From assembly GCA_900544765.1 (NCBI GenBank), contig UQWI01000001.1, positions 248,001 through 312,000 on the forward strand: 64,000 bases of DNA, given 5' to 3'. Origin of the DNA: an uncultured Eubacteriales bacterium. Lineage in GTDB: Bacteria > Bacillota > Clostridia > Oscillospirales > Oscillospiraceae. Position numbers and translations under genes: made by a program. Below are positions 1-64,000 of this stretch, piece by piece. The notes below the pieces were generated by a model that was not told where the DNA came from, ran no database searches, and saw only the letters and a program-made list of their open reading frames with translations. Every line of letters starts with the position of its first letter. The stretch's first letter is position 1.

Positions 1-610
1 TGCGCTTTCCTGTGGCCTTGGCGGCGGAAATGATATTCTGCATATCCGCGTCGGACACGGCGTCAAAGGTGAACACGCGCCCTCCGTCCAGGCTGAAGCC
101 GCTGCGCACAGCCTCAAGGCCTATGTGCGTCACGCTCTCGTCATACGCGGCGGAGAGCAGCCTGTTTATGTTGTCCTCGGTAACGGGGTTTTTCGGGTCC
201 CTGGCCAATTCGGTCTCCGTCAGCGGTACGCCCTTCAGGCAGTGTATGCCGTTCTCGGTCGTGCGCCCCAGCGCCGGTAGCGCCGGAGCAAATATGACTA
301 GCTCCGGCTTATAGAACTTGTCCATTGCGGCTACCTCTGCGGCGATGTTCCCGCGAAGAGTGGAGTCAACCTTCTTGATGACGTACTTGTAGTCATCAAA
401 ATTCACCTGCTCGCAGGCCGCGCTCACGGAAGCCGACGCGGTCTCGGCCGTGGTGCCTCGGCTCTCGGTATCCACGACGAGGCAGCCAGTGCCGACGGGC
501 AGCTTTTTGCCGGAAAATATGACGCTTGTAGCCAGACCACGGCGGCGAAGCTGTACGCCCGTGTCGTTGGCGCCTGTAAAATCGTCGGCTATTATCAGGT
601 ATCTGTCCAT
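1..610 (-). CDS. four-carbon acid sugar kinase (partial, cut by window edge)
   Basis: Only the N-terminal ~203 residues are present; the gene runs off the left edge. The motif ADDFTGAND at residues 8-16 is the N-terminal signature of the DUF1537 family (OtnK/DtnK), which phosphorylates threonate or erythronate-type acids at O4 with ATP. The start is the ATG at 608-610, preceded by GGGGGTGAG at good spacing. It begins 4 nt after the PdxA-like gene and is the last visible gene of the operon. Next to a PdxA2-type gene the best guess is D-threonate 4-kinase (DtnK); the C-terminal nucleotide-binding half that would strengthen this is not in the window. Confidence 0.82.
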   Translation of the reverse strand, partial: MDRYLIIADDFTGANDTGVQLRRRGLATSVIFSGKKLPVGTGCLVVDTESRGTTAETASASVSAACEQVNFDDYKYVIKKVDSTLRGNIAAEVAAMDKFYKPELVIFAPALPALGRTTENGIHCLKGVPLTETELARDPKNPVTEDNINRLLSAAYDESVTHIGLEAVRSGFSLDGGRVFTFDAVSDADMQNIISAAKATGKR

Positions 611-614
611 AGGC

Positions 615-1643
615 TCACCCCCTGTGGCGCGCAAGCTGGGCGGCGCAGTTTATTGAGTTCACGAGGCTGAGCTCGCTCGCGTTGCCATGCCCGGCGTGTC
701 CCATCGCGGTGCCGTGGTCGACGCTGACCCGGATAATAGGCAGGCCGCAGGTGATGTTCACGCCCGCAACGGCGTCCCATTCGCCCTTTTCCTCATTGTA
801 CACAAATCCCACGACTTTCATCGGTATGTGGCCCTGGTCGTGATACATGGCCACGACGATGTCGAACCAGCCGCCGCGCATTTTGCTGAACACGGTGTCC
901 GGAGCGACCGGGCCTGTCGCATCTATGCCTTCGGCCTTGGCGGCCTCCACGGCCGGGGCTATCTCGTCCAGGTCCTCCCTGCCGAAAAGCCCGTTTTCAC
1001 CGCAGTGCGGGTTCAGTCCCGCCACGCCGACGCGCGGGTTCTCAATGCCGAGCTGCCGGCAGGCGTCGGCGGCAATGCGTATGCACTCGAGCACGCGCTC
1101 CTTTTTCACACGGTCGCAGGCCTCTCGGAGCGAGACGTGCGTGGACACATGCACGACGCGCATGTTCTCGTGCATGAGCATCATGGTGTACTTCTTCGTG
1201 TTGGTATAGTGCGCATAGATTTCGGTGTGCCCCGAAAAATGGTGCCCTGCCAGGTTTATGGCCTCTTTGTTGAGCGGGTTTGTGACCGTGCCGTCAACCT
1301 CCTTGGCCATTGCCAGCTCAATCGCCTTGACGACGCACTTGAAAGCGGCTTCGCCAGCGACGGCGCTGACCTTGCCGGGGACAACCTCCTCCATCTTTTC
1401 GAGGCCGGGATCGAGCACATCTATTACGCCGCACTCAAACCTTGCCTCGGCAACGGAGCCGATTTCGTTTATCCTGATATCCGGCTTCCCCGTGAATTCT
1501 GTGGCGCGCCTCATAATAAACGGCGAGCCCACGACAAGCGGGCGGCAGTCGTCGTAAATTGCCGGGTCGGCGAGCGCCTTGACAGCAATCTCCGGGCCAA
1601 CGCCGGCGGGGTCTCCCATAGTAATTGCCAGAATCGGCTTCAT
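615..1643 (-). CDS. pdxA2: PdxA2-type 4-phospho-D-threonate (4-hydroxythreonine-4-phosphate-like) dehydrogenase
   Basis: 342 residues, full length for the PdxA family. The start MGDPAGVGPE (9-18) and metal-ligand histidines H169, H213 and H268 (in STHVSL, NPHCGE and YHDQG) are intact, as is NPLNKEAI near 122-129. PdxA itself serves pyridoxal phosphate synthesis; PdxA2 relatives oxidise and decarboxylate D-threonate 4-phosphate to dihydroxyacetone phosphate. No other vitamin B6 gene is nearby, whereas a four-carbon acid kinase follows immediately and a glycerate kinase precedes (10 nt gap), so the catabolic role is preferred. The start ATG has GAGGCGG upstream. Substrate assignment is by context, not by diagnostic residues. 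Confidence 0.87.
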   Translation of the reverse strand: MKPILAITMGDPAGVGPEIAVKALADPAIYDDCRPLVVGSPFIMRRATEFTGKPDIRINEIGSVAEARFECGVIDVLDPGLEKMEEVVPGKVSAVAGEAAFKCVVKAIELAMAKEVDGTVTNPLNKEAINLAGHHFSGHTEIYAHYTNTKKYTMMLMHENMRVVHVSTHVSLREACDRVKKERVLECIRIAADACRQLGIENPRVGVAGLNPHCGENGLFGREDLDEIAPAVEAAKAEGIDATGPVAPDTVFSKMRGGWFDIVVAMYHDQGHIPMKVVGFVYNEEKGEWDAVAGVNITCGLPIIRVSVDHGTAMGHAGHGNASELSLVNSINCAAQLARHRG

Positions 1644-1653
1644 CCGTACCGCC

Positions 1654-2790
1654 TCACATTCCCGCCACGCTCAACGCGCGCAGCACGTTCTCAACCGCAA
1701 AGCCCAGATTTTCCTCGCTGTGCTCCTTGAGCACGGAGAAATCCTGAGGCAGTCGGTTGATGGGGAAAATAGCGGTGACACCCTCGCCGTAAGCCGCGTC
1801 AACATCGTAGTCTGCGCCGCCGACAATTGCAATGACGGGTTTATCCTGCTTTGCAGCGCGCCTTGCGACACCGATTACCACCTTGCCGCGCAGGCTCTGA
1901 GAGTCTATCTTGCCTTCGCCGGTGAAAATTATGTCCGCATCCGCGATGGCTTTGTCGAACTCGACGGTGTCGAGCACGGTCTCTATGCCCATCTGGAGAC
2001 GCGAGCCGAAGAAGGCGACCATGCCCGCGCCCATTGCGCCGGCCGCGCCGGCGCCCGGCATATCCGCCACGTCGACGCCGACGTCGCGCTTTATGACCTC
2101 GGAGAGGTGCCTCAGGCCCTGATCGAGGAATTTGACCATTTCGGGGTCTGCGCCCTTCTGCGGCCCGAATATGTATGCCGCGCCGGTTTCGCCGTACATA
2201 GGGTTGTCTATGTCGCACATGGTGACTATCTCGACCTTGTCGAAGGCCGGGTTGCGCATGGACATGTCTATGCGCTCAATGTCTTTGAGCGTGCCTCCGA
2301 CGGGGACAAAGCTCTCGCCGGCGGCGTTGTAGAACTTAACTCCTGCCGCAGCAGCCGCGCCGCAGCCGCCGTCGTTCGTGGCGCTGCCGCCCAGGCCTAT
2401 TACAAGGCGCTTGGCCCCGCTGCGCGCCGCATCGGCCAGCAGCTCTCCAACGCCAAAGGTCGTGGTGCCGCGCGGGTCCTTGTGGTCGCCGACCATCGGC
2501 AGTCCGGCCGCAGCCGCCATTTCCAGCACGGCGGTCGCTCCGTTGTCTATAAGTCCGTAATAGCCGCTGCACTGCTCGAACCAGGGGCCGGTAACCTGCT
2601 TGGTAACCTTCTCGCCGCCGACAGCTGTGAGGAAGGCGTCAACGCTGCCCTCGCCGCCGTCTGCAACGGGTATCGACTGCACGGCGCAGCCGGGGAATAT
2701 CTTCTCAATGCGCTCGGCCATCAGCTCGCAAACACGAGTCGAAGAAACAGTACCCTTAAACGAATCGGGTATGAGAACTGCCTTTTTCAA
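1654..2790 (-). CDS. glycerate 2-kinase (GlxK/GarK family)
   Basis: About 378 residues of the glycerate kinase type-2 fold, opening with PDSFKG at 8-13 and carrying GLGGSATNDGGCG and FTGEGKIDSQS, typical of this family. It would convert D-glycerate to 2-phosphoglycerate with ATP, feeding lower glycolysis. I take the TTG at 2788-2790 as start because a GGAGG lies 8 nt upstream; a longer reading from 2805 would begin inside that ribosome binding site. It is the first gene after an intra-operon hairpin with a T run, so it may be expressed at a different level from larA-kdgT. In E. coli such kinases end sugar-diacid pathways controlled by CdaR. Confidence 0.9.
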   Translation of the reverse strand: MKKAVLIPDSFKGTVSSTRVCELMAERIEKIFPGCAVQSIPVADGGEGSVDAFLTAVGGEKVTKQVTGPWFEQCSGYYGLIDNGATAVLEMAAAAGLPMVGDHKDPRGTTTFGVGELLADAARSGAKRLVIGLGGSATNDGGCGAAAAAGVKFYNAAGESFVPVGGTLKDIERIDMSMRNPAFDKVEIVTMCDIDNPMYGETGAAYIFGPQKGADPEMVKFLDQGLRHLSEVIKRDVGVDVADMPGAGAAGAMGAGMVAFFGSRLQMGIETVLDTVEFDKAIADADIIFTGEGKIDSQSLRGKVVIGVARRAAKQDKPVIAIVGGADYDVDAAYGEGVTAIFPINRLPQDFSVLKEHSEENLGFAVENVLRALSVAGM

Positions 2791-2830
2791 TGCACAAGCC
2801 TCCAATCGCTTACAGTTTCTTATAAAAACT

Positions 2831-2855
2831 GCGCCGGCCCCGGCGGAGCCGGCGC
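2831..2855 (-). terminator. intra-operon terminator or attenuator between larA-like gene and glycerate kinase
   Basis: GC-rich stem GCGCCGGC/GCCGGCGC followed on the minus strand by AGTTTTTAT. It could reduce read-through from the permease and racemase genes into the kinase-dehydrogenase genes. Confidence 0.55.
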
Positions 2856-2913
2856 ATTGTAATTCAGAGCCGGTTATAGCAGTTCAGCACTCATATACCG
2901 CTCTGAACGGCTT

Positions 2914-4197
2914 TTACACTACCATGACGGAGACGCCGTCGGGGATAGCGAGAATAGAGCCGTCCTTCACGCCCTTGGCGGCGAGTATCTCGTCGGCCTT
3001 GGCAAGCGCCTCTTCCATGGAGTGAGCGGGAACCATGTGCAGGTCGGAGACCATATCGTCCGGAGCGTCGGAAACAAAGACGACGGTCGCGCGCATCAGC
3101 AGCCTGGCGAAAATCTGGCTCTGCCACTGGTCGATGATGGTTTCCGTGGGCGGGGTGGCGATGAACTTGTCCATCATGCGCTGGAGGTTCTTCTCGTCGC
3201 GGAAGGTCTCATAGAACACCTTGCCGCCGTGCCCGTCGTTGCACTTGCTGAGCATTATGATGACGCCGCCTTCCTTGACGGTGGCCTCGGCAGCGGTCAT
3301 GCCCTTGACAGACTGGTATATGTTCTGGTCGAGAGGATAGCCGCCGTTGGTGGAGATAACGATGTCGCTCATCTTGGCGGGGACCTGGCACTGGCTGCTC
3401 AGGAACTCGCGGCCGACACGGTGGGCGAGGTCGACGTCGCCGGCGACGGCGTAGATTGGGGTCTTTTCACTGTCGTTGATGACGTTGACAACATAGGCCA
3501 GGCGCGCGGCGCGGGCGGCATAGAGCATGTCGTTGTGGATGGGGTTGCCGTCCACAATGCCGGTGCGGCTGTGCGGGTCGGCTATGAACGCGCCGTTGTG
3601 GTTGTAAACGACGGTCTTGCGGGAGGCGATGCCGGGCAGGATGCTCTTGCGTCCGCCGGAGAAGCCCGCGAAGAAGTGAGGCTCAATGAAGCCCTCGGCC
3701 ACCAGAAGATCTGCCTCCGCGGCCAGCTTGTTGATGATGAGGTCGCCGCCGCTGGGCAGCTTGCCGAGATAGACGAGGTTGTCGGTGTCGTCGCAGTCGT
3801 GGACAACTATCTTCTCGTTCTTAACTATATCCTCGCCGAACTTGTTGACCAGCTCTTCCTCGGTGGTCGCACGGTGGCAGCCGGTGGAAATGAGCAGGGT
3901 GATGTCCGCGTCGGGGCTGCCCTTACGAATCTCCTCGAGCATCGGGGGGATTATGACCTTGCTGGGGACCGGGCGGGTGTGGTCGGAGCATATAACGACA
4001 ACCTTCTTCTTGCCCTCTGCCATAACAGCCAGGGTCGGGGTTCCGATGGGGTTGGCCATGGCGGCGCGCACAAGCTCATCCGGGGTTCCGGCAGGCTTGT
4101 ACTCATGCATGTGGCTCTCCATTACGCCGGCAAAACGGCTCTCGGGAATGTCGAGCTCCAGAAATTCTTTTCCATAGGGGAATTTTACGACTGGCAT
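2914..4197 (-). CDS. larA: LarA-family nickel-pincer-dependent racemase/epimerase
   Basis: 427 residues, normal LarA length. Every residue known to matter in Lactobacillus plantarum lactate racemase appears at the same number: D72 and R75 (in DHTRPVP), H108, H174, K184 (the lysine tethering the nickel-pincer nucleotide, in GFSGGRK), H200, Q295 and K298. It is therefore very likely an active cofactor-dependent 2-hydroxyacid racemase or epimerase. LarB/LarC/LarE, needed to build the cofactor, are not in the window. Family members are known that act on lactate, malate, phenyllactate and gluconate; here the permease, glycerate kinase, PdxA2 and acid-kinase neighbours point to a sugar acid instead of lactate (inference). 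A strong AGGAGG precedes the ATG. Confidence 0.88.
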   Translation of the reverse strand: MPVVKFPYGKEFLELDIPESRFAGVMESHMHEYKPAGTPDELVRAAMANPIGTPTLAVMAEGKKKVVVICSDHTRPVPSKVIIPPMLEEIRKGSPDADITLLISTGCHRATTEEELVNKFGEDIVKNEKIVVHDCDDTDNLVYLGKLPSGGDLIINKLAAEADLLVAEGFIEPHFFAGFSGGRKSILPGIASRKTVVYNHNGAFIADPHSRTGIVDGNPIHNDMLYAARAARLAYVVNVINDSEKTPIYAVAGDVDLAHRVGREFLSSQCQVPAKMSDIVISTNGGYPLDQNIYQSVKGMTAAEATVKEGGVIIMLSKCNDGHGGKVFYETFRDEKNLQRMMDKFIATPPTETIIDQWQSQIFARLLMRATVVFVSDAPDDMVSDLHMVPAHSMEEALAKADEILAAKGVKDGSILAIPDGVSVMVV

Positions 4198-4229
4198 TAT
4201 AATTTCCTCCTAAATCAATTCTTTATACA

Positions 4230-4260
4230 GGCACCGGGCCGGCTATAGCCGTCCGGTGCC
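4230..4260. other. intercistronic stem-loop between permease and larA
   Basis: Near-perfect dyad GGCACCGG...CCGGTGCC with an inner GGCTATAGCC core. There is no T run on the minus strand, so it looks more like an mRNA-stabilising or processing structure than a terminator. Confidence 0.5.
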
Positions 4261-4277
4261 ATTAATTTAGCGGTAAA

Positions 4278-5258
4278 TCAGCCTTTCGCGGCCTTCTTGG
4301 CCTCCACCTTGGCCCTTCTCTTAACCTCATACCTGTGCAGCAGGTTGACGAAGATGGGGCAGAGGATGGCGGTGACTATGCAGCTCGCAGCCATCTGAGC
4401 GGTAGCCGCAGTGACATAGGGGCTGAGCGAGGTATCGGCTGCAGCGACAGCTGCCGGAGTCCCGGCCGCATTGCCGGCGGTGGTGCCGATGGCGCCGCCG
4501 CATTCAGCGTGCTTGCTGCGGATGAGGCGCATAAGGAGATAGCCAGCGCCGCCGGTGAGGATGCAGCAGATGACGCCCAGCAGGATGCCGGAGAGGCCGG
4601 CGCTGATGAGCTGAGTGAAGTTGAGGCCCGCGCCGAGGGGGAACGCAAAGAACGGGATGAGGATGGTCGCGCCCGCTTCGGTGAACTTGCGGATGTCCTC
4701 GTCGAGGTTGCCGAGGATGCAGCCGACAACTATAGGGGCGACGCAGCCGACAAGAATCCAGCCGTCTATCTCCGCAATACCGGTGGCGCCCATGGCGACC
4801 ATGGTGAGGAACGGTCCGTCATTGATGGAAAGAATGGAAACAGCACCGACGTCTGTCGCGTCACCGAACTCACCGGAGAGAGCGGCGTAGAGGCCGCCGT
4901 TGGAGTTGGTAATGGCGCCGATGAGGGCCAGCGGGGTGAGTCCCCAGATGCCCTCGGGTCCCCAGATGCTGTTGACCAGCCAGCCGAGGGCAGCGCCGAT
5001 AAAGAACTTGATTGCGGTCAGGATTACGCCCTTGGCAAGAGGCACGCCGGCGGACTTGACGTTAATCTGCGCGCCGTTACAAAACAGGAACACAGCCAGG
5101 ATAGGCATTGCGCCGCTCTTCCAGAGATAGGTGGTGAACGTGCTGTCGCCGCCTATCGTAATCAGGCCGGGTGCCCATGTGTTCAGTGCTGCGCCGAGCA
5201 GCAGAGGAATAACCATCAGGCCGCCCGGTATTTTCTTTACCGTTTGCAGAATCTTCAT
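4278..5258 (-). CDS. kdgT: KdgT-family sugar-acid permease (2-keto-3-deoxygluconate permease family)
   Basis: 326 residues, highly hydrophobic with about ten predicted membrane segments, and matching the KdgT family from the start (KKIPGGLMVIPLLLGA) through ITNSNGGLYAAL and GTTAGNAAGTPAAVA. Members import 2-keto-3-deoxygluconate with protons; relatives carry other small sugar acids. It is the first gene of the operon, about 375 nt downstream of a strong promoter at 5640-5668, and starts at an ATG behind GGAGGAAAAGAGA. Together with the downstream enzymes it probably brings in the acid that the LarA homologue and kinases process. The exact substrate cannot be read from sequence. Confidence 0.88.
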   Translation of the reverse strand: MKILQTVKKIPGGLMVIPLLLGAALNTWAPGLITIGGDSTFTTYLWKSGAMPILAVFLFCNGAQINVKSAGVPLAKGVILTAIKFFIGAALGWLVNSIWGPEGIWGLTPLALIGAITNSNGGLYAALSGEFGDATDVGAVSILSINDGPFLTMVAMGATGIAEIDGWILVGCVAPIVVGCILGNLDEDIRKFTEAGATILIPFFAFPLGAGLNFTQLISAGLSGILLGVICCILTGGAGYLLMRLIRSKHAECGGAIGTTAGNAAGTPAAVAAADTSLSPYVTAATAQMAASCIVTAILCPIFVNLLHRYEVKRRAKVEAKKAAKG

Positions 5259-5639
5259 TCTCTTTTCCTCCTAACAGAGATAAATGATTTGCCTTTCGGC
5301 TGTAATTGGCCGGATTCCCCAGAATCCGTTTTTGCTGCTGTGTCTCACCTCCTGACGAGCTTTCCATAATTGCGGCAGAGATGCAGTCCTCGCCGGGAAT
5401 TACACGTGGCCGTCCCGCTTACCGGTTACGTTGGGCGGCGGCGCCCCCTTCCGCGCCCGTTCAATTCGGGGCGCATATTCCCAGCTTCGGCCGCTCTCAC
5501 ACGGCAGCGCCGGATACAGTACGAGCGGGAGCAAAAAGCAAACCTTCTTATGCAAGCAGGCTTTATTCGCTCTTATAAAAGGCTATTTTTCCCTTTTTTA
5601 CTGTAAAAGGCACATACACGGCCAAGCTTTCTGAAGCCA

Positions 5640-5668
5640 AGTATATTTTCTTTTTTTGCCGTTGTCAA
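5640..5668 (-). promoter_or_regulatory. sigma-A promoter of the permease-larA-kinase operon
   Basis: -35 TTGACA at 5663-5668, 17-bp spacer, -10 TATACT at 5640-5645 on the minus strand. It implies a leader of roughly 375 nt before the kdgT-type start, long enough for RNA-level control. Confidence 0.75.
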
Positions 5669-6192
5669 GAATACAAACAAAGAAACTATGTATAACTTGC
5701 TCAAAAACGAAGTGTGCTTTCTCTCTTTTTTGTTCTAATCAAGTGCACAAGCGGTGCAAACCACATCATTTTGCACATGTTTATTACACCGTCGCTCATT
5801 CTTCCTGTTGCGCACATTTGGAGTTTACGTCCATTTTATCGCATCCCGATAATCCTGGTCAGCTTAAAAAATACTCATCTTACGTCATGCATATTGGGTA
5901 GGTAATGTCCTTTGTCGGAGGTCCGTCCGTCACTAATGCGCATGCCGGTTTTGTCCTTGATGTCCCTGAATGCACTGTATACGATTCTTAGCGTATACAG
6001 GCTTTTTGTTTATGCCTCAAATCCTTCTCCTGAGCTGTTTATCTGAGAGCTTTTCATCTTCAGGGCCGTTCTCGCGGCAGCGTTTCATCCGGCCTCCAAG
6101 TCCGCATAGGCAAAGATTCGCAGCGTCCGCCGCTCCTACAGGATATAGCCCGCACAGCGTCCTATTATCCTGTTCACACAGCCGCTCCCCTT
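5669..6192. other. gene-poor stretch, no supportable coding sequence
   Basis: Together with the leader at 5259-5632 this makes a ~930-nt gap. The part from about 5560 to 6010 is clearly more AT-rich than its surroundings. Short open frames occur but none has a convincing ribosome binding site, codon pattern or recognisable protein. It holds one perfect spaced palindrome (5975-6000) and probably the 3' end of the decayed transporter transcript. Confidence 0.6.
5975..6000. promoter_or_regulatory. perfect inverted repeat CTGTATACG-N8-CGTATACAG
   Basis: Two 9-bp arms, each itself containing the palindrome GTATAC, separated by ATTCTTAG. GTATAC-centred sites resemble operators of FCD-type GntR regulators of sugar-acid genes, but no such regulator is in the window. 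It lies ~310 bp upstream of the operon promoter. A weak plus-strand terminator is an alternative, since CTTTTTG follows. Confidence 0.4.
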
Positions 6193-7363
6193 TCATTTTT
6201 TCAGTCCTATGGTGCACTTTACCATCTCGTAAACCACATACACCGCCACAATCAATTCAGTAATCGGCATGGCGAACCAGATTGAGTCCGCTCCCGCCAC
6301 CACAGGCAGCAGGTAAATCAGGATACCGCTGACGACGAAGCCGCGAGCAACGGACACGATGAAGGCGTTCTTCGGCTTCATAAGCGCCTGGAAGTAGTAG
6401 GTGGAGAAAATATTCAGGGGGAGCAGGATGAAAGAGACACAGTAGCAGCGTATTATCCCCGGGGCTATCTCCAGCACTTCAGGCGTCGGAGACATAAAGA
6501 CGCGTATAAACATATTGGGGAACGCGAGGCTCAGAGCAGTCCAGAACACACTGAACACCGCCGCAGTTCCGAGGGCGTATTTGAGCGTCTGCCGGATTCT
6601 GTCCCCGTTGCCCGCACCGTAGTTTGTAGATATAATGGGCTGCGAGGCCTGGCCGACGCTGTATGTGCAGCACTGTGCCAAGGTGCTGACGTTGACAATG
6701 ACACCGTAGACGGCAAGCGCGTCATTCCGCAGGTACTTCATAATCTGACGGTTGAAAAGTATGGTGAGGATGCCCATTGCCACGTCTATGAAGAAGGTCG
6801 AAAAACCGGTTACAGATATCTCTTTCAGCTTTTTGGGAAGGCGGGTTGGTTTTACAAGCTTGAGCGTATTTCTCTTAGTGAAGAAGTGCGCAAGCATGAC
6901 TACGAAGGTGATGGTAGAACCGATTGCCGTGGCAAGCCCGACGCCGCAGGCGCCCATGTCGCAGGTGAACACGAAGAAGTAATCGCCGAATACGTTGAAA
7001 ATGCCGCCTGCCAGGACGGTGCCCGTGGCGAGAGCCGGGTTTTTGTCGTTGCGCAGATATGCAGCAAGCATCTGGTTGAAGAGGAAGAGCGGAATCGCAT
7101 ACTTGATGGGAGCCACATACTCCAGGCCGAGGGTCAGGGTGTTGTCCTTTGCCCCGAACATGGTCAGCAGCTCTGTCGAAGAAGATAATCAGCATCCATA
7201 TAATCGCCGCCAGAATGACGGAGCCTGTTACTGAAGCCGTGAAGTATTCGTTAGACTCCTTCTCCTGACCGCGCACGCGGCCTCGTATAGTGCTGAAAAT
7301 TACGGAGCCGCCTATACCCATAAGCAGGCCGAAGCTGTAAATAATATTCCAGACCGGAGCCAC
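6193..7363 (-). pseudogene. MATE-family efflux transporter, 5'-truncated and frameshifted
   Basis: The C-terminal three quarters (from MFGAKDNTLTLG to the end at 6193) is an intact MATE Na+- or H+-driven multidrug exporter sequence. The preceding part (VAPVWNIIYSFGLLMGIGGS to LIIFFD) lies in another frame: one extra base near 7170-7175 (GACAGAGCTG where GACGAGCTG would keep frame) breaks the gene. Upstream, the frame is closed by a TGA at 7373-7375, so roughly the first 45-50 residues, including the first membrane helix, are missing. It has a good promoter at 7483-7511, but a terminator-like hairpin sits between promoter and coding remnant. A sequencing error could explain the frameshift but not the missing N terminus. 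Confidence 0.75.
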
Positions 7364-7396
7364 GACTGCTTGTCACATCCTTTTTAAAATGAAAAA

Positions 7397-7439
7397 AGCC
7401 GGACAAGGTCAGACGTTCCAGTCTGTGCCTTATCCGGCT
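7397..7439 (-). terminator. strong hairpin with T run upstream of the MATE remnant
   Basis: Stem AGCCGGATAAGG.../...CCTTGTCCGGCT followed by TTTTTT on the minus strand. It lies ~45 nt after the predicted transcription start, so it would end a short RNA of about 90 nt or act as an attenuator for the decayed transporter. Confidence 0.65.
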
Positions 7440-7482
7440 AATCATTTCTTACGAATGATTTGCCCTCCGAGCAAGCCCAGCA

Positions 7483-7511
7483 ATGCTAACGCAACATATC
7501 TTGTATGTCAA
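7483..7511 (-). promoter_or_regulatory. promoter upstream of the MATE remnant
   Basis: -35 TTGACA at 7506-7511, 17-bp spacer, -10 TAGCAT at 7483-7488 (minus strand). Confidence 0.55.
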
Positions 7512-7602
7512 TAGCCAAATTGACCATTTCCCAGGCCATAATTTGCGTGCCGCGCGTCAATCCGCTGCTCTACAAAGCGGCTCCAAAACAGCGCTGAAAT
7601 TA

Positions 7603-7630
7603 AAAAAGGAGGGATTTTTCCCTCCTTTTT
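7603..7630 (-). terminator. lysS terminator
   Basis: AAAAAGGAGGGA/TCCCTCCTTTTTT hairpin ending the minus-strand greA-lysS transcript directly after the lysS stop; A and T runs on both sides make it bidirectional. Confidence 0.8.
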
Positions 7631-7633
7631 GGT

Positions 7634-9580
7634 TTAATACAGTTTTGCGCCCGCGGGGATATTGTCGTCCAGGACGATGAGGTTCAGCCTCTCTTCGCCC
7701 TCCTCCTTGTGCAGCGCGGAGATTATCATGCCGCAGGAGTCTATTCCCATCATCTTGCGGGGCGGCAGGTTCGTGATGGCCAGCAGCGTCTTGCCAACAA
7801 GCGTTTCAGGCTCGTAGTAGTCGTGTATGCCGCTGAGTATGACGCGGTCCTCGCCGGAGCCGTCGTCCAGCGTGAACTTGAGCAGCTTCTTGCTCTTCTT
7901 GACGGCCTCGCACTCCTTGACCTTGACCACGCGGAAGTCGCTCTTGCTGAAGGTCTCAAAGTCCACAAAGTCGGCGAAGAGCGGTTCCACCTCGGCCTTG
8001 GACAAGTCGACGTGCACCTTAGGCTGCACCGTCTCTGCCGTCTCTGCCGGGGCTGCGGGTGCGGAGTCCTGCCTGTCGCGCTCAAGCGGCTTCATCGTGG
8101 GGAACAATATGACGTCCCTTATAGAGTCGCTGCCGGTGAGGAGCATGGCGCAGCGGTCTATGCCGATGCCCAGTCCGCCCGTGGGAGGCATACCGTACTC
8201 CAGGGCGTTGATGTAGTCGTAGTCCATCATGCCGGCCTCGTCGTCGCCCTTGGCGCGTAGCTCGACCTGCTTGAGGAAGCGCTCCTTCTGGTCGATGGGG
8301 TCGTTCAGCTCGCTGAAGGCGTTGCCCATCTCGCTGCGGCAGATGAACAGCTCGAAGCGCTCGGTGAGGCGCTTGTCCTTCGGGCTGCGCTTGGCCAGCG
8401 GGCTGACGTCGACCGGGTGCATGGTGATGAAGGTGGGCTGAACCATGTACTCCTCCACCTTCTGGTCGAAGCACTCGTAGAGGGCGTTGCCCCAGGTTGG
8501 CTCCTTGCCGTCCATGTCCACGCCCACGGACTTTGCGGCTGCGACAGCCTCGGCGTCGCTGTCGATGGCCATGAAGTCCACTCCCAGATACTTGTTGACG
8601 GCCTCGGCCATGGTCATGCGCGGCCAGCCGGGAGCCAGCGAGACGTGCTCGCCCTGCCAGTCTATCTCGTAGGTGCCGAGTATCTCCATCGCAGCGCCGC
8701 TGAGCAAGTCCTCAAAGAGGTCCATCATGTCGTTGAAGTCGGCGTAGGCCTGGTAGAGCTCGACGGTGGTGAACTCGGGGTTGTGGCGCGTGTCCATGCC
8801 CTCGTTGCGGAAGATGCGGCCGAGCTCGTACACGCGCTCTATGCCGCCGACGATAAGGCGCTTGAGCGGCAGCTCGGTGGCTATGCGCAGATACATGTCC
8901 ATATCCAGCGTATTGTGGTGGGTTATAAAGGGCCTCGCCGTCGCGCCGCCGGAGATGGTGTTAAGCACCGGAGTCTCGACTTCCATGTATCCGCGGTTCT
9001 CCAGGAAACGGCGGACGTAGCTCACGAACCTGGAGCGTATCTCGAAGTTGCGTCGGCTCTCGTCGCTCATGATGAGGTCGACGTAGCGCTGGCGGTACTT
9101 GAGCTCCACGTTGGTCATGCCGTGGAACTTCTCGGGCAGCGGCCTGAGGCTCTTGGCCAGCAGAGTGACCTTCTCCGCGTGGACGCTTATCTCGCCGGTC
9201 TTGGTCTTGAAAACATAGCCCTCCACGCCGATGATGTCGCCGATATCGTAGCGGCGGAAGTCGGCAAACTCCTGCTCGCTGACCGCGTCGGCGCGCACAT
9301 AAAGCTGTATCTGGCCGCGGTCGTCCTTGATGTGGCAGAAGATGGCCTTGCCCATACCGCGCTTGGACATGATGCGTCCGGCCACGGAGACATGCTGGTT
9401 CTCAAGCTTATCGTAGCCTTCCTTTATCTCGCTGGTCCAGGCCGTGCGCTTATAGCTTGTTATCTCAAAGGGGTCGCGCCCGGTCTTGCGCAGCTCATCG
9501 AGCTTTTCATGCCGGACGCGCAGAATCTCGCTGAGCTCCTGCCCGGCGTCGTTTACGTTGTTTCTGGTATCCCCGCTCAT
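7634..9580 (-). CDS. lysS: lysyl-tRNA synthetase (class II) fused to a C-terminal tRNA-binding domain
   Basis: 648 residues against about 490-510 for ordinary bacterial LysRS. The first ~505 residues are a complete class II enzyme: N-terminal OB-fold anticodon domain ([16 protein letters not shown]), motif 2 [15 protein letters not shown], motif 3 [16 protein letters not shown]. After a Pro/Ala-rich linker comes a ~105-residue EMAP/Trbp111-like OB domain ([22 protein letters not shown], then [13 protein letters not shown]), the kind usually found at the C terminus of MetRS. It attaches lysine to tRNA-Lys; the extra domain should raise general tRNA affinity. Shares the promoter at 10123-10151 with greA, 15 nt upstream. 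Confidence 0.96.
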
Positions 9581-9595
9581 ATGTCCCCGCTTTCT

Positions 9596-10078
9596 TTAGT
9601 CGTTGCTGACAGCAAGTATGGTGAAGCGCATCTCGCCCGCCGGGGCCTCAACGGTCACGGTCTCGCCCACGCGGTGGCCAAGGATGGCGCGGCCTATCGG
9701 GCTCTCGTCGGAGATGCGTCCCTGCATCGGGTTGGCCTCCTGGGAACCGACAATCTGGTACTCGATTTCGTCCTTCTCGTCCACGTCGAGCAGCTTGACA
9801 TGGCTGCTGAGGCTGACGGTGTCGGCGTCCAGCTCGGTCTTTTCAATTATCTCGGCGTTCTCGATGAGCACCTTCATCTCGGCAATCTTCGAGTAGAGCT
9901 TGCCCTGCTCGGTCTTGGCCTCGTCGTACTCGCTGTTCTCGCTGAGGTCGCCGAAGCTGCGTGCCTCTTTTATGAGCTCGCTGACTTCCTTCTCGCGTAC
10001 AGTCTCGAGGTAATTGAGCTCCTCGACAAGCGCGTCATAGCGCTCTTGGCTCATCTTATACTTGCTCTCGGCAGTCAT
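9596..10078 (-). CDS. greA: transcription elongation factor GreA
   Basis: 160 residues from the ATG at 10078, chosen because GGAAGGAAG sits just upstream; a longer frame to 10111 would start inside the leader. N-terminal coiled coil with the acidic tip FGDLSENSEYDEAK, which reaches into the RNA polymerase secondary channel to stimulate cleavage of backtracked RNA, followed by the C-terminal FKBP-like domain (IGRAILGHRVGETVTVEAP). First gene of the greA-lysS unit, an arrangement common in Firmicutes. A second, more divergent Gre factor is encoded at 26691-27194. Confidence 0.95.
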   Translation of the reverse strand: MTAESKYKMSQERYDALVEELNYLETVREKEVSELIKEARSFGDLSENSEYDEAKTEQGKLYSKIAEMKVLIENAEIIEKTELDADTVSLSSHVKLLDVDEKDEIEYQIVGSQEANPMQGRISDESPIGRAILGHRVGETVTVEAPAGEMRFTILAVSND

Positions 10079-10122
10079 TGCTATCTTCCTTCCGTAATTT
10101 ATGCGGCGCATCCGCGCCGAAT

Positions 10123-10151
10123 ATTATAAGTTTGCTGTTATTGATTGTCAA
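10123..10151 (-). promoter_or_regulatory. greA-lysS promoter
   Basis: -35 TTGACA (10146-10151), 17-bp spacer, -10 TATAAT (10123-10128): a consensus sigma-A promoter. A small GGCGC/GCGCC hairpin follows in the leader. Confidence 0.88.
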
Positions 10152-10158
10152 GCGCTCA

Positions 10159-11346
10159 TCAGAGCATCCATTGTACCGCGGATATAGCCGCGGAAAGCTG
10201 TGCGTCGCCGGTGGCGGTAAGCTCTACCTCCTGGTCGGGTATCAGTCCGCCCTGCTCCGCCAGATCTACGCCCAGAGGGGTCAGGTAGCGCGCCGTTGAA
10301 ATGTGTATCGCGCTGCCGTCGGAAAGCTCCAGCGTCTGCTGGCTGCGGGATTTGCCCGTAGTGCGCGTGCCTATAATCTCGGCCCAGTTGTACTCCTGGA
10401 GCGCGGCCGCGAAAAACTCCGCCGCAGAATAGGTGTCGGCATTTACCAGCACCGCCATCGGCATATTCAGGCAGACACTGTCCGACTCCGTCGGCGTCTG
10501 GTTCCCGTCCTTGTCCACGCTGATGAATATAGTGCCGGACGGCAGCAGGTAGTCGAGCAGAGAGGTGAGCTCGCTCACCAGCCCGCCCGGGTTCGTGCGC
10601 ACATCGAACACGAAACCCACCGCACCCTGGCTGAGCAGGTTCTCGATGGCATTTATCGCGGCATCTGCGGCCCCGGACTGGAAATTCAGTATCTGGACGT
10701 AGCCGATGTTGCCGCTCATCATTTCATAGCTGACTGGGTTTGTATAAACAACCGCGCAGTTTACGTTTAGCGTCGACTGGTTTCCGCTGGCGTTCTGTAT
10801 AGTCAGCTGCACCGTCTCACCTATGTTTGCCTCTATAAAGCTGCGGGCATCACCGACAGTCATGCTGGTTATATCCGTGCCGTTTATGGCCAGTATGATA
10901 TTCCCCGCTACGAGCCCCGCCGTATCCGCCGGGCTGTCGTCTGTAACGCCGGTTATTGCCAGGCCTCCGGTTTTGGCGTCCTTATCTATCTGTATGCCCA
11001 GCCCGACATATTGATTCTGACTGTAGAGCTTGTAAGCCTCATACTCGCTGGGGCTCATGTAATAGCTCCACTGGTCTCCCAGCGCCTCAACCATAGCGGC
11101 GAACGCGGCGCTGGACACAGCTTCCTCATCCACTGTGCCGACGTAATTCTCATCCAGCATGTTTTTTATCTCCAGGTATTTCATAGCCTGGTTGTAGTTC
11201 TCCTCGGAGCCTATCAGGTTGCGCTCGCGCTGCATGGTCAGTCCGTATGTCACGCCCACGCAGAGGATACATGCCAGTATAAGCACCCAGAACCTGATTT
11301 TTATGCCGAAAAAGGCTTTGGCGACATTTCCCAGTCGGTTTTTCAC
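10159..11346 (-). CDS. ctpA: S41 C-terminal processing peptidase (CtpA/CtpB family)
   Basis: 395 residues: short cytoplasmic start, one membrane anchor at about 19-37, PDZ domain at about 110-195 (VGLGIQI, GNIILAINGTDI), then the tail-specific protease fold. The Ser-Lys dyad is visible as S307 in ADTYSAAEFFA and K332 in GTRTTGKSRSQ. The enzyme acts outside the membrane on secreted or envelope proteins; Bacillus CtpB takes part in sporulation signalling. GTG start at 11346 behind AGGAGG. It follows the M23 peptidase and ftsEX genes on the same strand, an order common in clostridia, which suggests a cell-envelope role. Confidence 0.92.
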   Translation of the reverse strand: MKNRLGNVAKAFFGIKIRFWVLILACILCVGVTYGLTMQRERNLIGSEENYNQAMKYLEIKNMLDENYVGTVDEEAVSSAAFAAMVEALGDQWSYYMSPSEYEAYKLYSQNQYVGLGIQIDKDAKTGGLAITGVTDDSPADTAGLVAGNIILAINGTDITSMTVGDARSFIEANIGETVQLTIQNASGNQSTLNVNCAVVYTNPVSYEMMSGNIGYVQILNFQSGAADAAINAIENLLSQGAVGFVFDVRTNPGGLVSELTSLLDYLLPSGTIFISVDKDGNQTPTESDSVCLNMPMAVLVNADTYSAAEFFAAALQEYNWAEIIGTRTTGKSRSQQTLELSDGSAIHISTARYLTPLGVDLAEQGGLIPDQEVELTATGDAQLSAAISAVQWML

Positions 11347-11383
11347 TTAATCGCCTCCTGTCCAGGGGTTAGATAAAACTTTG

Positions 11384-11433
11384 GCGCCGGCATGCACCGG
11401 CGCTCTCATGCGGGCGGCCAAAAGGCCGCCCGC
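11384..11433 (-). terminator. two GC-rich stem-loops between M23 gene and ctpA
   Basis: Stems GCGCCGG/CCGGCGC (11384-11403) and GCGGGCGGCC/GGCCGCCCGC (11410-11433). There is only a short T stretch (GTTTTATC) beyond, so this is termination or mRNA stabilisation. Confidence 0.5.
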
Positions 11434-11449
11434 ACATATTTGTTACCTA

Positions 11450-12763
11450 TCAGGCGTCCGGCGCGTATGTCAGGCCGGAGAAGTACTGTGTCGGGTCAAC
11501 CGTACTGCCGGAGGCATTACGCACCTCGAAGTGGAGGTGCGGGCCGGTAGACCAGCCAGTGGAGCCGACATAGCCGATTGTCTGCCCCTGTGTCACGGTC
11601 TGTCCCGCGCTGACGGCCAGTGAGCTCATATGTGCATAGAGCGTATATGTGCCGTCGGAGTGGTATATCATGACATAGTTGCCGTAGGATGAGCTGTAGG
11701 TCGCGACGGTGACGGTGCCGCCGTCGGCAGCGAGCACGGTGGCTCCCTCATTTGCGCTGATGTCGATGCCGGAGTGGAAGCGCTCCGTACCGAATATGGG
11801 ATGGATGCGGTTGCCGTATCCACTGGTTATGTAGGTGCTGGACGGGCAGGGCCAGACATAGGTGCCGGTGACGACGCTCGTGTCAGGGGGCGTTACCGTA
11901 CCGGAGCCGCTGTCGGAGCCCGTGTCGCCGCTGTTGGAATCGCCGCCGGTACTTCCACCCTGCTGCTCATCCTTTGCAGCCTGCTCGGCCTCCCACATCT
12001 GCTGGGCTATCTCGTTCATCTGGGCGTTGAGCGACTGCTCGGCGGCCTCATTCGCAAGATATTCCTGCTGGGCCTGCTCTATATCCTCGTCGAGGTCGGC
12101 GATAAGGGCTACGGCCTCTTCTATCTGTGCCTCGAGCTCTGCCTTCTGGCTTTCAAGCTCATCCTGGGTGGTTCCCAGCTCTGCAAGCGTGGTCTCGTAC
12201 TCGGCCTTGACGCGCTCGGTCTCCTGGCGCGAGGCCTTGTACTGCTCGAACAAGCGCTCGTCCGCGCTCATAATCTCACTTATATCGTCCATAGCAGACA
12301 GGAGCTGGCCGAGGCTGCGGCACTGGAAGAGTATATCCAGGTAGGTATAGCTGCCGTTCTCCTCCATGGCGCGCACACGCTTGCAATAGAGTTCGTACTG
12401 CTCCGCCTCTGCCTGCTGGGCATCCTCGAGCTCCGCGCTCTTCTGCTCCAGAAGGTTGTTATAGAGGTCAATCTGCTCGTTTATGAGCTCTATCTCCTCC
12501 ATGGCGTACTGGTTCTGCTCGTCCAGCACGGCCTTCTTCTCAAGCACGGTTTCACGCTCGGCCATCAGCTCGTTAATGTTGGCCTGCATGTCCTCACGCT
12601 CAGCCTGGAGCTGCTCTTTCTGCTCTTCCAGGTCGTCTATCTGTTCCTGGAAGGATGAGTCCGCGGCAAGCACTCCCGCTGAGCCCATGACCGAAAGCAT
12701 AAGCGACAGCACAAGAAGGAAGGCCATTACTATTGCGACTACTGAAATTACTGATTTTTTCAT
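11450..12763 (-). CDS. M23 peptidoglycan endopeptidase with N-terminal coiled coil (EnvC/PcsB-like)
   Basis: 437 residues. Hydrophobic signal segment at about 5-33 (signal peptide ending VLAA), long Glu/Gln-rich coiled coil at about 37-260, a Gly/Ser/Thr-rich linker, then a LytM/M23 domain with zinc-site motifs HSGIDIS and HLHFEVR. It should cut peptide cross-links in the wall. Proteins of this plan are switched on by FtsEX, whose genes lie directly upstream on the same strand (20 nt from ftsX), so this is probably the FtsEX-controlled hydrolase (PcsB/CwlO/EnvC role) for division or elongation. The zinc residues look intact, so unlike EnvC itself it may be enzymatically active. Confidence 0.92.
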   Translation of the reverse strand: MKKSVISVVAIVMAFLLVLSLMLSVMGSAGVLAADSSFQEQIDDLEEQKEQLQAEREDMQANINELMAERETVLEKKAVLDEQNQYAMEEIELINEQIDLYNNLLEQKSAELEDAQQAEAEQYELYCKRVRAMEENGSYTYLDILFQCRSLGQLLSAMDDISEIMSADERLFEQYKASRQETERVKAEYETTLAELGTTQDELESQKAELEAQIEEAVALIADLDEDIEQAQQEYLANEAAEQSLNAQMNEIAQQMWEAEQAAKDEQQGGSTGGDSNSGDTGSDSGSGTVTPPDTSVVTGTYVWPCPSSTYITSGYGNRIHPIFGTERFHSGIDISANEGATVLAADGGTVTVATYSSSYGNYVMIYHSDGTYTLYAHMSSLAVSAGQTVTQGQTIGYVGSTGWSTGPHLHFEVRNASGSTVDPTQYFSGLTYAPDA

Positions 12764-12782
12764 GCTGGAATCTCCTGGGGGT

Positions 12783-13667
12783 TCAAACCTTGAGGTAATT
12801 GCGGATGGCGCTTGAACCGCCGAACACGCCTACGAGTATGCCCACGCCGAGGAAGGCGATGAGCAGCGGCCACATAACTGCGCTGAAGGGTACAAGGGTA
12901 ATCAGAGTGCTCGTGACGCCGCCCATTACTCTGTTGAGAAGGAGGGAATAGAGGCCCCACTCGATGATGAAGGCGAGCAGTCCTCCGAGTATGCCGAGCA
13001 CAAGGCCCTCGACGATAAACGGGCATCGGATAAACCCGTTGGATGCGCCGACCATTCGCATGATGGCAATCTCCTCGCGCCTTGTGAAGGTCGCGAGCTT
13101 TATCGTGTTCGTCATGATGAAGAAGGACACGACGATGAGGATAATTATGAGCGCCAGTGACACGATGCTGACTATATTCCTGGCCGTGATGAAGCCCTGG
13201 GCGTAGTCGAGATGGGCGTTGACCTTGGCCACGCCGTCGACGTTCTCGAGATCCGCCTCGGTCTGGCTCATGAGGCTTATGTCCGTCAGCTGTATGATGT
13301 ACCTGTGGCGGAAAACGCTCTCGTCCAGGCTGTCGAAGAGCTCGGGGTCGTAGTCCTCCTGGAAGTTCTCCATGGCCTCGGCGCGGCTCATGAACTGGGC
13401 GTCGGCCACGTTGGGCACCGCCTCGATAAGCGGCTCTATCGCCCTTGCCTCTTCCTCGGTGAGGTTTTCGTCTATAAAGGCCACGACCTCGTTCTCACTC
13501 TCTAGGTCGGCAATCATCTCGTTTATGTTCACGACGAGCAGCCCGAAGGAGCCCATGATAATCAGGCAGGCCATGGTTATCGTGACCGTGGCGAAGCTCA
13601 TCAGCCCATGGCTGAAAATGCCGGTGAAACCGGACTTTATCAGATAACCGAGTCTATTCAATCTCAT
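12783..13667 (-). CDS. ftsX: cell division ABC transporter permease FtsX
   Basis: 294 residues, usual FtsX length: N-terminal membrane helix at about 20-45, a large extracytoplasmic loop to about 165, then three C-terminal helices ending in IRNYLKV. Overlaps the end of ftsE by 14 nt, so translation is coupled. FtsX passes conformational change from the FtsE ATPase across the membrane to a wall hydrolase, here likely the adjacent coiled-coil M23 protein. Confidence 0.95.
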   Translation of the reverse strand: MRLNRLGYLIKSGFTGIFSHGLMSFATVTITMACLIIMGSFGLLVVNINEMIADLESENEVVAFIDENLTEEEARAIEPLIEAVPNVADAQFMSRAEAMENFQEDYDPELFDSLDESVFRHRYIIQLTDISLMSQTEADLENVDGVAKVNAHLDYAQGFITARNIVSIVSLALIIILIVVSFFIMTNTIKLATFTRREEIAIMRMVGASNGFIRCPFIVEGLVLGILGGLLAFIIEWGLYSLLLNRVMGGVTSTLITLVPFSAVMWPLLIAFLGVGILVGVFGGSSAIRNYLKV

Positions 13668-14346
13668 AGCTGTAATACCCGTCCATTCCGTCGCTGATTA
13701 TCTTGCCGTTGTCTATCGCCACAACGCGCTTTGAGAAGGCGTTGACCAGCTCCTTCTCGTGCGTGACGACAAGCAGCGTCGTCCCCAGCTCGTTAATCTT
13801 CTCGAGCAGCAGCATGAGCTCCAGGCTGCGCACCGGGTCGAGGTTGCCGGTGGGCTCGTCCGCTATTATCATGCGCGGCGCGTTGACCAGCGCGCGGGCG
13901 ATAGCCACACGCTGCTGTTCGCCGCCCGAGAGCTCCTGCGGGAAGCGCTTCTCGCGCCCCTTGAGCCCGACGAGCTCGAGCACATACGGCACGCGCTCCT
14001 TTATCGCGGAGTTTGACGCGCCCACGACGCGCATGGCGAAGGCCACGTTGTCGTACACGGTCATCTTGTCGATAAGTCGGAAGTCCTGGAATATGACGCC
14101 CAGCGTGCGCCTGAGGAAGGGCAGCTTGCGCCGCTTTATCCGCATCATGTCGAAGCCGTTGACGGTTATCTCACCGCTTTGTGCGTGGACTTCACCGGTG
14201 AGCAGCTTGATTATTGTGGTTTTGCCGGAGCCGGACGGCCCGACCAGAAACACGAATTCCCCGTCGTTGATTTCAAGGTCAACGCCGTGAAGGGCCTCCG
14301 TGCCGCTGCTGTCATAGACCATCCTGACAGAGTTCATCTGAACCAT
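13654..14346 (-). CDS. ftsE: cell division ATP-binding protein FtsE
   Basis: 230 residues with a complete ABC ATPase: Walker A GPSGSGKT at 36-43, signature [14 protein letters not shown], Walker [14 protein letters not shown] and the switch histidine in VVTHEKE. It works on the inner face of the membrane with FtsX. ATG at 14346 behind GGAGG. First gene of ftsE-ftsX-M23. Confidence 0.96.
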
Positions 14347-14396
14347 GGGTAACTTTCCTCCGTTCGCTTATCGGCAGTCAGAGAGAGCCTTTTGAA

Positions 14397-14424
14397 GCGG
14401 GCGCCGGCGCGCGCCGGTGCCCGC
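14397..14424 (-). terminator. GC-only hairpin between CdaR-like gene and ftsE
   Basis: GCGGGCACCGGCG/CGCCGGCGCCCGC dyad, followed by only a weak T stretch. It probably separates the regulator transcript from ftsEX. Confidence 0.5.
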
Positions 14425-14430
14425 TGAAGG

Positions 14431-15525
14431 TCAGAATCTCGCGGAGTTCTGGCTGTCGAGGTATTTTTTGACCATCATCGCGACCTTGAACACTATGGCG
14501 TGGTCGAATTCACGCAAATCAAGGCCGGTCAGCTTCTTTATCTTCTCGAGGCGGTACACGAGCGTATTGCGGTGTACATAGAGCTTGCGGCTCGTCTCGG
14601 AGACGTTGAGGTTGTTCTCGAAGAACTTGTTAATCGTCTCGAGCGTGTCCTCGTCGAGGGTTTCAATGGGGTTCTTCTTGAACACCTCGGAGAGGAACAT
14701 CTCGCACAGCGTGGTGGGCAGCTGATAGATGATGCGGCCGATGCCGAGGTTCTCATAGCTGATAATGGTCTTTTCGGTGTCGAACACCTTGCCTACTTCG
14801 ATTGCGACCTGGGCCTCCTTATAGCGGTCGGCCAGCTCGCGCAGGTGATAGGCCGTTCCGCCGATGCCTATCACCGTCTTAACTCCCAGCTCATTCTTTA
14901 CTGCCTGCTCAATCTGGCTTGCGACTCCATATACGTCGTCGTGGCCGGCATCGCCGGTCAGCTCGCGTATAACGACTATATCGGTCTCTGTGACGGACAG
15001 GACGAAGTCGCGCTGACGGTCCGGGAACAGGTTCTGCACCACCTCAAGCGCGGCAACATCGGAGTGCTCAATCTGACGTATAAGGTAGACCACGCGCGGC
15101 ACGTCAGTTACGAAATGCAGCTCCTTGGCGCGCACATATACGTCCCCGGGCAGGATGTTGTCGGAGATGATGTTCTTGACGAATGTAGCCTTGTTGTGCT
15201 TCTCCTCGTAGTTTATCCTGGCCTCGCTCATCGCAACGGAGGCGAGGATGCAGACGCTGCGGGCAGCCTCGTCGTGCCCGGAAACAAACACAGCATAGTC
15301 GAAGCGGGAGCCGACGACGCCGAGCAGCTTATACGTCCTGACGTTGGACGTAAACAACTGCTCCGCGTCCTCCCCGAGAGCTACCTGCATGTCGTCCAGG
15401 TGAGAGCCTATCATTGACAGCTCGCTGCAGGCTATGACAAAGCCCTGCTCATCTACGACGCCGATGCACCTGTCCGTGGCTTCCTTCATCTGTATTATGA
15501 CGCTCTGAAATACCCTGCTTGACAT
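14431..15525 (-). CDS. CdaR/PucR-family transcriptional regulator
   Basis: 364 residues. The N-terminal ~130 residues resemble the diacid-recognition domain of CdaR (CIGVVDEQGFVIACSEL), the middle resembles a GGDEF-like module without catalytic motif, and the C terminus (about 300-360) is the PucR-type helix-turn-helix LYVHRNTLVYRLEKIKKLTG. E. coli CdaR activates glucarate, galactarate and glycerate kinase genes in response to sugar diacids. Here the gene is monocistronic with its own promoter, divergent from nothing metabolic. Whether it controls the glycerate kinase operon 9 kb away is unknown; relatives next to ftsEX occur in other clostridia. Confidence 0.88.
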   Translation of the reverse strand: MSSRVFQSVIIQMKEATDRCIGVVDEQGFVIACSELSMIGSHLDDMQVALGEDAEQLFTSNVRTYKLLGVVGSRFDYAVFVSGHDEAARSVCILASVAMSEARINYEEKHNKATFVKNIISDNILPGDVYVRAKELHFVTDVPRVVYLIRQIEHSDVAALEVVQNLFPDRQRDFVLSVTETDIVVIRELTGDAGHDDVYGVASQIEQAVKNELGVKTVIGIGGTAYHLRELADRYKEAQVAIEVGKVFDTEKTIISYENLGIGRIIYQLPTTLCEMFLSEVFKKNPIETLDEDTLETINKFFENNLNVSETSRKLYVHRNTLVYRLEKIKKLTGLDLREFDHAIVFKVAMMVKKYLDSQNSARF

Positions 15526-15642
15526 TTTTTATCCTCCCTGTTTTCATTGCATGGCGGCCCACCCGTGCGCTGCGCCTCTCCCAAACGCGCCCGCATCGGG
15601 CTTTGGTTATTATAGACAAGAGTGCTCAATCATGCGTATAAC

Positions 15643-15671
15643 ATGATAATACAGATATGTGCAAATTTCAA
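15643..15671 (-). promoter_or_regulatory. promoter of the CdaR-like gene
   Basis: -35 TTGAAA (15666-15671), 17-bp spacer, -10 TATCAT (15643-15648). A second -10-like TATAAT lies nearer the gene at 15609-15614. Confidence 0.6.
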
Positions 15672-15745
15672 TAGAAAAATGTGAGCTTTTTGTGAACATT
15701 TGAAATTGGTATAGTTAAAAGGCACAAATACAGGGCGATATAATC

Positions 15746-16450
15746 TTACGATGAGCTGAAAACCAGGCCGGTTTCAAATTGACGAAGTTCCCTGAAGCCT
15801 CCGGGGCCAAGGCTTTCGTCCAGCGTGAGCGCTCCAACCTGCACCCTCCTCAGGGCAAGCACATTTTTCCCCCTGGATGCCAGCATGCGCTTGACCTGGT
15901 GATATTTCCCCTCGGACACCTGTACGCGGCACCGGCAGCCCTCCAGGGGCTCCAGTACAGCCGGCAGGCACTTCGTACCGTCGGCCAGTACCAGGCCCTC
16001 TGAAAAGGCCCTGACGTCCTCAGCGTCCACCGGAAGGGCCGTATCGGCAATATACGTCTTGACGACGCCGTGCTTGGGAGATATGACACGGTGGGCAAAG
16101 TCGCCGTCGTTGGTCAGCAGAAGCAGGCCTGTAGTGTCCTTATCCAGCCGGCCGACCGGGAACAGTCCGAGCGCACGCAGCTCTTTGGGCAGCAGCTCGA
16201 GCACAGTGCTCTGGCTCTTGTCGTCTGTTGCGCTCAGCACACCGGCGGGCTTGTCCATCATAAAATAGCGAAACTCCGAGCAGTTTATCTCCGCGCCGTC
16301 CACGGTTATAACCGCACCGTCCGGGACATGGGCCTCGGGCCTGCACAAAACCTCGCCCGCAGCGGTAACGCGTCCCGCGCGGACAAGGCTGCGTGCCTCG
16401 CTGCGGCTGTAGAGCCCGCTTTGCGCTAGCAGCTTGTCGAGTCTTGCCAT
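15746..16450 (-). CDS. rsuA: 16S rRNA pseudouridine synthase RsuA family
   Basis: 234 residues: S4 RNA-binding domain at 1-50 (LDKLLAQSGLYSRSEARSLVRAGRV), then the pseudouridine synthase fold with catalytic Asp103 in GRLDKDTTGLLLLTNDG and the family motif EGKYHQVKRML. RsuA makes pseudouridine 516 in the 530 loop of 16S rRNA; RluB/RluE relatives have the same layout, so the exact site is by best resemblance. AAGGAG precedes the ATG. Divergent from the DUF4830-like gene. Confidence 0.9.
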   Translation of the reverse strand: MARLDKLLAQSGLYSRSEARSLVRAGRVTAAGEVLCRPEAHVPDGAVITVDGAEINCSEFRYFMMDKPAGVLSATDDKSQSTVLELLPKELRALGLFPVGRLDKDTTGLLLLTNDGDFAHRVISPKHGVVKTYIADTALPVDAEDVRAFSEGLVLADGTKCLPAVLEPLEGCRCRVQVSEGKYHQVKRMLASRGKNVLALRRVQVGALTLDESLGPGGFRELRQFETGLVFSSS

Positions 16451-16512
16451 TGTAAAACTCCTTGTAATAATTCACTGCCCCGGCGAATACCATTCACCGG
16501 GAGGGATGTCCT

Positions 16513-16959
16513 GTGACAGGTGAGAAGAAGCTCACGAGAAGAGGCGCCGTTTTCATCATACTGGGCGCTGCTGTAATACTCGCCGCCATTGTGCTGCTGT
16601 GCTCAGAGCCTGAGGGCTCCGGCCTGGACAGCACCGAGGCGAGAGTAGAATACCTCTCGGGCTTCGGCTGGGAGGTTGACCCCGAGAGCGAGACAGCACG
16701 CGAGATAGTCCTGCCGGAGGACATAAGCGGCGTCATCGCACAGTACAACGTGCTGCAAAAGCAGCAGGGCTTCGACCTGGAGCCCTACGCCGGAAAAACG
16801 ATTGAAAGCTATACATACGAGCTGAAGAGCTACCCAAACGGCGAAGAAAACGTCATAGCTCAGCTCTTCATATACAACGGCAGGGCAATTGCAGGCGACA
16901 TTCATTCCGCCTCGCTCGGCGGCTTCATGCACGGGCTGCAAAAGGACGGCGTAAACTAG
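16513..16959 (+). CDS. membrane-anchored DUF4830-like protein
   Basis: 148 residues from a GTG at 16513 with GGAGGG eight nt upstream. A single N-terminal membrane helix (about 11-30) is followed by an extracellular domain whose pattern (EYLSGFGWEVDPESE, YNVLQKQQGFDLEPYAGK, YTYELKSYP) resembles the DUF4830 family of clostridia. Function unknown. Monocistronic, divergent from rsuA, ended by a hairpin at 17030-17053. Confidence 0.75.
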   Translation: MTGEKKLTRRGAVFIILGAAVILAAIVLLCSEPEGSGLDSTEARVEYLSGFGWEVDPESETAREIVLPEDISGVIAQYNVLQKQQGFDLEPYAGKTIESYTYELKSYPNGEENVIAQLFIYNGRAIAGDIHSASLGGFMHGLQKDGVN

Positions 16960-17029
16960 TACCCCGAACCTATATGCAGCATTTAAAGCCCTTATGGCGC
17001 AAGTCACAATCCATACAGCGTCAATCAAA

Positions 17030-17053
17030 AAGGCCCGGCTTACGCCGAGCCTT
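17030..17053 (+). terminator. terminator-like hairpin after the DUF4830-like gene
   Basis: Stem AAGGCCCGGC/GCCGAGCCTT, loop TTAC, weak T tail TTACATTT. Confidence 0.5.
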
Positions 17054-17139
17054 TACATTTCGTATCTATCGAGACGGGGCGTTGCCTCAGCTCGATACCT
17101 CATCTTGCGCCGCAGCGACGCTACCGCCGCGCCGTTAGG

Positions 17140-17169
17140 TTTCCGTCGAGACAGTAGTCTCGACGGAAA
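17140..17169. repeat. perfect 13-bp inverted repeat
   Basis: TTTCCGTCGAGAC, loop AGTA, GTCTCGACGGAAA, followed by AGGAGGAACGACGAAG. Looks like a terminus or core of a small repetitive element; no gene is attached. Confidence 0.5.
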
Positions 17170-17275
17170 AGGAGGAACGACGAAGTGACTGAGCTTTCCC
17201 GTCTGCGGGGGAAGCGAGAGATAGGCAGTCCGCGACGACGCTCGAGGGGGGTATCCCGGGATTTATGCCGGGTAT

Positions 17276-17301
17276 CTAGGGGGGAAGATTTTCCCCCCTA
17301 G
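17276..17301 (-). terminator. hairpin directly after tuf
   Basis: CTAGGGGGGAA/TTCCCCCCTAG with a 4-nt loop, seven nt past the tuf stop. No T run follows, but a second CCGGG stem does; probable end of the str operon transcript. Confidence 0.55.
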
Positions 17302-17308
17302 AGATTTA

Positions 17309-18547
<1,239 letters not shown>

Positions 18548-18611
18548 TTTGATATCCTCCTTAGTAATCGATGGATTATCTGGTTTACTTAGAATTTATC
18601 GTAAGCGAGGC

Positions 18612-20684
18612 TCAGCCCCGGTTTCCGATAATCTTCTCCTGCAGGCTCTTGGGGAGCTCTACGAAGTGGCTGGGCTCCATGCTGTAGTTCGCGCGGCCCT
18701 GCGTCTTGCTGCGCAGGTCGGTGGCGTAACCAAACATGGTGCTGAGGGGCACGTTGGCGGTCACTATTGCGGCGCCGTTGCGGATATCCGTTCCGGCTAC
18801 CTGGCCGCGCCTGGCGTTGATGTCGCCGACGACAGTGCCCATGTACTCCTCGGGAGCGGTTACGGTGACCTTCATGATGGGCTCGAGCAGCGTCGGGCCG
18901 GCCTTGGCCATGGCCTCCTTGAAGGCCATGCTGCCGCATATCCTGAACGCGTTCTCGCTCGAGTCGACCTCGTGGAAGGAGCCGTCTATGAGGGTGGCCT
19001 TCACGTCGACAACCTGATAGCCGCCGAGTATGCCGGCCTGCATAGCTCCCTGGATACCCTGATCCACGCAGGGGATATATTCCTTCGGTATCGCGCCGCC
19101 GTGGATGTCGTCGATGAACTCATAGCCCTTGCCGGACTCGTTGGGCTCAATCGTGAGCTTGACGTGCGCGAACTGGCCGCGGCCGCCGGTCTGGCGCACG
19201 AAGCGCGTGTCGACGGTGGCGGGCTTGGTGATGGTCTCCTTGTAGGAGACCTGGGGTTTACCGACGTTGGCCTCGACCTTGAACTCACGCAGCAGCCTGT
19301 CGACTATAATCTCCAGGTGCAGCTCGCCCATGCCGGCGATGATGGTCTGGCCGGTCTCTTCGTCGGTGTAGGTCTTGAATGTCGGGTCTTCCTCGGCCAG
19401 CTTGGCGAGGGCTATCGACATCTTCTCCTGGCCGGCCTTGGTCTTGGGCTCAATGGCGACTCGGATAACGGGATCGGGGAACTCCATGTTCTCGAGCACG
19501 ATCTGGTTCTTGTCGTCGCAGAGCGTGTCGCCGGTGGTGGTGTTCTTCAGGCCCACGGCGGCGGCGATATCGCCGGAATACGCAGTCTGCAGGTCCTCGC
19601 GGTGGTTGGCGTGCATCAGCAGGATGCGGCCGAGCCTCTCGCGCTGGCCCTTGGTCGCGTTGATAACGGTTTCGCCGGCGTTAATGGTACCGGAATAGAC
19701 GCGGAAGAACGCGAGCTTGCCGACGTAGGGGTCGGTCATAATCTTGAAGGCCAGGGCCGAGAACGGGGCCTCGTCGCTGGCGGGGCGCTCCTCGGTCTCG
19801 CCGGTCTTGGGGTTTACGCCCTCAACCGGTGGGATGTCCAGCGGGCTGGGCAGATAGTCGACGATGGCGTCGAGCAGCTTCTGCACGCCCTTGTTCTTGT
19901 AGGATGTGCCGCAGACGACTGGCACCATATTGACCGCGACGGTGGCGCGGCGGATAGCGGCGCGAATCTTGTCGGTGGGCACTTCTTCGCCTTCGAGGTA
20001 CATCTCCATGATCTCGTCGTCGAAATCGCTGACCGCCTCCAGCAGCTGGGTGCGGTACTGCTCGGCGAGGTCACGCATGTCCTCGGGGATCTCCTCAACG
20101 CGCATATCCTTGCCCAGGTCGTCGTAGTAGATATCGGCCTTCATCTCGACGAGGTCGATTATACCGCGAAAATCGGCTTCCTTGCCTATGGGCAGCTGGA
20201 TGGGGACCGCGTTCGCCTTGAGGCGGTCGTGGACCATGTCAATCACGTTGTAGAAGTCCGCGCCCATGATGTCCATCTTGTTGACATAGATGATACGCGG
20301 GACGTTGTAGTGGTCGGCCTGGCGCCAGACAGTCTCGCTCTGCGGCTCGACGCCGCCCTTGGCGCAGAGAACCGTCACACAGCCGTCGAGGACACGCAGG
20401 CTGCGCTCGACCTCAACGGTGAAGTCGACGTGGCCCGGGGTGTCTATTATGTTCAGGCGGCAGCCGCGCCAGTGACAAGTCGTGGCGGCGGAGGTGATGG
20501 TGATGCCACGCTCCTGCTCCTGCTCCATCCAGTCCATGGTGGCGGTGCCCTCGTGGGTCTCGCCAATCTTGTAGTTAACGCCGGTGTAGAACAGGATACG
20601 TTCAGTCGTCGTGGTTTTGCCCGCGTCAATGTGGGCCATTATTCCGATGTTTCTAGTGTTCTCCAGTGAATACTCTCTGGGCAT
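18612..20684 (-). CDS. fusA: translation elongation factor G
   Basis: 690 residues, full length. GTPase domain with [17 protein letters not shown] and NKMD, then domains II-V including [14 protein letters not shown] and [17 protein letters not shown] moves tRNA and mRNA after each peptide bond and helps ribosome recycling. Situated between rpsG (35 nt) and tuf (64 nt), the standard str order. ATG at 20684 with AGGAG rather far upstream. Confidence 0.97.
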
Positions 20685-20719
20685 ATGATTGCTACGCTCC
20701 TAAACCTAACTTCTTTCTC

Positions 20720-21190
20720 TTACCACCTGAAATGCGCAAAGGCCTTGTTGCTCTCGGCCATCTTGTGGGTATCCTCACGGCGCTTAACGGCGGCGCCGGT
20801 GTTGTTGCAGGCATCCATGATCTCGCCGGCGAGGCGCTCTTTCATGGTCTTTTCGCCGCGCTTGCGGGCGAACATGGTCAGCCAGCGCAGGCCGAGAGTC
20901 TGACGGCGCTCGGGACGGACCTCGATAGGCACCTGATAGGTCGCGCCGCCGACGCGGCGGGCCTTAACCTCCAGGCTGGGCATGATGTTGTTCATGGCCT
21001 CGGTGAACGCCTCGAGCGGGTCCTTGCCGCTCTTTTCCTTTATAATGTCAAACGCATCGTACACGACCTTCTGTGCGACGCCCTTCTTGCCGTCCAGCAT
21101 GATGCTGTTGATGAGCTTGGTCACCAACACGCTGTTGTACACCGGATCAGGCAGGATCTCTCTCTTGGGAACGTTACCTCTTCTGGGCAC
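20720..21190 (-). CDS. rpsG: 30S ribosomal protein S7
   Basis: 156 residues from a GTG at 21190. This start is set by AAGGAGGGA immediately upstream and by the family N terminus [15 protein letters not shown]; a longer frame from 21208 would translate the ribosome binding site itself. S7 nucleates assembly of the 30S head and, in many bacteria, represses its own operon by binding the rpsL-rpsG mRNA. Second gene of the str operon. Confidence 0.97.
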
Positions 21191-21319
21191 TATACTTCCC
21201 TCCTTCATTAAAAAATGACTTCATCGGTACTCGAGGGGCGGTCTGTCCCCCCGCTGCGCCCAGCGGTCTGAGCGATACGCTGTAATATCAATCAAACAGC
21301 TTGGGCTGGCCAGGCAGAA

Positions 21320-21742
21320 TTACTTCTTACCGGCCTTGGGACGCTTGGCGCCGTACTTGCTGCGGCCCTGCATACGTCCGGAGACGCCCTGGGTGTCCAG
21401 AGTGCCGCGAATGATGTGGTAACGCACACCAGGCAGGTCCTTGACACGGCCGCCGCGAATCATAACGACGGAGTGCTCCTGCAGGTTGTGGCCGACACCG
21501 GGGATATAGGCGGTCACTTCGTAGCCGTTGGTGAGGCGCACACGGGCAATCTTACGCAGAGCGGAGTTCGGCTTCTTAGGAGTCGAAGTACGCACAGCGG
21601 TGCACACGCCGCGCTTCTGGGGGCTGGACAGATTGGTCTCGCAGTTCTTGAGGGTGTTCAGGCCCTTCTGCATGGCGGGGGACGTGCTCTTGTAGGTCAC
21701 CTGTTCCCTGCCCTTCCTGACGAGCTGGTTAAAAGTCGGCAA
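21320..21742 (-). CDS. rpsL: 30S ribosomal protein S12
   Basis: 140 residues. The start is a TTG at 21742, since S12 begins [12 protein letters not shown] and AAAGGAGG lies about ten nt upstream; a frame reaching 21802 runs through that site. Contains the conserved [16 protein letters not shown] and the decoding loop KKPNSA with K residue classically altered in streptomycin resistance (wild type here). First gene of the str operon; rpoBC are not in the window. A TTG start for a highly expressed ribosomal protein is unusual. Confidence 0.95.
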
Positions 21743-21850
21743 AACAGCATTTCCTCCTTTCGTGGGAAAAATATTGTCTCTCCCGCGCGAAAACACAGCC
21801 ATTTGCGCGCGAAATCCGCCACGGGCATAATTATACCCGGGCGGAATAAG

Positions 21851-21879
21851 ATTCTAGCATGTTTCACAAAAATAGTCAA
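21851..21879 (-). promoter_or_regulatory. str operon promoter
   Basis: -35 TTGACT (21874-21879), 17-bp spacer, -10 TAGAAT (21851-21856) on the minus strand, ~110 nt before rpsL. A further TATAAT lies at 21830-21835. Confidence 0.8.
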
Positions 21880-22057
21880 GAATTTTTTACGGATAAAAAC
21901 TGCAAAATTCCTGTTAACTCGCAGTATCCTCAATCCTTTGCGTCGCCGCGGCGGCCTTCCCGTCTTTAAATCCGGCCTGGGACGTGCGAATAGGCTTCAC
22001 GCTCAGCGCTGCCGGCATACACTCGGTTCCGGAATTGCATGGCGCGCCGGGTCCGGC

Positions 22058-22384
22058 TCAGGTCATGAAGCGCTCGATGGCGTTTTCAAGCTGCTCCAGA
22101 GCGCCGGTATCACCGTGCTCTGATGCGTCGGTTATGCAGTGCTCTATGTGGTCTTTGAGTATGACCTTGGCCGTGTTGTTCAGGGCCGAGCGCACGGCGG
22201 CCAGCTGTATGAGCACCTCGGTGCAGTCCCGGCCGTCCTCGACCATCCTTTTGACGCTCTCCAGGTGGCCGATAGCGCGGCTCAGCCGGTTCAGGACGGC
22301 CTTTGTCTGGGTGTGAGGATGCGCGTGCGTGTGGGTAATCTCCGTGCCGTCCGGCAGGGTGTGGGTGTGTTCGGACAAAGCCAT
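22058..22384 (-). CDS. csoR: CsoR-family metal-sensing repressor with His-rich N terminus
   Basis: 108 residues of the all-helical CsoR/RcnR/FrmR family. C54, H79 and C83 have exactly the C-x24-H-x3-C spacing of the Cu(I) site of CsoR, which favours copper over nickel or formaldehyde sensing. Unusually, the first 26 residues hold seven histidines (HTHTLPDG, THTHAHPH), perhaps an extra metal-loading tail. A promoter lies at 22400-22428, but no copper ATPase or chaperone is adjacent. AGGAGG is only 2 nt from the ATG; a TTG at 22378 has better spacing and is the likelier start. Divergent from sigK. Confidence 0.87.
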   Translation of the reverse strand: MALSEHTHTLPDGTEITHTHAHPHTQTKAVLNRLSRAIGHLESVKRMVEDGRDCTEVLIQLAAVRSALNNTAKVILKDHIEHCITDASEHGDTGALEQLENAIERFMT

Positions 22385-22399
22385 CGCCTCCTTCCGGCA

Positions 22400-22428
22400 A
22401 TTTTATGTCCTGTACGAGCTTTTGTCAA
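22400..22428 (-). promoter_or_regulatory. csoR promoter
   Basis: -35 TTGACA (22423-22428), 17-bp spacer, -10 TAAAAT (22400-22405). A short leader leads straight to the ribosome binding site. Confidence 0.75.
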
Positions 22429-22486
22429 GCAAGTGTACACGCCTCGCGCGAATATAATGCACTATCATGCGAAAGGTGGTGCCGAA

Positions 22487-23173
22487 ATGTTAACTGGGGC
22501 GTACTTATTGCTGCTCACGGGGGCCTTTCTGATGCTGCGGCTCTCCCCGCCCTCGGGCAGCTTTCCCCGGCCCCTGCCCGCCAGTGAGGAGCAAGAGCTT
22601 GCGGAGCGGGCCATGAACGGGGACTTGGAGGCCAGGAACCGGCTCATAGAGCACAACCTCCGGCTGGTTGCGCACATAATTAAAAAGTACTACACCTCCG
22701 CCGAGGACGCCGACGACCTAATATCTATCGGGACCATAGGCCTCATAAAAGGGGTAAACACATACAGCCCCGGGCGCGGTGTGAGGCTTGCCACATACGC
22801 CTCGCGCTGCATTGAAAACGAGCTGCTGATGTACTTCCGCTCCCTTAAGAAGTTCAGCGGCGACGTCTCGCTCTCCGAAGCGCTCGACACGGACGCCGAG
22901 GGCAACAGCCTGTCGCTGATTGACGTCCTGGCCGAGGACGAGGATTTGGCCGAGCGTGTCAGCCTGAGCGACGAGTGCCGCAGGGTGCGTGAGTGCGTGG
23001 AGTGCGTGCTGCCGCCCCGGGAGGCGGAAGTCATCCGCCTTCGCTACGGCCTGAACGGCGCCAAACCGCTGACTCAGCGCGACACCGCCGCCCGGCTGGG
23101 CATATCCCGCAGCTATGTATCCCGCATTGAAAAGCGCGCGCTCGCCAGACTTCGTGAAGCGTTGGACGGCTGA
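22487..23173 (+). CDS. sigK: sporulation sigma factor SigK (mother cell, late)
   Basis: 228 residues from the ATG at 22487 behind AAAGGTGG. A hydrophobic N-terminal stretch (about 1-20) before SFPRPLPASEE looks like the pro-sequence removed from pro-SigK. The core is closer to SigK than SigE: NLRLVAHIIKKY, DVSLSEALDTDAEGNSLSLIDVL and GISRSYVSRIEKRALARL, with no PPPLS. It would direct late mother-cell genes for coat and cortex. The gene is uninterrupted, so there is no skin element here. It sits 66 nt upstream of sigG, where sigE is normally found; SigE remains a less likely alternative. Confidence 0.85.
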   Translation: MLTGAYLLLLTGAFLMLRLSPPSGSFPRPLPASEEQELAERAMNGDLEARNRLIEHNLRLVAHIIKKYYTSAEDADDLISIGTIGLIKGVNTYSPGRGVRLATYASRCIENELLMYFRSLKKFSGDVSLSEALDTDAEGNSLSLIDVLAEDEDLAERVSLSDECRRVRECVECVLPPREAEVIRLRYGLNGAKPLTQRDTAARLGISRSYVSRIEKRALARLREALDG

Positions 23174-23192
23174 TTACGGATAATATCCCGCC

Positions 23193-23230
23193 TTACTGGA
23201 AAGACTAGGTGTACTTTCCGGTAAAGGGGA
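23193..23230 (+). promoter_or_regulatory. hairpin in sigG leader next to the ribosome binding site
   Basis: TTACTGGAAAG (23193-23203) pairs with CTTTCCGGTAA (23214-23224), one G-U wobble; the right arm abuts the Shine-Dalgarno AAGGGGA at 23224-23230. Such a stem could limit ribosome access to sigG. Confidence 0.55.
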
Positions 23231-23239
23231 CGAGAACAC

Positions 23240-24019
23240 TTGCAGGGCAAGGTAGAGATATGCGGCGTCAACACATCCAAGCTGCCGGTACTCAAAAACG
23301 AGGAGACCCGCCGGCTGCTCGAAAAAGCCCGCGCCGGCGACGCTGCGGCCAGGGAAAAGCTCATAGGCGGCAACCTCCGGCTGGTGCTGTCGGTGATACA
23401 GAAGTTTACGAACAGAGGCGAGAACGTAGACGACCTCTTCCAGGTCGGCTGCATAGGCCTCATCAAGGCCATAGACCACTTTGACACCAGCCAGAATGTG
23501 CGCTTTTCCACCTACGGCGTGCCGATGATAGCCGGCGAGATACGCCGCTACCTGCGAGACAACAGCTCCGTGCGCGTCTCGCGCTCCATGCGCGACACGG
23601 CCTACCGCGCGCTGCAGGCCCGGGAAAAGCTCACGGCCATGTCCGGGCGCACCCCGACACCGGAGGAGATAGCCCGGGAAATAGGGGTAAAGCGCGAGGA
23701 TGTGGTGTTCGCGATGGACGCCATTTCCGACCCCGTCTCGCTCTCCGAGCCGGTGTACGCCGACTCCGGCGAGAGCATATCCGTAATGGACCAGATACGC
23801 GACACGCGCGAGACCCCGGAGAGCTGGCTGGAGCGCCTGGCCCTCACCGACGCCATTTCCGCGCTGGACGAGAGGGAAAAGCGCATTCTCGCCCTGCGCT
23901 ACTATGATGGCAAGACGCAGATGGAGGTCGCCCGGGAGATACACATCTCCCAGGCCCAAGTCTCGCGCCTTGAGAAAAACGCAATAGCGCAGATAAAAAA
24001 GAGCATGTTCGCCCAATAA
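23240..24019 (+). CDS. sigG: sporulation sigma factor SigG (forespore, late)
   Basis: 259 residues. The opening KVEICGVNTSKLPVL is diagnostic for SigG, followed by sigma region 2 (DLFQVGCIGLIKAIDHF), region 3 (RTPTPEEIAREIG) and region 4 (KTQMEVAREIHISQAQVSRLEK). It directs late forespore genes. The start is a TTG at 23240 with AAGGGGA about 10 nt upstream, a weak start for a sigma factor. Same strand as sigK, ended by a terminator at 24023-24054. Confidence 0.95.
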   Translation: MQGKVEICGVNTSKLPVLKNEETRRLLEKARAGDAAAREKLIGGNLRLVLSVIQKFTNRGENVDDLFQVGCIGLIKAIDHFDTSQNVRFSTYGVPMIAGEIRRYLRDNSSVRVSRSMRDTAYRALQAREKLTAMSGRTPTPEEIAREIGVKREDVVFAMDAISDPVSLSEPVYADSGESISVMDQIRDTRETPESWLERLALTDAISALDEREKRILALRYYDGKTQMEVAREIHISQAQVSRLEKNAIAQIKKSMFAQ

Positions 24020-24022
24020 TAA

Positions 24023-24054
24023 GGGGGATGGCAAGTTGCGGCTTGTCATCCCCC
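24023..24054 (+). terminator. sigG terminator
   Basis: GGGGGATGGCAAG/CTTGTCATCCCCC stem followed by ACTTTT. Confidence 0.7.
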
Positions 24055-24135
24055 ACTTTTGGTGGTATAATATGTTGCTAAGTGTATCCGTCCCCCACAG
24101 GCGCCGGAACTCACGAACGGAAGGAGGCGGCGATA

Positions 24136-24924
24136 ATGCGTCAGAGCAAACGGATATTATCCGCTTTTGCCTTTACACTTCTCACGATATTCCTGCTGCT
24201 GGTCGTGGCATCCCGCTCCTCTGAGGCGGCCACCGCAGACGACAATGTAAATATAGACGCCGGTCTCTCCATAACCCAGCCCGAGGCCACGGATCGCGGC
24301 ACCCTGCCCGGAAGCAAGCCGGAGCAGGCCGACCGCACCGAGACAAAGCCGGATATAGACATAAGCTCCTGGGAGTACATACTCGCCGGTCCGGATAACA
24401 ACATCGGCTCCTACACACCATACGTCGTCGCCATAGAAAATACTGCCCAGTATTTTGACGAGCGCGCCGTCGGGGCCCTGACCGACTTTCTGAACGCGGC
24501 GCGCAGCGCAGGGTATTCCCCCTATATAATGGCGGCTTACCGCAGCTATTCCTCGCAGAACTACATATATAACGGCAGGGCCAGCCAGATTGCCTGGCCC
24601 GACTATCCCTCCGAGGAGGATTACGCGGAGGCGGCGAAGGCCGTATCCCCTCCAGGTGAAAGCGACCACCAGACGGGCCTGGGCGTCGACATCACCGACC
24701 GTTATTACAGCTCGCTCGACGCCTCGCAGATGGATCAGACCTTCCTGCTCTGGCTTCGCGAGAACTGCGCACAGTACGGTTTTATACTGCGCTACCCCTC
24801 CGGCAAGGAGGCCATCACCGGACGCTCCGAGGCCTGGCACTTCAGGTATGTCGGCATAGAGGCCGCGCGGTACATCATGGACAACAACCTCTGCCTTGAG
24901 CAATTTGTGGCCCTGTATGAATAA
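24136..24924 (+). CDS. VanY-like D-alanyl-D-alanine carboxypeptidase (M15B)
   Basis: 262 residues from the ATG at 24136 behind GGAAGGAGG. Signal peptide or membrane anchor at about 5-28, a Pro/Glu-rich spacer, then an M15 peptidase domain with the zinc motifs SDHQTGLGVDIT and EAWHFRYVG. It should trim the terminal D-Ala of peptidoglycan stem peptides outside the membrane. Location right after sigG suggests a spore-cortex or forespore role, but there is no clear forespore promoter to prove it; not evidence for vancomycin resistance, since no vanHAX genes are present. Confidence 0.9.
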   Translation: MRQSKRILSAFAFTLLTIFLLLVVASRSSEAATADDNVNIDAGLSITQPEATDRGTLPGSKPEQADRTETKPDIDISSWEYILAGPDNNIGSYTPYVVAIENTAQYFDERAVGALTDFLNAARSAGYSPYIMAAYRSYSSQNYIYNGRASQIAWPDYPSEEDYAEAAKAVSPPGESDHQTGLGVDITDRYYSSLDASQMDQTFLLWLRENCAQYGFILRYPSGKEAITGRSEAWHFRYVGIEAARYIMDNNLCLEQFVALYE

Positions 24925-24938
24925 TCTAGGGAAAAACG

Positions 24939-24978
24939 CCTCACCCCATTTCCGCATCGCGCCGGAAATGGGGTGAGG
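24939..24978. terminator. bidirectional terminator between convergent genes
   Basis: Perfect 16-bp stem CCTCACCCCATTTCCG/CGGAAATGGGGTGAGG between the carboxypeptidase (plus) and the SDR gene (minus). Confidence 0.85.
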
Positions 24979-24990
24979 TTTGCTAAGGCC

Positions 24991-25695
24991 TCAGATGACC
25001 ATGGCTCCGTCCACGCCGAGTATCTGGCCCGTGACGTAGCCGCCGTCCTCTCCCGCCAGGAAGCAGACCGCGCGGGCTATGTCCTCAGGCGCGCCCAGGC
25101 GTCCAAGGTATATGTTCTCAACCATACCGGCCTTTTCCTCTGCCGTGAAGCAGCTGAGCATATCCGTATCCACGGCGCCGGGCGCCACGGCGTTCACCCT
25201 TATGCCGCTTGGGCCGAGCTCCTTGGCCAGGCCCTTCACGAAAGCGATAATTCCGCCCTTGGTGGCCGAGTACGCCGTCTCGCAGGAGCCTCCGTACACG
25301 CCTAGCACACTGGACACGCACACAATGCTGCCCGCCTTTCGCCTGACCATGTACGGTATCGCCGCACGGCAGCAGTTGAAAACGCCGCCGAGGTTCACGT
25401 CCACTATCCTGCGCCATTCGCTGTCGGTCATGTCGCTGATAAGGCCGCTCCAGGCTATGCCTGCGTTGCAGACAAGCAGGTCCACGCCGCCTGTACGCTC
25501 GAACATTGCCTTGACCTGCGCGCTGTCGGACACGTCGCAGCGCACCGCCTCAGTGCCGAGCTCGGCGGCCAGGGCTTCGCCCTGCTCGCGGCTGTTGAGA
25601 TAGTTTACGGTCACACGCCAGCCCTTTTCCGCGAGGGCGCGCGCAGTCGCCGCGCCGATGCCGCGGGACGAGCCGGTGACCAAAGCTTTTTTCAT
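24991..25695 (-). CDS. short-chain dehydrogenase/reductase (FabG-like)
   Basis: 234 residues from ATG 25695 (MKKALVTGSSRGIG), the natural SDR start; a frame extending to 25767 adds a non-homologous tail. Cofactor motif GSSRGIGA at 7-14 and NAGIAW are clear, the catalytic Tyr-Lys pair is YSATKGG, and the C terminus GQILGVDGAMVI is FabG-like. It should use NAD(P)H to reduce a keto group. Isolated from other fatty-acid genes, so it may be a FabG paralogue or a separate dehydrogenase. Confidence 0.88.
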   Translation of the reverse strand: MKKALVTGSSRGIGAATARALAEKGWRVTVNYLNSREQGEALAAELGTEAVRCDVSDSAQVKAMFERTGGVDLLVCNAGIAWSGLISDMTDSEWRRIVDVNLGGVFNCCRAAIPYMVRRKAGSIVCVSSVLGVYGGSCETAYSATKGGIIAFVKGLAKELGPSGIRVNAVAPGAVDTDMLSCFTAEEKAGMVENIYLGRLGAPEDIARAVCFLAGEDGGYVTGQILGVDGAMVI

Positions 25696-25795
25696 AATAT
25701 CACCACTTAACGCATATGTTGAGTACGCAGGCTGTCCTGAGCATGCGCAGGCAGTAGTATAACACATTTATGCGCCCCGTGGAAGGTGGTGAGGC

Positions 25796-25987
25796 ATGAT
25801 TAACGGCACCAAACAGGATTTGAAGCTGCTGCGCGGCTGGATAATAGCTTCCGCCGCAGCGCTTGCCGCCGCACTGGGAATCGTAGTATACTGTATATTA
25901 AGCGGGCAGTTCGACTTTGAGCCCATCGTCCGTCCCACACCGACCGGCGACGGTATTACATATGAGGAGAGCATTGAAGAGGCATGA
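25796..25987 (+). CDS. small single-pass membrane protein, unknown function
   Basis: 63 residues with one membrane helix (about 15-37), a basic cytoplasmic start and an acidic C-terminal tail ending EESIEEA. GGAAGGTGGTGAGG precedes the ATG, and its stop overlaps the trmO start by 4 nt (ATGA), so it is translated and coupled to trmO. I do not recognise the family. Confidence 0.7.
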   Translation: MINGTKQDLKLLRGWIIASAAALAAALGIVVYCILSGQFDFEPIVRPTPTGDGITYEESIEEA

Positions 25988-26661
25988 TTATCCGTCCCAT
26001 TGCACATGTCAAAAGCGATTTTGGAAGCAAATTCGGCATCCCGCGCCAGAGCGGCGTAGTGCCGGAGCTGGTGAGCTATGTGGTGTTCGAGCCGGAATAC
26101 CGCAGCCACGACGCGCTGCGCGGCCTTGAGGGCTTCGACTACATCTGGCTGATATGGGAGTTCTCAGCGAACAGGCAGGAGGGCTGGTCCCCCACCGTGC
26201 GCCCGCCGCGTCTCGGAGGCAACGTGAGGCAGGGCGTGTTCGCCACGCGCTCGCCCTACAGGCCGAACCCGCTGGGCCTCTCGAGCGTAAAGCTGGACGC
26301 CGTATTGGACACGCCCGACGGCCCCGTACTGCGCATACTCGGCGCAGACCTCATGGACGGCACGCCCGTTTACGACATCAAGCCCTATATCTCGCAGGAC
26401 GTACACTCTGCGGCCCGCTTCGGCTTCGCCTCGGGAGACTGGGAGCGGCGCGTCGAGGCGGTAATACCGCCCGAGATGGCAGAACTCATCCCGCCGGAAC
26501 GGCTGGAGGCCCTGCGCGGTGTACTCGAGCAGGACCCGCGCCCGGCATATCAGCACGACCCTGAACGCGTGTACGGCCTGGAATTTGCAGGCTGCAACGT
26601 GCGTTTCACAGTAAAAGACGGAGTGCTCACTGTCGTCGGCGTCGAAAGACACGACGGCTGA
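25984..26661 (+). CDS. trmO: tRNA (N6-threonylcarbamoyladenosine37-N6)-methyltransferase TrmO
   Basis: 225 residues of the TrmO/TsaA (UPF0066) family: N-terminal beta-barrel with LEGFDYIWLIWEF and the signature RSPYRPNPLGLSSVKL, plus a C-terminal extension with VYDIKPYI. TrmO methylates t6A37 in ANN-decoding tRNAs using S-adenosylmethionine. Coupled to the small membrane protein upstream; the Gre paralogue begins 29 nt downstream. Confidence 0.92.
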   Translation: MIIRPIAHVKSDFGSKFGIPRQSGVVPELVSYVVFEPEYRSHDALRGLEGFDYIWLIWEFSANRQEGWSPTVRPPRLGGNVRQGVFATRSPYRPNPLGLSSVKLDAVLDTPDGPVLRILGADLMDGTPVYDIKPYISQDVHSAARFGFASGDWERRVEAVIPPEMAELIPPERLEALRGVLEQDPRPAYQHDPERVYGLEFAGCNVRFTVKDGVLTVVGVERHDG

Positions 26662-26690
26662 GAACACCGGAACATCCCTGGAGGCAGACT

Positions 26691-27194
26691 ATGTACGACG
26701 AACTTACCAAAGAGGACATCAAGAAGATGGAGGAGGAGCTCGACTACCGCACCCGTGTGCTGAGGCCGCAGCTCATCGACGACGTAAAGGTTGCGCGCGG
26801 CTTCGGCGACCTCTCCGAGAACTTTGAATACAAGGCCGCAAAGCGCGAGAAGAACCGCAATGACTCTCGCGTGAGATACCTCGAGCACATGATTAAAACA
26901 GCGAAGGTCATCTCCGACGACAGCGCCCCCGACGTGGCGGGGCTCTACGACCACGTCACAATCCGCGCCGAGGACGACGACAGCGAGCGCGTGATAACCC
27001 TGGTCACCACCCTGCGCCAGAACGCGCCCGAGGGTCTGATAAGCAAGGAGAGCCCCGTCGGCAAAGCGGTCATGGGCCACAGGGCCGGCGACCGCGTCTA
27101 CATCAAGCTCAGCGACGACGACGGCTATTGGCTCGACATACTGCGCGTCGAAAAGGGCTCCGACGACGGCAGCATCCCCATACGAGGCTATTGA
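26691..27194 (+). CDS. GreA/GreB-family transcription factor (second paralogue)
   Basis: 167 residues: N-terminal coiled coil with tip GFGDLSENFEYKAAKREK, then an FKBP-like domain (VGKAVMGHRAGDRVYIK). The acidic tip residues D and E needed for RNA cleavage stimulation are kept. It differs clearly from the canonical greA at 9596-10078, so it is an old paralogue with perhaps a different role. GGAGGC precedes the ATG; a terminator follows at 27204. Confidence 0.9.
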   Translation: MYDELTKEDIKKMEEELDYRTRVLRPQLIDDVKVARGFGDLSENFEYKAAKREKNRNDSRVRYLEHMIKTAKVISDDSAPDVAGLYDHVTIRAEDDDSERVITLVTTLRQNAPEGLISKESPVGKAVMGHRAGDRVYIKLSDDDGYWLDILRVEKGSDDGSIPIRGY

Positions 27195-27203
27195 AAATTC
27201 ATT

Positions 27204-27229
27204 CCGCCGGACGTTTTGGCGTCCGGCGG
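27204..27229 (+). terminator. terminator after the Gre paralogue
   Basis: CCGCCGGACG/CGTCCGGCGG stem, TTTTGG loop, followed by GTTTCTT. Confidence 0.8.
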
Positions 27230-27339
27230 GTTTCTTGCCGTCTTGCGTTTTGGATGGAGGCCTGTGGCCGGGACAAACAGAGGCTGTGGTTACGCTTAAA
27301 TATTACCTGTATGTATGGCTGCACATACTTCATAGGTAT

Positions 27340-27368
27340 TTGCAACCAACAAACGCATGCAGTATAAT
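27340..27368 (+). promoter_or_regulatory. promoter of the aldo/keto reductase gene
   Basis: -35 TTGCAA (27340-27345), 17-bp spacer, -10 TATAAT (27363-27368). Confidence 0.75.
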
Positions 27369-27398
27369 TGTCTCAACACCAATTTGGGAGGCCACAGC

Positions 27399-28538
27399 AT
27401 GGTATACAGAGATTTCAAAGGTTTGAAGCTCAGCGGGCTGGGCATGGGCAATATGCGCCTGCCCGTCGTCGACGGCGATGACGGCAAGATTGACTATGCC
27501 GAAGCTGAGCGCATCATAGACTACGCATATGAGCACGGCGTGAACTACTTCGACACCGCCTACGCCTACCACAACGGCAGCAGCGAGCTCGCTGTACGCC
27601 AGGCACTGAGCAAGTACCCGCGCGAGAGCTACTATCTAGCGGACAAGTTCCCCGGCTACGACCTTGCGAACATGCCGAAGGTCAAGGAGATATTTGAAGA
27701 GCAGCTGCAAAAGTGCGGCGTCGACTACTTCGACTTCTATCTCTTCCACAACGTCTGCGAGCTGAACATAGAGGAGTACCTCGACCCCAAGTACGGTATC
27801 CTCGACTATCTGCTCGAGCAGAAGAAGCTCGGCCGCATCAAACACCTCGGCTTTTCATGTCACGGCGCTATGCCCGTGCTGAAGCGCTTCCTCGACGCCT
27901 ACGGCGAGCACATGGAGTTCTGCCAGATTCAGCTCAACTACGTCGACTGGAGCCTTCAGCGCGCCGAGGAAAAGGTAAAGCTGCTCAACGAGCGCGGCAT
28001 CCCCGTCTGGGTCATGGAGCCCGTGCGCGGCGGCCGCCTGGTCAGCCTGCCCGAGGAGGCCGAGGCCAATCTCAAGAGCCTGCGTCCCGACGAGAGCGTG
28101 GTCTCCTGGGCCTTCCGCTTCCTGCAGAGCGTCGAGGGCGTTACCATGGTCCTCTCCGGCATGAGCAGCATGCAGCAGGTAATGGACAACATCGCCACCT
28201 GGGAGAGCGACCGTCCGCTCAGCGCCGAGGAGTTTAAGGCCATCACCGACGTGGGCCGCTCGCTCTTTGCCAACGGCGCGCTGCCCTGCACCAGCTGCCA
28301 CTACTGCGTGAGCCACTGCCCGATGGGCCTGGACATCCCGCACCTCATAAGCCTGTACAACGAGTACAGCTTCAGCGGCAAGGGCTTCATCACATCTATG
28401 AATATGCAGGTTCTGCCCGAGGACAAGCGCCCGAGCGCCTGCATAGGCTGCCACAGCTGCACCTCAGTCTGCCCGCAGCAGCTGCCTATTCCCGAGACCT
28501 TCGCAAAGTTCAGCGAGTCCCTCGGTCTCAGGAAGTAA
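27399..28538 (+). CDS. aldo/keto reductase with C-terminal 4Fe-4S domain
   Basis: 379 residues from ATG 27399 with GGGAGG upstream. Residues 1-270 form an AKR barrel (GLGMGNMRLP, FDTAYAYHNGSSE, WVMEPVRGGRL). The C-terminal ~100 residues hold two cysteine clusters, CTSCHYCVSHCP and CIGCHSCTSVCP, typical of two [4Fe-4S] clusters. Such AKR-ferredoxin fusions are common in anaerobic clostridia and probably use ferredoxin-like electron input; substrate unknown. Monocistronic, own promoter and a strong terminator. Confidence 0.92.
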   Translation: MVYRDFKGLKLSGLGMGNMRLPVVDGDDGKIDYAEAERIIDYAYEHGVNYFDTAYAYHNGSSELAVRQALSKYPRESYYLADKFPGYDLANMPKVKEIFEEQLQKCGVDYFDFYLFHNVCELNIEEYLDPKYGILDYLLEQKKLGRIKHLGFSCHGAMPVLKRFLDAYGEHMEFCQIQLNYVDWSLQRAEEKVKLLNERGIPVWVMEPVRGGRLVSLPEEAEANLKSLRPDESVVSWAFRFLQSVEGVTMVLSGMSSMQQVMDNIATWESDRPLSAEEFKAITDVGRSLFANGALPCTSCHYCVSHCPMGLDIPHLISLYNEYSFSGKGFITSMNMQVLPEDKRPSACIGCHSCTSVCPQQLPIPETFAKFSESLGLRK

Positions 28539-28587
28539 AGCTGCGCCTCTCAGGCAGGCTACAGCTGCATAACTCATTTCACACAGC

Positions 28588-28616
28588 AAAACCCGGGGCC
28601 GTTGGCCCCGGGTTTT
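28588..28616. terminator. bidirectional terminator
   Basis: AAAACCCGGGGCC/GGCCCCGGGTTTT between the convergent AKR gene and the aconitase X operon, with T runs on both sides. Confidence 0.9.
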
Positions 28617-28621
28617 TGTTT

Positions 28622-29065
28622 TTATTCGACCGTTACAGTGCCGTCGGCCGCAACGGTTATGCTCATGCCGTCCTTGACGTAGTCCAGAAACTCGTCGCCG
28701 AGCTCGTCCACGACGGGCATGCTCGCGTCCGTCCAGACCTCCGCGAGGATTGCGCCGGAGGCGGCCAGCGAGTCTATGGTCTTGGAGAAGAGCATGCAGG
28801 CCGGCTGGTTGTTCGTGGCGCAGGCCGTGTAGAGGACCATGCCGCCCGTGGTAGAGCCGATGGTCTGCGGCAGGCAGAGCGCCGTGCCCTTCATGGGCTT
28901 CTTATAGAGGTCGGCGTTGTTCTGGTCGCCGCATTTGACGGACTTGTCGCCGAACATCATGGCCATCTGGAAGCTGGCCAACGTGTTGAAGCCGCCGTGC
29001 GACACCAGCGCGGGGGCGGTGCACTCGCCCGCGACTACCGGGCGTCCCTTGAATACCTTAGCCAT
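28622..29065 (-). CDS. aconitase X swivel (small) subunit
   Basis: 147 residues of the DUF126/AcnX_swivel family: KGRPVVAGECTAPALVSHGGFN and GSTTGGMVLYTA, the phosphate/substrate-binding serine loop. It forms a heteromeric dehydratase with the upstream large subunit, whose stop overlaps its start by one nt (TAATG). Known AcnX enzymes are cis-3-hydroxy-L-proline dehydratase in bacteria and phosphomevalonate dehydratase in archaea; neither pathway has other genes here, so the substrate is open. Confidence 0.88.
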   Translation of the reverse strand: MAKVFKGRPVVAGECTAPALVSHGGFNTLASFQMAMMFGDKSVKCGDQNNADLYKKPMKGTALCLPQTIGSTTGGMVLYTACATNNQPACMLFSKTIDSLAASGAILAEVWTDASMPVVDELGDEFLDYVKDGMSITVAADGTVTVE

Positions 29066-30339
29066 TACTTCGCACCTCCCGTTATCTTCTCAAGCAGCTC
29101 GTCCTCGGTGTAATAGCGCGCGGTGGTGTAGGTGCGCAGCTTGTTGGAGCAAGTGATGACGGGCATCTTGCCGCTGAGCGGATTGTTCATATACATGAGC
29201 GGGCAGATGTAGCTGAGCACTACGCCGCAGCTCTCGAGCTGCTTGTACTCGGGCATCTCCTTGAATTTCTTCACGGTCGCGGGCGCGGCGGTCATGACGG
29301 TGGGAATCACGACCTTCTTCTGGCCGTTTGCCGCAAGCGCCGCAGATATGCGCCCCGTCCAGCTCTTGAGCTGGGCCAGTGTCAGGTGCGGGCAGCCTAT
29401 AAAGCACAGCTTCGGTTTGGCGTTCAGGTCCTTCCACACCACGGGGTAACCAGCCTTCACGCGCTCGAGCTCCGCGTCGTCTATGACGTACACCGGCGCG
29501 CCCTCGCGGATAAGGCTCTCGCCCTGCTCCACGGCCTCGGGGGTGAGGTTGGCTATGTGGTAGAGGCCCACGGCGCCGTTAGATGCGGTGGCCGCGCCGA
29601 AGTCCTTGAGATAGGCGCAGACGTCGTCTGTGAGCTCCGTACCGAGCCACTTGTCCAGGCCCTTGACATACGGCACCTGCTCCATGACCTTCATGCCTAT
29701 GGCGCTGCCGAGCAGCTGGGCCTCCGGCTTTTTGCTTGTGTTGACCTCGATTATCCAGTCGGCCTTGCGGCCGTCATCGGTGAGCAGGCCGAAGTGCGGC
29801 ACATAGCCCACAATGCTGCCCATGAGCTCGAGCATGCCGGAGTTGCGGTTGCACCTCGCTCCCAAAACGCTGTTGGCGTACACAACCGCGCTGGACTCGG
29901 CCCAGGAGAGCACGTCGCCCTTTTTCGGCTTGTTGCCCACTTCGTCGAGATAACATGCGCAGGTGTAGGCGTCGGGTGACATGATGCCTAGCTTTTCGAG
30001 CTGCTTTTCATATCTGCCCTGCTGCGAGTACATGAAGTGCTTGAAGATGAGATCCTGCACGAAATTGCTCGGTACGTTCTTGTCGAGCGGCAGCGGGTCG
30101 GCGGAAAACTTCTGCTTGCTCAGCGCCCCGGCCTTGATGAGCTGGTCATAGAGGTCGTACACCGGCTTCATGACGCCGATGCCGAAGCTTATGACCGTGT
30201 GGCCGTATTCGCTCGTCACAGGCACCATCTTGTCTGCGCCGAAGGTCTCGCCGTACATGACGAGGCTCTTCATGACCTTGGCCATGACCTCGCCCTGCGA
30301 CCCGTTGAGTATGTCCTGCTGCTCACGGGTGAGTTCCAT
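29065..30339 (-). CDS. aconitase X catalytic (large) subunit
   Basis: About 424 residues of the DUF521/AcnX family. Start is the ATG at 30339, set by AAAGGAG 8 nt upstream; an in-frame GTG at 30348 is too close. Cysteines in VLGARCNRNSGM, GCPHL and ITCSNK fit the expected iron-sulfur ligands of this dehydratase. It pairs with the swivel subunit immediately downstream. Preceded by a small two-helix membrane protein 5 nt upstream and a shared promoter with an operator-like palindrome. Confidence 0.9.
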   Translation of the reverse strand: MELTREQQDILNGSQGEVMAKVMKSLVMYGETFGADKMVPVTSEYGHTVISFGIGVMKPVYDLYDQLIKAGALSKQKFSADPLPLDKNVPSNFVQDLIFKHFMYSQQGRYEKQLEKLGIMSPDAYTCACYLDEVGNKPKKGDVLSWAESSAVVYANSVLGARCNRNSGMLELMGSIVGYVPHFGLLTDDGRKADWIIEVNTSKKPEAQLLGSAIGMKVMEQVPYVKGLDKWLGTELTDDVCAYLKDFGAATASNGAVGLYHIANLTPEAVEQGESLIREGAPVYVIDDAELERVKAGYPVVWKDLNAKPKLCFIGCPHLTLAQLKSWTGRISAALAANGQKKVVIPTVMTAAPATVKKFKEMPEYKQLESCGVVLSYICPLMYMNNPLSGKMPVITCSNKLRTYTTARYYTEDELLEKITGGAK

Positions 30340-30344
30340 ATGCG

Positions 30345-30572
30345 TCACTCCTTTGTTTCAATGTCCGTCTTTCCAAGAGCCTCCAGAAGCTCTCGGTGTC
30401 TCTGCTCTTCGTCGTTTTTCGCGGAGCGTGCGCCAGCCACCGCCAGCATGGTTCCGACAATCAGGGCCATAATGCTGATCACCGTCATGAATTCGCTGTT
30501 GTGAAAACCGGCGAATACCAGCGCATATATGGCCGCCATCAGCAGCGCCAAGCCAATCCTGTAAGTGTACAC
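30345..30572 (-). CDS. small two-helix membrane protein upstream of aconitase X
   Basis: 75 residues from a GTG at 30572 with AAAGGGGA eight nt upstream; two membrane helices (about 5-22 and 28-47) and a charged C-terminal tail KNDEEQRHRELLEALGKTD. Five nt separate it from the aconitase X large subunit, so the two are surely co-transcribed. A role in transport or membrane tethering is possible but unsupported. Confidence 0.65.
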   Translation of the reverse strand: MYTYRIGLALLMAAIYALVFAGFHNSEFMTVISIMALIVGTMLAVAGARSAKNDEEQRHRELLEALGKTDIETKE

Positions 30573-30573
30573 T
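30564..30573. promoter_or_regulatory. second operator-like palindrome AGTGTACACT
   Basis: Perfect 10-bp palindrome over the GTG start of the small membrane protein; shares GTACACTTA with the palindrome at 30603-30617, 39 nt away. Confidence 0.4.
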
Positions 30574-30602
30574 GAGTGCGTCCCCTTTCCCTCTATATGC
30601 GT

Positions 30603-30617
30603 TAAGTGTACCACTTA
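30603..30617. promoter_or_regulatory. operator-like palindrome TAAGTG-TAC-CACTTA over the -10 box
   Basis: Perfect 6-bp arms around a 3-bp centre, covering the -10 element of the aconitase X promoter. Position and symmetry fit a repressor site; the repressor is not identifiable in the window. Confidence 0.55.
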
Positions 30618-30633
30618 GCTATTGCACAGTCAA
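30605..30633 (-). promoter_or_regulatory. promoter of the aconitase X operon
   Basis: -35 TTGACT (30628-30633), 17-bp spacer, -10 TACACT (30605-30610). Confidence 0.6.
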
Positions 30634-30640
30634 CGCGCAA

Positions 30641-30666
30641 AAAGGCCGCCACGAGGGGCGGCCTTT
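30641..30666 (-). terminator. terminator of the small gene at 30685
   Basis: AAAGGCCGCC/GGCGGCCTTT stem with TTTTT on the minus strand; separates that gene from the aconitase X operon. Confidence 0.8.
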
Positions 30667-30684
30667 GCTTGTTAGTATTGTGCT

Positions 30685-30891
30685 TCAGTTTTCCTGCCTG
30701 CCGTTATTCGCCTCTACCTCGTCGTCAGGGTTGTTGACAAGGCCGCCGCCGAATTCGGCGACCAGCGCCACGACAATGCCTATTGCCGCAAACAGCCCGC
30801 CCAGATAGAACATCAGCTCATGCTGGAGACCGACGACCGCACAGAAAATGCCAGCCATTATCATCGCAATACCAAAGATCATGTCCTTCAT
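30685..30891 (-). CDS. small membrane protein, unknown function
   Basis: 68 residues, two membrane helices (about 5-22 and 28-48) and a polar tail (NNPDDEVEANNGRQ). AGGAGG eight nt before the ATG and a dedicated terminator support a real monocistronic gene. I do not recognise the family. Confidence 0.65.
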   Translation of the reverse strand: MKDMIFGIAMIMAGIFCAVVGLQHELMFYLGGLFAAIGIVVALVAEFGGGLVNNPDDEVEANNGRQEN

Positions 30892-31012
30892 GTGTATTAC
30901 CTCCTGACAATATAGCGGCTCTCGTCGCTTCCTGTGTTAAATATATCACCAGCTTGTCAAAAAGTCAACAATAAAAGCAATAAAAATTTCTGATGGCAAA
31001 AATGCATACAAA

Positions 31013-31050
31013 AAGGCACAGGAGACCGCATTTTCGGCCTCCTGTGCCTT
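31013..31050 (-). terminator. ftsZ terminator
   Basis: AAGGCACAGGAG/CTCCTGTGCCTT stem just after the ftsZ stop, with T-rich sequence beyond on the minus strand. Confidence 0.8.
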
Positions 31051-31075
31051 AAAACACATATTCAGATTTACCAGC

Positions 31076-32221
<1,146 letters not shown>

Positions 32222-32300
32222 ATTCGGTGCCTCCCTGTTATCTTTTGAGACGCCGGGCGGTGTGTCCCGCCTCGTGCGCGTTTTATTTCTTCTTCTACTC

Positions 32301-32329
32301 ATATTATATCTTTTCCCATGTCCGGTCAA
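32301..32329 (-). promoter_or_regulatory. ftsZ promoter
   Basis: -35 TTGACC (32324-32329), 17-bp spacer, -10 TAATAT (32301-32306); an overlapping TATAAT at 32303-32308 has a 15-bp spacer. Confidence 0.6.
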
Positions 32330-32393
32330 CTATTTTTTGTTTCCATAGAGTAAATTTCGGATAATTTTTCATTTCAGCCATAAACACGGACCC

Positions 32394-33149
32394 TTAGAAC
32401 GGTGAAAATGTTACCTCTTCGCCGGCCGCGCTCACGTCCAGGGTGCCCCGGTCGGCGCTCGTGAGCTGGCTGAGCGCGCTCACGAGCTTGCCGAACTGGT
32501 AGTCAATGGTCTCGCTGCTGCCGAACTGCACCGTAAAACGCCCTTCAACCGAAATAACCGGAGCCGAGATGTCCGTCACGTCTACGTAGTCGACGGTACC
32601 GGCCATGCCCCGGCGCTGGACCTGGTCGAGTATTTCCGAGAGCGTCGTCACGACGGCGGCGTCGCCGCTGTGCTCCAGCGTGTTGTTTACGGACGGGTTC
32701 ACCGGCGTGACGCCGATTATCCTTATGAGCTCCGAAGTCTCGGTCCTGTCGGCCTGGGTCAGCACCTTGCAGCTGCGGTCCATCACCCAGCGCTGGCCGT
32801 CCAGCTCTACCCAGGCCAAGGCCTGGCTCTCCGTTATCTCAATTATGACCGTGCCGGGCAGCTGCGTCGCAATCTCCACGCTCTCGACGTAGGGCAGCTT
32901 AGCCATGATTCCGCTGACAGCGGAGAAGCGGTTGACGAAGAAGAGGTTGTCGCCCTCTTCTATGCCGGCGGCCTGGATTATTTCATTGGCGGTATAGTGC
33001 GAGTTGCCGGTCACTTCTATAGTGCCGACCTGCAAAAATATACTCACAAGGAATATCAGTACGACGCAGGCGAGCAGGAATTTGGCCGGGCCTATAGCTG
33101 CCCTGCCTGCCGATATTCTCTTTCTGAGCGGACCCGTCTGCTTTGCCAT
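32394..33149 (-). CDS. ftsQ: cell division protein FtsQ/DivIB (POTRA domain)
   Basis: 251 residues: basic cytoplasmic start, one membrane helix at about 23-43, POTRA domain (IEVTGNSHYTANEIIQAAGI) and the beta domain ending near SAAGEEVTFSPF. Part of the FtsQLB complex that activates septal wall synthesis. Between murA and ftsZ, as in many Firmicutes. Confidence 0.9.
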   Translation of the reverse strand: MAKQTGPLRKRISAGRAAIGPAKFLLACVVLIFLVSIFLQVGTIEVTGNSHYTANEIIQAAGIEEGDNLFFVNRFSAVSGIMAKLPYVESVEIATQLPGTVIIEITESQALAWVELDGQRWVMDRSCKVLTQADRTETSELIRIIGVTPVNPSVNNTLEHSGDAAVVTTLSEILDQVQRRGMAGTVDYVDVTDISAPVISVEGRFTVQFGSSETIDYQFGKLVSALSQLTSADRGTLDVSAAGEEVTFSPF

Positions 33150-33165
33150 CCTATCATCCTTCGTA

Positions 33166-34428
33166 CTATTGCTCTTCCAAATGCACCTTTGCTCCCAGCT
33201 CGGTCAGGCGCTTGTCGAAACTCTCGTAGCCTCTGACCACATGGCCGGAGTCCAGTATATCCGTCTCGCCCTCGGCCGAGAGGGCCGCAATTATCAGCGC
33301 GGCGCCGCCCCGCAAATCAGTTGCGACGGTTGGAGCGGCGTGCAGGACATCCACGCCCGTCACCACGGCCACGCGCCCCTCGGTATGTATCCTGGCCCCC
33401 AGGCGCTGGAGCTCTTCCGTGAAACGGAAGCGGTTCAAAAACACGTTCTCGACGAACACGCTCGTGCCCTTTGCCTTGAGGCATGCGGCCAGCAGCAGCG
33501 GCTGGGCGTCCGTCGGGAAGCCGGGATACGGCCCTGTTATGACGGGCATCGGCGCCCGGAGGTTCCCCCCGGAGCGCAGCCGGACGCAGCTGCTGTTCGA
33601 CATTATATCACATCCGCACTCGGAAAGCGAGTGCAACACAGTAGAAAAATGTCCGGGCACTACCCCGCGCAGCTCTATGTCCCCTCCTGCGGCGGCGCAG
33701 GCGCACAGCAGCGTCGAGGATACAATCCTGTCCGGCATAATCCGGTGGCCGACAGTAAACGGCTCCAAGCCGCGCCCGCGCACTCGCACAGTGGCGCTGC
33801 CCGCCCCCGTGACATCCGCGCCGAGCTTTTGCAGGAAGCTTTGAAGCTCGCTTATCTCCGGCTCCTTTGCCGCGTTCATTATCACCGTCTCGCCCTCTGC
33901 GGCGCATGCGGCCAGCATGGCGTTCTCCGTAGCTCCCACGCTCGGCATCGGCAGGGCTATCCCTGCGCCGTGCAGCCCGTCGGGCGCGGAGCATATGAGC
34001 TCGCCCCCGCGCTCGTCTATTTGAGCTCCAAGGGCCCTGAGAGCCATCAGGTGGAGGTCTATCGGCCTCGGACCCAGCTCGCATCCTCCGGGCATGCTGA
34101 GCTTTGCGCGGCCGCAGCGGGCCAGCAGTGCGCCGAGGAAGATAACCGAGCTTCTGAGCTCCCGCATGAGCCTGTGTGGTATCTCGCAGGCGGCCATGGC
34201 CCGCGAGTCTATGTACACCGCATCCCCTTCGCGCTCGACGGAGCAGCCGAGGCCGCGCAGTATGCGTATCGTCGTGTCAACGTCGCGCAGCTCGGGGACA
34301 TTCAGCAGCTCCGTCTCACCCGGCGCGAGTACGCTCGCCGCCATTATCGGCAGCACGGCGTTCTTCGCGCCCTGGACGGTCACGCTGCCTGTGAGGCGGT
34401 TTCCGCCCTCAACGTGCCAAACACTCAT
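33166..34428 (-). CDS. murA: UDP-N-acetylglucosamine 1-carboxyvinyltransferase
   Basis: 420 residues from ATG 34428 behind GGGGGAAAG; extending to 34530 would overlap murG and is not needed. GAKNAVLPIMAA contains the conserved Lys/Asn pair; Cys116 in PGGCELGPRPIDLH is the fosfomycin target. Catalyses the first committed step of peptidoglycan synthesis, transfer of enolpyruvate to UDP-GlcNAc. Lies between murG and ftsQ; low-GC Gram-positives often carry a second MurA elsewhere. Confidence 0.95.
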   Translation of the reverse strand: MSVWHVEGGNRLTGSVTVQGAKNAVLPIMAASVLAPGETELLNVPELRDVDTTIRILRGLGCSVEREGDAVYIDSRAMAACEIPHRLMRELRSSVIFLGALLARCGRAKLSMPGGCELGPRPIDLHLMALRALGAQIDERGGELICSAPDGLHGAGIALPMPSVGATENAMLAACAAEGETVIMNAAKEPEISELQSFLQKLGADVTGAGSATVRVRGRGLEPFTVGHRIMPDRIVSSTLLCACAAAGGDIELRGVVPGHFSTVLHSLSECGCDIMSNSSCVRLRSGGNLRAPMPVITGPYPGFPTDAQPLLLAACLKAKGTSVFVENVFLNRFRFTEELQRLGARIHTEGRVAVVTGVDVLHAAPTVATDLRGGAALIIAALSAEGETDILDSGHVVRGYESFDKRLTELGAKVHLEEQ

Positions 34429-34504
34429 TTTCTTTCCCCCATCAGCAGATTCATGCCATACTATGCGGGAAAGACGGATTTGGTTATCGTGAGGGCTCGC
34501 GGCT

Positions 34505-35638
34505 TTACTCTGCCGTCTTGCCTTCGGCAAGGCCGAGCACGATGCCGGCGATGCGCTTTGTCGCGTCGGGCAGGCCGAGCGCTCTCATCTTCACGCTCAT
34601 GTCCTCGAGCGTCTCCGGGTGGTGCAGCAGCTCGCTCACCAGGCCGAGCAGGCTGTCGGCGGTGAATTCGGGCTCGAGCAGCAGCTTTGCGCCTCCGGCC
34701 TCGGAGAGGACGCGGGCGTTCTTCTCCTGGTGGTTGTTCGTCACATTCGGGCTGGGTATGAGCACAGCCGGCTTGCCCATAGCGGTCAGCTCGGCCAGCG
34801 TGCTCGCCCCCGCGCGGCACATGACGAGGTCGGCCGCCGCCATGACCAGCGGCATGTCGTAGATGTACTCGCGCACGTCCATACCGAGCTTCTCGTAGCC
34901 CGGCTTCTCGCGCTCCAGTGTCTCGGTCATCTTCTTGTACCAGGCTTTGCCCGTGGAGTGGATGAGCCCGAAGAAAGGGTTTGCGCAGGCCCTGACGATG
35001 AAGTCGGTCATTATCTCGTTCATGTGTCCCGCGCCGAGGCTGCCCCACACGCTGGCGACCAGCGGCTTGTCCTCGGGCAGTCCGAGGGCGCGGCGCGCCG
35101 CGAGCTTATCCGTGTTCAAAAACTCTCCGCGCACGGGCGTGCCGGTCACCACAACGCGCTCGGGGTGCTTGTAGTTCGCGCGGCTCTCCTCGAAGCCGAC
35201 CATGATGGCGTCCACGCTGCCCTCAAGCATCTTGGTAGTGAGGCCCGGGACGGCGTTCGACTCGTGTACCGCCGTGGGTATGCCCAGCGCGTGGGCCGCC
35301 TTGAGCACGGGGTAGCAGACGTATCCCCCGGTGCCGACAACCGCGTCCGGCTGGAATTCGCGGATAATCTTCTTGGCCTCGCCGGTGCTGGTGACCACGT
35401 TTTTGAGGGTGTTCAGATTGTGCTTGATGTCCTCGGCGGAGAAGCCGCGGTGGATGTTCGTGATGCGCACAGTGCGTATCTCGTATCCGGCGCGGGGCAC
35501 GAGATCCGTCTCCATGCGCCCCTCGGCTCCGATAAACAGGAATTCACTGTCGGGCTTCGCGGCCTTTATTGCGCCCGCAACCGCGAGCGCGGGGTTTATG
35601 TGTCCGGCAGTACCGCCGCAGGTGAAGAGGAATTTCAT
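34505..35638 (-). CDS. murG: MurG, undecaprenyldiphospho-muramoylpentapeptide GlcNAc transferase
   Basis: 377 residues of glycosyltransferase family 28: GGTAGHINP at 8-16 binds the lipid-phosphate side, and MCRAGASTLAELTAMGKPAVLIPSP holds the UDP-GlcNAc pocket with E and the following loop. Converts lipid I to lipid II on the inner membrane face. Follows the P-loop kinase gene by 83 nt, on the same strand. Confidence 0.95.
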   Translation of the reverse strand: MKFLFTCGGTAGHINPALAVAGAIKAAKPDSEFLFIGAEGRMETDLVPRAGYEIRTVRITNIHRGFSAEDIKHNLNTLKNVVTSTGEAKKIIREFQPDAVVGTGGYVCYPVLKAAHALGIPTAVHESNAVPGLTTKMLEGSVDAIMVGFEESRANYKHPERVVVTGTPVRGEFLNTDKLAARRALGLPEDKPLVASVWGSLGAGHMNEIMTDFIVRACANPFFGLIHSTGKAWYKKMTETLEREKPGYEKLGMDVREYIYDMPLVMAAADLVMCRAGASTLAELTAMGKPAVLIPSPNVTNNHQEKNARVLSEAGGAKLLLEPEFTADSLLGLVSELLHHPETLEDMSVKMRALGLPDATKRIAGIVLGLAEGKTAE

Positions 35639-35721
35639 ATTTTAAACCTCCAATTTTCTTTGGCTCCCTGACTTGCAGGAGCCGGTTGAGGTATACTTGC
35701 TTTTTTACTTTACACGCAGTC

Positions 35722-36234
35722 TCACAGCCAGTCCGGCAGACTGTACTCCGAGTCTATGACGTACACGTCAAGGCCGTATTCCCGGCACTTTGCAATGCTG
35801 CGCGCGTTTTCTTCGAGCAGCAGCTGCCGGGTGCAGCCGCTGTCATCCAGGCGCCGCTCCACGTCCGAAGCGTGGCTCAAGACAGCGTCGAAGTGTCCTT
35901 CGATGTACGCCTCGCTCATCGCCAGGCATATGTACCGAATCTGCGGCAGGCAGCCGTCGGAAAAATCGCCGCGCCAGCCGAAGGGTATGTAGCAGCCCTC
36001 GACGACGAGCTCCTGCCGGTTCTCCACGGCGGTCTTTACTATCTCGCGGACTATGGGCCAGAGCAGGGCTTCAAGCTCCTCGTCGTCATACGGCGTGAGG
36101 CCGGTGAAGCCGCTGCGTATCATACCCATCTTGAGGTGGTCTATAGACAGCGCCAGGCAGCCGTACTTTTTGGCGAGGCGCGTCGCGAGCAGGGTTTTCC
36201 CCGTGTGCGAGGCCCCGGCTATGAGCGTTACCAT
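35722..36234 (-). CDS. P-loop kinase-like ATPase inserted in the dcw cluster
   Basis: 170 residues. Walker A GASHTGKT at 7-14, then LSIDHLKMGMIRSG and a Glu in LVVEGCYIPF resembling the second catalytic segment of small-molecule or zeta-type kinases. The fold probably phosphorylates a small ligand. It sits between ftsW and murG (19 nt from ftsW), where the standard cluster has no gene. No antitoxin is adjacent. Function unknown; regulation of wall precursor supply is a speculation from position only. Confidence 0.7.
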   Translation of the reverse strand: MVTLIAGASHTGKTLLATRLAKKYGCLALSIDHLKMGMIRSGFTGLTPYDDEELEALLWPIVREIVKTAVENRQELVVEGCYIPFGWRGDFSDGCLPQIRYICLAMSEAYIEGHFDAVLSHASDVERRLDDSGCTRQLLLEENARSIAKCREYGLDVYVIDSEYSLPDWL

Positions 36235-36253
36235 GCGCCGTCCCCTTTTCCTT

Positions 36254-37414
36254 TCAGCTCCGCCAGACCGGTATATCCCTGGACGCGCTGAGTATTATCC
36301 CCATCTCGCCGAGCTGTATCATCAGCGCGGTGCCGCCGTAGGAGAAAAACGGCAGAGATATGCCCGTACAGGGCACGAGGTTCGTCACGACCGCGACGTT
36401 GAGTATGACCTGTATGGCCAGCAGAGTGGTTATGCCTGCCGTTACCAGAAATGAAAACCGGTCCCGCATGTGCATGGCCAGTATGTATCCGCGGACAATG
36501 AGCGCGGCGAACAGCAGCAGTATCGCCACAGCGCCCGCAAAGCCCAATTCCTCGCACACAACGGCAAAGATGAAGTCGTTGTGCTCCTCGGGCAGGTACA
36601 TATAGGTCTGCCTGCCCTGTCCCAGGCCGAGGCCGAAGAGCCCGCCGGAGCCTATCGAGTAGAGCGACTGCACTATCTGGTAGCCGTCTCCGCTGGTGTT
36701 GGCGAAGGGGTCGAGCCAGGTGCTTATACGCCCCGAGGCGTAGGGGAAAAAGGTGATTATCACACCCAGCGCCGCGAGCGCGGTCACACCCACGCCGATG
36801 AACCAGCGCAGCTTCACCCCGCCCAGGAAGAGCATAACGCCGCCTATTGCAATGATGATTATGGCCGCAGAGAAATGCGGCTCGAGCACAAGCAGTCCCA
36901 CTATCACGCCCAGCACAGCCGCGAAGGGCAGTATGCCGTAGCGGAACGTGCTCATCGCGCCCTTGTACTTGCAGATGAGGGCGGAAAAATAGAGTATCAC
37001 CGCCACCTTGGCTATCTCCGACGGCTGGAAGGTCGTGAAGCCAAGGTCTATCCAGCGCTTCGCGTCGCCCTGAGACACGCCGATAAAGGGTACAACCAGG
37101 AGCAGAAGCGCGCTCACGGCGAGCAGCGGGAAACTCATGCGGCGATAAAAGCTCATTGGTATGCGGCTCATGACAAACATGGCCGCCGTCCCAGCCAGGG
37201 CGAAGCCCAGCTGGCGCAGGAAGTAATACGCGGCGTTGTGCCCCGTCGCCGCGCTGTAATACGCGCGGGCATAGCTCGCCGAGAGCACCATGACGACGCC
37301 TATTGTAAGCAATAGCAGCGTCAGCGCGGCAAATGGCAGATCTATGCTGCCCCGCGCTGCGCGCTTTCTCTCTCGCAAGGGTTCGGGCGCAATGCGCGTG
37401 GCGGAGTATTCCAT
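36254..37414 (-). CDS. ftsW: SEDS-family septal peptidoglycan polymerase FtsW
   Basis: 386 residues from ATG 37414 with GGAGG just upstream; an in-frame TTG at 37426 lies within that site. Ten membrane helices, WIDLGFTTFQPSEIAKVAVILY (cut here to its core WIDLG...QPSE), and FFSYGGTALM near the C terminus are the SEDS hallmarks. Polymerises lipid II at the septum with a class B PBP, here the product of 40172-42496. Confidence 0.94.
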   Translation of the reverse strand: MEYSATRIAPEPLRERKRAARGSIDLPFAALTLLLLTIGVVMVLSASYARAYYSAATGHNAAYYFLRQLGFALAGTAAMFVMSRIPMSFYRRMSFPLLAVSALLLLVVPFIGVSQGDAKRWIDLGFTTFQPSEIAKVAVILYFSALICKYKGAMSTFRYGILPFAAVLGVIVGLLVLEPHFSAAIIIIAIGGVMLFLGGVKLRWFIGVGVTALAALGVIITFFPYASGRISTWLDPFANTSGDGYQIVQSLYSIGSGGLFGLGLGQGRQTYMYLPEEHNDFIFAVVCEELGFAGAVAILLLFAALIVRGYILAMHMRDRFSFLVTAGITTLLAIQVILNVAVVTNLVPCTGISLPFFSYGGTALMIQLGEMGIILSASRDIPVWRS

Positions 37415-37504
37415 AGTACCCTCCAAGAGAATTATGTGCCGCCTTTACCGGCGGGTATTTAAGCTGCATGGGAAAGCCGTATTGCCGTATGTTTTCTACC
37501 ATGA

Positions 37505-37575
37505 CAACGTGCGGCAAGCGAAGCTGTATTAAGATACTGCGAGCGCGCCTCACGCAGCCACGGGCGGAAAAGACA
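37505..37575. repeat. 71-bp direct repeat, copy 1
   Basis: Identical at all 71 positions to 37611-37681; the copies begin 106 bp apart with a non-repeated 35-bp spacer. Confidence 0.9.
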
Positions 37576-37610
37576 CATCATGCCTGGGGCGCAGGATTTT
37601 TCGCTCGTGG

Positions 37611-37681
37611 CAACGTGCGGCAAGCGAAGCTGTATTAAGATACTGCGAGCGCGCCTCACGCAGCCACGGGCGGAAAAGACA
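37611..37681. repeat. 71-bp direct repeat, copy 2
   Basis: Second perfect copy, ending four nt before the mraY stop. Stops in every long frame make a coding function unlikely. Confidence 0.9.
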
Positions 37682-37685
37682 AGCC

Positions 37686-38699
37686 CTAGAAGCTGTAGCG
37701 GCCCATGACGCCGACAAAGCATATGACGGCGCAGACGAGGGAGACGGTGAAGTAGAGGACGAAGAGCTGTTTTTCCGTCCACTTGTGGCCGGTCCAGCCG
37801 CCCAGCTCGAGGTGGTGGTGGAAGGGAGCCATGCGGAAGATACGCTTGCCGTGGCTGAGCTTGAAGTAGGTCACCTGGATGATGTCCGAGAGCGTCTCAA
37901 TGATATAAAGCAGGCCGAGGACTATCAGGATGAGCGGCATGTCGTAGGCGAAGGCCATGGCCGCGACGGCGCCTCCGAGGAAGAGCGAACCGGTGTCGCC
38001 CATGAACACCTTTGCGGGGTTGAAGTTGTACACCAGGAAACCCAGCAGCCCGCCCGCGAGGCCGCTGGCGAACACGCCGAGGGAGAGGAACTGCTCGCCC
38101 CAGACGTAGGTCACAACGGCGAAGAACAGGCACACGGGTATGCTCGTACCGGCGGCCAGGCCGTCCACGCCGTCGGTGAGGTTCACGGCGTTGACCGTAC
38201 CGACTATGACGAAGGCGGCGAACACAAAGTACAGCCACTCCGGTATCGGCACTATCGTGTTCCAGAACGGGATGTAGAGGTTCGTCGTGACGTAGCCGAA
38301 CTCACGCATGAGAAACACGAAGGCAAGCGCTGCGGCCAGCTGGAGCAGGAACTTCGCCTTGGCCGACAGGCCGAGGTTCTGCTTCTTCTTGAGCTTCTCG
38401 TAGTCATCGAGGAAGCCGATTGCGCCGAAAATGAGCGCAAATATGAGGCAGAAGATGTGCCCGTACTCCCCGCGCATCATGGGCTCGAAGCCCACGGTGA
38501 GGCAGACGACCGTCACGGCGGCGATAAACATCAGCCCGCCCATGGTCGGTGTGCCGGATTTACTCATGTGCCAGGTGGGGCCGTCCTCGCGTATGGCCTG
38601 CCCGGCCTTCACCTTCCGCAGCCACGGCACCAGGAACTTCCCCACTCCGCTGGCTACGAAGAAGGCTATGGCAAAGGCGAGTATCAGTCGTATGGTCAT
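37686..38699 (-). CDS. mraY: phospho-N-acetylmuramoyl-pentapeptide transferase MraY
   Basis: 337 residues, about ten membrane helices. Conserved aspartates in GAIGFLDDYEKLKKK and NAVNLTDGVDGLAAG, and the C-terminal MAPFHHHLELGGW are diagnostic. Transfers the muramoyl-pentapeptide to undecaprenyl phosphate, giving lipid I. Its start overlaps the murE stop by 4 nt (ATGA). Confidence 0.97.
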   Translation of the reverse strand: MTIRLILAFAIAFFVASGVGKFLVPWLRKVKAGQAIREDGPTWHMSKSGTPTMGGLMFIAAVTVVCLTVGFEPMMRGEYGHIFCLIFALIFGAIGFLDDYEKLKKKQNLGLSAKAKFLLQLAAALAFVFLMREFGYVTTNLYIPFWNTIVPIPEWLYFVFAAFVIVGTVNAVNLTDGVDGLAAGTSIPVCLFFAVVTYVWGEQFLSLGVFASGLAGGLLGFLVYNFNPAKVFMGDTGSLFLGGAVAAMAFAYDMPLILIVLGLLYIIETLSDIIQVTYFKLSHGKRIFRMAPFHHHLELGGWTGHKWTEKQLFVLYFTVSLVCAVICFVGVMGRYSF

Positions 38700-40150
38700 C
38701 TGTTTTTCTTCCTTTTCTCAAGTATGTCCGCGACTATCTCGCGCTCATCCATGTGGTGCTTTGTGTGTCCGACTATCTGGTAGTCCTCGTGGCCCTTGCC
38801 GGCGAGGACGATGACATCGCCGCTCCTGTGGTGCTCTATGGCCCACTCTATGGCGTCGGGACGGCTGGTGATGACCTCTCGCGGCGTTCTCGTACCCTCC
38901 ATGCCCGCAACTATGTCGGCGATGATGGCCTCCGGCTCCTCCGTGCGGGGGTTATCCGAGGTAACTACGACGAAGTCCGCATTCTCTGCGGCGATTCGCC
39001 CCATGATGGGACGCTTGGTCCGGTCACGGTCGCCGCCGCAGCCGAAGAGCGCCACCAGGCGGCCCTTCGTCACCTTGCGCATACTGCGGAGCACATTCTC
39101 GAGCGCGTCCGGCGTATGGGCGTAGTCGATGAGTATGGTGTAGTCGCCGTCGGTCGGCACCACCTCCACCCTGCCCTTGACGCCCTTGGCGCTCGCAAGC
39201 GAGTCCGCGCAGTCGGCCAGGCTTATACCGAGGCACAGGCCTGCGCCCATGACGCCGAGGGCGTTGTAGACGCTGAAGAGCCCGGGGATGCCGAGCTTTA
39301 CGCGGCGCTTCTCGCCCATGTACCCGGCGGTAAAGCTGACGCCGGAACTGGACAGCTCAATCTCATGCGCGGTGAGGTCGCCGCGCTCCCCCTCGGAGAA
39401 GGTCAGCGCGGGGCACCTGCAGTGCTCTAGCATGTAGCCGCTCCACTCGTCGTCGAGGTTGATGACGGCACGGTCGCACATGGAGAAGAGCAGGCTCTTT
39501 GCGCGAGCGTATTCCTCCATGGTCTTGTGGAAGTCCAGGTGGTCCTGGGTGAGGTTTGTAAAGATGCCCACGGCGAAGCGCAGCGTCGCCACGCGGTGGA
39601 GCACCAGCGAGTGGCTGGACACCTCCATGACGACGTGGGTGCAGCCCGCATCCGCCATCTCGCGCAGGAGCTTTTGCAGCTCGTAGCTCTCGGGCGTCGT
39701 GCGCTCGGTGTGTATGAACTCCGAGCCTATCATGTTGCCGTTCGTGCCGATGAGGCCGACGGTGGCCCCGCGCTTTTGCTCGAGCAGATGCTTTATCAGG
39801 TAGGTCGTAGTCGTCTTGCCGTTCGTACCGGTTACGCCTATCATCACCATCTCCGCGGCGGGGTCTCCGAAGAGGTTGCGGCTAATCACGGCCAGAGCCA
39901 GGCGGCTGTCTCGGACAATGACATACGGCACATCTGCCGCGGGCTCCTCCTCGCATATAACGCAGGACGCGCCCTTTTCCACGGCCTGCGGTATGTACCT
40001 GTGCCCGTCGGATTCAAAACCGCGTATTGCCACGAAGGCCGAGCCCGGCGCAGCCTTGCGGGAATCATAGGCCACGTCGGCTATCTCCATGTCCTCTGGC
40101 GCGCGGCGCTCAAGCACCTCCACGTCCCGGAGCAAATCAGAAAGTTTCAC
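38696..40150 (-). CDS. murE: UDP-N-acetylmuramoyl-L-Ala-D-Glu meso-diaminopimelate ligase MurE
   Basis: 484 residues from a GTG at 40150 behind GGGAGG. ATP loop GVTGTNGKTTT, carbamoyl-lysine region and the amino-acid specificity motif DNPRTEEP: DNPR marks meso-diaminopimelate addition, not lysine. So the wall is of the A1-gamma type expected for this lineage. Between the PBP gene (21 nt) and mraY (4-nt overlap). Confidence 0.95.
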   Translation of the reverse strand: MKLSDLLRDVEVLERRAPEDMEIADVAYDSRKAAPGSAFVAIRGFESDGHRYIPQAVEKGASCVICEEEPAADVPYVIVRDSRLALAVISRNLFGDPAAEMVMIGVTGTNGKTTTTYLIKHLLEQKRGATVGLIGTNGNMIGSEFIHTERTTPESYELQKLLREMADAGCTHVVMEVSSHSLVLHRVATLRFAVGIFTNLTQDHLDFHKTMEEYARAKSLLFSMCDRAVINLDDEWSGYMLEHCRCPALTFSEGERGDLTAHEIELSSSGVSFTAGYMGEKRRVKLGIPGLFSVYNALGVMGAGLCLGISLADCADSLASAKGVKGRVEVVPTDGDYTILIDYAHTPDALENVLRSMRKVTKGRLVALFGCGGDRDRTKRPIMGRIAAENADFVVVTSDNPRTEEPEAIIADIVAGMEGTRTPREVITSRPDAIEWAIEHHRSGDVIVLAGKGHEDYQIVGHTKHHMDEREIVADILEKRKKNR

Positions 40151-40171
40151 GGGAACACCTCCCATTATCGT

Positions 40172-42496
40172 CTAGTATATTCCTAAAAGTTCCTCGTCGT
40201 TCTCATAGAGCGTCACGGTGACAACCGTCCCCGCGCCCGCCTGCGTCCCGGCCCGCACGTCCTGGCCGGAGACTATCTGGCTGTCCGCGTCTGTCACCGA
40301 GCTGTCCGAGCCTACAAACATGCCCATACCGGCGAGGGCCCGGATGGCCTCGCTGTAGGTCATGCCCGTCAGATTGGGTACGCTTCCGCCGCCAGTCGGA
40401 GCTGCGTCTGCGTAGAGCAGCACCTCGCTGCCCGAGGCTATCACGCTGTTGGCCGCGGGGAGCTGGCTGGTAACGGAGCCTCCGGAGCCTATCACCCTGA
40501 AGCCGAGCCCGGCCTCAGAGAGCTTGCTCTGGGCTTCGGCCAGGCTAAGGCCCGTGACATCCGGCACCGCGCGGTCCATTGTCTGGAGCTCCGAATCCGA
40601 GTATTCCGGCTCCACACCCAAATACGGCAGGATATCCGCCATCATCTTTCCCACTACGGGCGCGGCCATCTGCCCGCCGGAGACGTATATGCCGCTCTCG
40701 CTGCTCGGATTGTCGAGCAGCACCAGCAGGGCTATCTGCGGGTCGTCCGCCGGGGCCACGCCGATGAACGAGACTATGTACTCCTTTGTTCCGGCAATCT
40801 CCTGCGTGGTCTTGGTGGAAGTCCCGGTCTTGCCGCCGATGCGGTAGCCCGCGACGTAGGCGTTGCGGCCCGTGCCCTCCACGCTGTCGCCGACAACCTG
40901 TTCGAGTATCTCGCGCACCTTGGCGCTGGTCTCCTCGCTTATCACCTGGCGTATCTCCACCGGCTCGTACTCCGTGACGGAGCCGTCCGGGCCCGTCACG
41001 CTGTTAACCAGGTGCGGCTGCATGAGATAGCCGCCGTTTACGCAGGCGCTGACGGCTGTGACAAGCTGCAGCGGAGTGATGTTGAATGTCTGACCGAAGC
41101 TGGCCGCAGCCAGCTGGCTGAGGTTCTCCGGGTTGCAGAACACGTCCTCGCTCCACCAGATGCTGCCGCTCTCGCCGCCGATGTCGATGCCCGTGCGGCC
41201 CGTGAGCTGCACGGAGCTGTCGCCTGTGCGCTCGAAGAAGCCGAAGGCCTCGGCGTAGTCGTAGAAACGCTCCTCGCCTATGAGGCGGCCTATGTTCACA
41301 AAGGCGACGTTGCAGCTGTGCTGCACGGCCTGCGTGAGCGTCTGTGAGCCGTGTCCGCCGCTCTTCCAGCACTTGACCGGGGTGTTGCGCCCCTGGACGC
41401 TCACGCTCCCGCCGCAGTAGAACGTCGAGTTCATGTCCACGACGCCCTCCTCGAGCGCCATAGCCAGGGTGATTATCTTGAAGGTTGAGCCGGGCTCGTA
41501 GGTGTCGGATATGGCCTTGTTGCGCCATTGCAGCTGCTGCGCCGCAGCTATGAGCTCGGCGCGCTCGGCCTCGCTCTGGGCGGACGCGTCAATTTCGGCC
41601 ATAGCCTCGTCGCTTATCGCCTGGTAATTGTTGAGGTCGAAATTGCCTAAAGACGCCATTGACAGTATAGCACCCGTGTCAACATCCATGCAGATGGCTG
41701 CGGCGCCGTTTTGGATGTCGTAGTCCTCGACGGCCTGCGCGAGGTGCTTTTCTACATAATACTGTATAGTGGCATCAATAGTCAACTCCACATCGCTTCC
41801 GGGCACCGCGTCGAAGTAATCCTCCCAGCTCGTGTAAAGCAAATCCGTGCCCGCCGCCGTGGTTGAACGCATGATAAATCCGTTCGTGCCGGACAGCGCC
41901 TTGTCGTACTTGGCCTCGATGCCGCCGAGGCCGGTGTTGTCCGTGCCGACAAAGCCAATCACATGTGCGGCGAGGCTGCCGTTCGGATAATAGCGCTTGG
42001 TGTCGGCCTCGAGCTTGATGCCGTTGTAGCCGCCCTCCTCCTTGAATTCGCGCACTTGAGTGGCGACGTCCTCTTCCACCTTGCGCGCGACCACCTCGTA
42101 CCACGAGCCGCTGTTCTGCGTCTTGGCGTATACGGTCTCGTAGTCGAGGCCGAGTATGTCCGAAAGCCCCTCGGCGATGGCTTCGGCGTCCTCGCCGTAC
42201 TGCTTTATCTCCGCCGGGCTGAGATATATTGTGTCCACCCCGGCGCTCATGGCGAGCACTTCGCCCTTGCAGTCATATATCGTGCCCCGCGGGGCGCTGA
42301 CCGTGGTCTCCCGCACCTGCTGGGCTATGGCCCTGGACTCGAGCTCATCGTGCCGCACTATCTGAAGCTGGTACAGGCGGGCCGCGAGCACCACAAACGC
42401 GGCAGCGCCGCACACCGAGAGCAAAAACAGTGTGCGGCGAAGCATCATACGGTTCGGCGCGCCGTCATTGGGCCGCCGTTTTTGGAATATAGCCAT
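40172..42496 (-). CDS. class B penicillin-binding protein with PASTA domains (FtsI/SpoVD)
   Basis: 774 residues: membrane anchor at about 21-44, PBP dimerisation domain, transpeptidase with STFK (S337-K340), SCN in QHSCNVAFV and KTGT in GGKTGTSTKT, then two C-terminal PASTA repeats (VPDVTGLSLAEAQSKL and VPNLTGMTYSEAIRAL). Cross-links septal peptidoglycan with FtsW. PASTA tails are typical of SpoVD and Gram-positive PBP2X/PbpB; as the only class B PBP in the cluster it may serve vegetative division, sporulation or both. Confidence 0.95.
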   Translation of the reverse strand: MAIFQKRRPNDGAPNRMMLRRTLFLLSVCGAAAFVVLAARLYQLQIVRHDELESRAIAQQVRETTVSAPRGTIYDCKGEVLAMSAGVDTIYLSPAEIKQYGEDAEAIAEGLSDILGLDYETVYAKTQNSGSWYEVVARKVEEDVATQVREFKEEGGYNGIKLEADTKRYYPNGSLAAHVIGFVGTDNTGLGGIEAKYDKALSGTNGFIMRSTTAAGTDLLYTSWEDYFDAVPGSDVELTIDATIQYYVEKHLAQAVEDYDIQNGAAAICMDVDTGAILSMASLGNFDLNNYQAISDEAMAEIDASAQSEAERAELIAAAQQLQWRNKAISDTYEPGSTFKIITLAMALEEGVVDMNSTFYCGGSVSVQGRNTPVKCWKSGGHGSQTLTQAVQHSCNVAFVNIGRLIGEERFYDYAEAFGFFERTGDSSVQLTGRTGIDIGGESGSIWWSEDVFCNPENLSQLAAASFGQTFNITPLQLVTAVSACVNGGYLMQPHLVNSVTGPDGSVTEYEPVEIRQVISEETSAKVREILEQVVGDSVEGTGRNAYVAGYRIGGKTGTSTKTTQEIAGTKEYIVSFIGVAPADDPQIALLVLLDNPSSESGIYVSGGQMAAPVVGKMMADILPYLGVEPEYSDSELQTMDRAVPDVTGLSLAEAQSKLSEAGLGFRVIGSGGSVTSQLPAANSVIASGSEVLLYADAAPTGGGSVPNLTGMTYSEAIRALAGMGMFVGSDSSVTDADSQIVSGQDVRAGTQAGAGTVVTVTLYENDEELLGIY

Positions 42497-42628
42497 GTAC
42501 CGCCCTCCCGACTGGAATTCTCAGCTGCGGCGCTCTTCGCCGCCCGACGCCGACGCGCTGTGGTACAATCATACTGCAACCGGGGCGCGAAAATTCCACT
42601 ATTGGGTTGTACACGGACAATTGGCCTT

Positions 42629-42976
42629 TTAATTTCCTCCGCCCGACGCCGGGACCATGCCGAGCACATTCACGGCGTAGTCCTCAATCTCCGCGAGGGA
42701 ATACATGCTCTCGTATTCCACCGTCAGATGGGCGTGCTTGTCCGAGAGGGCGGTTATCTCATCGGCCAGGCCGTCGCATTCGTCGGCCAGGGCCGTCAGC
42801 TCGGCGCGGGAGAGCAGCAGCGCTACGCACAGAGCCGCCGCGGCGAGCAGGCAGATTACTACAAGCGCCGGCGGTGCGTGACGCCTTCTGCGCGGCGGAG
42901 CGGCTGCCGGTGCGGAGGCGGAATAGCTCTCTCGCGGCGCTGCCTGGCGCGCGAGGTCATATGCGCCGCGCTTCAT
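42629..42976 (-). CDS. ftsL: FtsL-like septum protein
   Basis: 115 residues from ATG 42976, overlapping the rsmH stop by 4 nt; a longer frame to 43126 lies inside rsmH and is rejected. Arg/Pro/Ala-rich cytoplasmic part, one membrane helix at about 36-57, then a short leucine-zipper-like coiled coil (LTALADECDGLADEIT) and EDYAVNVLGM. Position, size and layout fit FtsL, though sequence conservation in this family is low. Confidence 0.82.
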   Translation of the reverse strand: MKRGAYDLARQAAPRESYSASAPAAAPPRRRRHAPPALVVICLLAAAALCVALLLSRAELTALADECDGLADEITALSDKHAHLTVEYESMYSLAEIEDYAVNVLGMVPASGGGN

Positions 42977-43902
42977 ACGCGCTCTGCCACGCGGAGCTTT
43001 GCGCTCCTTGAACGCGGATTGAGCTCCAGCTCCTCTCCGCCTGCGGTTACGGGCTTGCGCGTGACGCTCCTGAGCGTCTTGACGAAGCCGCAGGTACAGA
43101 CCGGGGCTTCGCGCGGGCAGGTGCATCCGTTCTCACGCGAGTGTATTGCGTTCTTGACTATCCTGTCCTCCAGCGAGTGGAAGCTGATGACACAGAGCCT
43201 TCCGCCGGGCTTGAGCCGGTCCGGCGCCGAATCCATGAGCGCGTGCACGGCGTTGAGCTCGTCGTTCACGGCTATGCGTATAGCCTGGAAGCTGCGCTTT
43301 GCCGGGTGCTGCTTTTCGCGCAGGGCGACGGTGGGCATGGCGCTCTTTATGACGTCCACCAGCTCGAAAGTGGTCTTTATCTCCTGCTGTTCGCGGCGCT
43401 CGGCTATCTTGGCAGCGATGCGCGCGGCGAACTTCTCCTCGCCGTAGTCGCGCAGTATGCGCTCTATCTTCTCCTGCGGCCAGCGGTTGACGATGAACCA
43501 CGCGTCTATGTTGTCGCTGGAGTCCATGCGCATGTCGAGAGGGGCGTCCGTCATGTAGGAGAAGCCCCTGTCCGCCTCGTCGAGCTGCGGCGAGCTGACG
43601 CCCAGGTCAAAGAGCATGCCGTCCACCAGGCTTATGTCCTGCTCGTCGAGGATGGCGTCCAGGTCTCGGAAATTGCCGTGTACTATCGTCAGCCTGTCCG
43701 CGTAGGGCTTGAGCCGCTCTCCCGCGCGGCTGATAGCCACGGCGTCGCGGTCTATGGATATAAGGCGCCCGGTGGTCAGGCGCTGAAGTATGGCCTCGGA
43801 GTGTCCGCCCATGCCGAGTGTACCATCGACATAGACGCCGTCGGGCTTTATATTCAGGTATTTGATGCACTCTTCAAGGAGCACTGGGATGTGACCGTTC
43901 AT
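42973..43902 (-). CDS. rsmH: 16S rRNA (cytosine1402-N4)-methyltransferase RsmH (MraW)
   Basis: 309 residues from ATG 43902 (MNGHIPVLLEECI), which overlaps the mraZ stop by one nt (TGATG). SAM-binding DGTLGMGGHSEAIL and VDGMLFDLGVSSPQLD are family signatures; the end ISFHSLEDRIVKN and RSRSAKLRVAERV is complete. Modifies the decoding site of the small ribosomal subunit; nearly always second in the dcw cluster. Confidence 0.96.
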   Translation of the reverse strand: MNGHIPVLLEECIKYLNIKPDGVYVDGTLGMGGHSEAILQRLTTGRLISIDRDAVAISRAGERLKPYADRLTIVHGNFRDLDAILDEQDISLVDGMLFDLGVSSPQLDEADRGFSYMTDAPLDMRMDSSDNIDAWFIVNRWPQEKIERILRDYGEEKFAARIAAKIAERREQQEIKTTFELVDVIKSAMPTVALREKQHPAKRSFQAIRIAVNDELNAVHALMDSAPDRLKPGGRLCVISFHSLEDRIVKNAIHSRENGCTCPREAPVCTCGFVKTLRSVTRKPVTAGGEELELNPRSRSAKLRVAERV

Positions 43903-44318
43903 CAGAAATTTAGCTCCTTCATAATAGACGCGATGTATTCCGGCGTGGTCTCCTCGGCGTGAACCGGCTTCCACGTCTCGCTGTCCCACAGCTCCGCGTG
44001 GTCGTCGCAGCCGACAACGGTGACATTCTTGGTGAGGTGGGCAAAGTCGCGCAGGGCCTGGGGCAGCAGCGCCCTCCCCTGGGCGTCGAGGTCACACTTG
44101 GCCGCGCAGGCAAAGAAGGGCCTCATCTTCTTGCGGTCCACATACGGCATGGACCGCACCTTGTCCACAAAGCTCTGCCAGCTCTCGGCGCTGTAGGCCC
44201 AGAGGCAGCGCTCGTCGCTCACCGTGAGGTAAAACGTGTCGCCAAGCTCATCGCGCAGCCTGGCAGGTATGAATAGGCGGCCCTTGGAGTCCAAGGTGTG
44301 CTGATATTCGCCTGTCAT
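43902..44318 (-). CDS. mraZ: transcriptional regulator MraZ
   Basis: 138 residues, two AbrB-like swapped-hairpin units, each with the DxxxR signature (LDSKGRLFIPARLRD and DAQGRALLPQALRD). MraZ binds GTGG-type repeats in its own promoter and represses the dcw cluster. Such repeats are visible at 44364-44409. Strong AAGGAGGTGG before the ATG. First gene of the cluster. Confidence 0.96.
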   Translation of the reverse strand: MTGEYQHTLDSKGRLFIPARLRDELGDTFYLTVSDERCLWAYSAESWQSFVDKVRSMPYVDRKKMRPFFACAAKCDLDAQGRALLPQALRDFAHLTKNVTVVGCDDHAELWDSETWKPVHAEETTPEYIASIMKELNF

Positions 44319-44363
44319 TCACGTCCACCTCCTTACAGAATTTGCAAAGAGGCTATGTCCTCT

Positions 44364-44409
44364 CCCCACTTACGGGGATAATTCCACACTTTCCACCACT
44401 TTGCCCCAC
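44364..44409 (-). promoter_or_regulatory. four MraZ boxes
   Basis: On the minus strand GTGGGG, GTGGTG, GTGTGG and GTGGGG start at 44409, 44399, 44389 and 44369: steps of 10, 10 and 20 bp, one face of the helix. They lie between the -10 element and the mraZ start, fitting autorepression. Confidence 0.8.
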
Positions 44410-44421
44410 CGAGGTGCTTCT

Positions 44422-44450
44422 ATTATATTTAGTGTCATGGGAAATTGCAA
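44422..44450 (-). promoter_or_regulatory. dcw cluster (mraZ) promoter
   Basis: -35 TTGCAA (44445-44450), 17-bp spacer, -10 TATAAT (44422-44427). Confidence 0.85.
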
Positions 44451-44530
44451 GCGGTTTTTTCTTTAAATTTTCGTGCAGTTTTTCACTTAAGTCCGTCAAG
44501 GACGCACATTTTAGCGTTTAGGCACAAAAT

Positions 44531-44560
44531 AAGGCGCCCACTGTGGACAGTGGGCGCCTT
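44531..44560 (-). terminator. terminator after the coaD-linked gene
   Basis: Perfect 13-bp stem AAGGCGCCCACTG/CAGTGGGCGCCTT, followed by ATTTTGT on the minus strand. Confidence 0.8.
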
Positions 44561-44599
44561 GGCGTCAATATATTGAGGTTGAAAAAAGACAGCGGAAAT

Positions 44600-45115
44600 T
44601 TATTCCTTGGCGCCGTCTCCGGCGGGCTCCTGCCTTGCTGAATGCAGGGCCTCGTTGACTCCGGCGGTACCGCGGAAGCGCGCTCTGGAAGAGTGAATCT
44701 CCACGAGGGCGGTGTTCACGGACTCCTCCGCGCGGCGGAGCGCATCGTCGATGAACTCCATCGCGGCGGTGCGCAGGGCGCTGCTCTTGGCGGCGGCGGT
44801 GCTCTCAAGCTCCTCCGCCTTAGCTCTGGCGACACGGACTATCTCCTGCTCGTCGACCATGGCGCGTGCCTTTTCCTCGGCTGCGCGGCGTATGCTTTCG
44901 GCCTCGCGCTTGGCGTTTCCGATGAACTCGTCGCGCGCAGAGACGAGACGCTTGGCCTCGCTGAGCTCAGACGGGATGCGGGACTTTATCTCCTCTATCA
45001 TGCTGAGCACCTTGTCGCGCTCAACTATGCACTTGTCGTTGCCCAGCGGGACGCCCCACGCCTCGCTGACCATGGAATACAGGCTGTCTATGAGCTCCAT
45101 GACTTCGTTGTCCAT
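44600..45115 (-). CDS. coiled-coil protein, H-subunit/DivIVA-like, unknown function
   Basis: 171 residues from ATG 45115. Rich in Ala/Glu/Arg with continuous heptads (about 40-150, EEKARAMVDEQEIVRVARAKAEELES), resembling V-type ATPase subunit H/E or F-type b-subunit stalks and DivIVA-like proteins. No ATPase genes are nearby, so an ATPase stalk role is unlikely; a cytoplasmic scaffold is more plausible. Four nt after coaD. Confidence 0.6.
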   Translation of the reverse strand: MDNEVMELIDSLYSMVSEAWGVPLGNDKCIVERDKVLSMIEEIKSRIPSELSEAKRLVSARDEFIGNAKREAESIRRAAEEKARAMVDEQEIVRVARAKAEELESTAAAKSSALRTAAMEFIDDALRRAEESVNTALVEIHSSRARFRGTAGVNEALHSARQEPAGDGAKE

Positions 45116-45119
45116 TGCT

Positions 45120-45608
45120 TTATTTCCCCCTCCTGGCGCGCGCAAGCACCTCGTCTATAAGCTCGCGCGGCACGAACTCGGACAAATCCGCCCCGTAGGC
45201 CGCCAGCTCCTTGACCACAGACGAGCTGAGGAAGGTGTACTTCTCGCTCGAGGTGAGGAACATGGTCTCCAGCGCGGGGTTTATCATTTTGTTTATCTGC
45301 GCCATCTGGAACTCGTTCTCGAAGTCGGTACCCGCACGCAGGCCCTTGACTATCACCGCGTGCTCCCAGCGCTTTGCGTACTCGGCAAGCAGCCCGTCGA
45401 AGGTGTCTACGGTGACGTTGGGATATCCGGCTGTCACACGCCTTATCATGTCCACGCGCTCGTCTATTGAGAACATCGGGTGCGTCTTTGTCGCGTTCAC
45501 CATGACGAGAACCACGACTTTGTCAAAGATGCGTGAGGTGCGGCGGACTATGTTAAGGTGTCCCAGGGTGATCGGGTCAAAGCTGCCCGGACAGATTGCA
45601 ATACTCAT
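45120..45608 (-). CDS. coaD: phosphopantetheine adenylyltransferase
   Basis: 162 residues, normal CoaD length. The nucleotidyltransferase motif PGSFDPITLGHLNI at 7-20 and the C-terminal SSSVVKELAAYGAD (ISSTxVR-like) are intact. Makes dephospho-CoA from 4'-phosphopantetheine and ATP. Downstream of rsmD by 4 nt, a widely conserved rsmD-coaD pair. Confidence 0.96.
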   Translation of the reverse strand: MSIAICPGSFDPITLGHLNIVRRTSRIFDKVVVLVMVNATKTHPMFSIDERVDMIRRVTAGYPNVTVDTFDGLLAEYAKRWEHAVIVKGLRAGTDFENEFQMAQINKMINPALETMFLTSSEKYTFLSSSVVKELAAYGADLSEFVPRELIDEVLARARRGK

Positions 45609-45612
45609 AGGG

Positions 45613-46149
45613 TCAGGTATCCTTCTTATATACTGTTAAGCAGACTTTGCCGTAATTGCGCGTTAGCGTCCTCCTGTATGGGGGCTCGAGCTCCGGCATA
45701 ATTTTTTCCCTTCTGCTTTCGCAGACAATTATACCACCGTCGTTCAATATGTCAACATTTTGGATGGCTTCCAGCGCTTTTTCGAGCAGATTCGAGTCAT
45801 AGGGCGGGTCCAGGAACACCAGGTCGAACTTCCCGCCTCGCCTCAAAAAGCCTATGGACTCGGACTGCTCCACCCTGCCTCTGAGGCCGCAGCGCTCCAG
45901 GTTTGCTCGCACGAGCTTCAGGCTCTTGGGACTCTCGTCGACGAACACGCACTCGGCCGCCCCTCTGGACAGCGCCTCTATGCCGAGCTGTCCTGTACCC
46001 GCGAAGAGGTCGAGCACCCTCCGGCCCTCGATGTCGAACTGTACAATGTTGAACATGGCCTCCTTGACCATGTCGGTCGTTGGCCTGACCTCCATTCCGC
46101 TGGGCTCAAGGAGCTTGCGTCCGCGGGCAGTACCGGTTATAACTCTCAT
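45613..46149 (-). CDS. rsmD: 16S rRNA (guanine966-N2)-methyltransferase RsmD
   Basis: 178 residues: RVITGTARGRKLLEP at the start, SAM site DLFAGTGQLGIEALSRGA and catalytic DPPYD. Methylates G966 in the 30S head. Overlaps the uvrC stop by 4 nt and is followed by coaD. Confidence 0.95.
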   Translation of the reverse strand: MRVITGTARGRKLLEPSGMEVRPTTDMVKEAMFNIVQFDIEGRRVLDLFAGTGQLGIEALSRGAAECVFVDESPKSLKLVRANLERCGLRGRVEQSESIGFLRRGGKFDLVFLDPPYDSNLLEKALEAIQNVDILNDGGIIVCESRREKIMPELEPPYRRTLTRNYGKVCLTVYKKDT

Positions 46150-47984
46150 GCTTTCTCCTCCTCTGCCGGGTGGAATCGGTCGTAGACCGCCCGGGCGGCG
46201 TTTTTGGGGACAACGGCGCAGAGCTGCTCGTAGTCTGCGGCCTTTATTGCCTTGACGGTGCCAAAGGCGCGCAGCAGGTCGTTGCGGCGCTTCGCGCCCA
46301 CGTTGGGTATGTCGTCGAGGCCGGAGTGCAGCTTCGCCGTGCGCAGCGAGCGCTGGTACTCTATGGCGCAGCGGTGCGTCTCCTCCTGTATGGTGCCGAT
46401 AAAGGCAAACACGGCCGGGTTGCCGGAGATACCTATCTCCCTCCCCTCGGGCGTCTCCAGCGCGCGGGTGCGGTGCCGGTCGTCCTTGACCATGCCGAAG
46501 GTCGGTATGCTGAGCCCCAGCTCCTGCAGCACCCCCTGCGCCGCCGAAGCGTGCGCGGCGCCTCCGTCTATCAGCAGCAGGTCCGGCGTGTCGTTAAACT
46601 TCTCATCCCCGTCCAGCGCCCGCCTGAAGCGCCGCGTGACGGCCTGACGCATGCTCTCGTAATCGTCCGGCTCCGTCAGGTCGCGTATCCTGAACTTGCG
46701 GTAATCGCGCTTGAGCGGTTTGCCGTGCACGAACACGGTCATCGCCGCGACTATGCCCTCGCTGCCGAGGTTGGATATGTCGAAGGCCTCTATGCGCTCC
46801 GGCACCTTGGGCAGTCCCAGCGTCCGCTGGAGCCACTCGAGCGTCTTGAGCGACTTCTGCGCCGCCGTCGCCGCGCGCTCGACCTCCTCGCGCGCGTTGG
46901 TCATCGCGGTGTCCAGAAGCTGACGCTTGTCCCCGCGCTGCGGCACCTCTACGCGCACCTTCTTGCCGCTCTCCTTCGAGAACAGCTCGCTGAGCGCGGC
47001 CAAATCCTCGTCAGCCATGCAGTCGGGCAGCAATATGAATTTGGGCCAGGCTCCGCGCGCGGCATAATACTGACGTACGAGGGTACTGACGGCCTCCCCG
47101 TCGGACTCGAGCGGCTCGTCCATGAGCTCGAAGTCCTTGTCGGCCAAATTCCCTGAGACGTAGTGGAGCACGGCCATGCAGGTCTTTGCCCCGCGATAGA
47201 AGCCGACGGCGTCGGTGTCCGCGTACACGGCGTAGATGACGCGCTGGCGGTTGCCCAGGCCGTCTATGGCCCGGATGCGGTCGCGCAGTTCTGCGGCGTT
47301 CTCGAAGCGCAGCTCCTCGCTTGCGGCCTCCATCCGGCGCGTGAGCTCTTCCGTGAGCTCCTTTGTGCGCCCCGAGAGCACCAGCTCCGCCTGAGAAACA
47401 GCGGCCCTGTAGTCGTCGCCCGTCAGGCTCCCGCTGCGGCACCACCCGGCGCAGGAGCCCATGTGGTAGTTCAGGCAGGGCCTTGCCTTGTCTATGTCGC
47501 GTGGGAAACGGCGTGAGCAGGTCGGCAGGCGCAGGGCCTTGCAGACCGTGTCGATTATGTCCTTGGTCTGGCTGCGGCCGCCGAATGGCCCGAAATACTT
47601 CGCCCCGTCCTTCGCCGTGCGGTTACAGAGCGTAAAGCGCGGGTACTCGCTCCTGACGTCCAGGCGGATAAACGGATAACCCTTGTCGTCCTTGAGCAGG
47701 ATGTTGTAGTGCGGTTTGTAGCGCTTTATCAGCGAGTTTTCGAGCACCAGGGCCTCAAATTCCGTCTTGACTACGATGACGTCGAAGTCGTCCACCTTCG
47801 CCGCCATCGCCGCAACCTTGGGCAGGTGGTCGCCGCGGAAATAGCTGGTCACGCGATTTTTCAGCGCCTTCGCCTTGCCGACGTATATCACCTCGCCGCG
47901 CGCGTCCTTCATGATATACACGCCCGGCAGCAGCGGCAGGCGGTTCGCCTTGTCGCGCAGCTCGTCTATTTTCGTGTTGGCCAC
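46146..47984 (-). CDS. uvrC: excinuclease ABC subunit C
   Basis: 612 residues: GIY-YIG nuclease at 1-100 (LPLLPGVYIMKDARGEVIYVGKA), a Cys-containing middle, UVR motif near 200-235 (TRRMEAASEELRFENAAELRD), RNase H-like endonuclease domain (ERIEAFDISNLGSEG) and helix-hairpin-helix pair at the C terminus. Makes both incisions in nucleotide excision repair with UvrAB. GTG start with AAGGGAAAG upstream. No LexA-type box was evident. Confidence 0.96.
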   Translation of the reverse strand: MANTKIDELRDKANRLPLLPGVYIMKDARGEVIYVGKAKALKNRVTSYFRGDHLPKVAAMAAKVDDFDVIVVKTEFEALVLENSLIKRYKPHYNILLKDDKGYPFIRLDVRSEYPRFTLCNRTAKDGAKYFGPFGGRSQTKDIIDTVCKALRLPTCSRRFPRDIDKARPCLNYHMGSCAGWCRSGSLTGDDYRAAVSQAELVLSGRTKELTEELTRRMEAASEELRFENAAELRDRIRAIDGLGNRQRVIYAVYADTDAVGFYRGAKTCMAVLHYVSGNLADKDFELMDEPLESDGEAVSTLVRQYYAARGAWPKFILLPDCMADEDLAALSELFSKESGKKVRVEVPQRGDKRQLLDTAMTNAREEVERAATAAQKSLKTLEWLQRTLGLPKVPERIEAFDISNLGSEGIVAAMTVFVHGKPLKRDYRKFRIRDLTEPDDYESMRQAVTRRFRRALDGDEKFNDTPDLLLIDGGAAHASAAQGVLQELGLSIPTFGMVKDDRHRTRALETPEGREIGISGNPAVFAFIGTIQEETHRCAIEYQRSLRTAKLHSGLDDIPNVGAKRRNDLLRAFGTVKAIKAADYEQLCAVVPKNAARAVYDRFHPAEEEKA

Positions 47985-48120
47985 CTTCTTTCCCTTGCAG
48001 TCTGTTTTACCGTGCCTTCTTATGACTCCACTACCTACAGGGGAGTCTTTTTCCAGGGTTTCATTCGCAAGGAGGATTTACTCCGCCCAGCTGCGCAATA
48101 AACCGCTCCTCCAATTAAAA

Positions 48121-48144
48121 AAGGGCGTGCAGCAGCACGCCCTT
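48121..48144 (-). terminator. HPr terminator
   Basis: AAGGGCGTGC/GCACGCCCTT stem followed by TTTTTTAATT on the minus strand. Confidence 0.85.
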
Positions 48145-48163
48145 GCTAGGTTATTCGCTGGGA

Positions 48164-48427
48164 TTACTCAGAGAAGTCAGAGTCGATAAGCGCGGAGAGC
48201 GTAGCAATAGCCTCATTCTCATCTACGCCGTCGGCCACGATATTTACGGCGGTACCCTTGACTATGCCGAGGGACAGGACGCCCAGGAGGCTCTTGGCGT
48301 TGACGCGCCTGTCATCCTTCTCAATCCAGATGCTGCTCTTGAACTCGTTGGCCTTCTGAATAAAGAAGGTGGCGGGCCTGGCGTGAAGACCTACCTGATT
48401 GTTTATTGTAACCTCTTTGGATATCAC
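48164..48427 (-). CDS. ptsH: HPr-family phosphocarrier protein
   Basis: 87 residues from a GTG at 48427, chosen because GGAAGGAG lies 8 nt upstream and because HPr normally begins just before KEVTI. His in VGLHARPAT is the site phosphorylated by EI, and Ser in NAKSLLGVLSLG is the HprK regulatory site; both are present, so it is HPr and not the His-lacking Crh. Monocistronic, with promoter and terminator; EI is not in the window. Confidence 0.93.
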   Translation of the reverse strand: MISKEVTINNQVGLHARPATFFIQKANEFKSSIWIEKDDRRVNAKSLLGVLSLGIVKGTAVNIVADGVDENEAIATLSALIDSDFSE

Positions 48428-48482
48428 GAAAGACACTCCTTCCACAACCCCAAGCCTGCGGATTCAGGCTTTAGCACTATTA

Positions 48483-48511
48483 ATGTTAACAAATTTGGCG
48501 TGAAACGTCAA
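48483..48511 (-). promoter_or_regulatory. HPr promoter
   Basis: -35 TTGACG (48506-48511), 17-bp spacer, -10 TAACAT (48483-48488); a small AAGCCTG/CAGGCTT hairpin follows in the leader. Confidence 0.6.
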
Positions 48512-48568
48512 CCGATTTTGGCCGATTTGGCTGTTTACACAAGTTGTGCTCCGGCTGGCCGCTTGATT

Positions 48569-50947
48569 TTATTTCAGTTCCACCACGGTTACGCCGCTTT
48601 CTCCCTCACCGTAGCGTCCGAGTCTAAAACTTTTGACGAATTTGTTCCGTTTCAGGGCCTGCTGCACGGCGGCCCTCAGCGCGCCGGTACCCTTGCCGTG
48701 GATTATCGTCACCGTCTCAAGCTTACCCATAACGGCGGAATCTATGTACCGCTCCAGCACGGGTATGGCCTCCAGGGTCTCCATGCCGCGCAAATCGAGC
48801 TCCTCCGCCACGGAGGAGGCGCGAAGCGACGCGCCGCCGGGGCTGGATCTGGGCTGCTGCTTCTTCTGCTTGGGCTTTTCTACCACACGCACCTCGTCCT
48901 GCTTCGCCGTCAGGCTCATGGCCCCGGCGCGCAGCTGGAGCGAGCCGTCGCGGTTTACGCCCACGACCTCGGCGTTCACGCCCATGCTCAAGAGCTCCAC
49001 GGTGTCGCCCTGCACGGCCGGGCGCGTGGGTTTCTTGACCTCCTGCGGCATGGCCGGGCGCTCTGCAAAGCGCTCCTCGGCCTCATTGAGGCTCCTCAGC
49101 AGCTTTGTGCGGGCTTCGTTTGCCGAGCGGTGGTCCTCCTCGTCATTTATCTGCGAGCGCATGCGGTCAATCTCTGCGAAAGCGGCCTCTGCCGTCTCGC
49201 GCGCGGAGGCGATTATGCGCTCTGCGTCGCGCTTTGCCTTGACCTCCGCCTTGTCCAGCCTGAGCTCCAGCTCCACGCGTATCTTGGCCGACTCCTTGCG
49301 GTTGGCCTCTGCCTCGCGCAGCTTCTCTTCGGCCTGCGCGCGGTCGTGCTCCAGGGCCTGGCGCACCTCCTCGAGCTTGGCTATAGTCGCCTCAAAGCTC
49401 GCGCTCTCGGTCCCCACGCGGCCCCTGGCGTCGTCGATTATCGCTTTCGGCACGCCGAGGCGCTCGGATATGGCGAAGGCGTTGGACTTGCCCGGTATGC
49501 CCACGAGCAGCCTGTACGTCGGCTTGAGCGTCGCCACGTCGAACTCGCAGGAGGCGTTCATAACGCCCTTTTCGTTTGTGGCGTAGACCTTCAGCTCCGC
49601 GTAGTGCGTCGTCGCAGCGATTACCGCGCCGCGTTTCCGCGCGTACTCTATGATGGATATCGCCAGAGCAGCGCCCTCCGTGGGGTCGGTACCCGCGCCC
49701 AGCTCGTCGAAGAGCACCAGGGTATTCTCCCCACACTCCTCAAGTATGCGCACATTGTTCGTCATGTGCGAAGAAAAAGTCGACAAGTTCTGCTCTATGC
49801 TCTGCTCGTCGCCTATATCCGCGAAAACGCCGGAAAACACCGGCACGGCGCTGTCAGCGGCGGCAGGGATGTGCAGGCCGCAGGCGGCCATGACGCACAT
49901 AAGGCCTATGGTCTTGAGCGTGACGGTCTTGCCGCCCGTGTTCGGGCCGGTGATGACCAGCGTGTCATAAGTGCCGCCCAGTTCCAGGTCTATCGGCACG
50001 GCGGTCTCCTTCGAGAGCAGGGGATGGCGCGCCCTGTGCAGCCTTATCTCGCGCTTGGAAATCTCCGGCTCCACGGCGTCGAGCGTATAGCTGAGCCTCG
50101 CCTTGGCAAAGATGAGGTCGAGCCTGACGAGCAGGTCGAAGTCCAGTGAAATGCCGTCGGCGTGCTCGGCGCAGTCGGCCGAGAGCTCGGCGAGTATGCG
50201 CTCAATCTCCGCCTTTTCGCGGGCGCGCAGCTCGCGCAGTTCGTTGTTTGCCTTCACGGCGGCCATCGGCTCCACGAAAAGCGTAGCGCCTGAGCTGGAT
50301 ACGTCGTGCACCAGGCCGGGCACCGCGTTCTTGAACTCGGCCTTGACAGGTACGACGTAGCGCTCGCTCCTGGTCGTTATGATGGGGTCCTGCAGCGCCT
50401 TTGCGTAGCTTGGCGAGGAGATTATCTTTTGCAGCGCGTCGCGCACACGGGCGCTCGCCGCGCGTATGAGCCGGCGGATGTTCGCCAGCTCCGCGCTCGC
50501 GGCGTCGGCAATCTCGTCCTCTCCGGCTATGGAGCTCGTTATCTTGTCCTCGAGGTAGCGGTTGGCCTGAAGCGACTGGAAGAGGTAGTCTATGCAGGTC
50601 TTTTCGCGCTTGCCGTCGCCCGCAGCGTAGCTTTTGGCGGCCCTGGCAGCGGCCAGGACGCCCGCTATGCCCGTGAGCTCGCGCGTGTTGAGCGCGCCCC
50701 CCATTTCGGCGCGCTGCAGGCTGGGCCTCACGTCCTTTACTCCGGAGAAGCTCGGGCTGCCCTGCGTGACCATCATGCCGCGCGCGGCGCTGGTCTCCGC
50801 CAAACGGCGGCGGACCTCGGCCTCATCCGTGCTCGGCGCCAGGGTCAGGGCGCGGGACTTGGCCAAATCGCTCACCGCCTCATGCTCGAGCATCGCCAAT
50901 ACGGCGGGCAGCTCAAGCGTAGCGGTGCTTCTTTCGTATTGAGTCAT
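48569..50947 (-). CDS. mutS2: endonuclease MutS2 (RqcU-type)
   Basis: 792 residues. MutS core and ATPase with Walker A GPNTGGKTVTLKT, Walker B LVLFDELGAGTDP, a long coiled coil (about 530-640), KOW-like segment and a C-terminal Smr domain (LDLRGMETLEAIPVLERYID, IIHGKGTGALR). MutS2 lacks mismatch recognition; it acts on branched DNA and, in Bacillus, on collided ribosomes. Overlaps recO by 4 nt. Confidence 0.95.
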   Translation of the reverse strand: MTQYERSTATLELPAVLAMLEHEAVSDLAKSRALTLAPSTDEAEVRRRLAETSAARGMMVTQGSPSFSGVKDVRPSLQRAEMGGALNTRELTGIAGVLAAARAAKSYAAGDGKREKTCIDYLFQSLQANRYLEDKITSSIAGEDEIADAASAELANIRRLIRAASARVRDALQKIISSPSYAKALQDPIITTRSERYVVPVKAEFKNAVPGLVHDVSSSGATLFVEPMAAVKANNELRELRAREKAEIERILAELSADCAEHADGISLDFDLLVRLDLIFAKARLSYTLDAVEPEISKREIRLHRARHPLLSKETAVPIDLELGGTYDTLVITGPNTGGKTVTLKTIGLMCVMAACGLHIPAAADSAVPVFSGVFADIGDEQSIEQNLSTFSSHMTNNVRILEECGENTLVLFDELGAGTDPTEGAALAISIIEYARKRGAVIAATTHYAELKVYATNEKGVMNASCEFDVATLKPTYRLLVGIPGKSNAFAISERLGVPKAIIDDARGRVGTESASFEATIAKLEEVRQALEHDRAQAEEKLREAEANRKESAKIRVELELRLDKAEVKAKRDAERIIASARETAEAAFAEIDRMRSQINDEEDHRSANEARTKLLRSLNEAEERFAERPAMPQEVKKPTRPAVQGDTVELLSMGVNAEVVGVNRDGSLQLRAGAMSLTAKQDEVRVVEKPKQKKQQPRSSPGGASLRASSVAEELDLRGMETLEAIPVLERYIDSAVMGKLETVTIIHGKGTGALRAAVQQALKRNKFVKSFRLGRYGEGESGVTVVELK

Positions 50948-51690
50948 TGCAGCTGTGCCCTCAGTTTCTTGTAATAGTCAAGGCTGCCGAAGCTGCGGTC
51001 GAGCTGATAGAGCGTGTAGGCCTCGCAGACCTCGCCCAGCTCGCTCAGCTGAGGCTCCGCCAGCCGGAAGGAAAATACGCGTCTGGAGTCGGCGTCGACA
51101 ATATAGCGCATGGCCTCCAGCGTCCCCTCGCTCACATGCAGGCCGCCGACGGCGCGGCAGTCGGGGCAGTACAGCTCGCCGTGCTCTGGGAAGAGCCTCG
51201 CCTCAGCCATGCCGGTCTTGCCGCAGCCGGCGCACTGCTCGAGCTCCGGCCTGTAACCGGACAGGCACATCAGCCTGAGCTCAAACGCGGCCTTGAGCTG
51301 CTTCGGCGGGCAGAGCCTGTTCGAGAGCGCGTAAAGCGCGTTCAGCCCCAGCTGAAGTATCTCCGGCTCGGCCACGTTCTCATTGGAGACGGCCTCGAGC
51401 AGCTCTGCGATATAGCTGCCCAGCGCGAGAGTGTTTATATCCGCGCGCAGCGCGCGGAACTGCTCCACGGTCGCGGCCTCGTTCACCGTCCACAGGCCCT
51501 TGTTGCCGAAAAGCGTGAAATCCGAGAACGTCAGCAGCTGTGTCGCCGCAGCGAGCTTGCTGCGTGTGCGGGCCACTCCCCTAGCTTTGACGCTTATCTT
51601 GCCGTCGGTCTCGGTCAGGACGGTGAGTATCTTGTCGGTCTCCTTGTACTTTGCCTCACGGAGAACCAAACCGCGTGTAGTGAGAAACAT
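50944..51690 (-). CDS. recO: DNA repair protein RecO
   Basis: 248 residues from ATG 51690, nine nt after GGAGGG. N-terminal OB fold (TTRGLVLREAKYKETDKILTVLT), helical middle, and a zinc site with CAGCGKTG and YCPDC. Loads RecA with RecR in gap repair. In the yqzL-recO-mutS2 unit. Confidence 0.95.
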   Translation of the reverse strand: MFLTTRGLVLREAKYKETDKILTVLTETDGKISVKARGVARTRSKLAAATQLLTFSDFTLFGNKGLWTVNEAATVEQFRALRADINTLALGSYIAELLEAVSNENVAEPEILQLGLNALYALSNRLCPPKQLKAAFELRLMCLSGYRPELEQCAGCGKTGMAEARLFPEHGELYCPDCRAVGGLHVSEGTLEAMRYIVDADSRRVFSFRLAEPQLSELGEVCEAYTLYQLDRSFGSLDYYKKLRAQLQ

Positions 51691-51722
51691 ATGTATCACC
51701 CTCCGAAGTCCGGCGGGCGGAC

Positions 51723-51836
51723 TCAGCCGCCCGCCGTGTTATCTTCATCGTTAATTTCCCCCGAGCGCCGGCTCCAAAGCCAGCAAATCGGGTCGCCGGT
51801 CTCACGGAAAACTTCCCAAAGCTCTTCGCCGGACAC
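51723..51836 (-). CDS. yqzL: YqzL-family small protein
   Basis: 37 residues from a GTG at 51836 (an upstream in-frame GTG at 51845 overlaps the ribosome binding site GAGG). The sequence ELWEVFRETGDPICWLWSR matches the small YqzL family, which lies between era and recO in Bacillus. Its stop is 32 nt before the recO start. Function unknown. It is easy to miss because of its length. Confidence 0.75.
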   Translation of the reverse strand: MSGEELWEVFRETGDPICWLWSRRSGEINDEDNTAGG

Positions 51837-51916
51837 ATCAATCACCTCGGTGATATTTTGCGCCGGACGGCGCGGGCTAACAATGGGAATATTTTTTCTG
51901 CGCTTGACCAGCGTTG

Positions 51917-51945
51917 ATTATATACCAAGCCGTCAAGCGAATCAA
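51917..51945 (-). promoter_or_regulatory. promoter of yqzL-recO-mutS2
   Basis: -35 TTGATT (51940-51945), 17-bp spacer, -10 TATAAT (51917-51922). Confidence 0.7.
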
Positions 51946-52017
51946 GCTGTTTCGGCAACATACCGGGACTTGCCATGTTAGCGTGCACAGCGGCGCAGCT
52001 GCCGCAGCCGTTCGGCG

Positions 52018-53454
52018 TCAATTCAGGCTGAAGCTCTCCGCGAAGGCGACGGCGTCCTCGCGCGTATAGAGATTGGACGCGAGCGAGAGCTGATAGCAGA
52101 CCTCGCTCTCCGGCGGCGCGAGATAAACCGTCCAGTAGTCGCTCTGCGTGTCGAGCGCATCCACGTCAAAGCCATACTGCCAGTACTCGGATATTTCCCC
52201 GGCCGTGAGCAGATCTGTTTTGAGCCGGCAGATGATTGCCGGGTACTTCAAGCCCTCTAGCGGCTCGGCGTCCTCGCACCAGTGGTGGTTCCCGAACGCT
52301 ATGTTGTCTCCGGTGACAAGCTCGCCGTTTTCGTCAGTCACTTTCTGCGCGTCTATCGGCGCGACGACGGCGGATTGGGTATACACGCTTGACTCCACGA
52401 TGTTCCACGCGGCCTGAGACGAGCACCAGCTCCCGTAGTCGCCGTACTTGCCGTAGACGCTGGGCATTTTGAACATTTGCAGCCCGTCCGGCGCGGTGAA
52501 GCTCACGTCGAGATACCGCTCGCTGCGCTCCTGCTCCTCCAGTACGCCCCGCGCCGCGGCGGCGTACTTATCGCCGCTCCCGTCGTCGTAGTCGGAGAGC
52601 ATCAGCTCGTTCAGGCCGACAAGCGTCTCGTGCCCTTCATCGCCGCGCCTGAAGAGTATGTACCAGTCCCCGTCGCTGTAAAACCAGCCGTCGTCCGCCG
52701 CGGTAAAGTCTTCGCCGACGTACTGCGGGTAGTCGGCCTTGAAACGGTAGGCCACGCGGTAAAAACTCAGCTCCCGCCCTTCCACGTCCACCGTGCTCAC
52801 TGGTTCCGCCTCGGCCAGCTCTACCTCCGAGGGGCTCCAGGCCCTGTACATGCTGAGCGAGTATGCGCCGGACGCGGCGTAGTTTTTGAGCGTATCCACG
52901 ACGTCATCAGGTATGCCGCTCACGTCGCAGCTCACGCCCACAGAGTCCAAGTCCGGCACCTGCGGCGTGTGAAATTTCCGCGACATCAGGTAGAGGCAGT
53001 CGGCGGCCTTGTCCCAGTCGCCGCCAAATTCGCTGTAGTCGTCCGCGTAGCTGCCGTACACGCGCGCGGAGAATTCACCGTCGTGGAACAGCAGATAGAG
53101 CTCGGCAAAGCCGCTCACGGTGTCGCCCTCGCGTGTGTACGATCCGGTGTCGGCCTTCATGTCCGGGTCGTCCAGCGTCAGCGTGGGCGAAAAAGTGTAG
53201 AACACAAGGCCGTCTATGCTCCCGGCGTGCAGCACGGTGCAGCCGCCCCTGTCCCAGCCGGAGACGCCCCAGCCCTCACTCTCGCCGCGCTCGCTCCAGT
53301 CGCCCGCGAGGTTTTCGGCGTACTCCTCCGCCATGTCCACGGCGGCCTGAGGCACGGCCTCGGGCGTGTGCTCATCCGGCGCGTCCTCCTGCCCCGTGCC
53401 GCAGGCGGCGAGCAGCAGCATTGAGAGCGCGAATGCGATTATTCCCCTCTTCAT
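52018..53454 (-). CDS. large lipoprotein, unknown function
   Basis: 478 residues. Signal peptide with lipobox LAAC (Cys18), so it should be lipid-anchored on the outer face. A Glu/Asp-rich body follows with many aromatic residues (GWGVSGWDRGG, YRVAYRFKADYPQYVG) and no catalytic motif that I recognise; a second domain starts near residue 315 (YLDVSFTAPDGLQMF). The protein interrupts the usual era-yqzL order. GGAGGGAG precedes the ATG. Probably an accessory envelope protein of this lineage. Confidence 0.75.
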   Translation of the reverse strand: MKRGIIAFALSMLLLAACGTGQEDAPDEHTPEAVPQAAVDMAEEYAENLAGDWSERGESEGWGVSGWDRGGCTVLHAGSIDGLVFYTFSPTLTLDDPDMKADTGSYTREGDTVSGFAELYLLFHDGEFSARVYGSYADDYSEFGGDWDKAADCLYLMSRKFHTPQVPDLDSVGVSCDVSGIPDDVVDTLKNYAASGAYSLSMYRAWSPSEVELAEAEPVSTVDVEGRELSFYRVAYRFKADYPQYVGEDFTAADDGWFYSDGDWYILFRRGDEGHETLVGLNELMLSDYDDGSGDKYAAAARGVLEEQERSERYLDVSFTAPDGLQMFKMPSVYGKYGDYGSWCSSQAAWNIVESSVYTQSAVVAPIDAQKVTDENGELVTGDNIAFGNHHWCEDAEPLEGLKYPAIICRLKTDLLTAGEISEYWQYGFDVDALDTQSDYWTVYLAPPESEVCYQLSLASNLYTREDAVAFAESFSLN

Positions 53455-53484
53455 GTCTTTCTCCCTCCTATCCGGCAGGGAACG

Positions 53485-54372
53485 TCAGTTGTCGGAAAAC
53501 CCGAAATTGCGCAGCAGGCTCATGGAGTCGCGCCAGTTCTCCTTGACCTTCACCCATGTCTGCAAATAGACTTTGGTGTCCAGGAGCGTCTCCATATCCT
53601 TCCGCGCCATTTCCCCGATTTTCTTCAACATAGCTCCGTTCTTGCCAATGATAATGCCCTTGTGACTCGTCTTTTCGCAGTAAATAGTGGCGTCTATCTC
53701 TATGATGCCGTCCTCGCGCTCCACGAAGCGGTTGACTACGACCGCCGTGCCGTGCGGCACCTCGCGCTCAAGGCACCAGAGCAGCTTCTCGCGGATTATC
53801 TCAGCGCACAGCTGCTTTTCCGGCTGGTCGGTAAACACGTCGTCCGGGAAGAGGTGCGGCCCTTCCTCGGCGAATTTGTCCAGCTCGTCGAGCAGCGCGT
53901 CGAGGCCCTCGCCGCGCTTGGCGGATATGGGCACGACGGCCGCGAAGTTGTACTCGGCGGCATAGGCCGCGATTACGGAGAGCAGCTCGGATTTCTCCAC
54001 CGTGTCAATCTTGTTCACGGCCAGCACGGCGGGCATATCCGCGTTCTTGAGCTGACGGATGAGCTCGGCCTCCTGCTTGCCGACGGACGGTATGGGCTCC
54101 ACGACGAGCACGACGGCGTCCACGTCGGACACGCTCTCCCGCACGACCTTGTCCATATACTCGCCCAGACGCGTGCGGGCGCGGTGGAAGCCGGGCGTGT
54201 CCAGGAACACGAACTGCGTCTCTCCACGTGCGACTACGCCGGTTATGCGGCCGCGCGTGGTCTGCGGCTTGTTGGAGACTATGGCGACCTTCTCGCCGAC
54301 CAGGGCGTTGGTCAGCGTGCTTTTTCCGACGTTGGGCCGTCCGGCTATGGTTATCATTGCGTTCTTTGTCAT
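53485..54372 (-). CDS. era: GTPase Era
   Basis: 295 residues from ATG 54372 with GGAGG upstream. GTPase motifs GRPNVGKS (11-18), DTPGFH, NKID and SAKRGEGLD, then the C-terminal KH domain (GKNGAMLKKIGEMARKDME, cut here) that binds the 3' end of 16S rRNA. Needed for 30S maturation. Downstream of ybeY, as usual. Confidence 0.97.
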   Translation of the reverse strand: MTKNAMITIAGRPNVGKSTLTNALVGEKVAIVSNKPQTTRGRITGVVARGETQFVFLDTPGFHRARTRLGEYMDKVVRESVSDVDAVVLVVEPIPSVGKQEAELIRQLKNADMPAVLAVNKIDTVEKSELLSVIAAYAAEYNFAAVVPISAKRGEGLDALLDELDKFAEEGPHLFPDDVFTDQPEKQLCAEIIREKLLWCLEREVPHGTAVVVNRFVEREDGIIEIDATIYCEKTSHKGIIIGKNGAMLKKIGEMARKDMETLLDTKVYLQTWVKVKENWRDSMSLLRNFGFSDN

Positions 54373-54402
54373 GTTTACCTCCATGGCGCAAGGCGCCTCG
54401 TA

Positions 54403-54900
54403 TCAGTATGTTTCTTTGCCGTCGAGCGTAAGCATTATGGCCTTCTCCCGCTCACGCATTTGCTTTTTCATTTCTCCCTCGTCCACATGGTCGTAACCGA
54501 GCAGGTGGAGGACGCTGTGTACTGTGAGGTACATCAGCTCGTGGTCGAAACCGTGTCCGAATTCCTCGCCCTGCCGGGCGCAGCGCTCGAGCGAAAAGGC
54601 CATGTCGCCGAGCAGGATGCAGCCCGTGTCCAAGTCCCGCTCGCACTCTGCGGCGTCGAACTCGCCGGGTACGAGCTGGTTCATCGGGAAGCTCAGCACG
54701 TCGGTTGCGGAGTCAATGCCCCTGTACTCACGGTTTATCTCGCGTATGCCCTCGTTGTCGGTGAGCAGGGCGCTGACGGCGCAGGGCTCGTCCACGCCCT
54801 CGGCCTTTAGCGCCGCCTTCACGGCGCGCAGTATAAGCCCCCTCGCATTCTCGTGCCCGAGAGAGCGTTTTTCCCGGGAAAGGCTGAGTTTAACTTTCAT
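54403..54900 (-). CDS. ybeY: endoribonuclease YbeY
   Basis: 165 residues from ATG 54900 behind GAGGTG; the frame further upstream runs into the M32 gene. Zinc motif HSVLHLLGYDH (H-x3-H-x5-H) and STDVLSFPM are diagnostic. Single-strand RNase in 16S rRNA 3' maturation. Usually follows phoH directly; here an M32 carboxypeptidase gene intervenes. Confidence 0.95.
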   Translation of the reverse strand: MKVKLSLSREKRSLGHENARGLILRAVKAALKAEGVDEPCAVSALLTDNEGIREINREYRGIDSATDVLSFPMNQLVPGEFDAAECERDLDTGCILLGDMAFSLERCARQGEEFGHGFDHELMYLTVHSVLHLLGYDHVDEGEMKKQMREREKAIMLTLDGKETY

Positions 54901-54902
54901 AT

Positions 54903-56423
54903 TCACACCTCGTACACCTCGCGCATGCGCTCCGCGAGGTAGTCTGCGTAGTATTTCACGTCTATCTCCCCGCCCAGCGCGCTCTCCATGAGCTCGCCCG
55001 GCGTATACAGCGCGCCGCTGTGCCAGAGCCTGGCGCGCATCCACTCGTTTATGCTACCTGTATTCCCGCTCCTGAGCGCTCCGTCCACGTCGATATCCCG
55101 CCGCATGAGCGCCAGCAGCTGCGCCGCCGCGGCGCTGCCCAGGGCGTAGCTTGGGAAGTATCCGAACTGCCCGGAGCACCAGTGTGAATCCTGCAATATG
55201 CCCTCGGCGTCGCTGCGCGCCTCGCAGTACAGGTAACGCCGCGTGAGCTCGTTCCACAGCGCCGGGGCGTCGTGTATGCCTATGCCGCCGTCGAAAAGGG
55301 AGCGCTCTATCTCAAAGCGGAGCGCTATGTGCAGGCAGTAGCCCGCTTCGTCGGCCTGAGTGCGCAGCGGAGTGCGGCGCACGGCGTTGACGGCCCTGAA
55401 GAGCTCCCGCGGCGAATAATCGCCGAGCTCGGGTATGTTCTCCGTGAGCACCAGCCACATGTGCTCCGTCCAGGCCATAGAGCGGCCTATGATGTTCTCA
55501 TAGAAACGCGCCGAGCACTCGTGAGCGCCCGTGCTCGCCCCCGTGCCTAGGCAGGTGAATTGCAGCCCGTCATCCGTATTCAGCTCGTACAGGGCATGGC
55601 CGCACTCGTGCATGACGCCGTAGAGGCTGGTCGTGAAGCTCTCCGGTATGTATCTCGTGCAAATCCTCACGTCGTACTTTGAAAACGCGGCGGTGAACGG
55701 CCGCTCTGAGACGGCCAGGCGGCAGCGCATCGAGTCCACGCCCAGGGCGTCCATGTTCGCGTGAGCTACGCGCTGCTGCCTGAGCGGGCTTACGCGTATA
55801 CCCAGCATGGACGTATCCGGCTCCGGCAGCTCCAGCGCCCTCTCGTAAAGCGGAGCGACCAGCCCGCGCAGCCGGTTAAGCAGGGCTTCGCACCTCTCCC
55901 CCGTCAGGCCCTCTTCGTTCCAATCGAGCCAGAAGTCAAAGGGAGGCCTGTCCGGCTCCACCGAGAGGGCGATGTGCTTCGCGGCGGCGAAAAGCCTGCC
56001 AAGCCAGGGCTCGAGCAGCGAGAAATCGCCCCTAGAGTGCGCGGCCGCCCACATAGCAGCGGTCTCGTTGGCCAGCTTGCGGTAGGACAGGTATTCCTCC
56101 AGCTGCACATGGCGCAATATTGAGCCCGAGCGCCGCAAAAGCTGCACGCTGCGCCGCTCCTGCGGCGTCAATTCCGAGGCGTGCTCGTACAGGTAGTCCA
56201 ACAGGCGTATGCCCTCGGCCGAGGACACCAGCTCAAGCTCCGCCCGCGAGAGCGCGTTCACGCTCCGCGCCCTGGCTGCACGGTTCCCCGGCGGGGCGAG
56301 TGTCGCGGCGTCGAAGTCCAGCGCCCCGGCAGCGTGGCGCAGGGCAAAGGCGCGCCGCTGCAAATCCCCCAGCTGCCTGCGCGCCGCAGTGAGGCTCAGG
56401 CGCGTGGCGTAGACGTAGCTCAA
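54903..56423 (-). CDS. M32-family metallocarboxypeptidase
   Basis: 506 residues, full length for M32 (Taq/Pfu carboxypeptidase type). Zinc motif HECGH at 272-276 with the third ligand E302 in HECSARFYEN, plus DYSPRELFRAVN and YAAQLLAL-like GSAAAAQLLALM near the C terminus. Removes C-terminal amino acids from peptides in the cytoplasm. It is embedded between phoH (4-nt overlap) and ybeY (2-nt gap), so it is co-translated with rRNA-maturation genes, an unusual place for it. Confidence 0.93.
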   Translation of the reverse strand: MSYVYATRLSLTAARRQLGDLQRRAFALRHAAGALDFDAATLAPPGNRAARARSVNALSRAELELVSSAEGIRLLDYLYEHASELTPQERRSVQLLRRSGSILRHVQLEEYLSYRKLANETAAMWAAAHSRGDFSLLEPWLGRLFAAAKHIALSVEPDRPPFDFWLDWNEEGLTGERCEALLNRLRGLVAPLYERALELPEPDTSMLGIRVSPLRQQRVAHANMDALGVDSMRCRLAVSERPFTAAFSKYDVRICTRYIPESFTTSLYGVMHECGHALYELNTDDGLQFTCLGTGASTGAHECSARFYENIIGRSMAWTEHMWLVLTENIPELGDYSPRELFRAVNAVRRTPLRTQADEAGYCLHIALRFEIERSLFDGGIGIHDAPALWNELTRRYLYCEARSDAEGILQDSHWCSGQFGYFPSYALGSAAAAQLLALMRRDIDVDGALRSGNTGSINEWMRARLWHSGALYTPGELMESALGGEIDVKYYADYLAERMREVYEV

Positions 56424-57430
56424 TTCTTCCTCCGGAAGGTCTTTATTCCGGTCTTGGCGGCCTTCGCGTTCTCGGCACGGCGTTTGTCGTCGCGCTCGTA
56501 GGCCTCGATAATCTTCTGCACCAGCTCGTGGCGCACTACGTCCGCGCCCGTCAGGCGGCAGATGGCTATGTCGTCTATGCCCTGCAAAACGCGCATGGCC
56601 TCCTTCAGGCCGCTGACCTTGTCGTGGGGCAAATCTATCTGCGTCACGTCGCCGGTGATGACCACGCGCGAGCCGAAGCCGATTCGCGTGAGGAACATCT
56701 TCATCTGCTCGCGCGAGGTGTTCTGTGCCTCGTCGAGTATAATGAAGCTGTCGTCCAGGGTGCGGCCGCGCATGTACGCGAGCGGCGCTACCTCGATATT
56801 GCCGCGCTCCAAGTATTTGTTGTATGTGTCTGGGCCCAGCATCTCAAAGAGCGCGTCGTAGAGCGGGCGCAGATACGGGTCGACCTTGCTCTGCAAATCG
56901 CCTGGCAGGAAGCCCAGGCGCTCGCCGGCCTCCACGGCCGGACGGGTCAGTATGATTCTGTTCACCTGTTCGCTGCGGAAGGCCGAGACGGCCTCTGCCA
57001 CCGCGAGGTAGGTCTTGCCCGTGCCCGCCGGGCCTATGCCGAGGGTTATGGTGTTCTTGTTCATGGCGTCGACATAGGCCTTCTGGCCCAGGGTCTTGGC
57101 CTTGATGGGCTTGCCCTTGGCCGTGATGCACACCACATCCCCGCCCAGCTCGCCTATTTTTGACTCGCGGCCTTCGCTCACAAGCTTGAGTATATAGCGC
57201 ACGTTCTGCGCGTCTATCGCCTCGCCGCGGCTGGCGAGCTGCAGCAGGCCGTTTATGGCCTTCTCGGCGGCCATGACGTCCTCCGCCTCTCCGGCGATGC
57301 GCAGCTGGTCGTCCCTGTCCGTGACGGAGACACGAAGCTCGCTCTCGATTATCCTCAGGTTCTGGTCAAAGGAGCCGAACACGCTGATGATATTCTCCAT
57401 GCGGTCTATCGGCATAGTCCTCTCTATCAT
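56420..57430 (-). CDS. phoH: PhoH-family ATPase
   Basis: 336 residues: N-terminal KH-like region, then the PhoH ATPase with Walker A GPAGTGKT (133-140) and FIILDEAQNTSREQMKMFLTRIG. Associated with RNA metabolism through its conserved link to YbeY. AAGGAC before the ATG; 18 nt after yqfD. Confidence 0.95.
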   Translation of the reverse strand: MIERTMPIDRMENIISVFGSFDQNLRIIESELRVSVTDRDDQLRIAGEAEDVMAAEKAINGLLQLASRGEAIDAQNVRYILKLVSEGRESKIGELGGDVVCITAKGKPIKAKTLGQKAYVDAMNKNTITLGIGPAGTGKTYLAVAEAVSAFRSEQVNRIILTRPAVEAGERLGFLPGDLQSKVDPYLRPLYDALFEMLGPDTYNKYLERGNIEVAPLAYMRGRTLDDSFIILDEAQNTSREQMKMFLTRIGFGSRVVITGDVTQIDLPHDKVSGLKEAMRVLQGIDDIAICRLTGADVVRHELVQKIIEAYERDDKRRAENAKAAKTGIKTFRRKN

Positions 57431-57448
57431 TGGTACAGTCCTTTCTAT

Positions 57449-58627
57449 CTATTCTGCGGGGGTAAACTCCGCAATATCTTCCATACACTCGGCGCGCATC
57501 GTGACGACGAGCCGTCCGTCCGAAGCGGAACTAGTAAACTGCGCATCCAATATTTCTCCCCGCCCGGAGAGCTCACGCTCCAGCGTGCTTCGCAGCACGG
57601 CCTCAAGCCGTCCGGAGAGCTCCTCCTCATCCTCGGCGGCAGCGGCCGAATCGTACTCCAAAGTCTGCTCCCGCACGAGCGTCACCGGCAGGGTAAACAC
57701 GCCCTCCCAGGCGAGCGGGTACTCCATTATGATTTTACCACAGCCGGCTGGCGTTTGGCTACTACCCAGGTAAAAATTGATGCGCTTGTCGCCTATAACC
57801 AGCGCCCATCGCGTGCGGCTGTCCGACTGCTCCAGCCCGCTGTACTCCAGCGGGGCCGAGGCGCTCATCTCGTACCAGGTCCGGGCCCTTATCTCCGCAG
57901 AGGCGCGGACATAGCGCGTGTCGCCCACCTCGCTGGGCATCTCCCCCGAAACCAACGTCTCGCCCGCCACGACGGCGTCGCCCACGGCCACCAGCGGCGC
58001 TCCCTGGTACACCCGCATGCTGTCTATTATACCCGTGGTCCGGGCCGTAACACTGCCCATGCCCTCGGAATTTACGAGCTCGGGAGCCTCTGTGCGCTCC
58101 CTCACGCGGATTACGGCACGCGACGAGTCCACGCTCACGCCCAGCCAGGCGAGTTCCGGTATGTCCAGGATGACGCTGTTGCGTATCTCGTCTGACGACC
58201 AGCCCGGCCAGAACGCCCCCGGTTCCACGCCGCAGCCGGCCAGGGCGCGCAGTATCTCGCCCGTTGAAACCTGCTCGTTGCCCTCGACCCTGATGTCCCA
58301 GGCAAAGAGCGAGCTTGCGGCAAGCAGCGCGAAGCAGCTCACCGCCGTGACAAGCAGCGCAACGCGCCGCCGCAGCCTGCGCTTCACTACGGGCGCGCCG
58401 CTCTCGCGCAGCAGCTTCAACTCGCACTGGCAGCGCGTGGCAAGTACTTTCGCGTCGCGCAAGTCGCGCGAGTAGAGTCCCAGGCGGATTGTGAAGGCGT
58501 CCTGAGGCACGGCGTCCCAAAAGGGTATATCCGCCTCGCTCATGGCGTTGAGCAGGCGCTGCGGAGCGGCCCCGCTGACTTCGGCGCGTACAGAGCCGTG
58601 CAGCATTTCCGAAAGACGCGGCCTCAT
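57449..58627 (-). CDS. yqfD: sporulation protein YqfD
   Basis: 392 residues: cytoplasmic N-terminal ~100 residues, one membrane helix at about 87-108 (VALLVTAVSCFALLAASSL), then an extracytoplasmic domain with IRVEGNEQVSTGEILRAL and GTTGII-like ARTTGIIDSMRV. YqfD is a mother-cell sporulation protein in Bacillus and Clostridium. Overlaps yqfC by 4 nt and precedes phoH as in Bacillus. Confidence 0.9.
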   Translation of the reverse strand: MRPRLSEMLHGSVRAEVSGAAPQRLLNAMSEADIPFWDAVPQDAFTIRLGLYSRDLRDAKVLATRCQCELKLLRESGAPVVKRRLRRRVALLVTAVSCFALLAASSLFAWDIRVEGNEQVSTGEILRALAGCGVEPGAFWPGWSSDEIRNSVILDIPELAWLGVSVDSSRAVIRVRERTEAPELVNSEGMGSVTARTTGIIDSMRVYQGAPLVAVGDAVVAGETLVSGEMPSEVGDTRYVRASAEIRARTWYEMSASAPLEYSGLEQSDSRTRWALVIGDKRINFYLGSSQTPAGCGKIIMEYPLAWEGVFTLPVTLVREQTLEYDSAAAAEDEEELSGRLEAVLRSTLERELSGRGEILDAQFTSSASDGRLVVTMRAECMEDIAEFTPAE

Positions 58628-58893
58628 GACAGCTCCACCGAGAGTATGCGCCCCGTGACCAGCAGGGCCTCCCTATCCATGGCCTCCAGCTCCAGGCCCT
58701 CGCCGTCTATGCACACCCTGTGTGCACCGCCGTCTATCTCAATGCGCTCGCGCGAGTAGCCGAGCAGGCCCCGGTGTTCTTCCACGAGCGCCCTTCGCGC
58801 GCCAAGGAGGGTGACCTTCACCACACCGGCCGCTCCTGCGGGCAGGTTCAGCCGTTCCGCTATCTCTTCGCGCAGAGCGTCGCTTTTGGGCAT
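58624..58893 (-). CDS. yqfC: sporulation protein YqfC (YabP family)
   Basis: 89 residues of the YabP/YqfC fold: VKVTLLGARRALVEEHRGLLGYSRERIEID, shown here by its core EEHRGLLGYS. In Bacillus made in the mother cell under SigE. GGAGGTGG before the ATG; divergent from ylbJ across the tandem repeat array. Confidence 0.88.
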   Translation of the reverse strand: MPKSDALREEIAERLNLPAGAAGVVKVTLLGARRALVEEHRGLLGYSRERIEIDGGAHRVCIDGEGLELEAMDREALLVTGRILSVELS

Positions 58894-58916
58894 GCAACCA
58901 CCTCCGATGCTACAAG

Positions 58917-58940
58917 CGTATGCCCGCCCCGCGCCGATAT
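58917..58940 (-). promoter_or_regulatory. possible SigE-type promoter of yqfCD
   Basis: Minus strand ATA (58938-58940), 15-nt gap, CATACG (58917-58922) resembles the mother-cell SigE pattern ATA-N16-CATA. The -35 part lies in the first 19-bp repeat unit. Weak on sequence alone. Confidence 0.3.
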
Positions 58941-59223
58941 TCCGCTCCGGGGCGGCTATTCCGCTCAGGGGCGGCTATTCCGCTCCGGGGCGGCTATTCC
59001 GCTCAGGGGCGGCTATTCCGCTCAGGGGCGGCTATTCCGCTCCGGGGCGGCTATTCCGCTCAGGGGCGGCTATTCCGCTCAGGGGCGGCTATTCCGCTCC
59101 GGGGCGGCTATTCCGCTCAGGGGCGGCTATTCCGCTCAGGGGCGGCTATTCCGCTCCGGGGCGGCTATTCCGCTCCGGGGCGGCTATTCCGCTCCGGGGC
59201 GGCTATTCCGCTCCGGACGGGCG
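58939..59223. repeat. tandem array, 15 copies of a 19-bp unit
   Basis: Units start at 58939 and every 19 bp to 59205. Consensus ATTCCGCTCMGGGGCGGCT, with M = C or A as the main variable position. From first to last the base is C A C A A C A A C A A C C C C, i.e. three CAA triplets inside the array, indicating that the array grew partly by duplication of 57-bp blocks. The last copy is diverged. There are no spacers, so it is not CRISPR. It fills the gap between divergent yqfC and ylbJ. Confidence 0.95.
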
Positions 59224-59269
59224 GCATATCTGCCAAGACGGCAAAATAATATGCTCAGGGGGTGTAGAC

Positions 59270-60226
59270 ATGCGCCGATACATATTTGGCTGCGCGCTGG
59301 CGCTCATCAGCTGCGCCGCGCTGCTGCTCTGGTTCCCGGAGGCGTCGGAGGGCGTCAGGCGCGGCCTTGCCGTGTGCGGGGACGTCATCATCCCGTCCCT
59401 CTTCCCTTTCTTCGTGCTCGGCGCGGCCATCATGGAGCTGGGCATGCCTCAGCGCCTGTCACGCCGCCTATCGCCCGCCATGTCGCGGCTCTTCGGCGCG
59501 CCCGGCGCGGGCGCCTCCGCACTGGTGATGGGACTGATGGGCGGATACCCGCTCGGCGCAGCCACGGCGGCGGACCTGGCCGAGCGAGGCGTCATATCAC
59601 GCGCAGAGTGCAGGCGTCTGCTGGGCTTCTGCAACAACTCGGGCCCAGCCTTTCTGATAGGCGCCGCCGGAGTGGGCGTATTCGGCAGCGTGAGGGCCGG
59701 GGCCGTGCTCTATTTCTGCCATATCCTTGCCGCGTTGAGCTCGGGAATAGTGCTGCGCGGCCGCGGCGAGCCCACAGCATCGCCCGCTCTTGCCGTACCC
59801 GATGTGGAACCCGGCGCGCTGGCCCGCGCCGTGACGTCGTCAGTGAAAAACATACTCAACGTCTGCGGCTTCGTGGTCATCTTCTCCGCGCTGACATCGG
59901 CGCTCGAGGCCTCGGGGGCTCTGCCCCGCCTCGCCGGGGAACTCGCCGAGCGCTTTGGTCTTGAGCTCGGCGCTGCGCGGGCGCTGACAACGGGCTTTTT
60001 CGAGATAGGCGGCGGCATCAGCGCCCTGCGCTCCTGCTCGCCGACCCGGATGAACTTTGCCGTTGCGGCCCTGATAATAGGCTGGGGCGGACTTTCGGTT
60101 CACATGCAGACCGCCGCCGCGACGGCCGGGGTAAGGCCGGGAGCCGCCCGGCACACGGCCGGACGGCTCCTTAACGCGGTTTTCTCCGCAGCATATGCTT
60201 TTGCGCTGTACCCGCTCGCTTTTTAG
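59270..60226 (+). CDS. ylbJ: sporulation integral membrane protein YlbJ
   Basis: 318 residues from ATG 59270 behind CAGGGGGTG; the frame is open further upstream only because the tandem repeats lack stops. About eight membrane helices, nucleoside-transporter gate-like signature (IPSLFPFFVLG, GMGGYPLG-like MGGYPLGAATAADL, FCNNSGPAFLIG). YlbJ is a mother-cell membrane protein needed for spore cortex formation in Bacillus. Its end overlaps the convergent chromate transporter gene by 4 nt. Confidence 0.9.
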   Translation: MRRYIFGCALALISCAALLLWFPEASEGVRRGLAVCGDVIIPSLFPFFVLGAAIMELGMPQRLSRRLSPAMSRLFGAPGAGASALVMGLMGGYPLGAATAADLAERGVISRAECRRLLGFCNNSGPAFLIGAAGVGVFGSVRAGAVLYFCHILAALSSGIVLRGRGEPTASPALAVPDVEPGALARAVTSSVKNILNVCGFVVIFSALTSALEASGALPRLAGELAERFGLELGAARALTTGFFEIGGGISALRSCSPTRMNFAVAALIIGWGGLSVHMQTAAATAGVRPGAARHTAGRLLNAVFSAAYAFALYPLAF

Positions 60227-60819
60227 GCCCCGCCCAGCTTGAACACTATGCCCACAACGGCGGACGCCGCTATGTACACCACAGGGTGTATATTCTTGGT
60301 CGGCTTGATGTTGGTGAGCACGGCCAGGACGAGCGCGAGGATAATCGGGCCCCAGATGAAAAGGTCGGCAAAGCTGCCGGTCTGACGGTACAGGCTGAAG
60401 TTGAAAAGGCTCTCGCCGAGGACGCCGACGCCCGCCGCCGCAATTAGCGCGGTACTGGCCGGGCGAAGGCCGTAGAAGGCGGCGTTGATGTAACGGTTAT
60501 CGCGGTACTTGGCCAGGAACTTTGCGAGGATGAGCACGAGTATCATGCCCGGCAGGATAGTACCCAGCGTGGCGAGTACGGCTCCCGGCAGGCCTCCCAC
60601 GGTGTAGCCGACGTAGGTGGCCATGTTGATGCCGATGGGGCCGGGGGTGCTCTCGCTGACGGCGAGCATGTCCAGCACCTGCGCGCTGGTAAACCAGCCT
60701 GTCTTGTCGCCCAAATCGTAGAGGAAAGGCAGCGTGGCCATTCCTCCGCCCACAGCGAACAGTCCTATCTTCAGGAACTCCCAGAACAGCTCCAGCAGGA
60801 GCAGGAGGTAAGCTGTCAT
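60223..60819 (-). CDS. chromate transporter, second half-size subunit
   Basis: 198 residues, about six membrane helices with FLKIGLFAVGGGMATLPFL and ESTPGPIGINMATYVGY, the CHR-domain motifs. Half-size CHR proteins occur as pairs with opposite topology that together act as one ChrA-type exporter. Starts overlapping the first subunit by 4 nt (ATGA). Confidence 0.9.
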   Translation of the reverse strand: MTAYLLLLLELFWEFLKIGLFAVGGGMATLPFLYDLGDKTGWFTSAQVLDMLAVSESTPGPIGINMATYVGYTVGGLPGAVLATLGTILPGMILVLILAKFLAKYRDNRYINAAFYGLRPASTALIAAAGVGVLGESLFNFSLYRQTGSFADLFIWGPIILALVLAVLTNIKPTKNIHPVVYIAASAVVGIVFKLGGA

Positions 60820-61376
60820 GCCTGCTCGCCCCCTTCCTTATGAGAGCTCAGCGCGGTTATCACGATACCCGCCGCCGCAGCGGCAACGACAAGCAGTATC
60901 GGCGACACGCCGGTAAAGGCACTCAGCAGAAAGACGGGCAGGAAGATGATGACGATGCTCTTCCAGTCAACCATGGCGCTCTTCCAAAGCTTTATCACGG
61001 CGTTGGCTATAAGCACAACGACGCAGGCGCGTATTCCGGCAAAGGCGTTCTGCACAACGGCGTATTCGGCGAAGGCCTGGAGAAACACTGCAATTATTGT
61101 GATGATGATCAGGGACGGCAGCGTCGAGGCGAGCCCGGCGACTATGCCTCCGGCGGTTCCCTTGCGGTGGCGGCCTATAAACACGCTGGTGTTCACCATT
61201 ATTATGCCTGGCAGGCATTGGGCCATGGCGTAGTAATCCATGACCTCCTCTTCAGTCGCCCACTTTTTGGTCTCGACTATGTCTCGCTGCAAGATAGGCA
61301 GCATGGCATAGCCTCCGCCGAAGGTGAGGGCGCCCACCTTGAAAAAGGCCCAAAAGAGCTGGAGGTATTCTTTCAT
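60816..61376 (-). CDS. chromate transporter, first half-size subunit
   Basis: 186 residues from ATG 61376 (GAAAAGAAG upstream; an in-frame GTG at 61385 is less likely). CHR motifs FFKVGALTFGGGYAMLPIL and QCLPGIIMVNTSVFIG. Pairs with the downstream subunit. The physiological substrate in anaerobes is uncertain; sulfate-like anions are possible. Confidence 0.9.
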   Translation of the reverse strand: MKEYLQLFWAFFKVGALTFGGGYAMLPILQRDIVETKKWATEEEVMDYYAMAQCLPGIIMVNTSVFIGRHRKGTAGGIVAGLASTLPSLIIITIIAVFLQAFAEYAVVQNAFAGIRACVVVLIANAVIKLWKSAMVDWKSIVIIFLPVFLLSAFTGVSPILLVVAAAAAGIVITALSSHKEGGEQA

Positions 61377-61404
61377 ACGATGCACACTTCTTTTCGGGGG
61401 ATTT

Positions 61405-61431
61405 AACAGGCGGGCTGTCCGCCCGCCTGTT
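61405..61431 (-). terminator. hairpin between phosphohexomutase and chromate transporter genes
   Basis: AACAGGCGGGC/GCCCGCCTGTT stem after the mutase stop; only AAAT follows, so efficiency is doubtful. Confidence 0.55.
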
Positions 61432-61456
61432 GCCGCATATTAAAAGCTCAAGCCGC

Positions 61457-63187
61457 TCATTTGCTCAGGCTCTCTGCATAAGTCCTGTAGCGGGCGATGC
61501 GCTCGTCGCAGTCGGCGCGGCTCTCACCCTGAGCGAGGATATAGACCTTTATCTTCGGCTCGGTGCCGCTGGGACGGACGATGAAGGCCGTACCGTCGTC
61601 CAGCTCAAAGTAGAGCACGTTGCTGCCTACTATGGGGGTCTTGCCTACCACGCCGAGCTCTGCGACCGAGACGGTGCCGCTCTGGTAGTCGCGCATGCCG
61701 AGGACGGCCGCGCCGCCAATCTCCTTCGGCGGCTCGGCGCGCAGGGAGGCCATGATGGCGCGCATCTTCTCGAGGCCGTCAAGGCCGGGCATTACGAGGT
61801 TGAGCGTCAGCTCTCCGAAATAGCCGTACTTCTCGTACAGCGCCTCGAGGGCGTCTGCCAGCGTCATGCCCTGCTTGAAGTAGCTCGCGGCCATCTCGGC
61901 GATGAGCATGCTGGCAGTTACCGCATCCTTGTCGCGGACGTAGTCGCCCACCATATAGCCGTAGCTCTCCTCGTAAGCGAGCAGGTAGTTGTAGGAGCTG
62001 TCGCGCTTGTACTCGGCAAGCTTCTCGGCCATGAACTTGAAGCCGGTGAAGGTCTCGTCGACGTGTATGCCGTTGCGCTCGGCCACCTCGCGGCCCATGT
62101 TGGTGGTCACGATGGTCTTGATGAAGGCCGGGTTCTCAGGCATGGTACCCGTGGCGCGGCGAGCGTTGATGATGTAGTCCAGCAGAAGTACGCCCATCTG
62201 GTTGCCGGTGATGGTGTGGTACTCGCCGTCCTTGCCGCGCACCATGGTACCGACGCGGTCGGAGTCCGGGTCGGTGCCGATTATGAGGTCGCTGCCGACC
62301 TGCTTGGCGAGGTCAACGGCGAGGTAGAAGCCCTCGGGGTTCTCCGGGTTGGGGCTCTTAACGGTCGGGAAGTTACCGTCTATCACCATCTGCTTCGGCT
62401 CACAGAAGAGGTGCTTGATGCCCAGGCGGCGCAGCGCCTCGGGGACGAGCTTGTGGCCGCAGCCGTGGAAGGGAGTATACACGACTTTGAAGTCGTCGGC
62501 CACCTCACGGACCACGTCGGAGTTGATGCTCATCTTCATGACCTCGCCGAGGAAGGCCTCGTCGGTCTCGGCGCCGATAACGGTGACCATACCGGCCTCG
62601 ACGGCGGCGTCAAAGTCCATGCGCTTGACGTCCTTGAATATGTCGAGCCGGCCCATCTTGTCCGCGACGGCGGCGGCGTGCTGCGGAGGCAGCTGGGCGC
62701 CGTCGGACCAGTAGACCTTGTAGCCGTTGTACTCGCGCGGGTTGTGGCTGGCGGTGATGTTTATGCCCGCCTGCGCGCCGTAGTGGATGACGGCGAAGCT
62801 GAGCTCGGGAGTCGGGCGCAGCTCGTCGAATATGCGCACCTTGATGCCGTTGGCGGCGATGACGCCCGCCGCCTCGTGGGCGAAGCGCGAGCTGTTCAGG
62901 CGGCAGTCGTAGCAGACCACGACGCCCTTTTCGCAGGCCTCGGGGCCCTCGGCCTTGATGACCTCGGCGAAGGCCTGGGTGGCCCAGCGTATGACGTGCA
63001 CGTTCATACGGTTGAGGCCCGTGGCCATTATGCCGCGCAATCCGGCCGTTCCAAACTCGAGCGGAGCGTAGAAGCGGCTCTCAATTTCCTTGTCGTCGTC
63101 CGCTATAGCGGAGAGCTCTTTCCACTCCTCCTCGTCGAGTGCGGGGCTGTCCAGCCAGTACTGGTATTCTTCTTTATAGCTCCTCAT
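61457..63187 (-). CDS. pgcA: phosphoglucomutase/phosphomannomutase (PgcA type)
   Basis: 576 residues from ATG 63187, nine nt after AAGGAG; a TTG at 63205 lies in that site. Catalytic phosphoserine S137 in TASHNP, metal loop DPDSDRVG, sugar loop and the C-terminal phosphate site SGTEPKIK are all present. Interconverts glucose 1- and 6-phosphate for glycogen, UDP-glucose and wall polymers. Overlaps the DUF2007 gene by 14 nt. Confidence 0.95.
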   Translation of the reverse strand: MRSYKEEYQYWLDSPALDEEEWKELSAIADDDKEIESRFYAPLEFGTAGLRGIMATGLNRMNVHVIRWATQAFAEVIKAEGPEACEKGVVVCYDCRLNSSRFAHEAAGVIAANGIKVRIFDELRPTPELSFAVIHYGAQAGINITASHNPREYNGYKVYWSDGAQLPPQHAAAVADKMGRLDIFKDVKRMDFDAAVEAGMVTVIGAETDEAFLGEVMKMSINSDVVREVADDFKVVYTPFHGCGHKLVPEALRRLGIKHLFCEPKQMVIDGNFPTVKSPNPENPEGFYLAVDLAKQVGSDLIIGTDPDSDRVGTMVRGKDGEYHTITGNQMGVLLLDYIINARRATGTMPENPAFIKTIVTTNMGREVAERNGIHVDETFTGFKFMAEKLAEYKRDSSYNYLLAYEESYGYMVGDYVRDKDAVTASMLIAEMAASYFKQGMTLADALEALYEKYGYFGELTLNLVMPGLDGLEKMRAIMASLRAEPPKEIGGAAVLGMRDYQSGTVSVAELGVVGKTPIVGSNVLYFELDDGTAFIVRPSGTEPKIKVYILAQGESRADCDERIARYRTYAESLSK

Positions 63188-63491
63188 CTTCGGACTCTCC
63201 TTCAAGTATATTCTTTGCTTCTTCCAGCATGGTCTCAGGGACGAAGATATCCACGCCCTCCGCGCTCATGCCAAGCATCAGGTTTCCGAATCCCCCATAG
63301 TGCGGGAAGCGCTTCACATACGGTATGCCGCAGGAATCCAGCACACCCGTGACTATCGCGTCGCCCATGTCGAGCTGCGAGCAGTTCGTGAGATACGCCG
63401 CCTGGACAAAATCCCCGTTCTCGTCCTTCGGCCACTTCTCGAGCACTTCGCCGGGCATATCCCGGCCCCATTCCAGCTTTGGCTCATCCAT
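63174..63491 (-). CDS. DUF2007-like protein
   Basis: 105 residues. The region QAAYLTNCSQLDMGDAIVTGVLDSCGIPYVKR and DIFVPETMLEEAKNIL (only cores quoted in use: GDAIVTGVLDSCGIPY) fits the DUF2007 putative signal-transducing fold, a small ferredoxin-like alpha/beta module. Acidic C terminus ESEDEEL. Lies between rlmH and the mutase, translationally coupled to the latter. Function unknown. Confidence 0.8.
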   Translation of the reverse strand: MDEPKLEWGRDMPGEVLEKWPKDENGDFVQAAYLTNCSQLDMGDAIVTGVLDSCGIPYVKRFPHYGGFGNLMLGMSAEGVDIFVPETMLEEAKNILEGESEDEEL

Positions 63492-63515
63492 TGACGCCTC
63501 TCCTTTACCTGCCGG

Positions 63516-63998
63516 TCACTTGTGATAACGTTTGCCGGCGTTTATTGTAAATGCCCTGTACACCTGCTCGGCGAGCATGACGCGCGCCAAGTGGTGGGGA
63601 AAGGTCATTTTAGACATCGAAAGCCGCCAGTCGGCGCGCTTTTTCAGGCCCTCGTCCAGGCCGAACGAGCCGCCGACCAGGAAGCAAATCCTGCCCGCGC
63701 CCCGCTCGTCGAGCGACTTTATCCGCGAGGCGAGCTCCTCGCTGGAGGCGCCCTGTCCCTCTACGCACATTGCCACAAGGTATGCGCCCCTGGGTATGGC
63801 CCGCTCAATGTCCTGGGCCTCGCGCGCGAGCGCGGCGGCTATCTCGCGCTCCGACGGCCTCTCGCCCAGGCGCTGCTCCGCTATCTCGCGCACCTCGCAC
63901 CTGGCGTAGCCCCCGATGCGCTTGACGTACTCGGCGAAGGCCTCCTCGAAGTGCCGCTCCTTCATCTTTCCGACGAAAACAAAGGTCACGCCGGGCAT
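63516..63998 (-). CDS. rlmH: 23S rRNA (pseudouridine1915-N3)-methyltransferase RlmH
   Basis: 160 residues, normal length. SPOUT-class knot with CFLVGGSFGLDE and the C-terminal MTFPHHLARVMLAEQVYRAFTI, the RlmH signature (quoted core HHLARVMLAEQ). Methylates pseudouridine 1915 in helix 69 of the 50S subunit. The ATG at 63998 is two nt from the window edge, so a slightly longer start cannot be excluded. Confidence 0.94.
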   Translation of the reverse strand: MPGVTFVFVGKMKERHFEEAFAEYVKRIGGYARCEVREIAEQRLGERPSEREIAAALAREAQDIERAIPRGAYLVAMCVEGQGASSEELASRIKSLDERGAGRICFLVGGSFGLDEGLKKRADWRLSMSKMTFPHHLARVMLAEQVYRAFTINAGKRYHK

Positions 63999-64000
63999 CG

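Follow-up and report, generated by a model that had tools for sequence, protein, structure and literature searches.

A Gln359-type LarA homologue beside glycerate kinase in a clostridial sugar-acid operon: a candidate glycerate racemase

Introduction

Which acid is the substrate of a LarA homologue whose gene lies among genes for the use of small sugar acids? The window analyzed here, a stretch of DNA 64,000 nucleotides (64 kb) long, raises this question at its very start. The initial annotation proposed that LarA interconverts D-erythronate and D-threonate by C2 epimerization, supplying DtnK and PdxA and bypassing the DenD, OtnI and OtnC steps. We propose, with a probability of roughly 0.6, that LarA would instead racemize glycerate and so supply the kinase encoded beside it, in an operon that would also degrade a four-carbon sugar acid.

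The operon and its products

The operon and its flanking signals comprise the following features.

5640..5668, minus strand: sigma-70-like promoter box TTGACA-17-TATACT, agreeing at 11 of 12 positions (consensus match only)
4278..5258, minus strand: kdgT, KdgT-type small sugar-acid permease, 326 aa (PF03812, 380 bits)
2914..4197, minus strand: larA, predicted nickel-pincer-nucleotide 2-hydroxyacid racemase, LAR group, Gln359 type, 427 aa (PF09861 and PF21113; NF033504; PDB LarA 2yjg and 5huq)
2830..2856, minus strand: terminator-like hairpin in the larA/GK gap, 12 pairs followed by GTTTTT (consensus match only)
1654..2790, minus strand: glycerate kinase (GK), class I, 378 aa from TTG at 2790 (PF02595, 449.8 bits)
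615..1643, minus strand: pdxA homologue, D-threonate-4-phosphate dehydrogenase-like (PF04166, 345 bits)
1..610, minus strand: DUF1537 (DtnK/OtnK-type) kinase, N-terminal 203 aa, truncated at the window start (PF07005, 174.7 bits)

All five genes within positions 1-5258 are co-directional, in the order kdgT, larA, GK, pdxA and the start of dtnK, with intergenic gaps of 80, 108, 10 and 4 bp. The second gap becomes 123 bp if GK starts at TTG 2790, which is probably the true start rather than TTG 2805 of the ORF list, because it lies 8 bases past a ribosome-binding site (GGAGG). The promoter-like box, whose first base is position 5668, precedes kdgT by about 380 bp. The larA/GK gap of a sister genome likewise holds a hairpin, and the terminator-like hairpin between larA and GK is an observation that counts against the glycerate-racemase reading. 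Known RNAs, riboswitches included, gave no match over threshold in positions 1-12000 of the window, and none of the 207 records that matched in a plasmid search with the operon covers 80% of it.

Profile searches support the neighbors of larA to different degrees. GK scores 411.5 against TIGR00045 (cut-off 168), and its closest solved structure is 3cwc, "putative glycerate kinase 2." The kdgT product reaches 239 bits against TIGR00793, under the cut-off of 453.8, and is therefore related to the KDG transporter without being its equivalog. The solved structure closest to PdxA is 6e85, "D-threonate 4-phosphate dehydrogenase" (302.7 bits), and the NCBIfam model scoring best on the DUF1537 kinase is ThrnKinDtnkGamma. 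PdxA, however, scores 356 against NF002891 (D-threonate-4-phosphate dehydrogenase; cut-off 583), and the full-length DUF1537 kinase of the sister locus L131 (11692-12906; PF07005 and PF17042) scores 279 against NF047819 (D-threonate kinase; cut-off 450). Because both products fall under the NCBIfam cut-offs, "PdxA2" and "DtnK" serve here as nearest-model names only. The genes and the shared strand that the initial annotation listed (permease, GK, PdxA2, OtnK/DtnK-type kinase) thus hold, while two of its names are looser than they appeared.

LarA identity

By its residues, LarA is a nickel-pincer LAR-group enzyme in a small-sugar-acid operon. The full-length protein carries both domains, Lar_N and LarA_C (PF09861, PF21113), and scores 612.8 bits against NF033504, "nickel-dependent lactate racemase" (cut-off 460). 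Residues D72, R75, H108, H174, K184, H200, Q295 and K298 are all found at the numbers that the initial annotation gave, with zero offset to Lactobacillus plantarum LarA, and they include the full set of NPN-binding and catalytic residues (R75, H108, H174, K184, H200). Selectivity positions 175, 176, 358 and 359 are F, F, W and Q, in agreement with the LAR-group signature F175, F176, W358, E/Q359 (PMC11770544). Residue 359, which was absent from the earlier residue list, turned out to be the informative position. A GntE (hexonate epimerase) identity was considered and rejected: its signature E, V, A, H is not found, and the NF052594 score is 23.9 against a cut-off of 500.

Among published enzymes, LarAH43 of Enterocloster asparagiformis belongs to the LAR group, carries Gln359 and has glycerate as its best published substrate (1.14e5 M-1 s-1), followed closely by lactate (8.3e4 M-1 s-1; PMC11770544). 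That Gln359 of the window LarA matches this glycerate-preferring enzyme suggests a similar preference, the role of Gln359 being a suggestion that the authors of PMC11770544 drew from models and not from mutagenesis.

Residue 359 and genomic context

Main counts were made over 235 loci; loci L260-L265 were fetched later and stand outside them. Because the first 80 loci were those that matched a window-like alignment best, counts from evenly drawn genomes are given separately. Flanks were taken for most LarA matches, many loci having only about 1.5 kb per side. Genes were labeled with profile HMMs built from clusters of the first loci, so that very distant kinases or permeases can escape the counts.

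The neighbors of larA differ with residue 359. Where each flank extends for 1.4 kb or more, larA has GK no farther than 500 bp away in 32 of 111 loci with Gln359, in 0 of 39 with Glu359 and in 1 of 23 with Cys359; for the evenly drawn genomes alone, the figures are 9/52, 0/25 and 0/18. Not one of 49 Glu359 loci has GK nearby. Where a Gln359 locus has GK within 3 kb, GK is directly downstream of larA on the same strand, at 6-141 bp, in 35 of 39 cases. Most Gln359 LarAs (79/111) have no GK nearby, and Gln359 alone therefore does not imply glycerate; for a glycerate-type LarA it is at most a necessary feature.

The reverse pattern is seen for lactate genes, and it bears on another reading, in which LarA would simply racemize lactate and would stand in the operon incidentally or for regulatory reasons. 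Within 4 kb, genes for lactate dehydrogenase, EtfAB or LctP are present at 26 of 39 Glu359 loci vs 0 of 110 Gln359 loci, and at no locus that has GK within 3 kb. A tree was computed from 102 rows with column 359 left out (117 of 219 rows, which lacked the compared contexts or had short flanks, were dropped beforehand). On it, the 70 Gln or Glu rows with either context divide into 39 Gln359 rows with GK and 31 Glu359 rows with lactate genes, with none crossed. The 33 lactate-context rows comprise 31 Glu359 and 2 Cys359, but no Gln359. The tree yields five independent pairs, all concordant (P = 0.0625), and this test is unable to reach 0.05. Although LarA scores above the NF033504 cut-off and LarAH43 is almost equally active on lactate and glycerate (PMC11770544), these contexts make an ordinary lactate racemase very improbable. 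Because LarAH43 racemizes lactate at the rate given above, lactate may nevertheless be one substrate of LarA. The pattern offers a testable one-residue rule, Gln359 with glycerate kinase and Glu359 with lactate genes, for re-annotating "lactate racemase" genes.

Linkage to glycerate kinase and to the C4 branch

The initial annotation had staked its proposal on larA adjacency being more than a peculiarity of one genome, and our genome survey bears this out: the arrangement recurs in many genomes of Oscillospiraceae, Lachnospiraceae and other Clostridia. The kinase within 500 bp of larA is of the PF02595 type in 31 loci and of the MOFRL/DUF4147 type in 8 (7 of the 8 Gln359). Classes are named as in the portion of PMC2063504 on which we draw (PF02595, class I; MOFRL, class II), where the two are described as lacking a common origin. 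Since two unrelated kinase classes occupy the same place, it is the larA-linked function that is conserved and not the gene.

The C2-epimerase proposal draws on the company of the C4 genes. In the window and in the sister genome, dtnK and pdxA share the operon with larA. Of the Gln359 loci, 67 have flanks of 5 kb or more on either side; 16 of these have both GK and dtnK/pdxA, 8 have GK without dtnK/pdxA (GK directly after larA in 6 of them), and 0 have dtnK/pdxA without GK; larA can thus be found with GK alone, but the opposite pairing is missing from this set. Nine short-flank loci pair larA with dtnK/pdxA and lack an adjacent GK, but 8 of these 9 belong to genomes with GK elsewhere. In a small, separate sample of dtnK/pdxA clusters, larA is absent from 5 of 6 new loci. 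Locus L260, from the later fetch, has larA, pdxA and dtnK without GK in 17 kb, so that some members may act on C4 acids.

LAR enzymes weakly epimerize 4-deoxy-threonate/erythronate, but LarAH43 does so at 1.7e2 M-1 s-1, about 670-fold below its rate on glycerate, these compounds being 4-deoxy analogues and not threonate or erythronate themselves (PMC11770544). The selectivity pocket of the window LarA is also of the LAR type rather than the GntE type. With a conserved partner that is a GK of two unrelated classes, a Gln359 shared with LarAH43 and most sampled dtnK/pdxA clusters lacking larA, C2 epimerization of erythronate and threonate as the main function is possible but not favored, and we regard it as quite unlikely.

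The tie of larA-GK loci to the C4 branch is nonetheless real, and it is unexplained by glycerate alone: of the 39 tree loci with GK, 22 also have dtnK/pdxA. LarA could be a broad C3/C4 epimerase acting on L/D-glycerate, on D-erythronate/D-threonate and perhaps also on the substrate of a UxaA-type split dehydratase. Besides this linkage of C3 and C4 genes, the promiscuity of LAR enzymes (PMC11770544) speaks for such breadth, as does the sister operon, which continues 3' of dtnK with SAF and GD_AH subunits of a UxaA-type split dehydratase. On 2,3-dihydroxybutyrates, however, the activities that have been measured are low (PMC11770544), and UxaA-type genes accompany dtnK with larA missing in 5 of 6 sampled loci, which leaves broad specificity unlikely. 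A related and rather doubtful idea makes LarA the stereochemical hub of a joint C3/C4 pathway, inverting C2 of both glycerate and erythronate/threonate. If that were so, gut anaerobes could exploit all these isomers with the help of a permease, a single racemase-epimerase, two kinases and an oxidative decarboxylase.

Cofactor genes

The sister-genome LarA is 95% identical to that of the window. Its locus, L131, also has larE, larB and larC, all over cut-off in the profile search. The sister LarB, LarC, LarE and UxaA subunits have no tblastn match in the 64-kb window at E 1e-3. The larBCE set that the epimerase proposal called for is thus represented by proxy in the sister locus, and by none of the three in the window itself. 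Of 15 related genomes, 13 have LarC (a fragment in one of the 13), and a LarE that passes the cut-off was found in 13 of 14; LarB was searched for in the sister locus and the 64-kb window. One genome with a full cluster (G011, locus L026), which may be incomplete, has neither LarC nor over-cut-off LarE.

Proposed pathway

In the scheme that we infer for the substrates, stereochemistry and physiology of the operon's enzymes, short sugar acids would enter through the KdgT-type permease, and LarA would convert L-glycerate to D-glycerate, inverting C2 through a proton-coupled transfer of hydride to the NPN cofactor. Glycerate kinase is D-specific, and the class I GK would phosphorylate D-glycerate for lower glycolysis. 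In a parallel branch, the DUF1537 kinase and PdxA would convert D-threonate, or a close C4 acid, to dihydroxyacetone phosphate.

In vitro measurements have shown that LarA relatives racemize glycerate, and their authors left the physiological significance to be determined (PMC11770544). Our literature search, in which subscription journals were thinly covered, found no published description of a larA-glycerate kinase operon. We suggest that this pair, with its interchangeable unrelated kinase classes, gives glycerate racemization a metabolic role by opening L-glycerate to D-glycerate kinases.

Comparison with known systems

The lactate racemase LarA1 of L. plantarum (PDB 5huq, 6c1w) has every catalytic and cofactor residue in common with the window LarA, which matches it over its full two-domain length. 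Its gene neighbors are lactate genes, vs the sugar-acid neighbors of the window larA. LarA1 further differs in T359, P355 and A360, as given in the portion of PMC7583248 on which we draw, where the window LarA has Q359, I355 and S360.

The GntE gluconate 2-epimerases (LarAH19/LarAH20) are members of the LarA superfamily that epimerize sugar acids, but they carry E, V, A, H in place of F, F, W, Q.

A D-threonate pathway via DtnK and PdxA2 was reportedly described by Zhang et al. in 2016, a study that PMC10971088 cites. The DtnK/PdxA2 route leads to DHAP. The window resembles it in that the DUF1537 kinase adjoins the PdxA homologue with a 4-bp gap, and differs in that the window proteins score under the equivalog cut-offs and larA and GK are extra.

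LarAH43 shares Gln359 and LAR-group membership with the window LarA. Its likeliest gene, of unproven identity, encodes a protein 64% identical to the window LarA (locus L135 of genome G017, the only one of 17 genomes in a genus search with Gln359 and Cys359 LarAs together). This candidate Enterocloster copy adjoins a PrpR-type regulator and has no GK or dtnK neighbors, whereas the window larA has a permease gene on one side and a glycerate kinase gene on the other.

The larA operon of the window and its sister locus

As reported in the initial annotation, the kdgT, larA, glycerate kinase (GK), pdxA, and DUF1537 kinase (dtnK) genes are co-directional, and the gaps between them are short:

5258-4278, minus strand, kdgT permease gene
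4197-2914, minus strand, larA
2790 (probable start) to 1654 (end), minus strand, class I GK gene
1643-615, minus strand, pdxA
610 to window start, minus strand, DUF1537 kinase gene, N-terminal part

Ribosome-binding sites are clear for kdgT, larA, and the GK start at 2790, and weaker for pdxA and dtnK. LarA matches the lactate-racemase model NF033504 over its full length (612.8 bits; cut-off, 460) and stays short of the thresholds set for both malate models and for the LarAH10, LarAH14-16, and hexonate models. Every residue previously named for this LarA is present at its assigned number, and F175, F176, W358, and Gln359 correspond to the signature of the lactate-racemase (LAR) group, with the residue found in LarAH43, a published Enterocloster asparagiformis enzyme. 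The earlier naming of the other two enzymes as PdxA2 and an OtnK/DtnK-type kinase holds for family membership, yet both proteins score under the equivalog cut-offs for D-threonate enzymes. The closest solved structure to PdxA is 6e85 (“D-threonate 4-phosphate dehydrogenase”), and the closest DUF1537-like chains, 4xfm and 4xfr, are both listed as uncharacterized. Elsewhere in the window, a MATE-family ORF at 6193-7363 (322 aa, PF01554) overlaps a 162-aa ORF in another frame just upstream; given this overlap, the gene may be frameshifted.

Window positions 40-5272 are 81% identical in nucleotide sequence to L131, the sister locus in genome G167, with the similarity ending at kdgT. Protein identities are 81% for KdgT, 95% for LarA, 89% for GK, 88% for PdxA, and 74% for the available part of DtnK. 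On a single strand, L131 encodes a dnaJ-like gene, larE, kdgT, larA, GK, pdxA, dtnK, two UxaA/galactarate-dehydratase-type subunits, larB, and larC; unlike in L131, larE is not present upstream of kdgT in the window. LarE, LarB, and LarC of L131 all exceed their cut-offs. Among related genomes, LarC occurs in 13 of 15 (the G010 copy is a fragment) and LarE exceeds its cut-off in 13 of 14, while G011, which has the full cluster, shows neither LarC nor an over-cut-off LarE. Judging from the sister locus and these relatives, rather than from the window’s own genome, the source organism very probably has the LarB/C/E cofactor system.

Folding of the gap between larA and GK gave a terminator-like hairpin in the window (2830-2856) and a hairpin in L131; such an element may act as an attenuator of the operon’s kinase part. 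Hairpins in this gap were also seen by eye in four other loci (L004, L006, L023, and L048).

Residue 359 and the genomic context of larA

To the best 80 of 585 relatives from a genome-contig scan we added LarAs from searches of 17, 200, 394, 397, and 194 genomes, which covered one genus, two families, and two orders and overlapped in part. For most of these LarAs the flanking sequence was retrieved, and removal of identical sequences left 235 loci (residue 359: Gln, 136; Glu, 49; Cys, 25; Lys, 11; others, 14). The operon arrangement recurs among these loci and is not unique to the window genome. In loci with both flanks no shorter than 1.4 kb, a GK (either class) was found within 500 bp of larA in 32/111 Gln359, 0/39 Glu359, 1/23 Cys359, and 0/11 Lys359 loci (Gln359 versus Glu359, Fisher’s test, P = 2e-5, uncorrected for kinship). 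Evenly drawn genomes alone gave 9/52, 0/25, and 0/18 for Gln, Glu, and Cys. Lactate genes (FAD-linked dehydrogenase, EtfAB, or LctP permease) were found within 4 kb in 26/39 Glu359 and 0/110 Gln359 loci, the window excluded. Because no GK adjoins larA in 79 of these 111 Gln359 loci, Gln359 is not in itself proof of a glycerate substrate.

On a tree of 102 LarAs with clear context, built without alignment column 359, Gln/Glu at this position requires six changes. Its 70 Gln or Glu rows with GK or lactate context divide into 39 Gln with GK and 31 Glu with lactate genes, with none crossed; among Cys359 rows, two have lactate context and one has GK. Five of five independent pairs agree in direction (sign test, for which the floor is 0.0625). 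The window LarA pairs with that of L131 (support, 100), and both group with L001, L002, and L005 (support, 99).

Several other neighborhoods were observed. A two-subunit UxaA-type dehydratase (SAF, about 96-104 aa; GD_AH, about 387-400 aa) lies within 2 kb of 19 of 23 Cys359 LarAs (LarAH42 type) flanked by 1.4 kb or more, for example in L256 (6447-9444), L213, L243, L244, and L257. L256 additionally encodes a galactonate-dehydratase-like and an adenylosuccinate-lyase-family protein. Given these neighbors, Cys359 LarAs may naturally act on a sugar acid and not on 2-hydroxybutyrate. In Treponema and other spirochaete records, Gln359 LarAs have an iron-containing alcohol dehydrogenase homologue 10-27 bp away (L010, L029, L045, L047, L199, and L207). 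In L202, L035, L040, L042, and L049, kdgT-larA is followed by a 301- to 312-aa NUDIX-domain protein (domain verified for L035 and L202; assignment of the rest is by clustering); in L049, the DUF1537 kinase and PdxA read as a single 775-aa fusion on the opposite strand.

Glycerate kinase or C4-acid enzymes as partners of LarA

In 35 of the 39 Gln359 loci with GK within 3 kb, larA is followed directly by a co-directional GK, 6-141 bp downstream, while kdgT, pdxA, and dtnK stand up- or downstream in variable order. The kinase within 500 bp of larA is of class I (PF02595) in 31 loci and of the MOFRL/DUF4147 class in eight (seven Gln359 and one Cys359, where the kinase is encoded on the other strand). 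These classes are of independent origin (PMC2063504). That non-homologous kinases with one activity replace each other in this position speaks for the LarA product being the substrate of the adjacent GK. Flanks reached 5 kb or more on each side in 67 Gln359 loci: 16 of these combine GK with dtnK/pdxA, 8 contain GK only, 43 neither, and none dtnK/pdxA without GK. In two of the eight GK-only loci, larA is not immediately followed by a GK in the same orientation: that of L061 is on the opposite strand, and that of L226 lies 2.2 kb away. dtnK/pdxA without GK were seen in nine loci for which one or both flanks were short; eight of these nine genomes encode a GK of one class elsewhere.

A link to C4 acids must also be weighed, since dtnK/pdxA accompany 22 of the 39 tree loci that have GK, and glycerate alone does not account for this. 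The L260 locus combines a Gln359 LarA (64% identical) with pdxA, dtnK, a divergent kdgT, a xylose-isomerase-like TIM-barrel protein, and a 2-hydroxyacid dehydrogenase, with neither GK class within 17 kb. At L135, a candidate and likely counterpart of the LarAH43 locus, a GK neighbor is absent. When sampling started from the kinase (7 of 391 Clostridia genomes with a DtnK-like match, one already seen), six new loci were obtained: L260 itself and five others (L261 to L265) that have neither larA nor GK within the 14-17 kb fetched. These five carry a PrpR-type activator, UxaA-type subunit(s), KdgT, DtnK, and PdxA, apparently a C4-acid operon with a dehydratase in place of larA-GK.

The placement of LarA in a sugar-acid operon was confirmed as recurrent, while its proposed role as a D-erythronate/D-threonate C2-epimerase feeding DtnK and PdxA is possible but ranks second to glycerate racemase, given the GK partner. 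We suggest that the permease most likely imports glycerate and C4 acids, and that LarA would equilibrate L- and D-glycerate via proton-coupled hydride transfer, as described for LarA1. GK would then trap D-glycerate as phosphoglycerate, and the DUF1537 kinase and PdxA would form a C4 branch of their own, leading to dihydroxyacetone phosphate. The larA-GK hairpin may set the ratio of the operon’s two parts.

Comparison with characterized LarA enzymes

In the papers searched, we found no description of the predicted LarA role in an L-glycerate pathway or of the correspondence between residue 359 and operon context. Glycerate and deoxythreonate figure in PMC7583248 only as potential additional substrates, and another LarA relative is reported to count L-glycerate as one of its better substrates (PMC11851776). 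Several short acids are racemised by LarA1 and by three enzymes of the LAR group (PMC11770544), an activity for which the authors consider the physiological significance still to be determined; all five mentions of “threonate” in that text concern 4-deoxy compounds. LarAH43 is most active on glycerate (1.14e5 M-1 s-1), followed by lactate (8.3e4 M-1 s-1), with 1.7e2 M-1 s-1 on 4-deoxy-D-threonate/erythronate, and the same authors suggest that Gln359 could account for its glycerate preference (PMC11770544). The window LarA shares Gln359 with LarAH43, and its enzyme type is already known.
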